DNA of 64,000 nt. Source: Flavobacteriales bacterium. Lineage in GTDB: Bacteria; Bacteroidota; Bacteroidia; Flavobacteriales; UBA7430. Below, one piece after another: positions 1 to 64,000 of the stretch. Position 1 is the stretch's first letter. Every line of letters starts with the position of its first letter. Location: contig NZJX01000019.1 in NCBI GenBank assembly GCA_002692065.1, positions 90,240-154,239 of the forward strand, written 5' to 3'. A program made the position numbers and the translations under genes. The notes beneath the pieces were generated by a model. That model had not been told where the DNA came from. It worked only from the letters and a program-made list of their open reading frames with translations, and did no database searches.

Positions 1-230
1 GCTAATATTGGTATATTAAAATTAAATAATTTACTATCGATAATTGGACAATTTGGATCATCTACAGAGGCTGGAGAACCAGATAAAATTATACCTTTGT
101 AATTAGATATAATATCAGGAATTTTATCAAAAGGAGTAATTTCTGAAAAAATATTTAACTCTCTTACTCTTCTTGCAATAAGTTGAGTATATTGAGAACC
201 AAAATCTACAATTAATATTTTTTCTTTCAT
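1..230 (-). CDS. guaA: GMP synthase (glutamine-hydrolysing), N-terminal part, truncated by window edge
   Basis: Manual translation of the reverse strand from ATG at 230: [56 protein letters not shown]..., the class I glutamine amidotransferase start typical of GuaA. Confidence 0.9.
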
Positions 231-316
231 AAATAAGTATTAATTTAATATAAAAATAATTTTTTTTTTAACTAAATATGAAATTGTTAATTATTAATTA
301 AAACTTTTCAAAGTTA

Positions 317-1540
317 ATGTCTATAATAGAAAATTTTTTGATGGCATTTAAATCAATTAAAGAAAATATAATTAGAACAATTATTACAATTTTAATTATA
401 ACTATTGGGATTTCCTCATTAGTTGGAATATTGACCGCTATAGATTCAATTAATTATTCTTTAAATGATAATTTTTCATCTCTTGGAGCTAATACATTTT
501 CTATAAGAAATAATGGAAGTAAAGTTAAATCCAGAAAAAATAGAATTAAAAAAAACCCTATAATTTCATACAAACAAGGAGTTTTATTTAAAAATAAATT
601 TGATTTAGGTAAAGTTTCACTCTCATCCAAAGCAACTGGAGCAGGAACAATTAAATACAATAATCTGAAAACTAATCCAAATATTGAAATAATTGGAATT
701 GATGAAAATTATTTTTTGGTAAATGATTATGAAATATATTTAGGAAGAAACATCAATATTCATGATTTAAATTTAAATTCAAATGTAACAGTGATTGGAA
801 TTGAGGTAGCAAAACAATTATTTGATTCATACGAATCAGCAATAGGTAAATTTGTTTCAATAAATAACAAAAAGTTATATATCATTGGATTAATTAAAGA
901 AAAAGGGAAAAGTACCAGAACAAGTCCAGACAGATCATGTTTTATTCCTTTAACTTACTTAAGGAACAATGTACCATCAAATCTATCTATCAAAATAAAT
1001 ATAATTGCAGAAAGTAGTAATTTTCTAAAAAAAACAATCGATAAATCAATCGGTATAATGAGAAGCATAAGAAAACTCAAGCCAAAGGATAACAATAATT
1101 TTTCTATTATAAAGAGTGATAATTTATTAAATATACTAAATGAGAACCTTAAGTATGTTAAAACAGCTTCAACTATCATAGGAATTATTACTCTAATTGG
1201 AGCTGCAATAGCATTAATGAACATTATGTTGGTTAGTGTAACTGAAAGAACAAAAGAAATTGGAACAAGAAAAGCTCTTGGAGCTACATCAAAAGATATA
1301 CTAAACCAGTTTTTAATTGAAGCAATATTGATATGTCAAATTGGAGGTATTTTTGGAATAATAATTGGAATATTAATAGGAAATATTACATCAATTTTGC
1401 TGGAATCAACGTTCATAATTCCTTGGGTCTGGATTATTTTTGGTTTAATAATTTGTTATGTTGTGGGACTCATTTCTGGAATATATCCAGCAATTAAAGC
1501 ATCTAAATTAAATCCTATTGATGCTCTAAGGTATGACTGA
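317..1540 (+). CDS. ABC transporter permease, MacB/FtsX-like
   Basis: N-terminal TM followed by MacB-like periplasmic domain; C-terminal FtsX motif 'MNIMLVSVTERTKEIGTRKALGATSKDILNQFLIEA' and 'SGIYPAIKASKLNPIDALRYD'. Confidence 0.9.
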   Translation: MSIIENFLMAFKSIKENIIRTIITILIITIGISSLVGILTAIDSINYSLNDNFSSLGANTFSIRNNGSKVKSRKNRIKKNPIISYKQGVLFKNKFDLGKVSLSSKATGAGTIKYNNLKTNPNIEIIGIDENYFLVNDYEIYLGRNINIHDLNLNSNVTVIGIEVAKQLFDSYESAIGKFVSINNKKLYIIGLIKEKGKSTRTSPDRSCFIPLTYLRNNVPSNLSIKINIIAESSNFLKKTIDKSIGIMRSIRKLKPKDNNNFSIIKSDNLLNILNENLKYVKTASTIIGIITLIGAAIALMNIMLVSVTERTKEIGTRKALGATSKDILNQFLIEAILICQIGGIFGIIIGILIGNITSILLESTFIIPWVWIIFGLIICYVVGLISGIYPAIKASKLNPIDALRYD

Positions 1541-1544
1541 AAAT

Positions 1545-2240
1545 TTAGCTATTTGTAATTTTTTTATTTTTATATTTATTCTTAATTTCTAGATTAAATT
1601 TATCTAGGGAATCTATCGGATTAATGTCTGATTTTTTTGAGTTAGTAATGATGTAAAATAAAATTTCACCTATATCAGTTTCATTTAATTTATTAAATTT
1701 TAATTTAGATATTTTAGTAATAATATCTTTATTATTATAAATAGAAGAATCTTTATTACCTAAATCAACACCTACTCCTTTAATTTTTTCATAAATTCTG
1801 ATAGATTTTAAAATTGTTGGGATATGATCAGGGATTCCACTTAAAACAGAAATATCTTTTTTTTCTTTAAGTTTTATTTTTTCCCAATTTTGAATAACTT
1901 CAGTTTCATTTTTTACTTTTAAACTTCCATAAATATGAGGATGTCTTCTTATCAGTTTGTCGCACAATGAATTCATTATATCAGTAATATTGAACATATC
2001 CTTTTCAGAAAATATTTTTGCATAAAAAAGTATATGTAAAAGTAAATCTCCCAATTCCTCCTTTATATCGTCAAAATTATCTGATATAATTGCTTGAGAT
2101 AATTCATAAGTCTCCTCGATTGTTAAATATCTTAAACTTTGATAAGTTTGTTTTTTATCCCATGGGCATTTTTCTCTAAGTTCACCAATGATATTGAGTA
2201 ATCTTTGTAAGGATTTTTTTTCATTTATTCTTGATTGCAT
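1545..2240 (-). CDS. mazG: Nucleoside triphosphate pyrophosphohydrolase MazG
   Basis: 'LREKCPWDKKQTYQSLRYLTIEETYELSQAI...EELGDLLLHILFYAKI' MazG signature. Confidence 0.92.
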   Translation of the reverse strand: MQSRINEKKSLQRLLNIIGELREKCPWDKKQTYQSLRYLTIEETYELSQAIISDNFDDIKEELGDLLLHILFYAKIFSEKDMFNITDIMNSLCDKLIRRHPHIYGSLKVKNETEVIQNWEKIKLKEKKDISVLSGIPDHIPTILKSIRIYEKIKGVGVDLGNKDSSIYNNKDIITKISKLKFNKLNETDIGEILFYIITNSKKSDINPIDSLDKFNLEIKNKYKNKKITNS

Positions 2241-2241
2241 A

Positions 2242-3693
2242 TTAATTCTTATTAATTATTTTAGAACTATTTATTTCTGAATTTTTTAATTCAATAATAT
2301 AATTTCCGCTTTTAAGAGACGATATATCTATTGAATTTAAAATATTGGAATTGAGGTAATTACTGTAATATTTTTTTCCTAAAAAATCATATATATTTAT
2401 ATTTAAATTATTATTTAAATTTGAATTAAAAGTTATAAAAAATAAACCATTACTTGGATTAGGGTAAATTTCAAAATTAGTAGTTTCTAATTTATCATAA
2501 TTAAAAGCTTCAAATATATTTAATCGACCACTACCAAGAAGGTTTGTAAATTCAATATTTTGTTTATTAATTCGATCAGTTGAATTAATGATTCTATTTT
2601 TAATTTCAGTTACATTTTCATTTTTAAAAAAGGATCTTAAGAGAATTGCTGCACTTGAGACGATAGCAGATGACAAAGAAGTTCCTGAAAAATATGTATA
2701 ATTATTATCAATTGTTGGGCAAAATATTGAAGACCCAGGGGCAGAAATTTTAAAGCTATTACCAAAATTTGAAATATTGATTTTTTCATCATTTTCATCA
2801 ACTGCACATACTCCAATTACATTATCTAAACTTGCGGGATATATCAAAACCTCTGAAGACTCATTTCCGGCTGAAGCAACTACTAATACATCTAAAGAGT
2901 CAGTAATAAAGTTAATTATATCTTCTTCAATTTTACTGTATACTGAACTTCCAAACGAACAATTAATTACTGAGGCTCCTTTGTAAGCAGCGTATAAAAT
3001 ACCAGAATTAGAATCAATTATATTCCCAGATTTATTTGTAATTTTAACCGGAAGATATTTGCAATTAAATGCTGGCGAAGATATACCTATTTTATTATTT
3101 GTTTTGGATGAAATAATACCACATACAGAAGATCCGTGTGCTAGTGGTCCTAATCCATCTACATAAGGATCATTATCATTTGAGCCAAAATCCCAACCAT
3201 AAAAGTTATCTATATAACCGTCATCATCATCATCAATTCCATTAATTGGATCTTTGTAATTGTATTTTAAATTATCAATTAAATCCTCATGTAAATAATC
3301 TACTCCAGAATCAATCACAGCGACAAAAAAAGTTGAATCTCCTCTAAAAATGTCCCAAGCATTAAATACTTTAATCTTATTCAAATACCATTGATTCTGA
3401 ACAAATACATCAGATGGATAAAAATGGAACTCTTGACCTCTATCTTCATCTTCACAATATAAAATATCTCCTGATTTAATTAAATCGTCATAATGTTTAA
3501 AATTATAAAAATTGATTTTTATATAAGAATTTAAAAATGGATAATTATTAAATAAATTTTTAAATAATGGATAATATGAAAGATTTTCTTCAAAATTTTT
3601 TTTTTCAAAAAAACTATCAGAAACTTTACAATTAAAAATACTTTGAGAATGTAAGGATGAATAACTTATGATAAAAAATATAATGAACCTCAT
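2242..3693 (-). CDS. Secreted S8 (subtilisin-like) serine peptidase with T9SS type A sorting domain
   Basis: Catalytic motifs 'VAVIDSGVDYLHEDL', 'AHGSSVCGIISS', 'YFSGTSLSSAIVSSAAILL'; C-terminal 'FEIYPNPSNGLFFITF...YDFLGKKYYSN' sorting domain; N-terminal signal peptide. Confidence 0.92.
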   Translation of the reverse strand: MRFIIFFIISYSSLHSQSIFNCKVSDSFFEKKNFEENLSYYPLFKNLFNNYPFLNSYIKINFYNFKHYDDLIKSGDILYCEDEDRGQEFHFYPSDVFVQNQWYLNKIKVFNAWDIFRGDSTFFVAVIDSGVDYLHEDLIDNLKYNYKDPINGIDDDDDGYIDNFYGWDFGSNDNDPYVDGLGPLAHGSSVCGIISSKTNNKIGISSPAFNCKYLPVKITNKSGNIIDSNSGILYAAYKGASVINCSFGSSVYSKIEEDIINFITDSLDVLVVASAGNESSEVLIYPASLDNVIGVCAVDENDEKINISNFGNSFKISAPGSSIFCPTIDNNYTYFSGTSLSSAIVSSAAILLRSFFKNENVTEIKNRIINSTDRINKQNIEFTNLLGSGRLNIFEAFNYDKLETTNFEIYPNPSNGLFFITFNSNLNNNLNINIYDFLGKKYYSNYLNSNILNSIDISSLKSGNYIIELKNSEINSSKIINKN

Positions 3694-4175
3694 TTTAAAT
3701 TCTTAATTATTTCTGTATTATATTTACCAGTAATTTTAATCAGTTTTTTGATATCAACTACATAAGGATGATTTGGATATTTACTCAAAAATAAATTATA
3801 CAATTCTATAGAAAAATTTGTTTTTCCAATTTTATCATAACAAGATGCTTGGCTGATAATTGATATTGGCGCAAATTTAGAATCTGGATATAAATTATAA
3901 ATCTTTTTATAATAAAATACTGCTTTATCTATTTTATTAGTTGAATTTAATAATTCAGCATACTTAAATAATATATCAGGATGAAAATCAGAATTTTCAT
4001 AATTATCTAAAAAAAAACTATAATTCTTTGAAATTTCATTGATTAGAAATTTTTGATCGTTTATATCACTAGTCTTAATAATTCTTTTTTCTAATGAAAG
4101 TATTTCATCTAAGATTTTTTTTTCATGATTTGGACTACAATTCAATAATAAAATTGCCAAAAATAAAAAAATCAT
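3690..4175 (-). CDS. Tetratricopeptide-repeat lipoprotein
   Basis: N-terminal hydrophobic stretch with lipobox-like 'AILLLNC'; TPR-like 'AVFYYKKIYNLYPDSKFAPISIISQASCYDKIGKTNFSIELYNLFLSKYPNHPY'. Confidence 0.7.
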   Translation of the reverse strand: MIFLFLAILLLNCSPNHEKKILDEILSLEKRIIKTSDINDQKFLINEISKNYSFFLDNYENSDFHPDILFKYAELLNSTNKIDKAVFYYKKIYNLYPDSKFAPISIISQASCYDKIGKTNFSIELYNLFLSKYPNHPYVVDIKKLIKITGKYNTEIIKNLK

Positions 4176-4741
4176 ATTTTTTTTAATTTTTTGAAAAACT
4201 TCATTTTATATGTTGTTGATATCTTTCCATTAAAAATATCTCTGAGTTTTCTTTTAATTAATGTTTTCTGAATTTGTTTTAATCTGTCAATAAATAGAGT
4301 TCCCTCAAGATGATCATATTCGTGCTGAATAACTCTTGACACAATACCATCGTATATTTCATTCTTTTTTACAAAATTTTCATCATCATACTCAATCTTA
4401 ATAATATTTTTTCTCAAAACATTTTCTCTTATATTTGGAATACTCAAACATCCTTCCTCAAATAGTTCATTTTCTCCTTGTTCAAAAATTATTTTAGGGT
4501 TAATAAATATTTTTTTAAAATTGGCGGCTTTAGAATCTAATTCTTCAAAAGATGAGCAATCTACTATGAATAATCTAATTGATAATCCAATTTGAGGTGC
4601 AGCTAATCCAACACCATTTGCTGCATACATTGTGTCAAACATATCAGAAATTAATAGATTTAAATCTTTATAGTTCTTATCTACTGGTAATGTTTTTTCT
4701 TTCAAAATTGGGTTTCCATATGAATAAATTGGTAATATCAT
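4172..4741 (-). CDS. def: Peptide deformylase
   Basis: 'GVGLAAPQIGL', 'EEGCLSIPN', 'QHEYDHLEGTLFIDRL' motifs 1-3 of PDF. Confidence 0.96.
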   Translation of the reverse strand: MILPIYSYGNPILKEKTLPVDKNYKDLNLLISDMFDTMYAANGVGLAAPQIGLSIRLFIVDCSSFEELDSKAANFKKIFINPKIIFEQGENELFEEGCLSIPNIRENVLRKNIIKIEYDDENFVKKNEIYDGIVSRVIQHEYDHLEGTLFIDRLKQIQKTLIKRKLRDIFNGKISTTYKMKFFKKLKKI

Positions 4742-4745
4742 AAAT

Positions 4746-5156
4746 TTAATTTTTATACATATAAGATTGTAAAATTATTACTGCACTTACCTCATCAACT
4801 AATTCTTTCTGTCTTAATTGTTTTCTTTTAAGTTTTAATGTTATCAATGAGTTATAAGCAATTTTTGAAGTAAATCTTTCATCCTCATAATAAACAGGAA
4901 TATCAATAAAAGATTTCCTAATTTTTTTTGCAAATAATTTAACATGGTTTGTGATATCAGTATTATTATTTTTTAAATCTTTTGGTAATCCAATTATAAT
5001 TGCATCAATATCATTATTTTGAATAAATGTCTTTAAAAATTCATAAGACTCATGGGTTTTTTTATTACACAATCTTGAAGCAATTATTTTTTCTTCATCA
5101 GAGATTGCAAAACCTACTCTTTTTAATCCATAATCAATTCCAATTAATTTTCCCAT
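4746..5156 (-). CDS. ruvX: Holliday junction resolvase-like / pre-16S rRNA nuclease (YqgF/RuvX)
   Basis: 'MGKLIGIDYGLKRVGFAISDE...IIIGLPKDL...VYYEDERFTSKIA...DEVSAVIILQSYM'. Confidence 0.92.
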   Translation of the reverse strand: MGKLIGIDYGLKRVGFAISDEEKIIASRLCNKKTHESYEFLKTFIQNNDIDAIIIGLPKDLKNNNTDITNHVKLFAKKIRKSFIDIPVYYEDERFTSKIAYNSLITLKLKRKQLRQKELVDEVSAVIILQSYMYKN

Positions 5157-5273
5157 TTTTCTAAATTTAAAAATAAAAAAATTAATTTAATTATAATATT
5201 GTTAAAAAGTTTTTAAAAAAGGATATTCAATAGATAATTGAAAAAAAAAAAAAATTGTTCATTTGTATATGAT

Positions 5274-6125
5274 ATGAATATATACAAGAATTTAAATAAA
5301 ATTGTTCTTCAAGTAAGAAGAGATATCCTGAGGATGGTTCATGCGAATAATTCTGGGCATCCTGGAGGATCACTTGGATGTACAGAATTTTTTGTAGCTC
5401 TTTTTTTTAAAATCATGAATCATAATCCTGAATTTAATTTAAATGGGGAGAATGAAGATTTATTTTTTCTTTCAAATGGTCATATTTCTCCAGTATATTA
5501 TAGTGTTTTAGCAAGAAGTGGATATTTTGATGTTTCAGAATTATCTTCTTTTAGAAAAATTAATTCTAGGTTACAAGGTCATCCTGCAACTCATGAAAAT
5601 CTTCCAGGTATTAGAATCGCATCTGGATCGCTAGGTCAAGGAATGTCAGTGGCTATAGGAGCAGCTCAAACAAAAAAATTGAATAATGATAATTCAATTG
5701 TCTATTCTCTTCATGGAGATGGTGAGCTACAAGAAGGACAAATATGGGAAGCAGCAATGTATGCAAGTGCCAAAAAAATAGATAATTTAATATGTACAAT
5801 TGATGTAAATGGACAGCAAATTGATGGGAGTACTAAAGATGTTTTATTCATGGGTAACTTAAAAGATAAATTTCTTTCATTTGGATTTATTGTTTTAGTA
5901 GAAAAAAATGGAAATGATATTGAGGCTGTATGTAAAGTATTAAAAAAAGCCAAAGAAAAAACTAAACAAAATAAACCAGTATGCATTTTACTTCATACAG
6001 AAATGGGGAATGGTGTTGATTTTATGATAGGAACTCATAAATGGCATGGTATAGCTCCTAATGATGAAGAATTAAAAAACGCCTTAAAACAAAACAAAGA
6101 AACTTTAGGTGACTATCAAATATGA
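5274..6125 (+). CDS. Transketolase, N-terminal (TPP-binding) subunit
   Basis: 'NNSGHPGGSLGCTEFFVALFFKIMNHNP', 'SLHGDGELQEGQIWEAAMYA'. The ORF track starts at a TTG (5238) in a poly-A stretch; ATG at 5274 looks more likely. Confidence 0.92.
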   Translation: MNIYKNLNKIVLQVRRDILRMVHANNSGHPGGSLGCTEFFVALFFKIMNHNPEFNLNGENEDLFFLSNGHISPVYYSVLARSGYFDVSELSSFRKINSRLQGHPATHENLPGIRIASGSLGQGMSVAIGAAQTKKLNNDNSIVYSLHGDGELQEGQIWEAAMYASAKKIDNLICTIDVNGQQIDGSTKDVLFMGNLKDKFLSFGFIVLVEKNGNDIEAVCKVLKKAKEKTKQNKPVCILLHTEMGNGVDFMIGTHKWHGIAPNDEELKNALKQNKETLGDYQI

Positions 6126-7090
6126 TTGATTTAAATACAAAAATTGAAAAAAAGGATACAAGATCAGGATTTGGTGACGGACTAGTTCAAATTGGCAAGG
6201 TAAATAAAAATATTGTAGCCTTGTGCGCTGACCTAACTGGGTCACTTAAAATGACCAAATTTAAAGAATTATTTCCAAATAGATTTTTTCAAATTGGTAT
6301 TGCTGAAGCAAATATGATTGGAATTGCAGCAGGAATGACAATTGGAAATAAAATTCCTTTTACTGGAACTTTTGCCAATTTTTCTACTTCTAGAGTATAT
6401 GATCAGATAAGACAATCTGTTTCATATTCAAATAAAAATGTTAAAATTTGTGCCTCCCATGCAGGTATTACTCTTGGTGAAGATGGTGCTACTCATCAAG
6501 TACTTGAAGATATTGGTATGATGAAAATGTTACCTGGGATGACTGTTATTAATCCTTGTGATTACAATCAAACTAAATTAGCAACAATTGAAATTAGTAA
6601 ATTTTTTGGTCCAGTTTATTTAAGATTTGGAAGACCTAAAGTTCCTGTTTTTACAGATTTAAAAGTAAAATTTGAAATTGGCAAGGGAATTATTTTAAAA
6701 AAAGGTGAGGATGTAACAATAGTTGCCACTGGTCACTTAGTCTGGGAGTCTTTAATTGCAAGTGAAAAACTAAAAAATATTAATATTAATGCAGAAGTGA
6801 TTAATATTCATACAATTAAGCCATTAGATAATAAAATAATTCTTGATTCTGTAAAAAAAACAAAATGTATTGTTTCAGCAGAAGAACATCAAATAAATGG
6901 TGGTTTAGGAGATAGTATATCTCAGTTATTAGTTAAAAATTTCCCTATTCCTCAGGAATATGTTGGAGTAAAAGATAAGTTTGGAGAGTCTGGAAAACCT
7001 GAAGAATTGATGCTAAAATATGGTTTAAATTCTGAAAATATTATTCAAAAAGTTGTCAATGTAATTAGAAGAAAAAAAATTTACTTATAA
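6122..7090 (+). CDS. Transketolase, C-terminal (pyrimidine-binding plus C) subunit
   Basis: 'DTRSGFGDGLVQIGKVNKNIVALCADLTGSLKM', 'RFFQIGIAEANMIGIAAG'; overlaps the upstream half by 4 nt (ATGA). Confidence 0.93.
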   Translation: MIDLNTKIEKKDTRSGFGDGLVQIGKVNKNIVALCADLTGSLKMTKFKELFPNRFFQIGIAEANMIGIAAGMTIGNKIPFTGTFANFSTSRVYDQIRQSVSYSNKNVKICASHAGITLGEDGATHQVLEDIGMMKMLPGMTVINPCDYNQTKLATIEISKFFGPVYLRFGRPKVPVFTDLKVKFEIGKGIILKKGEDVTIVATGHLVWESLIASEKLKNININAEVINIHTIKPLDNKIILDSVKKTKCIVSAEEHQINGGLGDSISQLLVKNFPIPQEYVGVKDKFGESGKPEELMLKYGLNSENIIQKVVNVIRRKKIYL

Positions 7091-7093
7091 TCT

Positions 7094-7729
7094 TTAACTA
7101 AAAATCATACTTCCTAATCTTATCATATTACTTCCGTTTTTAATTGCTATTTTATAATCCTTACTCATTCCCATAGATAATAACTGGATATTTTTATTTT
7201 CTTTTTTAATTGACTTAAAAAATTTATTGAGATTAGAAAATTCATTATTGATTAGTGTTTCATCATCTGAATTAGAAGCAATTGCCATAAAACCTAATAT
7301 TGTGATATTATTAAGATTTTTTGATATTTCTAAAATTTTAATGCATTCTTTATAATCACAACCAGTTTTATTTAAATCTTTTGATATTTTAATTTGAATT
7401 AATACACTAATAATTTTAGAATTTATTATTGCTCTCTTATTAATCTCAATTAATAATTTGGACGAATCTACAGAATGAATCAATTTAACAAATGGAATTA
7501 TATATTTTACCTTATTTGTTTGTAATTTTCCAATCATATGCCATGAGATATCCTTGGGTAATTTCTCATATTTACGAACTAATTCCTGTACTTTATTCTC
7601 TCCAAAATTTCTATGTCCTAATTTATATAAATTTAATATTTTAGAAATAGATTGATTTTTAGATACTACTATAATTTTGATATTAGTAGGTATATTTTTT
7701 TTTAAAAAGCTGATTTTTTTTTTAATCAT
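7094..7729 (-). CDS. YggS/PLPBP family pyridoxal-phosphate homeostasis protein
   Basis: 'IIVVSKNQSISKILNLYKLGHRNFGENKVQELVRKYEKLPKDISWHMIGKLQTNKVKYI' and 'LSMGMSKDYKIAIKNGSNMIRLGS'. Confidence 0.93.
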   Translation of the reverse strand: MIKKKISFLKKNIPTNIKIIVVSKNQSISKILNLYKLGHRNFGENKVQELVRKYEKLPKDISWHMIGKLQTNKVKYIIPFVKLIHSVDSSKLLIEINKRAIINSKIISVLIQIKISKDLNKTGCDYKECIKILEISKNLNNITILGFMAIASNSDDETLINNEFSNLNKFFKSIKKENKNIQLLSMGMSKDYKIAIKNGSNMIRLGSMIFS

Positions 7730-8919
7730 TTCTCTAAATCATAAATTACAAGACCATTTATCAACTTTGGTTCAATCATAGTTGATTTAGGTGGTAAATA
7801 TATTTTATTTTTAATTATTTTTTTAAGTTTTTTAAAATTTAATGATTTTAAAACAAAACCAACTCGACTATTACTGCAATCAATGTTTTTTTTAAATAAT
7901 CTAATATTATCAGTATTTTTTTTGAAAGAAATATTATTTTCAATTTGGGTATCTGATAAAGTTAGAATTTTTTTAAAAATTATATTTTTGAGTATATGTG
8001 TATCAGAAGATACTAATTCAGGACAATTAATATTATTTTTTAAAAAAAGTGAATATGATTTTCTCTTAAAATACATATTAATAAAACCCAACTTTGGGGT
8101 CTTTAACTTTTTAATTTCATCAACAATAAAAAACTTTGATAAACTTTTTAGAAAGTAAGGTTTAGAGTTGTCGTTAAGATTATGGAGTATTCTGTTAAAC
8201 GAATTAATTTTAATTGAATTATGTGAAATTAAAAAAGACATAAAATATTTATGATTAATATTTTTAGTCAATAAAATGTTTTTATTTAATCTTTGGTATA
8301 GTAACTTTGAAGAATTAATTCTGTGATGTCCATCAGCAAGATAAAATTCGTCTACTTTAGAAAATATTTTAATAACATTATCGATAGTTTTTCTATCACA
8401 GATTTTCCAAAATTTGTTTTTATTTCCTGAAATTTCAAAATCGTAGATAGGTTCCAAATTTGTAATGTCTGAGATTAAATTATTTATTAGGTTATTTTTT
8501 TTGTAAACTAATAATACTGGTTCACTATTTATTTTAACTGATTCTAAATAATCTGCAAATATTTTTTCTTTTTTTTTAATAGTCTTTTCGTGGATCTTTA
8601 TTTTGTTATTTATAAAATCGACGACACTAGATAAAGCAATAATTCCAGTATAATTTACATTATTGATAATTCTACTTAAAACATATAAGGATGGGGTGTT
8701 ATCTTTTACTAAAAAATTATTGCTCAGAAGTAATTTAATATTGGTCTTTACACTTAAATTATTGAATTTAGGAACCAATAATTTATTTCCATGAATAATA
8801 TTGTAATAGGATTTTTTAAAGGAATTGTTTGAGTTAGAATTATTGTTAGTAGAATGTAAAAGAAATTCTTCTAAGTTTTTTTTTGAAGGTCTTATACCAG
8901 AAAAAGGTTTTATCTTCAT
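7726..8919 (-). CDS. DUF1015 family protein
   Basis: N-terminus 'MKIKPFSGIRPSKK', 'FYLADGHHRINSSKLLYQ' and C-terminal 'NKIYLPPKSTMIEPKLINGLVIYDL' are typical of DUF1015 proteins. Confidence 0.8.
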   Translation of the reverse strand: MKIKPFSGIRPSKKNLEEFLLHSTNNNSNSNNSFKKSYYNIIHGNKLLVPKFNNLSVKTNIKLLLSNNFLVKDNTPSLYVLSRIINNVNYTGIIALSSVVDFINNKIKIHEKTIKKKEKIFADYLESVKINSEPVLLVYKKNNLINNLISDITNLEPIYDFEISGNKNKFWKICDRKTIDNVIKIFSKVDEFYLADGHHRINSSKLLYQRLNKNILLTKNINHKYFMSFLISHNSIKINSFNRILHNLNDNSKPYFLKSLSKFFIVDEIKKLKTPKLGFINMYFKRKSYSLFLKNNINCPELVSSDTHILKNIIFKKILTLSDTQIENNISFKKNTDNIRLFKKNIDCSNSRVGFVLKSLNFKKLKKIIKNKIYLPPKSTMIEPKLINGLVIYDLEK

Positions 8920-8939
8920 TAAATAAAGAAATATTTAAA

Positions 8940-9290
8940 TTAAGATCTTTTTTCTTTAATTCTAGATTTTTTACCGGTTAAATTTCTTAAGTAAAATATC
9001 CTAGCTCTTCTTACTTTACCTTTCTTATTCAATTCAATTTTTTCAATAATTGGTGAACATATTGGAAAGATTCTTTCAACACCAATATTATTAGCACCAA
9101 TTTTTCTTATTGTAAAAGTTTCTGTTAGCTTATCTCCTCTTCTTTGAATAACAACACCTTTAAAGAATTGGACTCTTTCTTTGTCTCCCTCTTTTATTTT
9201 ATAGTATACAGTTATTGTATCACCAGAACTAAATTCTGGTTTACTTAAATCTGTCTTAAAATGACTGCTTACATAGCTCATTAAACCCAT
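8940..9290 (-). CDS. rplS: 50S ribosomal protein L19
   Basis: '[33 protein letters not shown]...[56 protein letters not shown]'. Confidence 0.97.
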
Positions 9291-9344
9291 GACAAAAATG
9301 TTTTTTAAATTTGATGCAATATTAATACAAATCTTCTAAAATAG

Positions 9345-9379
9345 CAAAATTAAGATGTTATTTAAACTTTTTAATCAAA
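9345..9379 (-). promoter_or_regulatory. Candidate Bacteroidota promoter for rplS at the end of trmD
   Basis: Minus strand: TTTG (9379..9376) - 23 nt - TAATTTTG (9352..9345), then about 54 nt to the rplS ATG. Confidence 0.35.
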
Positions 9380-10035
9380 TCAGGACGAAGCTTATTTGTT
9401 TTTTCTAAAGACATTTTATCTCGCCAAATTTGAATATTTTGCTGATGACCTGATAAAAGAATATCTGGAACTTTCATACCTTTAAACTCTCTCGGTCTAG
9501 TATACAATGGAGGTTGTAATAAATTATCTTGCAAAGAATCATTCAATGCAGATGTTTCATCATTCAATACCCCAGGAATAAGTCTAATTATAGTATCGCA
9601 AAGAATTGCTGCTGCTAATTCTCCTCCGCTCAATACATAATCCCCAATTGAAATTTCTTTAGTAATATATAAGTCTCTTATTCTTTGATCAATTCCTTTG
9701 TAATGACCACAAAGAATTATAATATTATTTAAAGTAGATAATAAATTAGATTTCTTTTGATCTAGTAATTTTCCCTCAGGAGTTAGATAAACTATCTCAT
9801 CGTATTTTCTTTTTGATGTTAAATTTTCAATTAAATTTGAAATTGGCTCAATCTTCATTACCATTCCTGAACCACCACCAAATTGATTATCATCAACTTT
9901 TTTATCAATTGAATAATCTCTAATTTGGTGAAAAAATATATTTACAATTTTTTTTTCTTTTGCTCTTTTAATAATTGAATAATTAAAAGGACTTTCAATT
10001 AATTCAGGATGAAGTGTCAAAATATCTATTCTCAT
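9358..10035 (-). CDS. trmD: tRNA (guanine-N1)-methyltransferase
   Basis: 'MRIDILTLHPELI', 'DDNQFGGGSGMVMKIEPI', 'LCGHYKGIDQRI', 'EISIGDYVLSGGELAA', 'YTRPREFKGMKVPDILLSGHQQNI'. Confidence 0.97.
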   Translation of the reverse strand: MRIDILTLHPELIESPFNYSIIKRAKEKKIVNIFFHQIRDYSIDKKVDDNQFGGGSGMVMKIEPISNLIENLTSKRKYDEIVYLTPEGKLLDQKKSNLLSTLNNIIILCGHYKGIDQRIRDLYITKEISIGDYVLSGGELAAAILCDTIIRLIPGVLNDETSALNDSLQDNLLQPPLYTRPREFKGMKVPDILLSGHQQNIQIWRDKMSLEKTNKLRPDLIKKFK

Positions 10036-10083
10036 AATAATTTTTTATAAAAATAATACTAATATCTTAAAATTAAATACTAA

Positions 10084-10098
10084 ATGACAAAATGTCAT
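10084..10098. promoter_or_regulatory. Perfect inverted repeat in the trmD / oxidoreductase divergent intergenic region, possible regulator site
   Basis: ATGACA-AAA-TGTCAT within the divergent promoter region. Confidence 0.35.
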
Positions 10099-10210
10099 AA
10101 TTTATTTATATATTATTCATATTCAGCATTTTATGTATTTTTAATAAAGTTATAGTTTATTATTTTTATTAGTATTTTAATAATTTTCACTAAATTAGAA
10201 AAAAAAAAAA

Positions 10211-11176
10211 ATGATATCAAATAATAATAATTCCCTTACAGATATACTAAAAATAAAATACCCAATAATTATGGCTCCAATGTTTTTAGTCTCAAATTCT
10301 AAAATGCTAATTGAAGCAATTAATAATGGAATTACTGGTTGTATTCCAGCATTAAATTTTAGAAAGATCTCTGATTTTGAAACCTCTATCAATAAAATTA
10401 AAGATAAAACTAATGGCCCTATTGGAGTAAATTTAATTGTAAATAAATCTAATCCAAAATTTAAAGAACAATTAAATTCATGTATTAAACTTAAAATAGA
10501 CTATATTATTACATCATTGGGAAATCCTAAATTAACTATTGATTTATGTAAAAAACATAATATTAAAGTTTTCTGTGATGTAATAGATTTAAAATATGCT
10601 AAAAAAGTTGAAAATCTTGGTTGTGATGCAATTATCGCAGTTAATAAAGAAGCTGGTGGACATGCTGGAGCAATTTCAGCAAAGGATTTAATTTTGAGTT
10701 TGAAAAAAAATTGTAATGTCCCAATTATATCTGCTGGTGGAGTTTCAAATGGTTCGCAAATCAAAGATATGATTAAATTAGGAGCTTGTGGTGTATCAAT
10801 TGGTTCTCCTTTCATTGCTACAGATGAATCACCTGTTTCAATTGACTACAAAAATGCGATAGTTGAATATGGTGCAAAAGATATTGTCTTAACAGAAAAA
10901 TTATCAGGATCACCTTGTACTGTAATTAATACACCTTATGTTAAGAAAGTTGGCTTAAAAAGAAATTTTTTAGAAACATTATTAAGTAAAAACAAAAAAT
11001 TAAAAAAATATATTAAAATGTTTACTTGGTTAAGAGGTACAAATAAATTAAGAACTGCGGCATTTAGTACTACTTATGATACGGTATGGTGTGCAGGCCC
11101 ATCTATTGAAGGAGTAAATTCAATCAGACCAGTTAAAAAGGTCATTGAGGACTTTATATCAGATTTTAAAAATTAG
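10211..11176 (+). CDS. Nitronate monooxygenase / FabK-like flavin-dependent oxidoreductase
   Basis: 'YPIIMAPMF', 'VNKEAGGHAGAISAKDLI', 'VPIISAGGVSNGSQIKDMIKLGACGVSIGSPFIATDES'. Confidence 0.88.
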   Translation: MISNNNNSLTDILKIKYPIIMAPMFLVSNSKMLIEAINNGITGCIPALNFRKISDFETSINKIKDKTNGPIGVNLIVNKSNPKFKEQLNSCIKLKIDYIITSLGNPKLTIDLCKKHNIKVFCDVIDLKYAKKVENLGCDAIIAVNKEAGGHAGAISAKDLILSLKKNCNVPIISAGGVSNGSQIKDMIKLGACGVSIGSPFIATDESPVSIDYKNAIVEYGAKDIVLTEKLSGSPCTVINTPYVKKVGLKRNFLETLLSKNKKLKKYIKMFTWLRGTNKLRTAAFSTTYDTVWCAGPSIEGVNSIRPVKKVIEDFISDFKN

Positions 11177-11177
11177 A

Positions 11178-12431
11178 TTAATGATTTACATTTAATACAT
11201 CCTTTCCAGAAATATCCTGATAAATTTCTAAATTAAATAATGATGAAATTGCATAAAGATGATCAAAAATTTCAGCTTGTAATTTTTCATATTGAGACCA
11301 CTCAGTTGACTTACTGAAACAATAAACTTCAATAGGAATTCCATACTTACCTCCTTCTTTTTGAATAATCATTTTGGTCAAATTTTGATGGATAAAATTA
11401 TTATTATCTATAAACTCTTTAGCATAAATTCTAAATAAACCAATATTAGTTAATTTTAAATTCTTTATATACTCTTCTAATGTATAATTTTTAGAATATT
11501 TCAAACTTAGATCACTAATTTTTTTTGAAAAATATCTATCTAACAACTCAATTTTGATAAGTTTATCCAGTAAATCTTTATCACAAAATGAAATTGAATT
11601 AACACTTATTAAAATTGACCTTTTAATCCTTCTTCCTCCAGCCTCAGTCATTCCTCTCCAATTTTTAAAAGAATCTGAAACAAATGAATATGTGGGTATA
11701 GTAGAAATAGTTTTATCCCAATTTTGAACCTTGACCGTATTTAAAGTTATTTTTATGACCTCTCCATCAGCGCCATATTTATGCATCGAAACCCAGTCTC
11801 CCACTCTAATCATATCATTTGCAGAAAGCTGAATAGATGCTACAAATCCTAATATTGTATCTTTAAATACTAGAAGAAGAACTGCAGTTAAAGCTCCTAT
11901 TGCAGTTAATATTCCTTGAGGATCTCTATCTAGAATTTTTGAGAAAATTAAAATACCACCAAGAAAAAAAGATATTAATTTCAATAATTGAAAATATGAA
12001 TCTATTGGTTTATCTTTGAGATTATCAGATAATTTGAGATAATACTCAATAGTGTTAAATAGTGATATTAAGATCATCATAAGAATAAAAATTATATATG
12101 CATCAATAAATCTTAAAAGGATCCTAAGAAAATCTGGGAAGTCGACAAAAATATAAGGAACAATTAAATGAGATATAAAGGCAGGTATTAGATGACCAAA
12201 CCGATCAAATACTTTCATATCCATTAAAATATCATCCCATTTGAAAGTTGTTTTTCTTACAAATGAATTTATAATTCTAAGAAAAAATATTTTGGAGATC
12301 TTAGAAATAGAAATAAATAGTAAAATAGTTAATAAAATTTCGAAAAAAAAACTAATATTATAGGAAAAGGAATCAGAAAAACCATTTTTAATAAACCAAT
12401 TATTAAAAATGTTAGCATAATATTTTGTCAT
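11178..12431 (-). CDS. Mechanosensitive ion channel (MscS family, YbdG-like)
   Basis: Several N-terminal TM segments; 'ILTAIGALTAVLLLVFKDTILGFVASIQLSANDMIRVGDWVSMHKYGADGEVIKITLNTVKVQNWDKTISTIPTYSFVSDSFKNWR'. Confidence 0.93.
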   Translation of the reverse strand: MTKYYANIFNNWFIKNGFSDSFSYNISFFFEILLTILLFISISKISKIFFLRIINSFVRKTTFKWDDILMDMKVFDRFGHLIPAFISHLIVPYIFVDFPDFLRILLRFIDAYIIFILMMILISLFNTIEYYLKLSDNLKDKPIDSYFQLLKLISFFLGGILIFSKILDRDPQGILTAIGALTAVLLLVFKDTILGFVASIQLSANDMIRVGDWVSMHKYGADGEVIKITLNTVKVQNWDKTISTIPTYSFVSDSFKNWRGMTEAGGRRIKRSILISVNSISFCDKDLLDKLIKIELLDRYFSKKISDLSLKYSKNYTLEEYIKNLKLTNIGLFRIYAKEFIDNNNFIHQNLTKMIIQKEGGKYGIPIEVYCFSKSTEWSQYEKLQAEIFDHLYAISSLFNLEIYQDISGKDVLNVNH

Positions 12432-12440
12432 AATTTATCT

Positions 12441-13799
12441 TTAATTGTTATTGTAATATCCACCTTGCTCCATACCTTTATCTTCCTCAACTGACCTCAA
12501 AATTAAAAATCCTATTAATAAAAATAAAAATACAACTGAGATTCCTACTCTTTGGCTATTAAAAAAAACTGTTAACAAACCAAATAAAATAGGACCGATA
12601 AATGCTGTAGCTTTACCAGAAAAAGCATAAAAACCAAAAAATTCATTTTTTTTATCTTCAGGAGTAAATCTCCCCATTAAAGATCTACTAGAAGCTTGAT
12701 TAGGTCCAGAAAAAATTCCTATCAATATAGCTGAAAACCAAAAGATATTTTTAGAATTAATATAGGAAGGAACTATATTACCTCCAAGAAGATATTGTAA
12801 AAAACCTCTCAGGTCAGGAGCTATGATTGCGAAAAATACAGCTAACGAAAGTCCAAATAAGGAAACTTCAATGGTTTTTTTTCCACCAACTTTATCATCT
12901 AAAAAACCCATTAAAAATGAACCTAATCCAGCCATAACATTTAATACAATACCTAAAAACATAATTTCATTAAAATTAAACTTTAAGGCTCCAGCAGCGT
13001 AAATACCTCCAAAAGCAAAAATTGTAACTAAACCATCATTATATACTAATCTAGCTAATAAAAATCTTATAATTTGTGGGTATTTTCTTATTTCTTTAGC
13101 AGTTTTTCTATAATCTTTAAAGGTATATTTGGCATTCTTTAATAATGATTTTGTATCAGGTTTTCTATCTTTAACTAAAACAAAAGTTGGAATACTAAAA
13201 ATCAAAAACCATACTGCAACAAGTAAATTTGTGGCTCTAATATTTTCATAATTACTAAGTTCATTTTTTCCAAAATTAAAAATTGGATTTTCTGTATTGA
13301 CAAGTAAAAAAAGAGCTAAAGCTAAAGATAACAATCCACCTACATAACCTAATGACCATCCATAACCTGAAATTCTTCCAATATTTTTAGAATGAGAAAT
13401 ATCTGGAAGATAAGCGTTGCAGAAAACACCTCCCATTTCAAAACAAATATTTGCAATAGAAAAACACAACAATGACTGCCATACTTGACCAGGTAAAACA
13501 AAATACAACAATATTGTAAAAATGATTGTTGCATAAGTAAAAAAAATCAAAAAAAGCTTTCTATAACCTCCTCTATCTGCTAATGCACCCATTAAGGGAG
13601 ATAAAATTGCAACAACTATTGCAGAGAAAGATACAGCATATGACCACTGCTTAGTACCAATTATTTCATTTTCTGAAATTACTGTAGTGAAGAATGTACC
13701 ATAGATAAATGTAACTACAAGTGTACTGAAAGGTTGATTGGCAAAATCATACATTGACCAGGCTAAAACCTCTCCTTTATTTTTAATTTTTCTTGTCAT
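12441..13799 (-). CDS. MFS transporter, UMF1/Atg22-like family
   Basis: 'VLAWSMYDFANQPFSTLVVTFIYGTFF', 'GPNQASSRSLMGRFTPEDKKNEFFGFYAFSGKATAFIGP'. Confidence 0.9.
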   Translation of the reverse strand: MTRKIKNKGEVLAWSMYDFANQPFSTLVVTFIYGTFFTTVISENEIIGTKQWSYAVSFSAIVVAILSPLMGALADRGGYRKLFLIFFTYATIIFTILLYFVLPGQVWQSLLCFSIANICFEMGGVFCNAYLPDISHSKNIGRISGYGWSLGYVGGLLSLALALFLLVNTENPIFNFGKNELSNYENIRATNLLVAVWFLIFSIPTFVLVKDRKPDTKSLLKNAKYTFKDYRKTAKEIRKYPQIIRFLLARLVYNDGLVTIFAFGGIYAAGALKFNFNEIMFLGIVLNVMAGLGSFLMGFLDDKVGGKKTIEVSLFGLSLAVFFAIIAPDLRGFLQYLLGGNIVPSYINSKNIFWFSAILIGIFSGPNQASSRSLMGRFTPEDKKNEFFGFYAFSGKATAFIGPILFGLLTVFFNSQRVGISVVFLFLLIGFLILRSVEEDKGMEQGGYYNNN

Positions 13800-13888
13800 C
13801 TATTAAGAAATATATTAAATAGAAATAATTTTAATTCGAATATAACCTTTAAATAACATATAAAATTATAATATTTAATTTTTTTAAA

Positions 13889-16531
13889 TTATTTTTTAAA
13901 CTCTTTATTAATAGAATCAATTTGATCTTTTAATACGCTTATTTTAGTTAAAGTATCTTTTTTCTTTTTGAGTTCAGACCTAATAATACTCTCAGGTGCA
14001 TTAGAAATAAAGTTTTGATTTGATAATTTTTTTTCAATAGAAATTAAAAATCCGTTAAAATATTTTAATTCATTATTTAGCTTATCAATTTCAGATTTAT
14101 AGTCAATTTCGCCATAATAAGGAATAAAAAATTCATTTGCATTAATTATGAAAGATATTGATTTTTCGAATTTCTCATTAGTTATTTTTATTTTTTTTAT
14201 GTTACACATTTTAATCAATATAGATTCATGAAAATTTAAATCTGTGTTGTTAACTTTAACAAATAATTCGATTGCATCAACAAATTTGATTTTATTATCT
14301 CTTCTTAGAGACCTAATCTTTGAAATTATTTTAAAAGTGTATTCATTATTTTTTAAAATTACATTATCATAGGGTTTTTCTTTGGGCCATGTCGAAATAA
14401 CAAGAAAATTTTTTGAATCTCTTTTTGTCAATCTTGACCATATTTCTTCAGATATAAAAGGCATGAAAGGATGAAGTAATTTTAATAGTTGTTCAAAAAA
14501 ATATATCGTTTTACTGTAAGTTAAAATATCTATTTTCTTTGATTTAAAAGGTTTTATGATTTCTAAATAAAAAGAACAGAAATCATCCCAAAATAACTTA
14601 TAAATTAGAATTAAAACATCAGAAATTCGATAATTTTTAAAATTTGAATTAGCTTTACCTATAGCATAATTTAATTTAGAATCAAACCAACTGATTGCAA
14701 TTTTACAATGATCAGGTTGCGATAATCTAACAGATTCCCATGAATGAATTAATTTATTTGCATTCCATATTTTATTTGAAAAATTTAAACCTTGTTTGCA
14801 TAAAGATTCATCAAATAATAAATCATTTCCAGCTGGAGAGGAAAATAACATTCCAACTCTTACACCATCAGCTCCATATTTTTCTATTAGTGATATAGGG
14901 TCAGGGGAATTACCAAGAGATTTTGACATTTTTCTACCCTTCTTATCTCTGACAATACCAGTTAAATATACATTTTTGAATGGTTTATCTTTTTTAAACT
15001 CATACCCCATTATTATCATTCTAATAACCCAAAAAAATAATATTTCAGGAGCTGTTACTAAATCATTAGTAGGATAGTAATAATTTATTTCATTGTTATT
15101 TGGATAATTAATTCCATCAAAAACAGATATTGGCCATATAGATGATGAAAACCAAGTATCAAGAACATCTTGATCTTGAACTAAATCACTTTTTTTAAAA
15201 TTTTTAGTTTTAACTTTCAATTTAGCTATTTCATAAGCCTCATTGATAGAATTTGCAACGACAAAATCATTAATATTTTTTCCATAATAGTAGGCTGGAA
15301 TTTGATGCCCCCACCAAAGTTGTCTTGATATACACCAATCATGAATATTTTGAATCCAATATTTATAAGTATTGATGAATTTTTTCGGAAATAAATTAAC
15401 TTCTTTATTTAATACTGAATCTAAAGCAGGTTTTGAAATACTGTCCATTTTTAAGAACCATTGAACGGATAGTTTAGGTTCAATAATTTCGTTTGTTCTC
15501 TCTGAAAAACCAACCTTAGTTACGTAATCCTCTGTTTTTTCAAGTAAATTCAAATTAAATAATTCATTAGCAATTTTTGTTCTAACCTTAAATCTATCCA
15601 TTCCATTGTAATGTAACCCAAAATTATTTAATGTTCCATCTTCATTTAAAACATCAATAATTTCTAAATTATGTTTATCACCTATTAATTTATCATTGAC
15701 ATCATGAGCAGGAGTAATTTTAAGACAACCAGTCCCAAAATCAGGATCAACATAATCATCAAATATAATAGGTATCTTTTTATTCAAAATTGGAACAATT
15801 ACAGACATTCCTTGTAATTTCTTTGATCTTTTGTCACCAGGATTTAAACAAATTGCAACATCACCGAATATTGTCTCAGGCCTTGTTGTAGCAACAGTTA
15901 GATAACCGCTATTCTTAGCAAATTTATATTTAATAAAATATAATTTTGAATCAATATCCTTATGAATTACTTCTTCATCAGATATTGATGTTTTAGCTTT
16001 TGGATCCCAGTTTACAAGTCTGTAACCTCTATATATAAGTTTTTTTTGATAAAGATCGATAAAGGTTTTCTTAACAGATTTTGATAATTTTTCATCAAGT
16101 GTAAATGAAGTTCTATCCCAATCACATGATACTCCAATTTTTTTTAACTGCTCTAAAATTATATTTCCATATTTATTAGTCCATTTCCATGCATGAACAA
16201 GAAACTCATCTCTCGTTATGTCATCTTTATTTATACCTAGGTTATTTAGTTGATTAACAACTTTTGCTTCTGTTGCAATAGATGCATGATCAGTGCCAGG
16301 AACCCAACATGCATTTTTACCTAACATTCTAGCCCTTCTAACAAGAATATCTTGAATAGTACAATTCAGCATGTGCCCCATATGAAGAACTCCAGTTACG
16401 TTCGGAGGTGGTATTACAATTGTAAAAGGTTCTTTTTTATTTGGCACGGATTTAAAAAATTCATTTTTTAACCAAAATTTATACCATTTTTCTTCTATCT
16501 TATTAGGATCGTATTTAGCTTTAAAGTCCAT
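13889..16531 (-). CDS. valS: Valyl-tRNA synthetase
   Basis: 'PPPNVTGVLHMGHMLN' (HIGH), 'KMSKSLGNSPDP' (KMSKS), 'WCISRQLWWGHQIPAYY', C-terminal coiled coil. Confidence 0.97.
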   Translation of the reverse strand: MDFKAKYDPNKIEEKWYKFWLKNEFFKSVPNKKEPFTIVIPPPNVTGVLHMGHMLNCTIQDILVRRARMLGKNACWVPGTDHASIATEAKVVNQLNNLGINKDDITRDEFLVHAWKWTNKYGNIILEQLKKIGVSCDWDRTSFTLDEKLSKSVKKTFIDLYQKKLIYRGYRLVNWDPKAKTSISDEEVIHKDIDSKLYFIKYKFAKNSGYLTVATTRPETIFGDVAICLNPGDKRSKKLQGMSVIVPILNKKIPIIFDDYVDPDFGTGCLKITPAHDVNDKLIGDKHNLEIIDVLNEDGTLNNFGLHYNGMDRFKVRTKIANELFNLNLLEKTEDYVTKVGFSERTNEIIEPKLSVQWFLKMDSISKPALDSVLNKEVNLFPKKFINTYKYWIQNIHDWCISRQLWWGHQIPAYYYGKNINDFVVANSINEAYEIAKLKVKTKNFKKSDLVQDQDVLDTWFSSSIWPISVFDGINYPNNNEINYYYPTNDLVTAPEILFFWVIRMIIMGYEFKKDKPFKNVYLTGIVRDKKGRKMSKSLGNSPDPISLIEKYGADGVRVGMLFSSPAGNDLLFDESLCKQGLNFSNKIWNANKLIHSWESVRLSQPDHCKIAISWFDSKLNYAIGKANSNFKNYRISDVLILIYKLFWDDFCSFYLEIIKPFKSKKIDILTYSKTIYFFEQLLKLLHPFMPFISEEIWSRLTKRDSKNFLVISTWPKEKPYDNVILKNNEYTFKIISKIRSLRRDNKIKFVDAIELFVKVNNTDLNFHESILIKMCNIKKIKITNEKFEKSISFIINANEFFIPYYGEIDYKSEIDKLNNELKYFNGFLISIEKKLSNQNFISNAPESIIRSELKKKKDTLTKISVLKDQIDSINKEFKK

Positions 16532-16637
16532 TTAATATTTTAAAATTTTCATTAAAATTCTTAAAATTAATTTTAAATATCAATAAAAATTTAATTTAAA
16601 TATTGAAAGTTATTATTAAATTGCAAAAAAAAAGAAT

Positions 16638-18026
16638 ATGGATTTTGATATAATTATTATTGGAAGTGGCCCTGGTGGTTATGTAGCTGCTATAAGAGCA
16701 TCTCAATTAGGTCATAAAACTGCTATAATAGAGAAAGAAAGTTTAGGAGGTGTTTGTTTAAATTGGGGATGTATACCAACTAAAGCTCTGTTAAAAAGTG
16801 CTCAAGTTTTTGACTATATAGAAAAGTCTGAAGAATACGGAATTAACGTTGGTGAATATTCTGCAAATTTTGAAAAAATGATAAAAAGAAGCAGAAATAT
16901 ATCAAATGGAATGTCAAAAGGTATAAATTTTCTTATGAAGAAAAATAAAATTACCGTAATCAAAGGACACGCTTCAATTATTGATATGAATAAAATCAAA
17001 ATTTCGAATGAAAATTCAAATGAAAAAACTGTTATTGGGAAACATATTATTATTGCAACAGGAGCAAAATCGAGAAACTTGAAAAATATTCCACAAGATG
17101 GAATAAATATTATTGGTTACAGAGATGCTTTAGTTTTAAAAGACAAACCAAAAAACTTAACAATAGTTGGATCAGGAGCTATTGGTGTAGAAATGGCATA
17201 TTTTTTTAATAAGATTGGAACTAAAGTTACACTTATTGAGTATTTACCAAATATAATTCCTAATGAAGATAAAGATGTATCTCTTCAGTTGGAAAGAATT
17301 TTTAAAAAATCAGGTATAAATGTCTTGACAAATACATCAGTAGAAAGAGTTAAAATTAATGACAATTCATGTGAATTACTTCTAAATTCAAATAACAAAG
17401 AACAAATTTTAAATTCAGACAAAGTTTTATCAGCAATCGGAATAGAAGCTAATATTAAAAATATAGGTCTTGAAAATATAGGAATAGCAACAGATAATGG
17501 CAAAATTATCGTAGATGAGTTTTATCAGTGTAATATTCCAGGTTTTTATGCAATTGGGGATGTTATTTCTGGACCTGCCCTTGCTCATGTAGCCTCTGCT
17601 GAAGGTATTTTATGTGTTGAAAAAATCTCAGGTATTGATGTTAAACCAATTGATATGCAAAATATTCCATCTTGCACTTATTGTAGTCCTGAAATAGCCT
17701 CAGTTGGATTAACTGAAAAAAAAGCAATTGATTTAGGATATAAAATTAAAATTGGTAAGTTCCCATTTTCAGCTTCAGGAAAAGCAAGCGCATCAGGTCA
17801 CAAAGATGGTTTTGTAAAAGTTATTTTTGATGAAAAATATGGAGAATTACTTGGCTGCCACATGATTGGTTCAAATGTTACTGATATGATTGCTGAAGCT
17901 GTAGTTGCAAGAAAATTAGAAACTACTGGATATGAAATTTTAAAAACTGTTCATCCTCATCCAACCATGAGTGAGGCTGTTATGGAAGCTGTTGCTGACG
18001 CTTATGATGAAGTTATTCATTTGTAA
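16638..18026 (+). CDS. lpdA: Dihydrolipoyl dehydrogenase
   Basis: 'IIIGSGPGGYVAAIRASQLG', 'GGVCLNWGCIPTKALLKSA' redox CxxxxC, 'GFYAIGDVISGPALAHVASAEGI', 'HPHPTMSEAVMEA'. Confidence 0.96.
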   Translation: MDFDIIIIGSGPGGYVAAIRASQLGHKTAIIEKESLGGVCLNWGCIPTKALLKSAQVFDYIEKSEEYGINVGEYSANFEKMIKRSRNISNGMSKGINFLMKKNKITVIKGHASIIDMNKIKISNENSNEKTVIGKHIIIATGAKSRNLKNIPQDGINIIGYRDALVLKDKPKNLTIVGSGAIGVEMAYFFNKIGTKVTLIEYLPNIIPNEDKDVSLQLERIFKKSGINVLTNTSVERVKINDNSCELLLNSNNKEQILNSDKVLSAIGIEANIKNIGLENIGIATDNGKIIVDEFYQCNIPGFYAIGDVISGPALAHVASAEGILCVEKISGIDVKPIDMQNIPSCTYCSPEIASVGLTEKKAIDLGYKIKIGKFPFSASGKASASGHKDGFVKVIFDEKYGELLGCHMIGSNVTDMIAEAVVARKLETTGYEILKTVHPHPTMSEAVMEAVADAYDEVIHL

Positions 18027-18028
18027 AC

Positions 18029-20251
18029 TCATCTAATTAGATTGACATAACCAGTTTCGCTGTAAATTTTTTCATCGTATGGTTTAGTAAATGTTATAAT
18101 ATACGAATATACACCTATAGATGACTCCTTATTTCCACTGATTCCATTCCAATTATTATTTACGTCATTAGATTGGAAAACCTGTTTTCCCCATCTATCA
18201 AAAATAAATATTTCAAATGAATTTATTCCGGTTATATATGGTATGAATAAGTCGTTAATCTTATCACCATTTGGGCTGAAAGTATTAGGAATGTAAAGAT
18301 AATGATGAGGACTTAAAGTTATAGACTTAGTTGATTCTTTATAGCAACTGTTTATTAAAGTAGTAACTGATAATTTAATGTTATAAATACCATCATTTTC
18401 ATAGAAATGAAAATTAGGATTATAAATTTCAGAATATTGAAGATCACCAAAATCCCAAAAGTATTCTAGACCATAACTATTTTCCGTATAGTTATTAATT
18501 TGAATAGCAAATTCTTGGGAGGGTAAATCAAATATATCAAAAATTGGATCAGGTGCTTCATCAAGAAATATTTCAGGGTAAATTTGTATTTGATTTCCAC
18601 AACCATCTGATATATCTACTGAATATTGACCAGGAAAATCGTATATACATATGCTATCATCACCATTAGACCACAAAAAGGTGTAATCTTGATTACCTCC
18701 ATTTACGTCAATACACAATGTATTTAAAGTATTTTCACAAGTATATAAAATATCATAGTTTGCAATTAAGGGTGGATGTTCAACAATATTAATTTCAATG
18801 CATTCATTTACTTGCATTCCACAAATGTCTGTAACTTGAACACAAAATAAGGCTTCTTCATTAGGATAATATATCTGTGTACTTTCATTCCCTCCCATAG
18901 CCCATTGAAAATTATAATTAGAATTTGACATTAAGCTAGAGACTCCTCCACCAGGTGTAACAAAAAGTTCAACTTGATCTCCAGGACAATCAATTAAAAT
19001 GTCAGAGGTTATATCTTGAATAAATAATTGAGGTTGATCAAATATTTTAAAAATAACTGTATCAGGATCAGATTCATACCAGCCATAATCTACAGGTTGA
19101 ATAATAATTGCAAGTTGTTCTACACCCTCTTGAATTTCGTCAAAATTAGGAATAATTTCTAATGAAACAGAATTAATATTTTCTTCCATGATTAATTGAT
19201 TACTATTAATATTATTGTAATAATAATCAGATAAATAAGTTGCATTTCCAAAAGTTTGAAAATCAAATACAATTTCATTAAATACTGATTCTGGTCTAAT
19301 GAAATTTATAGTAGCAATTCCACATCCTTCATATAGGTTAAGTGAATCAATATTAGCATTTGATATAATTCCAAGCACATTTGATTCAATTGAATATTCA
19401 ATTGGAGGAGGTGAATTGAAAGAATTTTCATTGAGAAAAACTGCAGAATTTAAAGCTCCATCTGCTACGTCAGCAATAGCTAACTTTATGTGATATGTTT
19501 GACATGCAGTAACATTGGCTGTTGCTGTTAGAGGAACTGTAAACCCAGGAAAATTTACAGTTGATTCGTTGGGATTATCATTAAAAAAAATTGAGTATTC
19601 TTGCCAATTTGGATCAATATTATCACACGGTGAGGAATCAAAATTAGAGGAAATTCCACTATTGATGGAATTTATAATAACAGGTGTTTCAGTATATATT
19701 TCAGGATTATTAGGATCAGGCACTAAGGCAATATTTATGGCATCGTTATCAAAAGGTCCATTAATTCCAGGTCCTGATAAAAAAAAACCAAAAATATCAT
19801 TGAACTGTGAGCATGTAAATGAAGGATACTCATTAGATGCAAAGACATATTCAAAGGTAACAACATCTGAGGTTGGAATAAAATCAAATTCTAAAACTAT
19901 CAAATTATTTAAATTTGTAGAGGTTGCGCCTACAGTCTGAAGTTGTAATGTCAGATCACTATCAGTACCTGCTCCACCAGAGATATTACTGAATGAACCA
20001 GGCGTAATTGATTCTAAACCACCTGTAGCCATAACAAGACCAGATTCAAATCCAATATTTGAATTTCCATCAAAAAAACCCGCTGAACAATCAAATCCTG
20101 AAAATGTAGCATTAGAATATTCGATTCCTTCACCAATTAATATTTCAACTAATTCATTAGCAGAATTAAATGATTCAGAGCAATTAGGAATAATTTGAGA
20201 AAATATAATCTCTATTTTAAATAATAGTATAAATAAAATTATTCTTTTCAT
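18029..20251 (-). CDS. Secreted protein with choice-of-anchor L domain, PKD-like domain and gliding motility-associated C-terminal (CHU_C) domain
   Basis: Signal peptide; 'GLVMATGGLESITPG...VVTFEYVFASNEYPSFTCSQFNDIFGFFLSGPGINGPF' (choice-of-anchor L); 'YFWDFGDLQYSEIYNPNFHFYENDGIYNIKLSV' (PKD); 'IPNTFSPNGDKINDLFIPYITGINSFEIFIFDRWGKQVFQSND...WNG' (CHU_C). Confidence 0.92.
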   Translation of the reverse strand: MKRIILFILLFKIEIIFSQIIPNCSESFNSANELVEILIGEGIEYSNATFSGFDCSAGFFDGNSNIGFESGLVMATGGLESITPGSFSNISGGAGTDSDLTLQLQTVGATSTNLNNLIVLEFDFIPTSDVVTFEYVFASNEYPSFTCSQFNDIFGFFLSGPGINGPFDNDAINIALVPDPNNPEIYTETPVIINSINSGISSNFDSSPCDNIDPNWQEYSIFFNDNPNESTVNFPGFTVPLTATANVTACQTYHIKLAIADVADGALNSAVFLNENSFNSPPPIEYSIESNVLGIISNANIDSLNLYEGCGIATINFIRPESVFNEIVFDFQTFGNATYLSDYYYNNINSNQLIMEENINSVSLEIIPNFDEIQEGVEQLAIIIQPVDYGWYESDPDTVIFKIFDQPQLFIQDITSDILIDCPGDQVELFVTPGGGVSSLMSNSNYNFQWAMGGNESTQIYYPNEEALFCVQVTDICGMQVNECIEINIVEHPPLIANYDILYTCENTLNTLCIDVNGGNQDYTFLWSNGDDSICIYDFPGQYSVDISDGCGNQIQIYPEIFLDEAPDPIFDIFDLPSQEFAIQINNYTENSYGLEYFWDFGDLQYSEIYNPNFHFYENDGIYNIKLSVTTLINSCYKESTKSITLSPHHYLYIPNTFSPNGDKINDLFIPYITGINSFEIFIFDRWGKQVFQSNDVNNNWNGISGNKESSIGVYSYIITFTKPYDEKIYSETGYVNLIR

Positions 20252-20268
20252 TTTTTTTGAAATAAAAT

Positions 20269-23200
20269 TTACATGTTTCTTCTATATTGGCCACCTATTT
20301 CAAAAAGTAATTTGGTTATTTGGCCTAAAGAAGCAACTTTTACAATTTCCATTAACTCATGAAAAATATTTTTATCATTCAAAATTGAAAGTTTAAATTT
20401 AGTTAATATTTTATCAATTTGATTAATATTAATTTTTTTAAAGTTTTCCATGTTTTTAATTTGATTAGTTTTTTCTTCATCAAACGATCTAATTATTTCA
20501 TTTGGGGTAATTGTTGGAGATCCGTCAACACTTTTGAAGGTATTTACACCAACAATTTCCAATTTCCCATTATGTTTTAAGTTTTCATAATATAAACTTT
20601 CTTCTTGAATTTTTCCTCTTTGATACATTGATTCCATTGCACCTATAACTCCTCCTCTATCATTAATTTTATCAAATTCATTCAACACAGCTTCTTCAAC
20701 TAGGTTTGTTAACTCATCAATTATAAAAGAACCTTGTAAGGGATTTTCATTTTTTGTTATGCCAAATTCCTTGTTAATAATTAATTGAATAGCTAACGCT
20801 CTCCTAACTGATTTCTCAGTTGGAGTTGTTATAGCTTCATCATATGCATTTGTATGGAGTGAATTACAATTATCATAAATTGCATATAAAGCCTGTAATG
20901 TTGTCCTAATGTCATTAAAATCAATTTCCTGAGCATGTAATGATCTACCAGATGTTTGTATATGATATTTGAGTTTTTGTGTTTTTTCTGATGCATTATA
21001 TTTATATCTCATTGCTTTAGACCATATTCTTCTGGCAACTCTACCTATTACAGAATATTCAGGATCAATACCATTCGAAAAAAAGAAAGACAAATTTGAG
21101 CCAAAATCATCAATTTTCATACCTCTACTCAAATAATATTCAACATATGTAAAACCATTACTTAAAGTAAATGCTAATTGAGTAATTGGATTAGCACCAG
21201 CCTCAGCAATATGGTATCCAGATATTGAAACTGAGTAAAAATTAGTAACCTTATTTAAAATGAAATAATTTTGAATATCTCCCATCATTTTTAATGCAAA
21301 TTCTGTTGAAAAAATACAAGTATTTTGTGCTTGATCTTCTTTTAAAATATCGGCTTTTACAGTACCTCTAATTTTTATTAATGTATTTAGTCTTATTTTA
21401 TTATAAATTGACATAGGTAGTACCTTATCACCAGTTATTCCTAAAAGATATAATCCAAGTTTATTATGATTTTCAGGAAGTTTGCCATTATATTTAGGGC
21501 GAAAAAATGTTTTATTTTTAAAATACTTCTTTATCTTAAGGTCTATCTTTTTTGATAAATTGTTTTTCTTTATGTACAATTCACATTGTTGATCGATAGC
21601 TGTATTTATATAAAAAGCTAAAATAATGGGGGCAGGACCATTTATAGTCATAGATACAGAACTTTTAGGATCACATAAATCAAAACCAGAATATAAGATT
21701 TTAGTATCATCAAGGGTGCACACTGAAACACCAGCATTACCAATTTTTCCATATATATCAGGTCTATAATCTGGATCATTACCATATAATGTTACTGAAT
21801 CAAAAGCAGTTGAAAGTCTTTTTGCATCAAGATCTTTACTCAAATAATGAAACCTTTGATTAGTTCTTTCAGGAGAACCCTCTCCAGCAAACATTCTAGC
21901 AGGGTCCTCATTTGTTCTCTTAAATGGGAATATTCCAGAAGTAAATGGAAAACTACCTGGAACATTTTCTTGAAGAGACCATTTTAATATTTGACCCCAA
22001 CATTTATATTTTGGTAGAACAACTTTAGGAAATTCAATATTTGATAATGTTTTTACTTTAGTATCAATCTTAATTTCTTTATCTCTAACTAGATACTTAA
22101 AAGTGGGATTTTGATATTTTTTGATTAAATTTTCCCAACCAAAAATAATTTCTAAATTTTCTTTAGTTATTTTATTTTTTGTTTGATTATAGATTTTTTT
22201 TAAAAAAAATTTATCATCTTTATTTTTTATTAGATTCATTGTATTATGAATTGAATATAAATTTTCCGCAAATTTAGACTGAAGTTCTACTTTATTATCA
22301 TAATCTCTTATAATCTCGGAAATTTCAGACAAATATCTAACTCTACTACTCTTAATAATTTTATTTTTAATTAATTTATCATCAATATTATAATGTGTTT
22401 TAACCTTAAATTTTGAAATTTTTTGATTTAATAATTTCAAGAGATCAAGATATAATTTATTGACACCTGTATCATTAAATTGAGATGAAACTGTTCCATA
22501 AACAGGAATTTCATGATCTTTCATATCAAATAATTCATGATTTCTTTTATACTGTTTCCTTATATCTCTTAATGCATCTAGAGCTCCGTTTCTATCGAAC
22601 TTGTTTAAGACTATTAAATCAGCAAAATCTAACATGTCTATTTTCTCTAATTGGGATGGCGCACCATATTCAGGGGTCATAACATACAGACTTATATCTG
22701 AATATTCAATTATTTCAGAATCTGATTGACCAATACCAGAAGTTTCAAGAATAATTAAATCAAAATTTGATACCTTAAGTATAGAAATGGCATCTGAAAT
22801 ATTTGAAGACAAAGCCAAGTTCTGTCTCCTAGTAGCTAGTGATCTCATATACACTCTACTATTGTTAATAGAATTCATCCTTATGCGATCTCCTAACAAT
22901 GCACCACCTGTTTTTCTTTTTGTTGGGTCAACTGATAAAATTGCAACTTTCTTAGTTTTAAAATCATTAATGAAACGTCTAACTAGTTCATCAACTAATG
23001 AGGATTTACCTGCACCTCCAGTTCCAGTAATCCCAACAACTAATGTTTTTGAATTTTCCGAAATTGAATTTATTTTATTAAATAATTTATTATGATTATA
23101 TCGATAATTTTCACTTGAAGAAATTGTTTTTGCAATTGATTTAAAACAATTATTTTTTAAATTGTAAAGAATATTTTCAGTTAAAAAATTTCCTTTTGGA

Positions 23201-23691
23201 AAATCAATCTTCTTTACCAAGTGGTTTATCATTCCATCTAAACCTAATTTTCTTCCATCATCTGGCGAATAAATTTTTTCTATACCATAATTCATTAGAT
23301 TTTTGATTTCATTTGGAAGAATAACACCACCTCCTCCTCCAAAAATTTTTATATCTTGGGATGAATTTGATTTTAATAAATCATAAACATATTTGAAATA
23401 TTCATTATGACCACCTTGATATGAAGTGATAGCAATTCCATTAACATCTTCTTGAATAGCTGTATTAACTACTTCCTCAGCTGATCTATCGTGACCTAAA
23501 TGAATTACCTCTACACCCATGGCTTGAATTAGTCTTCTCATTATATTTATAGATGCATCATGACCATCAAATAATGATGCAGCACTAACTAATCTAATTT
23601 TATTTTTAATATTATATTTTTTATTATTTTTCATTATATTTTCAAAATAGTAAATTTTTAGTAAACTTAAATTATTATTTTTGATTATCAC
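20269..23691 (-). CDS. icmF: Fused methylmalonyl-CoA/isobutyryl-CoA mutase (IcmF-type: B12-binding domain + G3E/MeaB-like GTPase + mutase)
   Basis: N-terminal B12 domain '[36 protein letters not shown]', GTPase '[21 protein letters not shown]' and '[23 protein letters not shown]', mutase '[33 protein letters not shown]' and '[37 protein letters not shown]'. Likely start is ATG at 23634 ([12 protein letters not shown]). Confidence 0.93.
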
Positions 23692-23702
23692 TTAAAAAAA
23701 AA

Positions 23703-24515
23703 ATGGAAAATATAAAAAAAATTATCAAAAAAACCTTTGATAATAAAAGCTTAATAAAAACTAAAGAATCAATTGAAGCTATTGATTATGTAATTAAAAA
23801 TTTAGATGAAGGTAAATTAAAAGTAGCTGAATATGATAAAGTATGGCATTTAAACACTTGGTTAAAAAAATCTATTTTATTATATTTTTTGAAACAAAAT
23901 ATGAAAACTTATAAATTGGGGCCCTTTGAGTTTCACGATAAAATTAAACTCAAAACAAACTATAAAAAACTTGGAGTCAGAGTAGTTCCTCATGCAATTG
24001 CGAGGTACGGTTCATATATATCCAAAAATGTAGTTCTTATGCCATCTTATATTAATATTGGTGCACACGTTGGTTCCAAAACTATGATTGATACTTGGGC
24101 TACAGTTGGATCATGTGCTCAAATTGGAAAAAATGTACACATAAGTGGAGGAGTTGGAATTGGAGGTGTTCTAGAACCAATTCAGTCTAATCCAGTCATT
24201 GTTGAAGACGATGTTTTTATTGGATCTAGATCTATTATAGTTGAGGGAACTATAATTAAAAAAGAAGCAGTTATTGGAGCTAATGTTGTAATAACAAATT
24301 CTACAAAAATTTTCGATGTTTCAAAAAATAAAAGAATTGAGTATAAAAATGAAATACCTGAGAGGTCAGTTGTAATTCCAGGATCCTATGAAAAAAGTTT
24401 TCCTTCAGGTAAATTTTATGTTCCTTGTGCATTGATAATTGGAAAAAGAAAATTAAGTACAGACAAAAAAACTTCTCTCAATGAAACATTAAGAGATTTT
24501 AAATTAAGTGTATAA
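23703..24515 (+). CDS. dapD: 2,3,4,5-tetrahydropyridine-2,6-dicarboxylate N-succinyltransferase
   Basis: 'GVRVVPHAIARYGSYISKNVVLMPSYINIGAHVGSKTMIDTWATVGSCAQIGKNVHISGGVGIGGVLEPIQSNPVIVEDDVFIGSRS'. Confidence 0.96.
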   Translation: MENIKKIIKKTFDNKSLIKTKESIEAIDYVIKNLDEGKLKVAEYDKVWHLNTWLKKSILLYFLKQNMKTYKLGPFEFHDKIKLKTNYKKLGVRVVPHAIARYGSYISKNVVLMPSYINIGAHVGSKTMIDTWATVGSCAQIGKNVHISGGVGIGGVLEPIQSNPVIVEDDVFIGSRSIIVEGTIIKKEAVIGANVVITNSTKIFDVSKNKRIEYKNEIPERSVVIPGSYEKSFPSGKFYVPCALIIGKRKLSTDKKTSLNETLRDFKLSV

Positions 24516-25624
24516 TGAAAATTGGATTTGATGCAAAAAGAATATTCAATAATTTTTCTGGATTGGGAAATTACAGTAGAGAGGTTTTGAGGTTAAGTAT
24601 AGACAATAGTAAAATCAGTAATATAAAATTATTTAATTCTAAATTTAATAAAGATTTTAATTTAATATCTCATAAAAAGCTTGAAATAATCAATCCGAAA
24701 TTTAATTTTTTTAATTTTTTTTGGAGATCATTTTATTTACCGTTTTTAATTAAAAAAAATGATCTAGACATATATCACGGATTAAGCAATGAGATTCCAT
24801 TTTTTATCAAAAAATCAAAAACTAAATATATTGTTACAATACATGATTTAATTTTTTTAAAATACCATAAAGACTATAATTTCATAGATAGATTAATCTA
24901 TAAATTTAAAACAAAAATATCATGTAAAAATGCTGATTTAATTATTGCAATAAGTAAAAAAACCAAAGCTGATTTAGTTTTATATTACAATATTAAACCT
25001 AGTAAAATTAAAATAATCTATCAAACTTGCGATCCAATATTTAAAAAAAAATTTGAATTTCAGTATATAAATAATATAATAAGAAAATATGACCTACCTA
25101 TTAAATTCTTGTTATACGTAGGAAAGATAAGTGAGAGGAAAAACTTAATAACTGTAATAAAATCAATTATAAAATTAAAGAATGAAAAATTAGTAATTAT
25201 TGGTCAATCTAATAAAAAATACCTCAAAAAATGTATGAAATTAATTGAAGAAAAAAAATTGACAAATAGAATTAAATTTTTAAATGTAAAATCCAAAAAA
25301 GAACTAGCAGTAATATATCAACTTTCTAAGGTATTAATATATGTATCTTATTTTGAAGGATTTGGATTACCCATAATTGAGGGAATAAACTCAAAAATTC
25401 CAATAATTGCATCGAATACTGATGAAATTAAGGAAGCTGGTGGAAAATCAATTTTTTATGTTGACCCCGATAGTGTTGATGAAATAAGAGATAAAATTAA
25501 GTATATTAATGATAATCCTATTTTAATACAAAATCAAATAAATTGTAGTACTAATTTCATAAAAAAATTTTCTAAAGAAATAATTCAAAATCAAATATAT
25601 AATACTTATAAATCATTATTATGA
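24515..25624 (+). CDS. Glycosyltransferase family 4 (GT-B)
   Basis: 'MKIGFDAKRIFNNFSGLGNYSREVL', 'LYVGKISERKNLITVIKSI', 'VSYFEGFGLPIIEGINSKIPIIASNTDEIKEAGG'. Confidence 0.92.
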   Translation: MKIGFDAKRIFNNFSGLGNYSREVLRLSIDNSKISNIKLFNSKFNKDFNLISHKKLEIINPKFNFFNFFWRSFYLPFLIKKNDLDIYHGLSNEIPFFIKKSKTKYIVTIHDLIFLKYHKDYNFIDRLIYKFKTKISCKNADLIIAISKKTKADLVLYYNIKPSKIKIIYQTCDPIFKKKFEFQYINNIIRKYDLPIKFLLYVGKISERKNLITVIKSIIKLKNEKLVIIGQSNKKYLKKCMKLIEEKKLTNRIKFLNVKSKKELAVIYQLSKVLIYVSYFEGFGLPIIEGINSKIPIIASNTDEIKEAGGKSIFYVDPDSVDEIRDKIKYINDNPILIQNQINCSTNFIKKFSKEIIQNQIYNTYKSLL

Positions 25625-26385
25625 GGAAACTTAGTGTAATAATTCCAACTTTCAATGAAGAAGAAAACATTAATAAAGTAATTGAATCAGTTAAATTTGC
25701 TAATGAAATAATTGTTGTTGATTCATTTAGTAATGACAATACAAAAGAAATTGCAAATAAAAATAATATTAAATTTCTTGAGAGAAAATATGATTATTCT
25801 GCTTCACAAAAAAATTGGGCTATAAAAAAAGCAAAATATAATTGGATTTTAATTGTTGATGCAGACGAAATAGTTAATAACGAGCTTAAAAATGAAATAA
25901 TTAACATTTTGTCTCAAAATGATGATAATTATGCTTATTGGATTTATAGAAAAAATTATTTTATGAATAAAAAAATTAGATTTAGTGGATGGCAAAATGA
26001 TAAAGTAATAAGACTCTTCAACAGGGATTTTTGTATTTATGAAAATAAAATTGCTCATGCAGAAATTATTTGTAGGGGAAAAGTTGGATACCTTAAAAAT
26101 AAATTATTGCACAATACATTTAAAAATATGGATCATTATGTCAATAAAATGATTAGATATGCGAAATATCAAGCAATTGAATTACATAAAAAAAATATAA
26201 AACCTAACTTTTTTAAACTGCTATTTAAACCTCAAATAAGATTTATTAAGCACTTAATAATAAAATTTGGTATTTTTGATGGAATAGTTGGATTAATAAT
26301 AGCTATTTTAAATTCTTATTCAGTATTTTTAAGATATTTATTTTTATATGAATTTTATATTAATGATAAACAAAGAAATAAATAA
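25621..26385 (+). CDS. Glycosyltransferase family 2 (LPS core heptosyl/KdtX-like)
   Basis: 'KLSVIIPTFNEEENINKVIESVKFANEIIVVDSFSNDNTKEIA', 'WILIVDADEIVNNELKNEI', 'VRLFNRDFCIYENKIAHAEI'-like region. Confidence 0.9.
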   Translation: MRKLSVIIPTFNEEENINKVIESVKFANEIIVVDSFSNDNTKEIANKNNIKFLERKYDYSASQKNWAIKKAKYNWILIVDADEIVNNELKNEIINILSQNDDNYAYWIYRKNYFMNKKIRFSGWQNDKVIRLFNRDFCIYENKIAHAEIICRGKVGYLKNKLLHNTFKNMDHYVNKMIRYAKYQAIELHKKNIKPNFFKLLFKPQIRFIKHLIIKFGIFDGIVGLIIAILNSYSVFLRYLFLYEFYINDKQRNK

Positions 26386-26929
26386 AATAGTTGAAATTTT
26401 AAAACAAGGTAAGGTGATTTTGTACCCTACTGACACTATTTGGGGAATCGGATGTGATGCTACTATTGAAAAATCCGTAAATGAAATTTATAGCATTAAA
26501 AAAAGAAGTTCTAAGAAAAGTTTCATAATACTTATGAGTGACAAAATGATGTTAGCAAAGTATATTAAAAATGTGCCCAACATATCATGGAATATTATTG
26601 ATTCATCATTAAAACCTACTACAATTATTTATGAGAATCCAATGGGAATTGCTAAAAATGCAATCAATAAAAATAATACGATTGCTATTAGAATTGTTAA
26701 AGATAAATTTTGTAAAACGATTATTGAAAAATTGAATAGACCTATCATATCTACTTCTGCTAATATTTCAAACAATAGCACACCATCAAATTTTTCTGAA
26801 ATTGATGAAATTATTAAATCTAAAGTCTGTTATATTACTAAATATAGACAAAAAGAGAAAATCAAACATGAAAGTTCCTCGATTATTAAAATTATTAATA
26901 ATAATTCTGTAAAAGTTTTAAGACAATAA
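26363..26929 (+). CDS. tsaC: L-threonylcarbamoyladenylate synthase (YrdC/Sua5 domain)
   Basis: 'VEILKQGKVILYPTDTIWGIGCDATIEKSVNEIYSIKKRSSKKSFIILMSD', 'RPIISTSANISNNSTPSNFSEID'. ATG at 26363 preferred over 26348; overlaps the upstream GT2. Confidence 0.93.
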   Translation: MINKEINKIVEILKQGKVILYPTDTIWGIGCDATIEKSVNEIYSIKKRSSKKSFIILMSDKMMLAKYIKNVPNISWNIIDSSLKPTTIIYENPMGIAKNAINKNNTIAIRIVKDKFCKTIIEKLNRPIISTSANISNNSTPSNFSEIDEIIKSKVCYITKYRQKEKIKHESSSIIKIINNNSVKVLRQ

Positions 26930-26930
26930 T

Positions 26931-28337
26931 TTGAAAAAATATTTGAAAAATAAAATTTTTGAGATTATTTCTAATTGTTCTGCCGAAATTAATGTAGATA
27001 GTTATGTAATTGGTGGTTTTGTAAGGGATTCAATAATTGGTTTAAAAAAACCTAAAGATATTGATATTGTTTGTGTTGGTAGCGGAATAAATTTAGCTAA
27101 AAATGTATCAAAAAGACTAAAATTAAATAAAGTTCAAATTTTTAAAAACTTTGGAACTGCAATGATAAAATACAATGATCTCGAGATAGAATTTGTTGGA
27201 GCAAGAAAGGAATCTTATTCAAAAGACTCAAGAAATCCAACAGTAAAAAAAACAAGTTTAGACGAAGATCAAAAAAGACGAGATTTCACCATAAATACTA
27301 TTGCTATTAGTTTAAATAAAAATAGTTACGGTGAAATAATTGATCCATTTGAAGGAGTAAATGACATAAAAAGAAAAGTTATTAGAACTCCACTAGATGC
27401 TCATTTGACATATTTTGATGATCCACTAAGAATGATGAGAGCTATAAGATTTTCATCTCAACTTAATTTTGAAATTGAAAAAAAATCTCTAGATTCAATA
27501 ATTCAAAACTCTAAAAGAATTAAAATTATTTCCCAAGAAAGAATAACCGAGGAACTTAATAAAATAATTAAATCTAATAAACCATCAGTTGGTTTAAATT
27601 TACTTTTTCAAACTAATTTGTTGAAATATTTTTTTTCAGAATTATCAGACTTACAAGGAGTCGAAATAATTCATGGGATGAGACATAAAGATAATTTTTT
27701 TCATACTTTAAAAGTTCTAGATAATTTATCTTTAACCAGTAATAAATTTTGGTTAAGATGGGCTGCATTACTTCATGATATTGGAAAACCCGCAACAAAA
27801 AAATTTGATGAAAATAATGGTTGGACTTTTCATGGACACGAATATGTAGGGTCGAAAATGGTACCAAAAGTCTTTAAAAAACTTAAATTACCATTAAATG
27901 AAAAAATGAAGTATGTTCAGAAACTTGTTCTACTTCACTTAAGACCAATTGGTTTATCAAAAGAGATAGTAACCGATTCTGCAATTAGAAGACTTCTATT
28001 TGAATGTGGAAATGATATTGAAGATCTTTTGTTGCTCTGTGAAGCAGATATAACCTCAAAAAATAAATACAAAGTTTTAAAATATCTCAATAATTTTAAA
28101 ATAGTAAGAAAAAAAATTGAAGACATTGAAAAGAGAGATAAAATAAGAAATTGGCAACCTCCTATTTCTGGTCAAAAAATAATGAAAACTTTTAATATTA
28201 AACCATCTAAAGAAGTTGGAGATATTAAAAATAAAATTAGGGAATCTATTCTTGATGGAGACATTAAAAATAATTATGAAGATGCATACAAATTGATGTT
28301 AAAGATCGGAAATGAAATGGGTTTAATAAAAGTTTGA
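26931..28337 (+). CDS. cca: CCA tRNA nucleotidyltransferase with HD domain
   Basis: 'YVIGGFVRDSIIGLKKPKDIDIVCVGSG', 'RRDFTINTIAISL', 'YFDDPLRMMRAIRFSSQL', HD domain 'RWAALLHDIGKPATKKFDENNGWTFHGHEYVG'; TTG start. Confidence 0.95.
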   Translation: MKKYLKNKIFEIISNCSAEINVDSYVIGGFVRDSIIGLKKPKDIDIVCVGSGINLAKNVSKRLKLNKVQIFKNFGTAMIKYNDLEIEFVGARKESYSKDSRNPTVKKTSLDEDQKRRDFTINTIAISLNKNSYGEIIDPFEGVNDIKRKVIRTPLDAHLTYFDDPLRMMRAIRFSSQLNFEIEKKSLDSIIQNSKRIKIISQERITEELNKIIKSNKPSVGLNLLFQTNLLKYFFSELSDLQGVEIIHGMRHKDNFFHTLKVLDNLSLTSNKFWLRWAALLHDIGKPATKKFDENNGWTFHGHEYVGSKMVPKVFKKLKLPLNEKMKYVQKLVLLHLRPIGLSKEIVTDSAIRRLLFECGNDIEDLLLLCEADITSKNKYKVLKYLNNFKIVRKKIEDIEKRDKIRNWQPPISGQKIMKTFNIKPSKEVGDIKNKIRESILDGDIKNNYEDAYKLMLKIGNEMGLIKV

Positions 28338-28340
28338 CAG

Positions 28341-29246
28341 ATGAAAAAATTTATTGTTGTTATTGCGGGGCCAACAGGAATTGGTAAGACAAATCTTTCT
28401 GTTTTTCTCGCAAAAAAATTTAATACTGAAATAATTTCATTTGATTCAAGACAATTTTACAAAGAAATATCAATTGGAACTAATGTACCAAGTAAATATT
28501 TTAGAAAAGAGGTTAAGCATCATTTTATTCAAAATATTAGTATATCAAATTCATATAGTATTGGAAAATATGAAAAAGATGCTCTAAAAACTATTAAAAA
28601 AATTCATGAAAAAAAAAATGTTATTATCATGGTTGGTGGTTCTGGTTTATATTTAGATGCAATAATTCATGGATTAGATTCATTTCCTAAGATTAAAAAA
28701 AAAAATGAATTATATGAACATTATAGAATTAATGGAATTGAATATTTAAAAAAAAAACTTAAAGAATTAGATGAAAACTATTATGATAAAGTTGATACCA
28801 ATAATCCCCAAAGACTTATTAGGGCTATAGAAGTTTGTATAGCATCTGATAAAACCTATTCCAGTTATTTAACTCACACAAAAAAAAAAAGAAAGTTTGA
28901 TGTAATTAAAATTATTCTTCAAGAAGAAAGAAATATACTGTACGAAAGAATAAATCACAGAGTAGATAAAATGATTAAAAAAGGCTTAATACATGAAGTA
29001 TCCAAAAATACAAAATACAGAAAATATAATTCACTTAATACTATAGGATATAAAGAAATATTTGAATATTTGGATGGAAATCAATCATTGTTAGGTGCTG
29101 TTGAGAAAATTAAACGAAATACCAGAAGATACGCTAAAAGACAAATTACTTGGTTTAAAAAATATAAATCAAATTCATTATTTACTAAAAGGGACAAAAA
29201 AAAAATTTTAAATTTTATTTTAGAAAAAATGAAAAATCAATTTTAA
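28341..29246 (+). CDS. miaA: tRNA dimethylallyltransferase
   Basis: 'VVIAGPTGIGKTNLSVFLAKKFNTEIISFDSRQFYKEISIGTNVPS', 'NNPQRLIRAIEV', 'NTRRYAKRQITWFKKY'. Confidence 0.96.
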   Translation: MKKFIVVIAGPTGIGKTNLSVFLAKKFNTEIISFDSRQFYKEISIGTNVPSKYFRKEVKHHFIQNISISNSYSIGKYEKDALKTIKKIHEKKNVIIMVGGSGLYLDAIIHGLDSFPKIKKKNELYEHYRINGIEYLKKKLKELDENYYDKVDTNNPQRLIRAIEVCIASDKTYSSYLTHTKKKRKFDVIKIILQEERNILYERINHRVDKMIKKGLIHEVSKNTKYRKYNSLNTIGYKEIFEYLDGNQSLLGAVEKIKRNTRRYAKRQITWFKKYKSNSLFTKRDKKKILNFILEKMKNQF

Positions 29247-30141
29247 GTCCATCATAAGCTAATTTTGAATTTTTAAATATCATTTTAGATTCTTTCAAAA
29301 AATTATCTGTTGATTTATATCTGGAAGAAAAATGTCCAATTAAAAGATTTTTAGAATTAGTTATATCTGCTATTCTTGCAGCTTCTTTTGATGTTGAATG
29401 AAATGTTTTTTTTGCAATTTTTTTATCAATATCAAGAAAAGTTGCTTCATGATAAAGTAAATCTATATCATTGAAAAATTCTGTTACTTTGGGGAAAAAT
29501 AATGTATCTGAACAATAAGCATATGAAAAGGATTTATTTGGATTTAAAGTAAGATCAAAATTTTTTAGTATAGATCCATTTTCCATTAAATAATCATATC
29601 CTTTTTTGAGTTTATTGAGTTCAAATTTTGGAATCTCATAATAATCTGTCATTTTTCTATTAATTTTCCTCGGTTTAATTTTTTCTTTAAATACAAATCC
29701 ACAACATGATATACTATGTTTAAGAGGAAAAGATGAAATAATCAACTTTTCATCTTCATATAAGGTTGATTTTTCGGCAAAGTTTAAGGGTATAAAGTTA
29801 ATTTGAAAATTTAAAGAAGTAAACGATAACTTATGAGATAAATCTATAAGCTCTTTTAGTTTATTAGGTGCATATATATTTAATTTTTTTTTTCTTCCAA
29901 GTAGATGCATTGAAAAAATTAAACCAAATATTCCCAAATAATGATCACCATGTAAATGAGAAATAAAAATTGAATGAATTTTTTGAAATCCAAAATTATA
30001 TTTTCTAAGATTGACTTGAGTATTCTCAGCACAATCAATTAAAAAAAGATTATTATTAATTTCGAGAATCTGTGATGAATTGTTTCTGTTTAATTTTGGG
30101 GGAGGTGAATGACAACCTAAAATAGTTAAATTAAAACTCAT
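29215..30141 (-). CDS. rnz: Ribonuclease Z
   Basis: 'FLIDCAENTQVNLRKYNFGFQKIHSIFISHLHGDHYLGIFGLIFSMHLLGR', 'LYHEATFLDIDKKIAKKTFHSTSKEAARIADITNSKNLLIGHFSSRYK'. Confidence 0.95.
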   Translation of the reverse strand: MSFNLTILGCHSPPPKLNRNNSSQILEINNNLFLIDCAENTQVNLRKYNFGFQKIHSIFISHLHGDHYLGIFGLIFSMHLLGRKKKLNIYAPNKLKELIDLSHKLSFTSLNFQINFIPLNFAEKSTLYEDEKLIISSFPLKHSISCCGFVFKEKIKPRKINRKMTDYYEIPKFELNKLKKGYDYLMENGSILKNFDLTLNPNKSFSYAYCSDTLFFPKVTEFFNDIDLLYHEATFLDIDKKIAKKTFHSTSKEAARIADITNSKNLLIGHFSSRYKSTDNFLKESKMIFKNSKLAYDGLKIDFSFFLK

Positions 30142-30144
30142 AAT

Positions 30145-32370
30145 TTAATCTGGATTATAATTAAAAGAAACTTCAGAATTAAACTTAGTTAAATAGGCAC
30201 ATCCAGGCACTAAATCACCTATTCCATTATAATTCCATTCAGGTAGATATGCGTTACCATCAACTGATTTAATAATTATTATACTGTTTTGAATTGTTTG
30301 AAAGGCATCAATTAGGTTTAAATTAGAGGTTTTTAAATATGGAATTATATTCCAACCACTTGAAAAATTTAAAGTAAAGTTTTCAGGATTAATTTTTATT
30401 CCACTAATATTTAAATTACAAGAATTAGATAATTTCATTAAATAACCTTGGTTATTGTCAAAATTTCCAATAGAATTAAAATTCCATTGAGGAATAAATG
30501 AATTACCTTCAACATCTTTAATTAATACAATATTATCAATTATTTGATTCATTAAAGTGTCAAAATTTAGATTTTCTGGTTCGATATATGATGAAAACAT
30601 AAACCAACCTGAGGGTAATGGAATAATTTGCTCAGTTAAAAATGAAGTAATATTTAAACCACTTACAATATTTATTTGGTTAGGAGAATATGATATTTGA
30701 TCTGATGTTTCATATATTGGTTCTACAAAAATTTCGTTTTGATCAGTCTGATCCCATACTATCCAATTGATTTCTTCACCTGTAATAAAACCATCAATAA
30801 TTTCAGTTGTTAAATCATCACCTTGAACAGCTATCATATTAACTTGATTGTCCCAGATAGTATATCCGGCACAATGTACTGAATCGTTATATTCGTAGAA
30901 AACTCCAATAGCATCACCAATTTCTAACTCAAAACCATTAATATTTTCATTAATTGCTGAATCAATAATAAAAGTATGATTATTTCCAGTAATTGTGAAG
31001 CTCCATGGAATATCATAAACACAAGATGAATCACTTATAGTAGCAAAAATATTATAATTTGATGAAATTGAATCAGTACAACCATATAAAGAATCAGAAA
31101 GTGACCAGTAAATCATTTCTACAGAACCATTATAGTTTTCCTCACAAGCAGGAATAATCTGATCTATTGGTAACTCAAATCCACCTTCATTCATGGAACT
31201 TGGCCTCAATTCAAATGTAAAACCTAATGTTCCAAACTGATCATGAGTCCAATCTGGCATAGTTCCGCTAGCTAAATATATACTACCGTTAGCTGTACCT
31301 GTTCCAAAATTAAAGTTGTACCCGTTAGTGGTAGTAAAAGCATCGTTAATTATATTTCCTAATTCATTAATATCTTCATAATGGTCAGATAAATTCTCTG
31401 TATAACCCCAAGGACCAAGTATAAGAGAAGAAAAAGAATGAATATCAGCATGAGTAACTAAATTTTGAATAGTATCAATGAAATTTTTTAGAACATATGT
31501 TTCAGTTGCTGAAAATGGATGAAGTCCCACAAATATATCAGATGCAGGATTAATACTTGTACTTTCTCCTCCGTTCCAATCTATATCCCAATTCCTATTT
31601 AAATCCGTTCCAATATAGACACTGCCAGAATTAGGTTGTCTATTTTTTCTCCAATATCTATCATATAAATGAGTATAAACATATCCGTCAGGATTGACAA
31701 TTGGAATTATATAAATATCTATGTTAGATATTAAAATATTGATAAAATCATTATCAACATATTCTTCTATTAATTTATCAGCTAGATAAATAGAAGCCAT
31801 AACAGAAATCCATTCCCTGGCATGTTGACATCCATTGAATAAAACTGATGGTTTATTACTGCCTCCAGTAGATAATTTTAAAACCTTAATAGGCCTATTT
31901 TCATTGGAATTTCCAATGACGAATAATGTTGCAATATCAGATATACTATCAAGGTAATGCATTCTCTCGTAAACCTCATTCAAATCTCTGTATATTGAAT
32001 AAAAATTATCATTATCAAAATTTCTTATGTAATTATTTATATAATTTTCATTATCAATTTTTTCTTTCAAATTTTCATAAACAAATTCATATGATATTCC
32101 AAGAGAATCAAGATATTCAATTGCTTCTTCATTAACTATGAGATTAGATATTAAATTATTTTTTCTGCAATCTAAGATCTGAGATTCAGAAGATAATATA
32201 AATGAATCAATATTTAATAAATGATTATTAACTGTAATTAAACTTTTACCTTGATATGGTAAACTATTTAAATTTTGAGAATAAGCAAAAAACTTAGTAA
32301 AAAAGAAAAAAAATAAATAGACTAAATTTTTCAAAATTATTATTGATGAGTTACAATAAATGATTTGCAA
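30145..32370 (-). CDS. Secreted M14-family zinc carboxypeptidase with C-terminal tandem repeat module
   Basis: 'YERMHYLDSISDIATLFVIGNSNENRPIKVLKLS...PSVLFNGCQHAREWISVMASIYLADKLIEEY', 'NPDGYVYTHLYDRYWRKNRQPNSGSVYIGTDLNRNWDIDW', 'FTFELRPSSMNEGGFELP'. Start probably TTG at 32334, which gives a clean signal peptide. Confidence 0.9.
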   Translation of the reverse strand: MQIIYCNSSIIILKNLVYLFFFFFTKFFAYSQNLNSLPYQGKSLITVNNHLLNIDSFILSSESQILDCRKNNLISNLIVNEEAIEYLDSLGISYEFVYENLKEKIDNENYINNYIRNFDNDNFYSIYRDLNEVYERMHYLDSISDIATLFVIGNSNENRPIKVLKLSTGGSNKPSVLFNGCQHAREWISVMASIYLADKLIEEYVDNDFINILISNIDIYIIPIVNPDGYVYTHLYDRYWRKNRQPNSGSVYIGTDLNRNWDIDWNGGESTSINPASDIFVGLHPFSATETYVLKNFIDTIQNLVTHADIHSFSSLILGPWGYTENLSDHYEDINELGNIINDAFTTTNGYNFNFGTGTANGSIYLASGTMPDWTHDQFGTLGFTFELRPSSMNEGGFELPIDQIIPACEENYNGSVEMIYWSLSDSLYGCTDSISSNYNIFATISDSSCVYDIPWSFTITGNNHTFIIDSAINENINGFELEIGDAIGVFYEYNDSVHCAGYTIWDNQVNMIAVQGDDLTTEIIDGFITGEEINWIVWDQTDQNEIFVEPIYETSDQISYSPNQINIVSGLNITSFLTEQIIPLPSGWFMFSSYIEPENLNFDTLMNQIIDNIVLIKDVEGNSFIPQWNFNSIGNFDNNQGYLMKLSNSCNLNISGIKINPENFTLNFSSGWNIIPYLKTSNLNLIDAFQTIQNSIIIIKSVDGNAYLPEWNYNGIGDLVPGCAYLTKFNSEVSFNYNPD

Positions 32371-33188
32371 ATAATATTCTTATTATTATTTATAAAAATT
32401 TTATAAATACCATTAGTAAAATTTTTAGTATCAATATTTATTAAATTATTATTTAAATAATTTGTTCTTAAAATTTCTCTCCCAAACATATCGTATATCA
32501 AAATATGACTGGTAAAATCTGGCTTATTGGTATAAAAATTATCTAAATTAATAAATAAGTCAGAAGAAACTGGATTTGGATAAAGTTCAAAATTTAAATT
32601 TTCTTTGTCTTGATGTGAAAGATTTGGATTTTCATCTTCAGGTAAAATATTTATAAAAAAATTTGGGATAACATCATTTATTATTGAAGGATCATTGCCC
32701 ACAACTAAGTTAAGTAAGACACTAGAACCATCATATGGGACTGAAAATTCAACAGTCGTTGGTAATCCAAGACTTGCAATACTTAGAGACAATTGAAGTG
32801 AAAGCTCTAATTCAAAATAGCCTGTTTCTGATGGTGTACCATGAATTATAATTGATCCACTTGAGTTTGCTCCATATAAACAATCACTTGAACCAATTGA
32901 CTCACATGAAAAAGTCATTCCATCTGGAAGAGAAACACTATTAATTTCACCAGATACAAAAGGTATTTCAAGAGTTTCTCCTGATAAATCAACGCTAAAA
33001 ATGTCAGGAATATTTATAACTAGTGATTCGTTGTACTCATATCCAACATAAGCATTTGGAAATAAAATATCTCCATTTTCTAATGTATCGGTTCCAACTG
33101 GTGGTATTAGAATATCTGGTAAATTTTGTGAAAATGATGGCAAATTAAAAAAAATAAGGCATAATAAAGAAGTAAAAAAAAGTTTCAT
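32340..33188 (-). CDS. Secreted protein of unknown function with T9SS type A sorting domain
   Basis: Signal peptide 'MKLFFTSLLCLIFFNLPSFSQ'; C-terminal 'NFELYPNPVSSDLFINLDNF...ILIYDMFGREILRTNYLNNNLINIDTKNFTNGIYKIFI'; central region not assigned. Confidence 0.85.
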   Translation of the reverse strand: MKLFFTSLLCLIFFNLPSFSQNLPDILIPPVGTDTLENGDILFPNAYVGYEYNESLVINIPDIFSVDLSGETLEIPFVSGEINSVSLPDGMTFSCESIGSSDCLYGANSSGSIIIHGTPSETGYFELELSLQLSLSIASLGLPTTVEFSVPYDGSSVLLNLVVGNDPSIINDVIPNFFINILPEDENPNLSHQDKENLNFELYPNPVSSDLFINLDNFYTNKPDFTSHILIYDMFGREILRTNYLNNNLINIDTKNFTNGIYKIFINNNKNIICKSFIVTHQ

Positions 33189-33233
33189 AAGTAATTATTG
33201 TTAATTATAGATGTAAATATAAAAATTAAAATC

Positions 33234-34160
33234 TTAATTGTTAATATGTTTTGATAATAGATAAATGATTGCCATTCTTATAGCTACTCCATTTTCAACT
33301 TGATCTAAAATTATTGAATCTTCATTATCTACTAATTCTGATGAAATCTCAATACCTCTATTAATTGGTCCAGGGTGAAGAATTAAGATATCTTTGGATA
33401 ATTTACTTATTAAATTTGAATCCAGACCATAAAATAGATTGTATTCCCTATTTGATGGAAATGAATGTGTTTTCATTCTTTCCAATTGAATTCTCAATAT
33501 ATTTGCTACATCACACCACTTTAAAGCTTTTAATATATCATACTCAACTTGAACGCCTAAATCTTTGATATACTTTGGTATTAAAGTTGGAGGCCCAGCA
33601 ACCATAATTTTTGCTCCTAATTTTTGTAAACAAAATATATTAGAAAGAGCTACTCTTGAATGAATAATATCACCAACTAATAAAATTTTTTTACCTTTTA
33701 ATTTACCTAAATTCTCTTTAATAGTAAATGCATCTAATAAAGCCTGGGTTGGATGCTCATGAGTTCCATCACCTGCATTTATTATGACAGACTCTATCTT
33801 ATCTTTTAATAAATGAGGGACACCAACATTTGGATGCCTAATAACAACCATATCAATTTTCATTGATATTATATTATTAATAGTATCAACAAGAGATTCC
33901 CCTTTATTTACAGAAGAATTATTTGAGGAAAAATTAATAATATCAGCAGAAAGTCTTTTTTGAGCGAGTTCAAAAGATAACTTTGTTCTTGTAGAATTCT
34001 CAAAAAATACATTTGCAACTGTAAGATCTCTAAGTGTTGGTACTTTTTTAATTGGTCGATTAATGACTGATTTAAAATCAATTGCTGATTCAAATATCAA
34101 ATTTATATCAGTTACTGACAAATCTTTTATTCCAATTAAATTTTTAACACTCAAATTCAT
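33234..34160 (-). CDS. pyrB: Aspartate carbamoyltransferase catalytic subunit
   Basis: 'VFFENSTRTKLSFELAQKRLSADIINF', 'VIINAGDGTHEHPTQALLDAFTI', 'ILHPGPINRGIEISSELVD'. Confidence 0.97.
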   Translation of the reverse strand: MNLSVKNLIGIKDLSVTDINLIFESAIDFKSVINRPIKKVPTLRDLTVANVFFENSTRTKLSFELAQKRLSADIINFSSNNSSVNKGESLVDTINNIISMKIDMVVIRHPNVGVPHLLKDKIESVIINAGDGTHEHPTQALLDAFTIKENLGKLKGKKILLVGDIIHSRVALSNIFCLQKLGAKIMVAGPPTLIPKYIKDLGVQVEYDILKALKWCDVANILRIQLERMKTHSFPSNREYNLFYGLDSNLISKLSKDILILHPGPINRGIEISSELVDNEDSIILDQVENGVAIRMAIIYLLSKHINN

Positions 34161-34163
34161 AAT

Positions 34164-34697
34164 TTATTTCATCAATAACACATTGGATTTTTTTTCATTA
34201 TTTAAATCAAAATTAACTTTTACTTTTTCAGAATCAATTGCATCAACTGTCATTCCAACATAATTTGGTTCAATGGGAAGCTCTCTTGAAAATCTTCTAT
34301 TTACCAATACCAATAACTCAATTTTTTTTGGCCTTCCAAATGAATTAATTGCATCCATAGCAGCTCTGATACTTCTACCTGTATACAATACATCATCTAT
34401 AAAAATTACTTTTTTATTTTCAACTAAAAAAGTAATATCAGTTTGGTTAGCAGATACAGTATGTTTTTTTTTTCTAAAATCATCTCTGTAAAAAGTAATA
34501 TCCAAATATCCAATATTCAAATTTTTTATTAAAAACTCCTTAGATAAAATTTCGTGAATTTTCTTTGCAAAAAATGCACCTCTAGGTTGTAAACCGACTA
34601 TTACAGTATCATCAAAACTTAAATGATTCTCGATTAATTCAAAGCATAGTCTTTTTATGCTTAAAGTGAGTTCTTTGTAATTAAATAATACTTTCAT
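34164..34697 (-). CDS. pyrR: PyrR-type bifunctional uracil phosphoribosyltransferase/pyr operon regulator
   Basis: 'VIVGLQPRGAFFAKKIHEIL', 'KKVIFIDDVLYTGRSIRAAMDAINSFGRPKKIELLVLVNR...ELPIEPNYVGMTVDA'. Confidence 0.94.
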   Translation of the reverse strand: MKVLFNYKELTLSIKRLCFELIENHLSFDDTVIVGLQPRGAFFAKKIHEILSKEFLIKNLNIGYLDITFYRDDFRKKKHTVSANQTDITFLVENKKVIFIDDVLYTGRSIRAAMDAINSFGRPKKIELLVLVNRRFSRELPIEPNYVGMTVDAIDSEKVKVNFDLNNEKKSNVLLMK

Positions 34698-34713
34698 TTA
34701 TTAATTTAGTAAT

Positions 34714-34745
34714 TAAAAAAAAACCTTTCTAATATAGAAAGGTTT
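34714..34745 (-). terminator. Intrinsic terminator downstream of rpsA
   Basis: Perfect 10-bp inverted repeat aaacctttct-aatat-agaaaggttt; on the minus strand the stem is followed by a T-run (...AGAAAGGTTTTTTTTTAATT). Confidence 0.88.
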
Positions 34746-34754
34746 AATTTAACA

Positions 34755-36860
34755 TTATTTTTTTAATTTCTCTTTTAAATCAGCAAGAGATTCAATATCA
34801 CCGAGGGTTGATTTTTCAATTTTGGATTGAACTGACTTGATATTCTTTTCAGTATTCTTTTTCTCATTGTCTCTCTCAGAGGCTAAATTTTCTTTAAATA
34901 AAACTGTATGAGATAAGATTATCTTTCTAGAATTTTTATTAAATTCAATAACTCTAAATTTTAAATAGTCACCTTTAACTAATTTAGTGTTATCTTCCTT
35001 TAAAGAATGTCTACCAGGAACAAATGCTTCAACTCCATGAGTCTTAAATAAGACAGTGGATCCTTTCTCATGAGCATCAACAACAACACCCTCATGATCG
35101 CTTCCAAGTGTAAATATTGTTTCATATGTATCCCAAGGATTTTCTTTAACTTGTTTGTGACCTAGAGATAGTCTTCTGTTTTCAATATCTAACTCTAAAA
35201 CTACAACTTCAAGTTCTTTACCAATTGAAGTAAATTCAGATGGATGTTTGACTTTTTTAGTCCATGATAAATCAGATATGTGAATTAAACCATCTACCCC
35301 CTCTTCGAGTTCAACAAAAACTCCAAAATTTGTAAAATTTCTAACTATACCTATATGTTTTGAATCTGATGGATATTTATTTGTTATATCAGACCAAGGA
35401 TCAATTGAAAGTTGCTTTATTCCTAATGACATTTTTCTTTCATCTCTGTCAAGGGTTAAAATTTCAGCCTCAACTTCTTGTCCTACCTTTAAAAAATCTT
35501 GGGCTGATCTTAAATGAGTAGACCAAGACATTTCTGAAACATGAACAAGCCCCTCAACACCAGGTAAAATTTCAATAAACGCTCCATAGTCTGCAAGTAC
35601 AACCACTTTACCTTTAACTTTGTCTCCTACTTTTACGTCCTTATTTAAAGCATCCCATGGATGAGAAGACAATTGCTTGAGGCCTAATTGAATTCTAGTT
35701 TTACCATCATCAAAATCTAATATAACTACTTTAATTTTCTCATCTAATTTTACAATTTCATTAGGATGATTAATTCTATTCCATGAGAGATCAGTAATAT
35801 GAATTAAACCATCAACTCCACCTAAGTCTATAAATACTCCATATGAAGTTACATTTTTCACAGTTCCTTCTAGCACTTGACCTTTTTCAAGTTTGCTTAT
35901 AATGTCTTTCTTTTGTAACTCAATATCTGCTTCAATTAAAGCTTTGTGAGAAACTACCACATTCTTGAATTCGTGATTAATTTTAACAACTTTGAATTCC
36001 ATTGTTTTACCTACATATATATCGTAATCTCTTATTGGCTTTACATCAATTTGAGAACCTGGTAAAAAGGCTTCAATACCAAATACATCTACAATCATTC
36101 CACCTTTAGTTCTACATTTAACAAATCCATTAACAATTTCTTCTTTATCGTGAGCTTGATTAACTCTATCCCATGATCTAATTGATCTTGCTTTTCTGTG
36201 GGACAAAACAAGTTGTCCAGTTTTATCTTCTTTTTGGTCTATCAATACTTCAACTGTGTCTCCAACTTTAAGATCTGGATTATATCTAAATTCATTCAAA
36301 GAAATAACACCTTCAGATTTTCCACCAATCTCAATTATCACTTCTCTATTAGATATAGAAATGATTTTACCATCAATTACTCCAGAATTATTTTGAGAAG
36401 GCAAACTATCGTCATACATTTTAACAAGCTCTTCATACTGATTTTTGGGATAACTTGTTTTATCTCCTGAGGTGTATGAATTCCAATCAAACTTGAGATC
36501 ATTATCAGTTTTTTCGTAATTTTTTAATGATTCATTTTTTGAATCTTCATTAGATTTAACTTCTTCCTTTTCTTTATCTTTAGACAAATGAGGGGCTAGA
36601 TTTTTATTTTGTTTGTTTTCAGATTTATCGTCTGGTGTATTAGTAAGTGATGATTTATTGGTAAAATCAGTATTTTCGTCTATTGATTTATCTTTAGAAC
36701 TATTGTTTATATCATCTTCAATATCATTGGATGGAAGCGAGTCTTTGACTTCTCTGGTATTTGATTCATCAATGTTTGTATTTTTTGAGATATTATCATC
36801 ATTTAATTCTCTTGACGAATCTTGTGAGTTCTCTGGGTTATTATTTGCATTTTGCTTCAT
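34755..36860 (-). CDS. rpsA: 30S ribosomal protein S1 with long acidic/Asn-rich N-terminal extension
   Basis: Six S1-like repeats visible (for example 'GQVLEGTVKNVTSYGVFIDLGGVDGLIHITDLSW', 'GIVRNFTNFGVFVELEEGVDGLIHISDLSW'). ORF track starts at TTG 36887; ATG at 36860 (MKQNANNN) preferred. Confidence 0.94.
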   Translation of the reverse strand: MKQNANNNPENSQDSSRELNDDNISKNTNIDESNTREVKDSLPSNDIEDDINNSSKDKSIDENTDFTNKSSLTNTPDDKSENKQNKNLAPHLSKDKEKEEVKSNEDSKNESLKNYEKTDNDLKFDWNSYTSGDKTSYPKNQYEELVKMYDDSLPSQNNSGVIDGKIISISNREVIIEIGGKSEGVISLNEFRYNPDLKVGDTVEVLIDQKEDKTGQLVLSHRKARSIRSWDRVNQAHDKEEIVNGFVKCRTKGGMIVDVFGIEAFLPGSQIDVKPIRDYDIYVGKTMEFKVVKINHEFKNVVVSHKALIEADIELQKKDIISKLEKGQVLEGTVKNVTSYGVFIDLGGVDGLIHITDLSWNRINHPNEIVKLDEKIKVVILDFDDGKTRIQLGLKQLSSHPWDALNKDVKVGDKVKGKVVVLADYGAFIEILPGVEGLVHVSEMSWSTHLRSAQDFLKVGQEVEAEILTLDRDERKMSLGIKQLSIDPWSDITNKYPSDSKHIGIVRNFTNFGVFVELEEGVDGLIHISDLSWTKKVKHPSEFTSIGKELEVVVLELDIENRRLSLGHKQVKENPWDTYETIFTLGSDHEGVVVDAHEKGSTVLFKTHGVEAFVPGRHSLKEDNTKLVKGDYLKFRVIEFNKNSRKIILSHTVLFKENLASERDNEKKNTEKNIKSVQSKIEKSTLGDIESLADLKEKLKK

Positions 36861-36949
36861 GAACAAAATAGATTTGTATTTCACCAATCAAATTGACTTA
36901 GCGAAAGAGGTTAATATTAAATTTTTTACATTTCCTTGAAAAATGTCTG

Positions 36950-36957
36950 CAAATATA
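36950..36957 (-). promoter_or_regulatory. Candidate Bacteroidota -7 element (TATATTTG) for rpsA
   Basis: Minus-strand TATATTTG matches TAnnTTTG about 90 nt upstream of the rpsA ATG; no clear -33 TTTG seen. Confidence 0.35.
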
Positions 36958-37050
36958 ATTATAATATATTTAAAAAAAAGAATTAGACTATAATTTTAGA
37001 TTTATACTTAAATTAATATTTATTAATTAATTTAGCAAAAAAATAACCAT

Positions 37051-38289
37051 GTGAAGAAGTTTAATATACCAAACATATACAAATCTTCAATTATTAAAAA
37101 AATAAAAGAGATTCGACTTAAAAATGATCCTAGTAAAAATAATTTATCTCCAACAATACTTGATTTTGGGAAAATTAGATTTTATTTGGCTCGTCACTTT
37201 GGATTTTGCTTTGGTGTAGAAAATGCAATAGAAATTTCATACAAAGCTCTGAAAGAAAACCCAAATAAGAAAATATACTTATTAAGTCAAATGATTCATA
37301 ATGCCGATGTTAATAGTGATTTACAAAAAAAGGGTATAAGATTTATTATGGATACTCAAGGTAATCAATTAATTAATTGGAGTCAAATAAATTCTAATGA
37401 CATTGTAATAATTCCAGCTTTTGGGACTACTCAAGAAACATTAAAAACTTTAGAATCAAAAAATATTTCAACAAAAAAATACAATACAACTTGTCCTTTT
37501 GTAACAAGAGTTTGGAAAAGAGCTGATCAGCTTGGAAAACAAAGTTATACAATTATTATTCATGGAAAACATAATCATGAAGAAACAAAAGCCACATATT
37601 CATTTAGTAAAAAAAGTGCTCCATCATTGATAATCAAAAATTTAAGTGAAGCAAAAATTCTTGGTAATATAATATTAGGTATTGAACCTGAAAGTAGATT
37701 TTTTGAGATTTTTAAAGGAAAATTTAGTAAAAACTTTAATCCAAAAAAAGATTTAGATAATATTGGCGTGATTAATCAAACAACAATGCTTGCCATAGAA
37801 ACAAAAGAGATTTCGAACTACTTAAAAAGTGTAATTAAAAAAAAATTTGGAGAAAAAAAATTAGACTCTCATATTGCTAATACCAGAGACACTCTATGTT
37901 ATGCAACAAATGAAAATCAACAATCTACCTATGAACTTCTTAATTACAAAGCTGATTTAGCATTTGTAGTTGGAGGTTACAATAGTTCTAATACTTCGCA
38001 TTTAGTTGAATTATGTGAGTCAAAAATACCCACGTATTTTATATCAAATTCTGAAAAAATTTTGTCAAAAATTACAATTAATCATCATAATTTTAAAGAA
38101 AATAAAAATATATTAACTGAAAATTATTTACCTGAAAAAAGTAAAATTGATATATTATTAACTAGTGGGGCATCATGCCCTGATACAGTTATCGAAGAAG
38201 TTTTAGTTAAAATATTAAGTTTCTATAATTTAGACAATAAAATAAATAATATATTGAAAAAAATTGAAATGAAATATGACCAGAATTAA
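37051..38289 (+). CDS. ispH: 4-hydroxy-3-methylbut-2-enyl diphosphate reductase (long IspH type)
   Basis: 'FYLARHFGFCFGVENAIEISYKAL', 'NTTCPFVTRVWKRADQLG', 'FVVGGYNSSNTSHLVELC', 'LLTSGASCPDTVIEEVL'; GTG start. Confidence 0.94.
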   Translation: MKKFNIPNIYKSSIIKKIKEIRLKNDPSKNNLSPTILDFGKIRFYLARHFGFCFGVENAIEISYKALKENPNKKIYLLSQMIHNADVNSDLQKKGIRFIMDTQGNQLINWSQINSNDIVIIPAFGTTQETLKTLESKNISTKKYNTTCPFVTRVWKRADQLGKQSYTIIIHGKHNHEETKATYSFSKKSAPSLIIKNLSEAKILGNIILGIEPESRFFEIFKGKFSKNFNPKKDLDNIGVINQTTMLAIETKEISNYLKSVIKKKFGEKKLDSHIANTRDTLCYATNENQQSTYELLNYKADLAFVVGGYNSSNTSHLVELCESKIPTYFISNSEKILSKITINHHNFKENKNILTENYLPEKSKIDILLTSGASCPDTVIEEVLVKILSFYNLDNKINNILKKIEMKYDQN

Positions 38290-39100
38290 AAAAATAATTG
38301 AAATAATTTGGACAATTTGGTGTTTATTATCTGCTACGATTTTAATACTTATTTCGTTTCCAGTCGTGATAATTCATGTTTTAATTTTTAATGAAAATAA
38401 AAGAAAGAATTTAGATATGTTTGTTAGGATAATTGCTAAAACTATAATGAATCTATGGGGAATAAAGCAAAAATTTATATTTGAAAAAAAATTGGATTAT
38501 AATAGATCTTATTTATATGTGGCAAATCATAAATCTTATCTTGATGCGTTTATTGCGATTCTTGGGATAAAACAATATAAAAATTTTATTGGAAAATCAG
38601 AAATGTTTAGTTGGCCGATAATTGGAACCTTATCAAAAATACTTGGAAATGTTCCAGTTAAAAGAGAATCTTCTTCATCAAGAAAAAAAAGTTATGAATG
38701 GTTAGTTGAAATACTTAATAAACAAATTTCACTATTTATTTGTCCTGAAGGTGCAGTTTATATGAATGATAAATTAATAAATGAAATGAGGAATGGAGGG
38801 TTTAGAGCAGCAATTGAATCAAATACTCCAATAATTGTTATGAGTATTATCAATGCAGGAATATTATTCCCTTCTGATAAAGTAAGAATAAGGCCCGGTA
38901 AATGTATTACCTATATGTCCGAACCAATTGAAACATCAAATTTAACTATAAATGACATAGATAATTTAAGAGAAAAAGTGAAAAATATAATTTTGAATAA
39001 TTTACTAAAGTATTATCCAAATGAAAAATATCCTATTGAATTTAATCCCCAAGATTACAAAGAAAAAGTCTATCTAGATACTTTAAAAAAAGAAAAATAA
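38276..39100 (+). CDS. plsC: 1-acyl-sn-glycerol-3-phosphate acyltransferase
   Basis: 'YVANHKSYLDAFI' (NHxxxxD), 'LFICPEGAVYMNDKLINEMRNGGFRAAIESNTPIIVMSI'. Confidence 0.88.
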   Translation: MTRIKKIIEIIWTIWCLLSATILILISFPVVIIHVLIFNENKRKNLDMFVRIIAKTIMNLWGIKQKFIFEKKLDYNRSYLYVANHKSYLDAFIAILGIKQYKNFIGKSEMFSWPIIGTLSKILGNVPVKRESSSSRKKSYEWLVEILNKQISLFICPEGAVYMNDKLINEMRNGGFRAAIESNTPIIVMSIINAGILFPSDKVRIRPGKCITYMSEPIETSNLTINDIDNLREKVKNIILNNLLKYYPNEKYPIEFNPQDYKEKVYLDTLKKEK

Positions 39101-39123
39101 ATTTTATAAATTAATTTATCAAA

Positions 39124-40356
39124 ATGAAAAAAATAAAAGTTAATAACCCAATTGTAGAATTAGATGGAGATGAAATGACTAGAATAATTTGGTCATTTAT
39201 TAAAAATAGATTGATTCTTCCCTATTTAGACCTTGATATTAAATATTTTGACTTAGGTATAAAAGAGAGAGACAAAACAGATGATCAAATTACAATTGAT
39301 GCTGCAAAAGAAATTAAAAAATACAGTGTTGGTATAAAATGTGCTACCATTACTCCAGACGAAGATAGAGTAAAAGAATTTAAATTAAAAAAAATGTGGA
39401 GATCACCAAATGGAACAATAAGAAATATAATAGGTGGAACTGTTTTTAGAGAGCCTATTTTATGTAAAAATATACCCAGACTTGTTCCAAATTGGACTAA
39501 ACCAATTTGTATAGGTCGTCATGCTTTTGGTGATCAATATAAAGCTACTGATGTATTAATTAAAGAAAAGGGTAAATTAATTATGACTTTTGAACCTAAT
39601 GACGGTTCTAAAAAGAAATCATGGGAAGTTTTTAAATTTGACGGTAAAGGAGTAGCTATGTCAATGTATAATACAGATGAATCCATATACGGATTTGCAA
39701 GATCTTGTTTCAACCAAGCCTTATCAAAAAAATGGCCATTATATTTATCTACTAAAAATACAATTTTAAAGGCTTATGACGGAAGATTTAAAGATATCTT
39801 TGAAAATGTTTATAATAATGAGTTTAAATCAAAATTTAAAAAATATAATTTGATATATGAACATAGACTAATTGATGATATGGTTGCCTCTGCTCTAAAA
39901 TGGAATGGGGGATTTGTTTGGGCATGTAAAAATTATGATGGAGATGTACAATCTGATACAATTGCTCAAGGTTTTGGTTCATTGGGCCTAATGACTTCAA
40001 CATTAATTACTCCTGATGGTAGAACTATGGAAGCTGAAGCTGCACATGGAACTGTAACAAGACATTATCGACAGCACCAAAAAGGTTTAAAAACATCAAC
40101 TAATCCGATTGCATCTATTTTTGCCTGGACAAGAGGACTTGAATTCAGAGGTAAACTAGATAACAATAAAAGTCTAGTAAATTTCACAAACATACTTGAA
40201 AGAGTTTGCATTGAAACAGTTGAAAAAGGAATAATGACAAAAGATTTGGCACTTCTGATTAATAAAAAAGAGCTAAATGAAGATCATTATGTAACAACCG
40301 AGGAGTTTCTTGACGAAATTGATAAAGAATTAAGAATAAAATGCATTAGAAACTAA
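39124..40356 (+). CDS. icd: NADP-dependent isocitrate dehydrogenase (eukaryotic-like homodimeric type)
   Basis: '[16 protein letters not shown]', '[24 protein letters not shown]', '[14 protein letters not shown]', '[17 protein letters not shown]'. Confidence 0.95.
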
Positions 40357-42955
40357 GATTTATTTTTTGTTTTCTAAAAACTACTTTACCATCAAAACAA
40401 TCAATTAATATTGGATCATCATTTGATATTTCATTTGATAAAATAGATTTGGATAATGGATTTAAAATTAGTTTTTGAATTATTCTTTTAACGGGTCTTG
40501 CACCAAACTGGGGGTCGAAACTTGTTTTTGTCAAAAAATTTACCAAATCAGGAGATGCATCAATTATAATATTTTTTTTAGAGAGACTCTTTTTAAGTCG
40601 ATTAATTTGCATTTTTACAATTTTTTTAATTTGATTATTATTTAAAGAATTAAACATAATAACATCATCAATTCTATTTATAAATTCAGGACGAAAAACT
40701 TTTTTTAGCAAAGAAAAAACTTCTAATTTACATTTCTCAATTTGACTATCATTTAAATACATATTATTTTCTTCAAATTTTTCTTGTATCAATGTAGATC
40801 CAATATTAGATGTCATTATTATTATGGTATTAGTGAAATTAACTAGTCTACCTTTATTGTCAGTAAGTCTTCCATCCTCAAGAACTTGAAGTAATAAGTT
40901 AAAAACATCTGCATGAGCCTTTTCAATTTCATCCAATAGGATAACAGAATATGGTCTCCTTCTTACAGTTTCAGTTAGTTGTCCTCCTTCACTATATCCA
41001 ATATATCCGGGAGGTGATCCAATTAATCTGGATATAGAATGAGATTCTTGATATTCACTCATATCTATCCTAGTTATGAAATTTTCATCATTAAATAAAG
41101 ATTCTGTAATAGCTTTTGAAAGTTCTGTTTTACCCACTCCAGTTGTTCCAAGAAATATGAATGTACCAATAGGTTTATTAGAATCAGACAACCCTGATTT
41201 ACTTCTTCTAACCGCATCAGCTAAAGCTGAGATTGCTTCCTCTTGCCCAACAACTCTTTTATTCAAATCTTTTTCCAAGTTCAATAATTTATTCTTTTCA
41301 CTTTCCAACATTTTGGTAACTGGTATTCCAGTCCATTTTGAAATTATATCTGCAATATCATTAGAATCAACTTGTTCTTTTATGTAATTAAAATTTTTCT
41401 TTATTTTTTTAAGTTCATCTTTTAATTGTTTTAAATTTTCCTCAACTAACTTAATCTTACCATATCTTATTTCCGCTACCAAAGCAAAATTTCCTTCCCT
41501 CTCAGCAATATCAGATAATTGTTTTAAATTTTCTATTTTTTCTTTTTTCTTTTGAATATTCTCTACAATAGTTTTTTCATTTTGCCATTTCAAAAAAATT
41601 TCCTTTTTTTCTTCAAATAATTTTGATAATTCAATCTTTAAAAGATTCATTTTTTTTTGATCTTTTTCTTTTTTCAATGCTTCTTTTTCAATTTCTAACT
41701 GAAGTATTTTTTTTTCTAAAATTTCCAATTTTTCAGGCTTTGAATTAATGACTAATCTAATTTTAGAGGCAGCTTCATCAATTAAATCAATTGCTTTATC
41801 AGGTAAAAATCTATCAGAGATATACCTTCTTGATAATTCAACTGCAGAAATAATTGCATTATCTTTAATTTTTACTTTGTGATGATTTTCATATCTATCT
41901 TTGATACCTCTTAAAATTGCAATAGCTGAATCATTGGTCGGTTCATCTACTAAAACCTTTTGAAATCTTCTTTCTAGTGCTTTATCTTTTTCAATATATT
42001 TTTGATATTCATCTAGAGTTGTAGCACCAATTAATCTTAAATCTCCTTTTGCTAAGGCAGGTTTAAGGATATTTGCTGCATCCATAGCACCTTCACTTGC
42101 ACCAGCCCCAACTAATGTGTGAATTTCATCAATAAATAATATAATTTCACCTTCAGCGTCCGTAACTTCTTTAATTACTGATTTTAGTCTTTCTTCAAAT
42201 TCACCTTTATATTTAGCTCCAGCAATAAGAGATGACATATCCAATGAGTATATTGTTTTACTTTTTAAATTTTCTGGAATATCTCCCTTAATTATTCTAT
42301 GTGCTAAACCCTCTGCAATTGCAGTTTTACCTACACCTGGTTCACCAATTAAAATCGGATTATTTTTAGTTCTTCTTGATAAAATTTGTAAGACTCTTCT
42401 AATTTCATCTGTTCTACCTATTACTGGATCTAATCTATTTTGATGTGCAAGTTGATTTAAGTTTTTAGCAAATTTATTTATACTATCATAAGTATTTTCA
42501 GCACTTGGAGATTCTACTTTAGAGCCTTTTCTAAGAAATTTAATAGATTTTTCAAAATGATTTTCATTCACACCCAATGATTTTAGCATATTAGATGTTT
42601 CTCCTTTAACTTTAATAAGTGAAAGTAAAATATGATCTATTGCAACAAAGTCATCATTCCATTCTTTTATCAGTTCTTCAGATTTTTGAAAAACTTTCTG
42701 AGATTCCTGTGACATAAATTGTTGAGATCCATGAATTTTTGGGTACTTTGAAAATATAAGTTCTAATTCATTTTTTAAAATTGGTATTTTAATACCAATC
42801 TTTTTTAAAATCATAGGACAAATATTTTTGTCTATATTAATCAAAGATTCCAAAATATGAGATGGTTCAATAGATTGGTGAAGTCTTTCAACAGCAGTTC
42901 GTTGAGAATTTTGAATAACTTCTTGTGATTTAATAGTATATTTTTTAATATCCAT
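40346..42955 (-). CDS. clpB: ATP-dependent chaperone ClpB
   Basis: Two AAA+ modules '[15 protein letters not shown]' and '[14 protein letters not shown]', long middle coiled coil, '[36 protein letters not shown]'. Confidence 0.97.
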
Positions 42956-43060
42956 TTACTTGACTTTTACTTTTTATTTATCAAAAATCTTGCCAAAAGT
43001 CATTTAATATTTTTTTGATGAAATTATGTCATAGTTAGTTATATTTTGACATATATTTAC

Positions 43061-44314
43061 TTAAATTTTAACATTGAGTATTTCACTCATTCTAGTAGTG
43101 TAACATGGAGAAAGTTTTTCTTGTTTCATACGCCATTTTCTATTTTGTCCCTGAACTGAAAGCCTTACTGTATCTCTTCCCATCTTATTATTTATACTAT
43201 CATATACTGACATAAGGCTTTTCCTTTTTTCTCTATTAATTGAATCAAATATACTCAACTGCAAGTTTGAATCTGGTAATATATGATGTAAGATAACTCC
43301 TCCTTTCTTATATATATAATTCTCACGATATATAGACTTTAGAGACTTTAATGCATACTTAACTATTTCTAAAGTATCATTAGTTGCTGTTGGTAAATCT
43401 AACGATTTTAAACCTATATAATGCTTACTATTTAATTTAAATGGATTTGTACGGATAAATACTGAAATTTTTTTTGTATAACTCTTTTGATCTCTTAATT
43501 TACTGGCACAATTTGATGCAAAACATGAAATAGATTCTTTTAGATCTTCAAACTTTGTAATACCAGAGCTAAAAGATCTTGATGTACGTATATTTTTTCT
43601 TGGAGAAATTTGATTTTCTAGAGGAAAACAAGATATTCCATTTAATTCTTTAACTAATTTAAGTCCTAAAATTGATAAATTTTTCTTAATCCACAATTCA
43701 TTACATTTTGAAAGTTCATAGGCTGTATATATTCCTTGTGAATTCAAAAATTTTGTTAATCTAGTACCTATTCCCCATAAGTCTTGTACCGGAAAATATT
43801 TTAAAGCTCTATTAATCAAATTAATTCCATCAAGTAAAAAAATTCCATTTTTACAATATTTTTTTGCTATACTATTAGCAATTTTAGCTAGGACTTTAGT
43901 TTTTGCTATCCCAACAGAAGTGGGTATACCTGTCCATTTTTTAACTTTTTCTCTTATAAATAGAGCTTTTTGCTTACAGGAAGCAATATTAGAAAAATCT
44001 AAAAATGCCTCATCAATGGAATAAATTTCTATTTTAGAAGATTCTGAAGAAAGAATTTTCATAACACGATTTGACATATCACCATAAAGAGCATAATTAG
44101 AAGAAAAAACTCTAATATCATTTTCTTCTATTTTCTTTTTTGCCTTAAAGGCAGGCTCTCCCATTTTAATGCCAATTTCTTTTGCCTCATTAGATCTTGC
44201 GATAATACAACCATCGTTATTAGAAAGTACAACAATAGGTTTATTCTCTAAATTTGGACGAAATACTCTTTCACAAGAAGCATAAAAATTGTTACAATCT
44301 ACTAGTGCTATCAT
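43061..44314 (-). CDS. umuC: DNA polymerase V subunit UmuC (Y-family)
   Basis: 'MIALVDCNNFYASCERVFRPNLENKPIVVLSNNDGCIIARSNEAK', 'YSIDEAFLDFS', 'WGIGTRLTKFL', beta-clamp-like 'QLSIFD'. Confidence 0.96.
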   Translation of the reverse strand: MIALVDCNNFYASCERVFRPNLENKPIVVLSNNDGCIIARSNEAKEIGIKMGEPAFKAKKKIEENDIRVFSSNYALYGDMSNRVMKILSSESSKIEIYSIDEAFLDFSNIASCKQKALFIREKVKKWTGIPTSVGIAKTKVLAKIANSIAKKYCKNGIFLLDGINLINRALKYFPVQDLWGIGTRLTKFLNSQGIYTAYELSKCNELWIKKNLSILGLKLVKELNGISCFPLENQISPRKNIRTSRSFSSGITKFEDLKESISCFASNCASKLRDQKSYTKKISVFIRTNPFKLNSKHYIGLKSLDLPTATNDTLEIVKYALKSLKSIYRENYIYKKGGVILHHILPDSNLQLSIFDSINREKRKSLMSVYDSINNKMGRDTVRLSVQGQNRKWRMKQEKLSPCYTTRMSEILNVKI

Positions 44315-44754
44315 GTTTCATGAATAATATGAGTAACTATACCCCAAATACTAAAATTCATTGAATCATCAATTTCAATATCCTTAAAATTTATATTTTC
44401 AGATTTTAAAAATAGTTTACGTTTTCTTCTTTTAATTCTTTTTACAGTAAACTCATTATCTATAACAGCAAGGACTATAGAGTTATCTTTTGGAGAAATA
44501 GATCTGTCAATAATTAGAACATCACCATCAAAAATATTTGCTTCAATCATGGAAGATCCATTAACTCTAACACAAAAAGTAGATTCAGGATGCTTAATTA
44601 AATAATCTTGAAGATTGATATCTAAATCTAAAAAATCATCTGCAGGAGAAGGGAAACCGGCATTAACTCTTTGTTCAAACAAAGGAATATCTACCAAACT
44701 ATTTTTTTTATAATAATTGATCAAAGAAATAGATATATTTTTTTTTATTTCCAT
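44311..44754 (-). CDS. umuD: UmuD-type LexA/signal-peptidase-like translesion synthesis protein
   Basis: 'VNAGFPSPADDFLDLDINLQDYLIKHPESTFCVRVNGSSMIEANIFDGDVLIIDRS' (Ala-Gly cleavage site, Ser in GSSM), 'NEFTVKRIKR' (Lys); 4-nt ATGA overlap with umuC. Confidence 0.95.
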   Translation of the reverse strand: MEIKKNISISLINYYKKNSLVDIPLFEQRVNAGFPSPADDFLDLDINLQDYLIKHPESTFCVRVNGSSMIEANIFDGDVLIIDRSISPKDNSIVLAVIDNEFTVKRIKRRKRKLFLKSENINFKDIEIDDSMNFSIWGIVTHIIHET

Positions 44755-44846
44755 AAATTTAAAAGATAATGTTCGAAATATTAAGTTACAAAATTAGTAA
44801 ATATTTAAAGTTAAAAATTTAAAAAAAATAAAATATAACTTAAAAT

Positions 44847-46217
44847 TTACTTTCCAATACAAAAATCTTTGAAAATTGAATCCAATAAATTATCGTTAGT
44901 GATTTCACCAGTAATTTGACCAATATAATTTAAAGCTTCTCTTAGATCCATGGCTAGGAATTCACCAAAAACTTTATTTTTTATCCCCTCCTTAATAGCG
45001 AAAATATGTTTAAGAGAATTATTAAGAGACTCTAAATGTCTTGCATTAGAGACAATGAAATCATCACTTTCACTTAAATCTAATTTAATTTTAGACGTCA
45101 ACTTAGATTTTAATAAATCAATATTTTTTTCATCTTTTGCAGAGATAATAACTAAGTCATTTAAAGAGAAATTTTTATTATTAAATTTAATTAAATCAAA
45201 TTTATTTGCAACGGGAATAAAAATTTGTTTTTTATATAGATCTTGTAATTTTTTGATATCTGCTTTAACTTTAATTAAACTATCACGAATATCAAATAAA
45301 TAAATAACTAAACTTGATTTTTCAATTTTATCAAATGTTTTATCGATACCAATTTTTTCAATTTTATCATTTGAACTCCTTATTCCCGCAGTATCAAAGA
45401 ATCTAAAACTATAACCGTCGATATTAATTTGATCTTCGATAATATCTCTTGTCGTTCCGGGAATATCAGATACAATTGATTTATTTTCATTAGATAATAA
45501 ATTCAATAAAGTAGACTTTCCAACATTTGGTTCTCCAACTATTGCAACAGAAATGCCATTTTTTATAGCGTTACCTAAATTAAAAGAATTAATCAGCTTT
45601 TCAAGTAATTGTTTGAGTTCGTCTAATAATATTAAAAGTTGGTCTCTATTAACAAACTCTAAATCTTCTTGACTAAAATCAAGCTCTAATTCAATTAAAG
45701 AGGCAAATTTAATTAAATCTTTTCTTAACTTACTAAGTTTATTTGAATATCCACCTCTAAGTTGAGATATAGCAATTTTATGAGATTTTTCTGTTTTTGA
45801 TGATATTAGATCTGCTACAGCTTCTGCTTGAGATAAATCAATTTTCCCGTTAATAAATGACCTAAAAGTAAATTCACCAGGTTTAGCAATTCTACATCCA
45901 TTCCTTACTAATTTATTTAAAATATTTTCTTGAATATACGGTGAACCGTGACATGAAATCTCAACTGTATTTTCACCAGTATATGAATTAGGAGCCTTAA
46001 AAATATTATAAATAACTTCATCAATAATACCGTTATCAAAAAAATATCCATAATGAGATGTATGAGATTTTTGATTTATTAATTTTTTTTCATTGGAAGC
46101 TGACTTAAAAAAATTATCACAAATATTTATAGCATTAGGACCGGAAACCCTAATAACTGAAATTGCACTCAATTTGGTGCCAGTTGAAATAGCACATATA
46201 TCTTCGTTATTGATCAT
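44847..46217 (-). CDS. mnmE: tRNA uridine-5-carboxymethylaminomethyl(34) synthesis GTPase MnmE
   Basis: 'DICAISTGTKLSAISVIRVSGPNAI', 'VAIVGEPNVGKSTLLNLLSNENKSIVSDIPGTTRDIIEDQINIDGYSFRFFDTAGIR', C-terminal 'FCIGK'. ORF track starts at TTG 46226; ATG 46217 preferred. Confidence 0.96.
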   Translation of the reverse strand: MINNEDICAISTGTKLSAISVIRVSGPNAINICDNFFKSASNEKKLINQKSHTSHYGYFFDNGIIDEVIYNIFKAPNSYTGENTVEISCHGSPYIQENILNKLVRNGCRIAKPGEFTFRSFINGKIDLSQAEAVADLISSKTEKSHKIAISQLRGGYSNKLSKLRKDLIKFASLIELELDFSQEDLEFVNRDQLLILLDELKQLLEKLINSFNLGNAIKNGISVAIVGEPNVGKSTLLNLLSNENKSIVSDIPGTTRDIIEDQINIDGYSFRFFDTAGIRSSNDKIEKIGIDKTFDKIEKSSLVIYLFDIRDSLIKVKADIKKLQDLYKKQIFIPVANKFDLIKFNNKNFSLNDLVIISAKDEKNIDLLKSKLTSKIKLDLSESDDFIVSNARHLESLNNSLKHIFAIKEGIKNKVFGEFLAMDLREALNYIGQITGEITNDNLLDSIFKDFCIGK

Positions 46218-46223
46218 ACAATA

Positions 46224-46231
46224 CAAATGTA
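46224..46231 (-). promoter_or_regulatory. Candidate -7 element (TACATTTG) for mnmE, immediately upstream of the ATG
   Basis: Minus-strand TACATTTG-TATTGT-ATG; matches TAnnTTTG with 6 nt to the start codon; no clear -33 TTTG. Confidence 0.4.
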
Positions 46232-46308
46232 ATAAATGTTATTAATTTTATTTTAAATAAATTTGATAGTATAAAGTATTCTCATAATTTCGTAAAAAAA
46301 TTATTAAT

Positions 46309-47178
46309 ATGAGTATACTTGTCGATGAAAATTCAAAAATTATTGTTCAAGGTTTTACCGGAAAAGAAGCTACTTTCCATTCAAAACAAATGATTGATTA
46401 TGGAACTAATTTAATAGCTGGTGTAACACCAGGAAAAGGAGGAACTTTTCACTTAAAAAAACCCGTTTACAATACTGTAAAGGAAACAATTAATATTCAC
46501 GGTGCTAATACATCTGTTATTTTTGTTCCACCTCCATTTGCTGCTGATGCAATTATGGAGTCAATTGATGCAGGGATAAAAGTTATTATTTGCATAACAG
46601 AAGGAATTCCAATTAATGATATGGTCAAAGTTAAACATTATCTAAATAATAAAAATACTAAACTTATTGGCCCTAACTGTCCTGGCGTGATTACACCAGG
46701 TGTAGCTAAATGTGGAATCATGCCTGCTAATGTTTTTAAATCAGGTAATATTGGTATCATATCTAAATCTGGAACTCTGACCTATGAAGCAGCAGATCAG
46801 GTAGTCAGAGCTGGACTTGGGATTTCAACTGCAATAGGAATAGGTGGAGATCCAGTTATAGGAACAACAACTGAAGATGCAATGAAAATGTTCATGAATG
46901 ATGAAAAAACTCATGGAATCATAATGATAGGTGAAATTGGTGGTACAATGGAATCTGATGCTGCAATTTGGGTTAAAGAAAATAATAAAAAACCCGTTGT
47001 TGGTTTTATAGCTGGCCAAACTGCTCCTAAAGGAAGAACAATGGGTCATGCAGGGGCAATAGTTGGAGGGAAAGATGACACTGCTGAAGCAAAAATGAAG
47101 ATTATGTCAAATTGTGGAATAACTGTTGTCAAATCTCCTGCTGAAATTGGTTTAAAAATGAAACAAATATTAAAATAA
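46309..47178 (+). CDS. sucD: Succinate-CoA ligase subunit alpha
   Basis: '[37 protein letters not shown]', '[13 protein letters not shown]', '[14 protein letters not shown]', '[10 protein letters not shown]'. Confidence 0.97.
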
Positions 47179-47184
47179 AAATAT

Positions 47185-47931
47185 ATGAATTCTTTAGAAA
47201 ATAAAACAGCAATTGTTACAGGAGGTACAAGAGGTATTGGTAAAGGTATTTGTTTAAAATTAGCTCAAAATAAAGTAAATGTTGTTTTCACATATCTTAG
47301 TTCCAAAGAGAAAGCATTAGAAATAGAAAATGATCTAAAAAAATTTGGTATAAAAGTGAAAGGAATAAAATCTGACGTTTCGAACTATTCAGAATGTGAA
47401 AATGTAATTGATTACATTAATGATAACTTTAATTCTATCGATATACTTATCAACAATGCAGGCATAACTAGAGATAACCTCCTAATGAGAATGACTAAGA
47501 AAGATTTTGATAAAGTTATTGATACCAACTTAACTTCGATTTTCAATATGACAAAAGTAGTTCAAAAGAATTTTCTTAAGCAAAGGTCAGGCTCAATAAT
47601 TAATATATCTTCAATAGTGGGTGTTAGAGGAAATGCTGGTCAAAGTAATTATGCTGCTTCAAAAGCTGGTGTAATTGGATTTACTAAATCCATCGCTTTA
47701 GAACTAGGTTCCAGAAATATCAGATGTAATGCAATTGCTCCGGGTTTTATTGAAACTGAAATGACAAAAGATTTAAAATCTGAAATTATTGAAAACTGGA
47801 AAAAATCAATCCCATTAAAGAAAACAGGTACTGTTGACGATGTTGCAAATACTGTTCTTTTTCTAGCTTCTGACATGTCAAAATTTATAACAGGTCAAAC
47901 TATAAGTGTATGTGGGGGAATGCTAACATAA
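47185..47931 (+). CDS. fabG: 3-oxoacyl-ACP reductase FabG
   Basis: 'TAIVTGGTRGIGKGI', 'LINNAGITRDNLLMRM', 'SSIVGVRGNAGQSNYAASKAG', 'NAIAPGFIETEMTK'. Confidence 0.94.
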   Translation: MNSLENKTAIVTGGTRGIGKGICLKLAQNKVNVVFTYLSSKEKALEIENDLKKFGIKVKGIKSDVSNYSECENVIDYINDNFNSIDILINNAGITRDNLLMRMTKKDFDKVIDTNLTSIFNMTKVVQKNFLKQRSGSIINISSIVGVRGNAGQSNYAASKAGVIGFTKSIALELGSRNIRCNAIAPGFIETEMTKDLKSEIIENWKKSIPLKKTGTVDDVANTVLFLASDMSKFITGQTISVCGGMLT

Positions 47932-47937
47932 TTTACG

Positions 47938-49999
47938 ATGCAAATAAAATTTGAATACTCAGAATTTTGGTTGATATTTTTTTTATTAATCAGTTTATTA
48001 TTTGCAATTTTTATTTATTACAAGGACTCAAGGTTTTCTAGTCAAAAAACTTTATTGAAAATTTGTTTAATCTTACTAAGATTCTTTTCTCTTTCTATTT
48101 TAATATTTCTTTTATTTAAAGCCAGGATAATAATAAAATCCAATACTTTTATTAAGCCTAAAATTGCTTTTTTAATTGATAAGTCTGCTTCAATAGTTCA
48201 AAACTACGACAGTTCTTATTATAAAAATGAATTTGAAAAAGTAATTGATTTCAATAACAAAATTTTGAATAAATCTTTCGATTTATTTGAATATGACTTT
48301 TCAAATAATATACATGGTAATAATAGCCTAAATTATGATGGAAAAGAAACTAATATATCTAAATCATTAAAAAATATTTATAATAAGTTTGAAGAAACTA
48401 ATTTAAATGCCATAATTCTTTGCAGTGATGGAATAATTAATAGTGGTAAAAACCCAATTTATGAAGTAAAAAATAAAAATATACCAATTTTCACTATTGC
48501 AATGGGAGATTCAATAAACTATCCAGATTTATCAATAGAAAATTTAACATACAACAATTATGTTTCAAGTGAAAATAAATTTCCAATCAAGTTTGATATA
48601 AAAAGTAATATTTTGAACATTAGGTCAAATTTAAAAATATATAGAGATGATGATTTAATTCATTTCGAAAAAATTTTAATAAATAAAAAAATTATTACAA
48701 AAAAAATTTATTTACAAAGTTCAAAAAACAAAAAAAACCAATTTTATAAAATTAATCTTGAGCCAATAAAGAATGAAAAAAATATTTTGAATAACAAAAA
48801 AGAATTTGGTAATGAAATAATCAATAAAAAACATAACATTCTAATTTTGTATAATCAACCTCACCCTGATATTGCCTCATTAAAAACATCCTTAGAAAAA
48901 AATAAAAATTATAAAATTCAAACTTCAGCGATAAAAAATTTTAAATCTAATTTTAAAAATTACAGTCTAATAATATTTCACAATATTCCAAATAAATACA
49001 GTACACATATAAATGAATTAAGTGAATTAAAATTTTTAAATATACCTAAACTCTTTTTCTTGGGTATAAATTCAGATTGGAAAGAATTTAATAACTTACA
49101 AAATTTCGTTAATATCGAGAGTAAAAAAGATAATGAAGAAACTTTCAATAATTTAAATTCAAATTTTACTCAATTTGATTTAACAAAAGGATTAGAAAAA
49201 TTTTTAACAAACTCTCCTCCAATTCTTTCTCCATCAGTTTCAACAATTTTTTTATCAGAAAAAAAGGTTTTACTTCAAAAAAAAATTGACAATGAAATTA
49301 TAGGTGATTTACTTTTTTTTTCTAATGATGAAAAGATAGGAATCTTTCTAGGAGAAAATATATGGAAATGGAAAATGTTTGACTATAGATTAAACAATAA
49401 CAATAAAAATTTTGATAATTTATTTTATAAGATTTGTGAAAATTTGAAACTAAGAAAAAAAGTTGATAAATTAAATATTACTTACCCTAAAATATCAAAT
49501 AATGAAGTATTTAGAATTACTGCTAATCTATACAACGACAATTATGAAATTGTCACTGATAGTGAAGTTTCGATTGATATATATAAACAAAATGAGCTTA
49601 TTTTTAATTCTAAGTTTGAATGTATTGACTCCTTTTTTGTATTTGAATCAAGTTTAATTGAAGGAGAATATGAATTTCATGTTAATTCTAATTATAAAAA
49701 TGAAAAGCTTGTAAAAAAAGGTAAAGTGAAAGTACTCAAATATTCGAAAGAAAAAAAAAAATACAAAGTCAAATTGGAACTTACTTAGACAAATATCTAA
49801 AGAAAGTAATGGAGAATTTATATCAAAAAATGAAATACCTAACTATTCAGAAATTGTTATCAATAAACTAAAAATAGAAAATTTCAATAATTTTAATGAA
49901 GAAGTAAAGTTTTTTATTGAAGAAAAATTAATCTTTTTATTACTTTTGCTAAGTCTTTCAATAGAATGGCTCATTCGAAAAAGACTAGGAACATATTAA
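47938..49999 (+). CDS. BatA/vWA-like membrane protein, frameshifted at a poly-A tract (first frame 47938..49788; C-terminal continuation to 49999 in another frame)
   Basis: N-terminal TM segments, vWA-like 'PKIAFLIDKSASIV...NAIILCSDGIINSGKNPIYEVKNKNIPIFTIAMGDS'. After the 11-A run at 49751..49761 the other frame encodes 'TKSNWNLLRQISKESNGEFISKNEIPNYSEIVINKLKIENFNNFNEEVKFFIEEKLIFLLLLLSLSIEWLIRKRLGTY*', the typical C-terminus of this family. Confidence 0.85.
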
Positions 50000-50018
50000 A
50001 AACTAAAATTTAAAACAG

Positions 50019-50828
50019 ATGAATCAAAAAATTAACCCCATTTTATTAATAGCTGGAACTATTTTCTTAATACTTTTCACCTTAGGATCTTCAATAACAT
50101 ATACAGTTCAACCAGGTGAAAGGGCAATAATTTTTAGAAAATTTACCTCAGGATTAGATAAAGAAAATATTTATCAACCTGGTTTTCATTTTATAGCACC
50201 ATGGAATAATGTTTTTATTTATGAAGTAAAAGAACAGAAAGTTGAAGAAAGTATGGATATTCTTGATAAAAATGGATTATCGATGAATATTGAAATTACT
50301 GTTCGATTCAATCCTACTTATTCTAGAATTGGTTTTTTACATGAAGAATTTGGATCATCTTATGTAGATAGACTAGTTATCCCGGAGGTTAGATCATCTG
50401 CTAGAAAAGTAATGGGAACATATGAAGCAGAAGAGATTTACTCTACCAAAAGAAATGAAGTTGAGACTGGTATTATCGAAGAAACTAAAAAAGTCTTAGC
50501 TGATAATAATGTCGATGTAAAGGCTCTTTTAATAAGGTCAATTAAATTACCAGAAAAAATTCGACAAGCAATTGATGATAAACTAAAACAAGAACAAGAA
50601 GCAGCAGCTTACAGATATCGACTAGAAAAGGAGGCATCTGAGGCTCAAAGAAGAAAAATTGCTGCTGAAGGAGAAGCTACAGCTAACAAAATAGTAAATA
50701 ATTCTTTAACTCCTAACTTATTAAAAATGAGAGGAATTGAAGCAACAATTGAGTTATCTAAATCTAGTAACTCCAAACTAGTTATTATTGGTGGGGAAGA
50801 TGGTATGCCATTAATTCTTAATCCATAA
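50019..50828 (+). CDS. Prohibitin/SPFH (band 7) family membrane protein
   Basis: Single N-terminal TM; 'YTVQPGERAIIFRKFTSGLDKENIYQPGFHFIAPWNNVFIYEVKEQKVEESMDILDKNGLSMNIEITVRF...RRKIAAEGEATANKIV'. Confidence 0.92.
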   Translation: MNQKINPILLIAGTIFLILFTLGSSITYTVQPGERAIIFRKFTSGLDKENIYQPGFHFIAPWNNVFIYEVKEQKVEESMDILDKNGLSMNIEITVRFNPTYSRIGFLHEEFGSSYVDRLVIPEVRSSARKVMGTYEAEEIYSTKRNEVETGIIEETKKVLADNNVDVKALLIRSIKLPEKIRQAIDDKLKQEQEAAAYRYRLEKEASEAQRRKIAAEGEATANKIVNNSLTPNLLKMRGIEATIELSKSSNSKLVIIGGEDGMPLILNP

Positions 50829-50842
50829 TGATTTATAAATGA

Positions 50843-50881
50843 AATAAAGAAGTTTATTCAACGATTATAAACTTCTTTATC
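50843..50881. terminator. Putative bidirectional terminator between convergent band-7 and PNGase F-like genes
   Basis: 14-bp perfect inverted repeat ATAAAGAAGTTTAT (50844..50857) / ATAAACTTCTTTAT (50867..50880); right arm lies in the last codons of the minus-strand CDS. Confidence 0.7.
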
Positions 50882-52962
50882 TCATCTATATTTTTTGTTG
50901 AAAATTGACAAAAGTAGACTCCAGTGGGTAAGCCTCTGACATCTATTTCAATACTATTTGTTTTGTTTTTGAAATTAAATACCTTTATTTCTTTACCATA
51001 ACTATTAATAATAGTCACATTTATATCATCATAATTATTTGTCATTAAACTTAATTTTAAAATATCTTTTGAAGGAATAGGATAAATTTTAAAATTATTA
51101 GTTTTTATTTCACTATTTATAAGGGGAAATTCTGTAGTGAAATAGATACTTATTTTTTCCCCAAAATCGTCTGGAAATCTTTTAAATAAACTCCCACCTA
51201 TTTCTCTTAATTGAACTCTCCCTGCACCTGAAGCTGATTCACCTGAATACCAATGTTCATTTATTCCATCTTCAGCAGAATCGTAGAAAACTAAATTAAA
51301 ACAGCCAATTGGTAAATTAACTGTATCTCTATACCAAGTTCCAGGTTCAAAATTTCCAGAATTTCTCTCGAATACTATGTTACCCTGATCATCGTATATT
51401 AAATATGAATTTTGATTTGCTCTATCAATTCCCTGAAAATCATTTTGAGATCTATATTCAAACATGAAGTTTTGAGGAAAAACTTCTGGTATTTCTATAT
51501 CTGAAGTTAATGAATTATTAGATTGATATTCATCATCATCTACAACTACTGTAGCTATAAATTTTGAATTATTCGTAATATTATTCCAATTTGGAGTTGG
51601 TAATTCAATTGAAATAATTTCAAGGGGATTTATTATTCCATTCCAAGTATATAAATCTAATTCATTTCCTATTATACCGTATCTTATTTTAGCATTGGTT
51701 ATGATTTGATCGCCTCTATTTCTTATCTTGATCATTGGGTTTAAACATGTTGGATTTAACCTACTCCATTCATCTTTTATACTTGGCTTTATAATATCGT
51801 ATAACTCTAAGTCAACTCCAAAATTAAATTCATCATATGTAACTAAAACATTTGATAAGATATATGTTCCATTTGATTCTCCATTGTTTGAATATTCTTG
51901 AATACCATAATCTATAATATTAAAATCATCATAAATCAAATTTTCAGAAATATCAATGTAGTTTTTTGTGACAGCCTCGCCAGGGCACCATCCAGCCCTA
52001 TCAAATGGCCAAGTACCACCTTGGGGGTAAACAGAAATAAATCCACAGTCATTCCATGCAGTCCATGTGTTTACCTCAGATCCATTTATATTTATATTAT
52101 GAAATTTGGGAATCCATTCACAACAACTCTGAGGTCCCTCATGACCATGTCCTGAGACATAATTAATTATTGCTGAACCTTTGATATCATTCGAAAAAAA
52201 CTTTTGATAAGGAGGAAAATTAATGTTATCAGATAAACTTTCATATGAATAACTCCCCGGAGGATATATATTTTCGACACTGATGACATTTCTAGGAGGA
52301 ATTCCATTTATAAAATGAAAATCAATTGATGCACTAAAACCACTGGTCCATCCATCATAATGAACTCTGATAATAGATGAATCAGAAAGTAAAGGAGCAA
52401 AATCAGTAATATCAAAATTATATTTATGAGTCCAATCATCGTCATATAAATCATTCACATCTGAAGATAAATCCCAATCCATATAATTTCCATATGGAGT
52501 TATGAGTCTCCCAATTTCGTACTTTTCAAATTGATCATAATAATTCCATGTTGTATCTAAAACTAATAATTCATTTTGAAGAGTATCAATTATTAGGATT
52601 GAATCTGTAATTAAATTCGGATCAATATTAGACTGAAACTGGTACTGCCAAAGAGAATCAAATAAAAAAGGATTATAGCTAATTGTATCTATCGAAATAA
52701 TTGATGAATCAAGTAACCCATTTGACTTCATTAAATAAACATTTACAGTATAGTCCCAGTGAGAACATCCTCCATCAGCACATCCTAAATTAAAGTCCAT
52801 TAAAATTTTTTCAAAATTGTTTTGATTTGGAAATTGAACATAATTATCATAGTCTCCATACCATGTTAATTGAGTATTTTGATGGGAATTAATTGTAATA
52901 GTGTCATTTTGTGATAAAAGAAAAATAGGGATAAAATAAAATATATTTAAGTATTTAATCAT
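50854..52962 (-). CDS. Secreted PNGase F-like (peptide-N-glycosidase F-related) protein with T9SS type A sorting domain
   Basis: 'LTWYGDYDNYVQFPNQNNFEKILMDFNLGCADGGCSHWDYTVNVYLM', 'GHGHEGPQSCCEWIPKFHNININGSEVNTWTAWNDCGFISVYPQGGTWPFDRAGWCPGE', C-terminal 'NFKIYPIPSKDILKLSL...GVYFCQFSTKNIDEIKKFIIVE'. Confidence 0.88.
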   Translation of the reverse strand: MIKYLNIFYFIPIFLLSQNDTITINSHQNTQLTWYGDYDNYVQFPNQNNFEKILMDFNLGCADGGCSHWDYTVNVYLMKSNGLLDSSIISIDTISYNPFLFDSLWQYQFQSNIDPNLITDSILIIDTLQNELLVLDTTWNYYDQFEKYEIGRLITPYGNYMDWDLSSDVNDLYDDDWTHKYNFDITDFAPLLSDSSIIRVHYDGWTSGFSASIDFHFINGIPPRNVISVENIYPPGSYSYESLSDNINFPPYQKFFSNDIKGSAIINYVSGHGHEGPQSCCEWIPKFHNININGSEVNTWTAWNDCGFISVYPQGGTWPFDRAGWCPGEAVTKNYIDISENLIYDDFNIIDYGIQEYSNNGESNGTYILSNVLVTYDEFNFGVDLELYDIIKPSIKDEWSRLNPTCLNPMIKIRNRGDQIITNAKIRYGIIGNELDLYTWNGIINPLEIISIELPTPNWNNITNNSKFIATVVVDDDEYQSNNSLTSDIEIPEVFPQNFMFEYRSQNDFQGIDRANQNSYLIYDDQGNIVFERNSGNFEPGTWYRDTVNLPIGCFNLVFYDSAEDGINEHWYSGESASGAGRVQLREIGGSLFKRFPDDFGEKISIYFTTEFPLINSEIKTNNFKIYPIPSKDILKLSLMTNNYDDINVTIINSYGKEIKVFNFKNKTNSIEIDVRGLPTGVYFCQFSTKNIDEIKKFIIVE

Positions 52963-52967
52963 AATAA

Positions 52968-53726
52968 TTATTTATTAGTTATTGTAAATGCATCTATAAG
53001 ATTATTTGATATAATCTCTACAATTTCGAATTCAGATTCAGAATGAGAGAAACTTTGATTAACAAAGTCTATACTTCCATATTCACCATTAAAAACTTTT
53101 AATAAGTCTAATTCAAGATTTAATGTATCATTTGAATTTGATATTTGCATACTATTTAAATTGAAAATTATATTTCTATATAAAGTATCAAAGCCAGTGT
53201 GATATGAAAAAATATCTGGAGTTAAACTATCTGATATTGAATTTAAAACTCTTCCCTCAACCATAAAAAACTTGTATTTATTAGCCCAATTCCAGTAAGT
53301 ATTTTGTGATATACTTAATGGGGCATCATATGAAAAAGAAGATGGATCAGATGAATTTAATAAGGAATCTAAACCAACTCCAAAAGAAAAATTTGAATAA
53401 ACACCTGATGGTATATCAAAACTAACTAATAATGTCATATTATTTGAATAATCAATCAAAAAAACATCATCTAGATATACATAATCACCATTTTCTTTTT
53501 TAAATGAAATATTAGAAATATAAAATTTTAAAAGTTCAATTTTAAATGGTCTTTCATGAGAATCTAAATATTGGGGGTAATCTAAAATTGGTTTACCAAG
53601 AATTAAATCATAATTATTTACAGATGTATTTAATTTGATATTAAAATTCACTTTTTTAGAATCTTTATCAGTTTCTTTATTACAAGATGTAAATACTATT
53701 AAAAAAAACAATGTGAAATATTTCAT
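52968..53726 (-). CDS. MbnP-family lipoprotein
   Basis: Lipobox 'FLIVFTSC'; 'FKIELLKFYISNISFKKENGDYVYLDDVFLIDYS...IPSGVYSNFSFGVGLDS...MYWNWANKYKFFMVEG'-like pattern characteristic of MbnP-type proteins. Confidence 0.82.
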   Translation of the reverse strand: MKYFTLFFLIVFTSCNKETDKDSKKVNFNIKLNTSVNNYDLILGKPILDYPQYLDSHERPFKIELLKFYISNISFKKENGDYVYLDDVFLIDYSNNMTLLVSFDIPSGVYSNFSFGVGLDSLLNSSDPSSFSYDAPLSISQNTYWNWANKYKFFMVEGRVLNSISDSLTPDIFSYHTGFDTLYRNIIFNLNSMQISNSNDTLNLELDLLKVFNGEYGSIDFVNQSFSHSESEFEIVEIISNNLIDAFTITNK

Positions 53727-55315
53727 CTTAAAAAATTATTTGTAGTGTTAAGTAAATAGCTAAAAATATAAATTAATACTAAAATAAAAGAAAATTTAGC
53801 AATGAAATCACCATTTTTCGCATAAAAAGTAATTTTATTATTTGAATATATTTTACCATTTATAATACCTAAAGTATCATATGAGAGGGAATTAATTTCT
53901 TTACCAAAAGGGTTAATTATACAACTTATCCCTGTATTAGCTGATCTTCCGATAAATTTCCTATTTTCAATTGCTCTAAGTCTAGCATAATAATTATGTT
54001 GAATATGTCCAAATGAATTACCCCACCAACCATCATTTGTCATAATAAATATCCAATTAGCTCCCTTTTTAATAAATTTAGAAACGAATTCGCCATAGAC
54101 AGACTCATAACAAATCATAGTAGAAAATTTTCCAAACTTAGAAGAAAAATTAAATATAGAATCATTTTTACCATAGTTACCTACTAATCCTCCAACATAA
54201 ATTGGGAATTTATGAAGAAAATATCCAAATAAATTTGGATAAGGAATTTTCTCTGCTCCAGGAACTAACTTTGACTTATGATATATCTTAGGATTTGAAT
54301 TCGTATTAATCAACATTGAACTATTAAAAATATTATATCTTTCATTCAGTAATTCTTGATTATTATTTTTTAGATTAAATTTTTTATTTATTTGGCTTGT
54401 GGTAACTCCTGTAACAATATATTTATTTGAATCATTTTTTAATAAAGAATAAAATTTTTTAGTGAGTAAATAATCATCTATACTTGATTCTAAAAAATTT
54501 TTATGAAGGAAATTTTCAGGAAGTAAAATTATATTTGAATTAAAATTATTTAAGGAAATTAAGGAATCTACAATTTTAATTTGACTTGTTAATGGGAGTG
54601 AAAATTTTGTATGATATGGATCCAGGTTGGGTTGAACAACAGATATATTAATCTTATTTTTTTTTTTATTTAAATTTAGGTAATCAAAATTTCCAAAAAA
54701 AATTATAAAATGTGATATTAACATTGGTAATGTGATTAATAACATTCCAAAAATCAATTTTAAATCAATTCTAAATCTTAATTCGAAAAGTAATTTATAA
54801 ATTGTAACATTAGATAACAAAATCCACAATGATCCTCCAAAAACTCCAGTATATTCATACCACTGGATCCAATTAATTGAACTTGAAAAAACATTCCCCA
54901 AAGTCAACCAAGGCCAACTCAAATCCCAATTTAGATGAAAATATTCAAATGAAATCCAAAAGAAAATAAAAAATAAATAAAAATGATTATTTCCAAAATA
55001 GTTTTTAACTAGTAACGAGATAAATATAACGCATGACATCAAAAATGCATTAAGAAAGCAAGCAAAAATTCCACCAAAGATATTTGCTTTTATAATCCAT
55101 GAGGTGATTAAAAAATTAGCGACAAAAAAATTTATAAAAAAAATAAGAAAAATTTTAAAATAGTAATATTTCGTATTTCTTGAAAAATTATCAATCAAAT
55201 AAAATAAAGGAATAAAAATAAAAAAAATTAGTATGGTATAGTTATTGGGAATCCATGAAAAATAAATCAAAAGAATTGATAATAATGACGAAAAAATATA
55301 TCTTAGATTATTCAT
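53723..55315 (-). CDS. lnt: Apolipoprotein N-acyltransferase
   Basis: Multi-TM N-terminus; 'NISVVQPNLDPYHTKF', 'ILLPENFLH', 'KSKLVPGAEKIPYP', 'MICYESVYGEFVSKFIKKGANWIFIMTNDGWWGNSFGHIQHNYYARLRAIENRKFIGRSANTGIS'. Confidence 0.95.
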   Translation of the reverse strand: MNNLRYIFSSLLSILLIYFSWIPNNYTILIFFIFIPLFYLIDNFSRNTKYYYFKIFLIFFINFFVANFLITSWIIKANIFGGIFACFLNAFLMSCVIFISLLVKNYFGNNHFYLFFIFFWISFEYFHLNWDLSWPWLTLGNVFSSSINWIQWYEYTGVFGGSLWILLSNVTIYKLLFELRFRIDLKLIFGMLLITLPMLISHFIIFFGNFDYLNLNKKKNKINISVVQPNLDPYHTKFSLPLTSQIKIVDSLISLNNFNSNIILLPENFLHKNFLESSIDDYLLTKKFYSLLKNDSNKYIVTGVTTSQINKKFNLKNNNQELLNERYNIFNSSMLINTNSNPKIYHKSKLVPGAEKIPYPNLFGYFLHKFPIYVGGLVGNYGKNDSIFNFSSKFGKFSTMICYESVYGEFVSKFIKKGANWIFIMTNDGWWGNSFGHIQHNYYARLRAIENRKFIGRSANTGISCIINPFGKEINSLSYDTLGIINGKIYSNNKITFYAKNGDFIAKFSFILVLIYIFSYLLNTTNNFLR

Positions 55316-55324
55316 AATTTTCTA

Positions 55325-55358
55325 CAAATATAACTATCGTGTTTAAAAATATTCCAAA
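55325..55358 (-). promoter_or_regulatory. Candidate Bacteroidota promoter for lnt, overlapping the 5' end of pssA
   Basis: Minus strand: TTTG (55358..55355) - 22 nt - TATATTTG (55332..55325) - 9 nt - ATG of lnt. Confidence 0.5.
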
Positions 55359-56019
55359 TTTTTTATCATTATTAAATTTATTTTTCGGAATATTATCTAT
55401 AAAATATGTTTTTGAATATAATTTTAAATTAGTTTTAATATTTTCTTCTATTTCATTGTTCTGCGATTATTTTGATGGTTTCATTGCTAGGAAATATAAA
55501 TTAGTAACAAATTTTGGAAAATATTTAGATTCATCTGCTGATATGGTTAGTTTTGGTATTTTACCAGGATTTATTTTAATGAAATTAATTGATAATTCTA
55601 ATTTATATTTACTATCAAATTTAGCATTTTTAATACCGTTGTTTACAGCTATAAGATTAGCTAAATTTAATAATTCAAGTAAAATAAATTTTATTGGATT
55701 ACCTTCGCCTATAAATAGCTATCAATTTGTTTATATTGCTTTTCTAACTCAATACCCTGAGTTAACAAAACTTAATTTTATGATGGAAACAGAAATTTTA
55801 TTTTTATTAATCTTACTGTCGTCTTATTTATTAGTATCAAACATTAATTTTTTCTCAATGAAAAATATTAATATTCATAAAAAGTTCATTATATATTTAT
55901 TTTTCTTATTAGTAATATTACTTGTTATATTTTTCAAATTAGATTCTATTTTATTGTTGATTTATTTATATATTTTTTTAAATATTTTTTTAAATATTTT
56001 AAAATTAAAACTATTTTAG
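55339..56019 (+). CDS. pssA: CDP-diacylglycerol-serine O-phosphatidyltransferase
   Basis: 'IPNFLSLLNLFFGILSIKYV', CDP-OH motif 'LFCDYFDGFIARKYKLVTNFGKYLDSSADMVSFGILPG'; GTG start. Confidence 0.92.
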   Translation: MFKNIPNFLSLLNLFFGILSIKYVFEYNFKLVLIFSSISLFCDYFDGFIARKYKLVTNFGKYLDSSADMVSFGILPGFILMKLIDNSNLYLLSNLAFLIPLFTAIRLAKFNNSSKINFIGLPSPINSYQFVYIAFLTQYPELTKLNFMMETEILFLLILLSSYLLVSNINFFSMKNINIHKKFIIYLFFLLVILLVIFFKLDSILLLIYLYIFLNIFLNILKLKLF

Positions 56020-56733
56020 TTTGAAATTTTCACCTAAATAAATTTTCTTTGCATCTCGATCATTTGCTAGTTCTATTGATTTTCCAGATTTAAAAACTCT
56101 ACCCTCATATAGTAAATAAGACCTATCAGTTATTGACAAGGTTTCTCTTACATTGTGATCTGTGATCAATATTCCGATTCCTTTACTTTTCAAATATTTA
56201 ATAATTTTTTGAATATCTTCAACTGATATGGGATCAACACCAGCAAATGGTTCATCCAATAAAATAAAACTTGGATTAACTGCTAAACATCTTGCAATTT
56301 CAGTTCGCCTTTTTTCTCCACCGGAAAGTAAATTTCCTTTAACTTTTCTTACTTTATTCAAATTTAATTCATCTAGAATTGAATCAAGATATTTTTTTTG
56401 GAGTTTATAACTGTTATCTGTCATCTCTAATATTGCTTTGATATTGTCTTCAACGGAAAGACCCCTAAATATTGAGGTTTCTTGAGGCAAATAACTAATA
56501 CCTAACTTTGATCTTTTATGCATTGGTAATGAGGTAATATCATTATCATTAATTAATACATTTCCTTTGGAAGCCCTAATTAATCCCACAATTATGTAAA
56601 AAAAAGTAGTCTTACCAGCCCCGTTTGGACCAAGCAAACCGACAATTTCTCCGATATTTAAATTAATTGAAACATTATCTAAAACCTTTCTTTGAGAATA
56701 AAATTTTGTAATATTTTTAGCAGTTAAAATCAT
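56011..56733 (-). CDS. lptB: LPS export ABC transporter ATP-binding protein
   Basis: 'GEIVGLLGPNGAGKTTFFYIIVGLIRASKGNVLINDNDITSLPMHKRSKLGISYLPQETSIFRGLSVEDNI', 'LSGGEKRRTEIARCLAVNPSFILLDEPFAGVDPISVEDIQ'. Confidence 0.96.
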   Translation of the reverse strand: MILTAKNITKFYSQRKVLDNVSINLNIGEIVGLLGPNGAGKTTFFYIIVGLIRASKGNVLINDNDITSLPMHKRSKLGISYLPQETSIFRGLSVEDNIKAILEMTDNSYKLQKKYLDSILDELNLNKVRKVKGNLLSGGEKRRTEIARCLAVNPSFILLDEPFAGVDPISVEDIQKIIKYLKSKGIGILITDHNVRETLSITDRSYLLYEGRVFKSGKSIELANDRDAKKIYLGENFKLK

Positions 56734-56735
56734 TG

Positions 56736-57527
56736 TTATTCATTGACATATTTCGATACAATTATACTAATTTCATACAAAAATAATAAAGGTATAGTTA
56801 CTAAAATTTGACTTGAAATATCAGGTGGGGTAATAATAGAAGAAAATATTAAAGAAACTATAATAAAATGGGATCTGTATTTTTTCATAAATAAAGAAGA
56901 TATAATACCAAATTTACTTAAAAAATAAACTAAAATAGGTAATTGAAATATTATTCCACAAGACAATGTTATTGATGAGACAATTGAAATGTAAGAACTT
57001 AAGTTAATATTATTTGCAACAAGAGGACTGACTTGATAGTTACCTAAAAAATTTATTGAAAGGGGTACTATTAAATAATACCCAAATAAAATTCCAATGA
57101 AAAATAGAATAGAAATAATAAATACGATACCTGAGGTTGATTTTTTTTCATTTAATGTTAGTGCAGGTCTAATAAAAAGCCATAATTCAAATACTAAATA
57201 AGGAAAGGAAAATATTATAGAAGCAATGAAACTAATCCAAATATGGGTAGTAAATTGACCAGACATATTTACATTCATTAAAATAAAAATTGGTTTTTTT
57301 ATACATAATAAACTATCTAAGTTTATTAATGATGATAGTTTACACAAGAATTTGTAAGTAATAAAATTTGGAGATTTTGGGGCTAATATTAAGGTGTCAA
57401 ATAATAACTCTTTATTGAAAAAAAATACTATCATAGAAATTAAAACAAGAGAAAAAGATCTTATTAAGTGTTTTCTCAATTCACTTAAATGATCTAAAAA
57501 AGTCATATTTTTTTCATTATGTTTCAT
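56736..57527 (-). CDS. tatC: Sec-independent protein translocase TatC
   Basis: 'MTFLDHLSELRKHLIRSFSLVLISMIVFFF', 'FIASIIFSFPYLVFELWLFIRPALTLNEKKS', 'SSIITPPDISSQILVTIPLLFLYEISI'. Confidence 0.95.
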   Translation of the reverse strand: MKHNEKNMTFLDHLSELRKHLIRSFSLVLISMIVFFFNKELLFDTLILAPKSPNFITYKFLCKLSSLINLDSLLCIKKPIFILMNVNMSGQFTTHIWISFIASIIFSFPYLVFELWLFIRPALTLNEKKSTSGIVFIISILFFIGILFGYYLIVPLSINFLGNYQVSPLVANNINLSSYISIVSSITLSCGIIFQLPILVYFLSKFGIISSLFMKKYRSHFIIVSLIFSSIITPPDISSQILVTIPLLFLYEISIIVSKYVNE

Positions 57528-57646
57528 TTTAAAACTTTTTTTAAATTATGTAATCAAAATCTAATATTAAATGATAAGAACAGTAATAATTTTTTGATTA
57601 AATATAAAGTTTGTTTATATTTATTATAAGACAAATAAAAATAAAA

Positions 57647-59857
57647 ATGTCTATAATTAATAACAAAGTTATAGAAAAAGCTTTAAATGATTTTTTTGGT
57701 TTTAAAAACTTTAAAGGAAACCAATTAAATATCATTAAAAATTTATTAAGTGGGAAAGATACTTTTGTAATTAAGCCAACAGGGGGAGGTAAATCTTTAT
57801 GTTATCAATTACCTGCTCTAATTTCTAATGGTACAGCAATTATTGTATCACCTTTAATTGCTTTAATGAAAAATCAGGTTGATACCTTAAGAGGCTTGAC
57901 TAAAGAGAGTAATATTGCTCATGTTTTAAACTCTTCACTATCTAAAAAAGAGATAGATAATGTAAAGAATGATATTATAAATTTAAAAACAAAATTATTA
58001 TATGTAGCACCAGAATCACTAATTAAAAAAGAGAATATTGACTTTTTAAAATGCGTTAATATATCTTTTTTTGCCATTGATGAAGCTCATTGTATATCTG
58101 AATGGGGACACGATTTTAGACCAGAATATAGAAATCTTAAAATTATCTTTAATAAGATTAAAAAAGTTCCAATAATTGCATTAACTGCAACTGCAACAGA
58201 AAAAGTAAGTATAGATATTTTAAAAAATTTAAGTATGCAGAGTGCAAGGGTATTTAAATCATCATTTAATAGAAAAAATTTATTTTATGATATAAGACCT
58301 AAAATTTTAAATGAAAGATCTCCTCAATATATCTCAAAACAAATTATAAAATTTGTAAAAGAGAATAATTATAAATCTGGAATAATCTATTGTCTAAGTA
58401 GAAAAAAAGTTGAAGAAATATCAAAAATATTGAATGTCAATGAGATAAATGCTTTACCATATCATGCAGGATTAGATTCTTCAACTAGAGCAAAACATCA
58501 AGACGCTTTTTTGATGGAAGAGTGTAATGTTATAGTCGCTACTATTGCATTTGGAATGGGAATAGATAAGCCTGACGTTAGGTTCGTAATCCATCATGAC
58601 ATACCTAAAAGTCTTGAATCATATTATCAAGAAACTGGAAGAGCAGGAAGAGATGGTGGAGAAGGAAATTGCATTGCGTTTTATAGTTATAAAGATATTG
58701 AAAAATTAGATAAATTTATGCAAGGTAAACCCATTTCTGAACAAGAGGTTGGTAGACAACTACTTCATGAAACCACCTCCTTTGCTGAAACTTCAATATG
58801 TAGAAGAAAATATTTACTTCATTATTTCGGTGAATATTTTGATAGCAATTTTTGTAACAAGTTATGTGATAACTGTAAAAATCCAAAAATAGAAGTTGAA
58901 GCTAAAAATGATGCTAAAATAATACTAGATGCTATTTTTGAAGGAAAAGAAAAATATAAGTTTAATGATATTATAAATATTTTGATTGGAGAAAAAACAA
59001 AATTAATTACAGATTATCGAACTGAAAATTTAAATTCTTTTGGCAAAGGAAAAAATAAAAGTAAGAACTATTGGAACTCAATATTAAGACAACTAATAAT
59101 TAATAGTCATATAACTAAATCCATTGAATCATATGGATTACTTAAAATAACAAAAAAAGGATATGATTTTAGAAGTTCTCCTGAATCATTTATGATTACT
59201 GAAGATACTGATTATTCTAAATTAACTGAAACCTCAAATTTCAATAGTCTAAAAAATGAAGCATTGGATAATACTCTAGTTACCATGTTAAAAATTTTAA
59301 GAAAAAGCGTTTCTAAAAAATACAAGTTACCTCCCTATGTCATATTTCAAGATTTTTCAATTAATGAAATGGCAATTCACTATCCAACTTCTATTGATGA
59401 ACTCAAAAATATAAATGGAGTTGGGAATGGAAAAGCAATAAAGTATGGAGAAGAGTTTATTAAATTGATATCAAAATATGTTAGTGAAAATGAAATTATA
59501 AAACCAGAAGATATGGTTATAAAATCACTTGTAAATAAATCATCTATAAAAGTTTATGTAATACAAAGTACTGATAAACAAATTCCATTGGAAGATATTG
59601 CTGAGACAAAAGGATTATCAAAAATTCAATTAATAAAAGAAATTGAAGAAATAGTTAACTCAGGAACAAAAATTGATATAAATTATTACTTAGAGCAATA
59701 TATTGACCAAGAAAGCCAAAAAGAAATAATAAATTTTTTTAAAGAGGATTATAAAAATAATTCAATTGAAAATTTAATTAAAGAATTTGATGGAGAATAT
59801 GAAGAAGAAGAGATAAGATTAATGAAAATTAAATTCTTATCTGATTACGCAAATTAA
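57647..59857 (+). CDS. recQ: ATP-dependent DNA helicase RecQ
   Basis: '[43 protein letters not shown]'-type start, '[19 protein letters not shown]', '[21 protein letters not shown]', RQC Cys residues, HRDC-like region; ATG at 57647 preferred. Confidence 0.96.
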   Translation: [736 protein letters not shown]

Positions 59858-61032
59858 TTAAGTGATTTGAAAACTAAATTTGACATTAATTTTGTTCCAA
59901 CTTTTAATGCATCATCATCAATATTGAATCTTGAGTTATGCACACCGTGTATTATCCCTTTTTTTTCATTTCTTACTCCAATTCTAAAATAGCAAGAAGG
60001 TACCCTGTGACAATAATATGCAAAATCATCTGATGTCATTCGAATAGGAATTTTGACTACATTTTCATTACCAATAATTTTTTTAAACAAATTAATTGAA
60101 TTTTGAGTAAGCTTCTCATCATTTATTAGAACAGGATAACCTTTTTTAATAATTATTTCTCCCTCTGCATTTTTAGATATCAAAAAATTTTTAACAAAAC
60201 TTTTAATTTTATTGTGAAGGTCATTTCTCCAATTTTCATCAAGAGTTCTGAAGGTTCCCATTGCGTTAACTTCACTTGGTATAATATTTGTAGATCCATC
60301 AGAAAATATTTTACCAAATACAAATATATACTTAGAATTATTAGATAATTTATGGACAAATTTTTGTAATTCAATTAACAATTCAGATATAATATTAATT
60401 GGATTTATATATTGATTAGGAAGTGCAGCATGACCTCCTTTTCCTATAACTTTCAAAAATAATTCATCACATGCAGACATATAAATTCCTGATCTTAATC
60501 CTACTTTACCTACATTTAATGAAGGAAAAACATGTAAAGCATAGATCTCATCAATTTTAGGATTTGACAAAATACCATTTTTAATCATTATTGAGGCACC
60601 CCCAGGAAGAAGTTCCTCTGCAGGTTGAAAAATTAATTTAACTGTACCTGAAAATGATAATTTTAATTCATTTAGCACGTAAGCTGTGCCTAATAAGCAA
60701 GACATATGAACATCATGACCACAAGCATGCATGACTCCATGATTTTTAGATTTATATTCTATCAAATTATCCTCAATAATTGGCAATGCATCTAATTCAG
60801 CTCTTACAGCAATACATTTGGAATTTGGATTTTTACCTCTTATTAAAGCAACTAATCCAGTAGGACCTATTTTTTTTATATCTGTTACCCCAATTGTTTT
60901 TAATGTATCAATAATAAAATTTGAAGTTTCAAACTCTTTAAATGAAAGTTCAGGATTAGAGTGAATTTTCTTTCTCCATGAAATTATTTTTTCAAAAATA
61001 TTATCTACAATTAAATTAATTTTGTTTATCAT
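59854..61032 (-). CDS. M20-family amidohydrolase (N-acyl-amino-acid/hippurate hydrolase-like)
   Basis: 'WRKKIHSNPELSFKEFETSNFI', 'VRAELDALPI', 'HGVMHACGHDVHMSCLLGTAYVL', 'GTVKLIFQPAEELLPGGASIMI'. Confidence 0.93.
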   Translation of the reverse strand: MINKINLIVDNIFEKIISWRKKIHSNPELSFKEFETSNFIIDTLKTIGVTDIKKIGPTGLVALIRGKNPNSKCIAVRAELDALPIIEDNLIEYKSKNHGVMHACGHDVHMSCLLGTAYVLNELKLSFSGTVKLIFQPAEELLPGGASIMIKNGILSNPKIDEIYALHVFPSLNVGKVGLRSGIYMSACDELFLKVIGKGGHAALPNQYINPINIISELLIELQKFVHKLSNNSKYIFVFGKIFSDGSTNIIPSEVNAMGTFRTLDENWRNDLHNKIKSFVKNFLISKNAEGEIIIKKGYPVLINDEKLTQNSINLFKKIIGNENVVKIPIRMTSDDFAYYCHRVPSCYFRIGVRNEKKGIIHGVHNSRFNIDDDALKVGTKLMSNLVFKSLN

Positions 61033-61831
61033 TTTTTTTCATATTTCGAGCAAGCAACCATCTTATGAAAGCTTCAGGCATAATTTTCATAAGAATTAGT
61101 AAAACTTTGGCTCCAATTCCAGGAATAATAACACTTTTTCTTCTAAACATTGAATAAATAATGTAAGAAGCTACAATGTTAACATATAAACTTGTCCATT
61201 TGGCTATGTTTCCACTTGCATTTATTCTTTTAACAACAGCAGAATTTGTATATACTCCTGCAGGACAAGAAACAGATACTTGAATTGATTCAGATTTTAG
61301 TTCTGTATATAGAGATTTTGAAAAAGAATAAATAAAACTTTTAGATGCTGAATACAGTGCTTTATAAGGTATAGGTCTGTAACTACCAAGACTGCTCATA
61401 TTTAAAATGTATGATTTATCAAATTTTTTTAATTCAGGTAAAAATAATTTAGTAAGCTGGATCATTGGCATAATATTAAGTCTGACTAAATTATCATCAA
61501 AATTTATTGAAGTTTCTTGAAATGATCCAGAATAACCAATACCTACATTATTTATCAAAATTTGAACTTTTAAATTATTAGTTTTGCAAAAATCATAAAT
61601 TTCAGTATAGCTACTTGGATTAAGAAGATCTTTACAAAGAATTTTACAATCTATATTATATTTTGAAATAATTTTATTTTTTAATAGTTCAAGTTCATTA
61701 AATTCTTTAGAAATTGCAATAGATGAAATTCCCCTAGATGCTAATTCTAACGCAATAGCTTTACCTATTCCCTGACTTGCACCAGTTATTAGGCAATATC
61801 CTGGGATTTTTTTTTGGGATTTTTTTTTCAT
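61016..61831 (-). CDS. Short-chain dehydrogenase/reductase (KR/DHRS-like)
   Basis: 'YCLITGASQGIGKAIALELASRGI', 'ILINNVGIGYSG', 'YKALYSASKSFIYSFSKSLYTELK'. Confidence 0.92.
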   Translation of the reverse strand: MKKKSQKKIPGYCLITGASQGIGKAIALELASRGISSIAISKEFNELELLKNKIISKYNIDCKILCKDLLNPSSYTEIYDFCKTNNLKVQILINNVGIGYSGSFQETSINFDDNLVRLNIMPMIQLTKLFLPELKKFDKSYILNMSSLGSYRPIPYKALYSASKSFIYSFSKSLYTELKSESIQVSVSCPAGVYTNSAVVKRINASGNIAKWTSLYVNIVASYIIYSMFRRKSVIIPGIGAKVLLILMKIMPEAFIRWLLARNMKKNDKQN

Positions 61832-61847
61832 TTACTATAATATTTTA

Positions 61848-61855
61848 CAAACATA
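61848..61855 (-). promoter_or_regulatory. Candidate -7 element (TATGTTTG) upstream of the SDR gene
   Basis: Minus-strand TATGTTTG 16 nt upstream of the SDR start codon; no clear -33 element. Confidence 0.3.
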
Positions 61856-61902
61856 ATTAAACTAATATGTTTAAAAGAATTATTTTTACTTTAAAAAATA
61901 AA

Positions 61903-62556
61903 ATGATTAAATTAAAAAAATTTATTTTTAATAATTTTCAGGAAAACACTTATATTATCTTCGATGAAACAAACGAATGTGTGATCATAGATCCTGGATG
62001 TAATTCAAAAATAGAAGATGATATGATATTGTCTTATATTAACTCTAAAAATTTAAAACCAGTTGAACTTTTAAATACTCATTGTCATTTAGACCATGTT
62101 TTTGGCAACTATTTATTTCAAAAAGAATATTCATTAATTCCAAAATTTCATAAACTAGATTTGCCATTGTATGTAAATCAAAAAAATATTGCTGATTCAT
62201 ATGGCATTAAATTTAATATTCCCAATTATAAGTCATTACATATAGATGAAAATGACAAAATTTATTTTGGACATAATTTTTTAGATATATTATTTACACC
62301 TGGACATTCTCCAGGACATTTATGTTTTTTTAATAAAAAAGAAAATATATTAATTTCAGGAGATCTAATTTTCCAATTAAGTGTTGGAAGAACAGACTTA
62401 CCTTTGGGTAATTTTCAAGATTTAATGAACTCAATTAATAAAAAAATTATTAATTTAAATGATGACATGAAAATTTACCCGGGCCATGGAAACAATTCAA
62501 ATATTGGTTTTGAAAAAAAAAATAATCCATTCATACGCGATCATATTGATATTTGA
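61903..62556 (+). CDS. MBL-fold metallohydrolase (glyoxalase II-like)
   Basis: 'FNNFQENTYIIFDETNECVIIDPGCNS', 'LLNTHCHLDHVFGNYLF', 'ILFTPGHSPGHLCFF', 'IYPGHGNNSNIGFEK'; ATG at 61903 preferred. Confidence 0.92.
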   Translation: MIKLKKFIFNNFQENTYIIFDETNECVIIDPGCNSKIEDDMILSYINSKNLKPVELLNTHCHLDHVFGNYLFQKEYSLIPKFHKLDLPLYVNQKNIADSYGIKFNIPNYKSLHIDENDKIYFGHNFLDILFTPGHSPGHLCFFNKKENILISGDLIFQLSVGRTDLPLGNFQDLMNSINKKIINLNDDMKIYPGHGNNSNIGFEKKNNPFIRDHIDI

Positions 62557-62841
62557 GTTAAAATAATTAATTGATCATTTTTTTAAAATGTATTTACTTT
62601 TTTTTAATTCAATTATTTAGATATTTAACCTTATTTAACCAATTTTTTAAGGTTATACTAGTAAAGACAAATTACTAACTAAAAACTCAACCTTTCTGAT
62701 TAAAACAATTAGTATTATTTGAAAATATAAGTTTCTAAATTTTTTGAATAATCAAAAAAAATAAATGGATAAAAAATATAATTTTTAGGTCAATCGAGAA
62801 GGTAAATTATTTTTTATTTTACTAAAATCAAATTAGCAAGA

Positions 62842-64000
62842 TTAAAACTTAACTAACATTCTTAATATAAAATTTCTGCCTGCTTGAGGATAATAAAAAT
62901 TTTCTACTGTTCTCTCTCCACCATAAACATAACCCCATGTATATCCATTATTTTCATATAACTCATTAAATAAGTTGTTTACCAACAAGGCAAATGTGGT
63001 TTCCTTAAACAAACCTTCATTAATTGTATATTTTAACTGTAAATTAAATATTGTATAAGAATTTAATTTCCGAGATTCTGTTGATGTATTATCTAAAAAT
63101 TGATCTCCAACATGCTTACCAAATAAATTAACACTTACTCTATCTAATGGAGTGTATAGTAATCCCGCAGAAGCTATAATATTTGGAGAAAATGCTAAAT
63201 CAGTATTGCTATGTTCGATTATGTCTTGTAAACCATCTTCACGATCATAATTATCAAGATATTCGTTAAATTCTTTTATTTTATTTTTACTTAAAGTCGT
63301 ATTACCATTAAAGATCAACTTGTCTGAAATTCTGAAGCCAGCTTCGAGTTCTAAACCTGCCCTATAACTCTCATCTACATTTGTTCTAGTATAATCACCT
63401 ACATCATTTATTTGTCCAGTCAATACTAATTGATCAGTATAATACATATAATATATATTAGCATTTATCATAAAATTTTGACCTTTGTAACGATATCCTG
63501 ATTCAAAATTTACTAGTTTTTCAACTTTAGGTTGATTTTGAGGTGTATTTTCTCTAAAATCTTTTCTGACTGGTTCTCTATTAGCTACAGCTAAAGAGGC
63601 ATAAGCATTATTTCTTTCATTAAAATCATACATAAATCCTGCTTTTGGATTGAAAAAATTAAAATTTCGAGTTTGATTAACTTCTTCTATTGATCCATTC
63701 ACATCATCAATTCCTAAAAAATTATAATTTATGAGTCTAAATTGTAAATCACCATAAAGAGTTAAATCATCAAAATTATAGTTACTCTTGATATAAGTAT
63801 GAGCCTCAAACTTTTCAGCATCATTATCATAGTAGCGATCTCTTATCTGACTATTAGAAGAATATTCCGCCCAAATAATTTCTCCAAAATGCCCTCCTTT
63901 GTATTGATTCGCACCACCACCAAAAATTACATTAAATTCATTTTTATCATAACTAAGGGAAAAAATACCTCCAAAGAAATGATTATCTAACCATCTTCTT
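62842..64000 (-). CDS. TonB-dependent receptor, C-terminal beta-barrel, truncated by window edge
   Basis: Open frame continues upstream of the listed ORF to the edge (…RRWLDNHFFGGIFSLSYDKNEFNVIFGGGANQYKGGHFGEIIWAEYSSNSQIRDRYYDND…NYNFLGIDDVNGSIEE…); C-terminal 'LFKETTFALLVNNLFNELYENNGYTWGY...NFYYPQAGRNFILRMLVKF'. Confidence 0.93.
   Translation of the reverse strand, partial: RRWLDNHFFGGIFSLSYDKNEFNVIFGGGANQYKGGHFGEIIWAEYSSNSQIRDRYYDNDAEKFEAHTYIKSNYNFDDLTLYGDLQFRLINYNFLGIDDVNGSIEEVNQTRNFNFFNPKAGFMYDFNERNNAYASLAVANREPVRKDFRENTPQNQPKVEKLVNFESGYRYKGQNFMINANIYYMYYTDQLVLTGQINDVGDYTRTNVDESYRAGLELEAGFRISDKLIFNGNTTLSKNKIKEFNEYLDNYDREDGLQDIIEHSNTDLAFSPNIIASAGLLYTPLDRVSVNLFGKHVGDQFLDNTSTESRKLNSYTIFNLQLKYTINEGLFKETTFALLVNNLFNELYENNGYTWGYVYGGERTVENFYYPQAGRNFILRMLVKF

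Follow-up and report, generated by a model that had tools for sequence, protein, structure and literature searches.

A frame change at an A11 run in a gene for a VWA-like membrane protein most likely reflects a miscounted run or a mixture of strains in a draft assembly

In the stretch of 64,000 nucleotides analysed here (the window), the reading frame of a gene for a VWA-like membrane protein changes at a run of eleven A's, and this change very probably comes from a one-base error in the length of the run, or from a mixture of strains, in the draft assembly. If so, the gene would be an ordinary one of ~695 codons, intact in the organism; its A run would have become one base too long in the consensus, either by a homopolymer miscall or by the merging of strain variants at assembly, and the extra A would displace the 79 terminal codons in the written sequence only. 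The change of frame, the homologous C-terminus beyond it and the unreliable lengths of A runs at other loci of the window's own genome (G000) are observed. As for the run at 49751-49761 itself, we infer the miscount from those other loci of G000: the locus has one copy in the G000 assembly, and the sister G001, which is the closest genome compared (~95% DNA identity to G000), lacks the whole stretch by an assembly gap (the G001 contig C52 stops at 51251 of the window), so that the error is not demonstrated at this exact run. One-base errors of this kind can imitate recoding in AT-rich draft genomes.

The A11 run and the displaced C-terminus

The positions of the run, of the upstream ORF and of its stop, as first given in the initial annotation, were exact on re-reading (Table 1). 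The frame entered at 49760 is open up to 49996 and reads NTKSNWNLLRQISKESNGEF...EWLIRKRLGTY, and the remaining two frames past the run contain many stops. Orthologues were collected by protein search of 60 related genomes and of a second collection, and 32 of them were fetched and read through. Every one is open in a single frame (665-707 aa), and the displaced piece aligns to the final 76-79 residues of family orthologues, with E-values of 9e-21 to 1e-13 within the same family and weaker ones farther out. Thus, the annotation's description of a family-like C-terminus of about 79 codons in another frame is borne out by all 32 orthologues (best E 9e-21), and its remark that the downstream frame looks to be under selection was correct; gene body and displaced end alike are free of other decay. 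Comparison with the orthologues further indicates that the spacing of a conserved NW motif becomes gapless with A10, that is, with one A fewer. It is to be noted that no long A run lies at this site in the same-family orthologues, where A3-A6 is the most that is found (7 sequences). A contig scan for the gene in other genomes returned relatives at 27-29% identity only.

Table 1. Features at the locus, in window positions
Feature	Position	Strand	Remark
FabG-like short-chain dehydrogenase, preceding gene	47185..47931	+	intact; named from its own sequence
Upstream ORF, 616 aa	47938..49788	+	ends in out-of-frame residues past the A run
A11 run	49751..49761	+	point of frame change
Displaced C-terminal 79 codons and stop, +1 frame	49760..49999	+	final TM helix, then ..EWLIRKRLGTY
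TAG stop closing the upstream frame	49786..49788	+	24 nt past the A11 run
SPFH/Band-7 protein (HflK/HflC-like), following gene	50019..50828	+	intact

Long runs as such are not exceptional here. The window holds 27 runs of at least ten A's or T's against 20.7 expected by shuffling, which is normal for its composition, and two further A11 runs, at 28695 and 28880, are in frame within a 301-aa ORF (28341-29246), as had been stated. What is unusual about the A11 at 49751-49761 is that it alters the frame, not its mere length. A codon-score scan for frameshifts was dropped, for its flags fell mainly on shadow ORFs of the antisense strand, and the present gene was not among them.

Identity of the protein

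The 616-aa product has two predicted N-terminal TM helices, a VWA-like domain carrying D81-x-S83-x-S85, and further alpha/beta and Ig-like domains. Across 19 sequences D81 and S85 are invariant and S83 nearly so, while Pfam VWA_2 matches below its cut-off only. Judged from its sequence, the protein is therefore best called a VWA-like membrane protein of ~695 aa with a candidate VWA domain. The name BatA-like, proposed at first, is too specific: BatA gives just a weak match to the C-terminal piece (E 0.049), the protein is about twice as long as the BatA model (315 positions), and the adjacent genes are FabG-like and SPFH genes, not Bat or MoxR ones. A structure model of the 616 aa (mean pLDDT 81, pTM 0.45) gave fold matches of low TM throughout, the top one to the human oligosaccharyltransferase complex; the verdict makes no use of the family and fold matches.

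Frame breaks elsewhere in the genome

The genome G000 is an assembly of 1.65 Mb in 21 contigs (92.1% complete, 6.8% contamination), of which 829 kb, about half, was sampled in stretches, and genome-wide counts given here are those of samples. By inspection, about ten genes in the sampled part are split at runs of A7-A13: the present gene, murI and a DUF349-like gene at A11, a methyltransferase at A13, an aldehyde dehydrogenase at A10, an ABC transporter, an M1 peptidase and deaD at A9, a SPOR-like gene at A8 and mutS2 at A7. Names were read off the sequence except for murI, rplB and the DEAD-box helicase deaD, which were identified by search. In most of these genes the run has one A too many, while it is one A short in deaD and the M1 peptidase.

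Redundant overlapping contigs within G000 provide an internal comparison. They are 99.8-99.9% identical, with 0.1-0.2% of scattered substitutions, and the sets are L066/L086, L073/L094 and L088/L101/L103 (C7/C2, C10/C4 and C2/C5/C20, respectively). murI is broken with A11 on C4 and intact with A10 on C10 (266 aa), and deaD is broken with A9 on C7 and intact with A10 on C2 (571 aa). Hence both of the broken genes that have a second copy in the redundant contigs are intact in the other copy.

The sister genome tells the same. All five split genes that it covers (deaD, murI, the DUF349-like gene, the ABC transporter and the M1 peptidase) are intact there. Of the 275 G001 proteins with a counterpart, ten have a broken frame in the DNA of G000. 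In the opposite direction three of 300 came out broken; two of them trace back to those same lesions in G000 and the third is ambiguous, so at most one in 300 is broken in the sister. Two other G001 genes were seen in passing, a galE-like gene (L104:1414-1432), seemingly frameshifted without a long homopolymer, and a MauG/cytochrome-c-peroxidase-like gene (L118:5476-5504), seemingly split at an A8 run.

The assembly errs at places other than A runs as well. In rplB, a single-copy gene (G000 L070:7230-8051), a base is lost inside GGTGGAGG, outside any A run, and this lesion scrambles the conserved C-terminus of L2, although another frame still encodes it and the sister copy is intact. A cell could hardly survive such a lesion, and poly-A slippage is unable to repair it. 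A gene at G000 L098:12848-14461 has two frame breaks, one of them a 2-base gap outside a homopolymer, and its sister counterpart (L112:7495-9111) is open. Isolated N's number 406 in the 829 kb of G000 and zero in the samples of G001, G010, G007 and G004; none lies within the window. G007 was also considered as a control and gave no clean yardstick, having many breaks of other kinds: it shows (L144-L155) about 50 candidate frame breaks in 240 kb, mainly outside long homopolymers, as in a low-accuracy assembly.

The initial annotation had offered a homopolymer error of sequencing or assembly as one explanation, and the conflicts at murI and deaD, the rplB lesion, the roughly ten broken genes and the intact sister genes give that explanation strong support. 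Consensus homopolymer indels often frameshift genes in draft genomes (PMC9262707), and the present case resembles such errors of drafts and metagenomes in the one-base change, the intact orthologues, the many genes affected and the disagreement of gene copies. To compare redundant contigs and to look for frameshifts of ribosomal proteins outside runs is a cheap test. Nanopore errors in homopolymers are usually under-calls, unlike the sampled G000 lesions with their mostly extra A.

Can the extra A be real?

A real gain of one A in some or all cells, by which the gene would be recently inactivated or a minor allele would have entered the consensus, is improbable. The redundant contigs suggest co-assembled strains or unmerged overlaps, and their identity is what strain variants assembled together would give, so part of the variation may be true strain differences. 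Long A runs also mutate readily: among coding A/T runs that are orthologous and conserved in their flanks, one-base differences were found in 1 of 177 runs of length 8, 1 of 84 of length 9 and 4 of 18 of length 10. Such length-dependent disagreement is expected from miscalls and from real slippage alike, and it is a caveat to our preferred explanation that most other G000 lesions sit at A runs, as real replication slippage would also yield; the lack of N's in the window is another. A real mutation is opposed by the otherwise undecayed state of the gene and of its displaced codons, by the keeping of the gene in all orthologues examined, and by the larger number of breaks in G000 than in the sister, which together with the rplB lesion implicates the assembly.

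The other explanation offered at the outset was transcriptional slippage, by which a real and fixed A11 would let RNA polymerase produce some A10 or A13 transcripts, and full-length protein beside the truncated one. The precedent is tssM1 of Citrobacter rodentium, where an A11 with a stop 28 nt downstream gives transcripts with 10-15 A's and ~20-25% of full-length product (PMC4256274). It is a close mechanical parallel, with A11 upstream of a nearby stop, a membrane-protein C-terminus in the downstream frame and the same frame need, so the mechanism is physically possible; a run of at least about nine A's shortly before an in-frame stop is present here too, and the displaced C-terminus is undecayed. 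However, slippage in tssM1 was shown on proteins, with reporters and by the masses of transcripts, while here other lesions show the assembly to be unreliable at runs. The slippery run is also unconserved among the orthologues, and the change needed is -1 (or +2), whereas slippage at runs in Buchnera and E. coli was mostly insertion, with no restored frame observed (PMC5574713). The Blochmannia genes and the richness of the genus in A runs, both described below, speak for slippage; the intact sister genes, the depletion of long coding runs and the errors outside A runs speak against it. We consider this kind of slippage quite improbable, and the idea of two protein forms found no positive support.

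Even less probable is a wider version, in which the A11 is real and an AT-rich, small-genome lineage of Flavobacteriales expresses several one-base-shifted genes via poly-A slippage. In Blochmannia, eight genes are frameshifted at poly-A/T tracts (PMC3017870), and G000 is like it in being AT-rich and dense in A runs (as is its genus) with several genes one base off and otherwise undecayed. Some frameshifts in Blochmannia are common to several species, whereas the close sister of G000 is intact at all comparable split sites, and the G000 assembly errs where no A run could slip, as in rplB. Moreover, coding runs of at least 11 A's fall below synonymous shuffles (25 against 37.9 in G000, 11 against 26.0 in G001) and coding runs of at least ten T's are nearly absent (1 against ~14 shuffled in G000); selection thus acts against long runs, and this pattern does not point to a lineage that depends on them. 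Slippage is not needed to explain the present data, but if it were real in this gene, the poly-A rescue reported for insect endosymbionts would gain an example from a bacterium whose genome is larger.

Programmed ribosomal frameshifting at the run was discarded as hardly credible: A runs can be slippery for ribosomes, but A-rich heptamers typically favour -1, opposite to the +1 required here, and the run is unconserved while every orthologue is a single-frame protein.

A11 matches number ~75-83 per Mb in the genus (G000 and G001), ~21 in G007 and ~0-5 in most other family members; the GC content of 0.27, against 0.34-0.35 in sampled relatives, may account for most of this excess.
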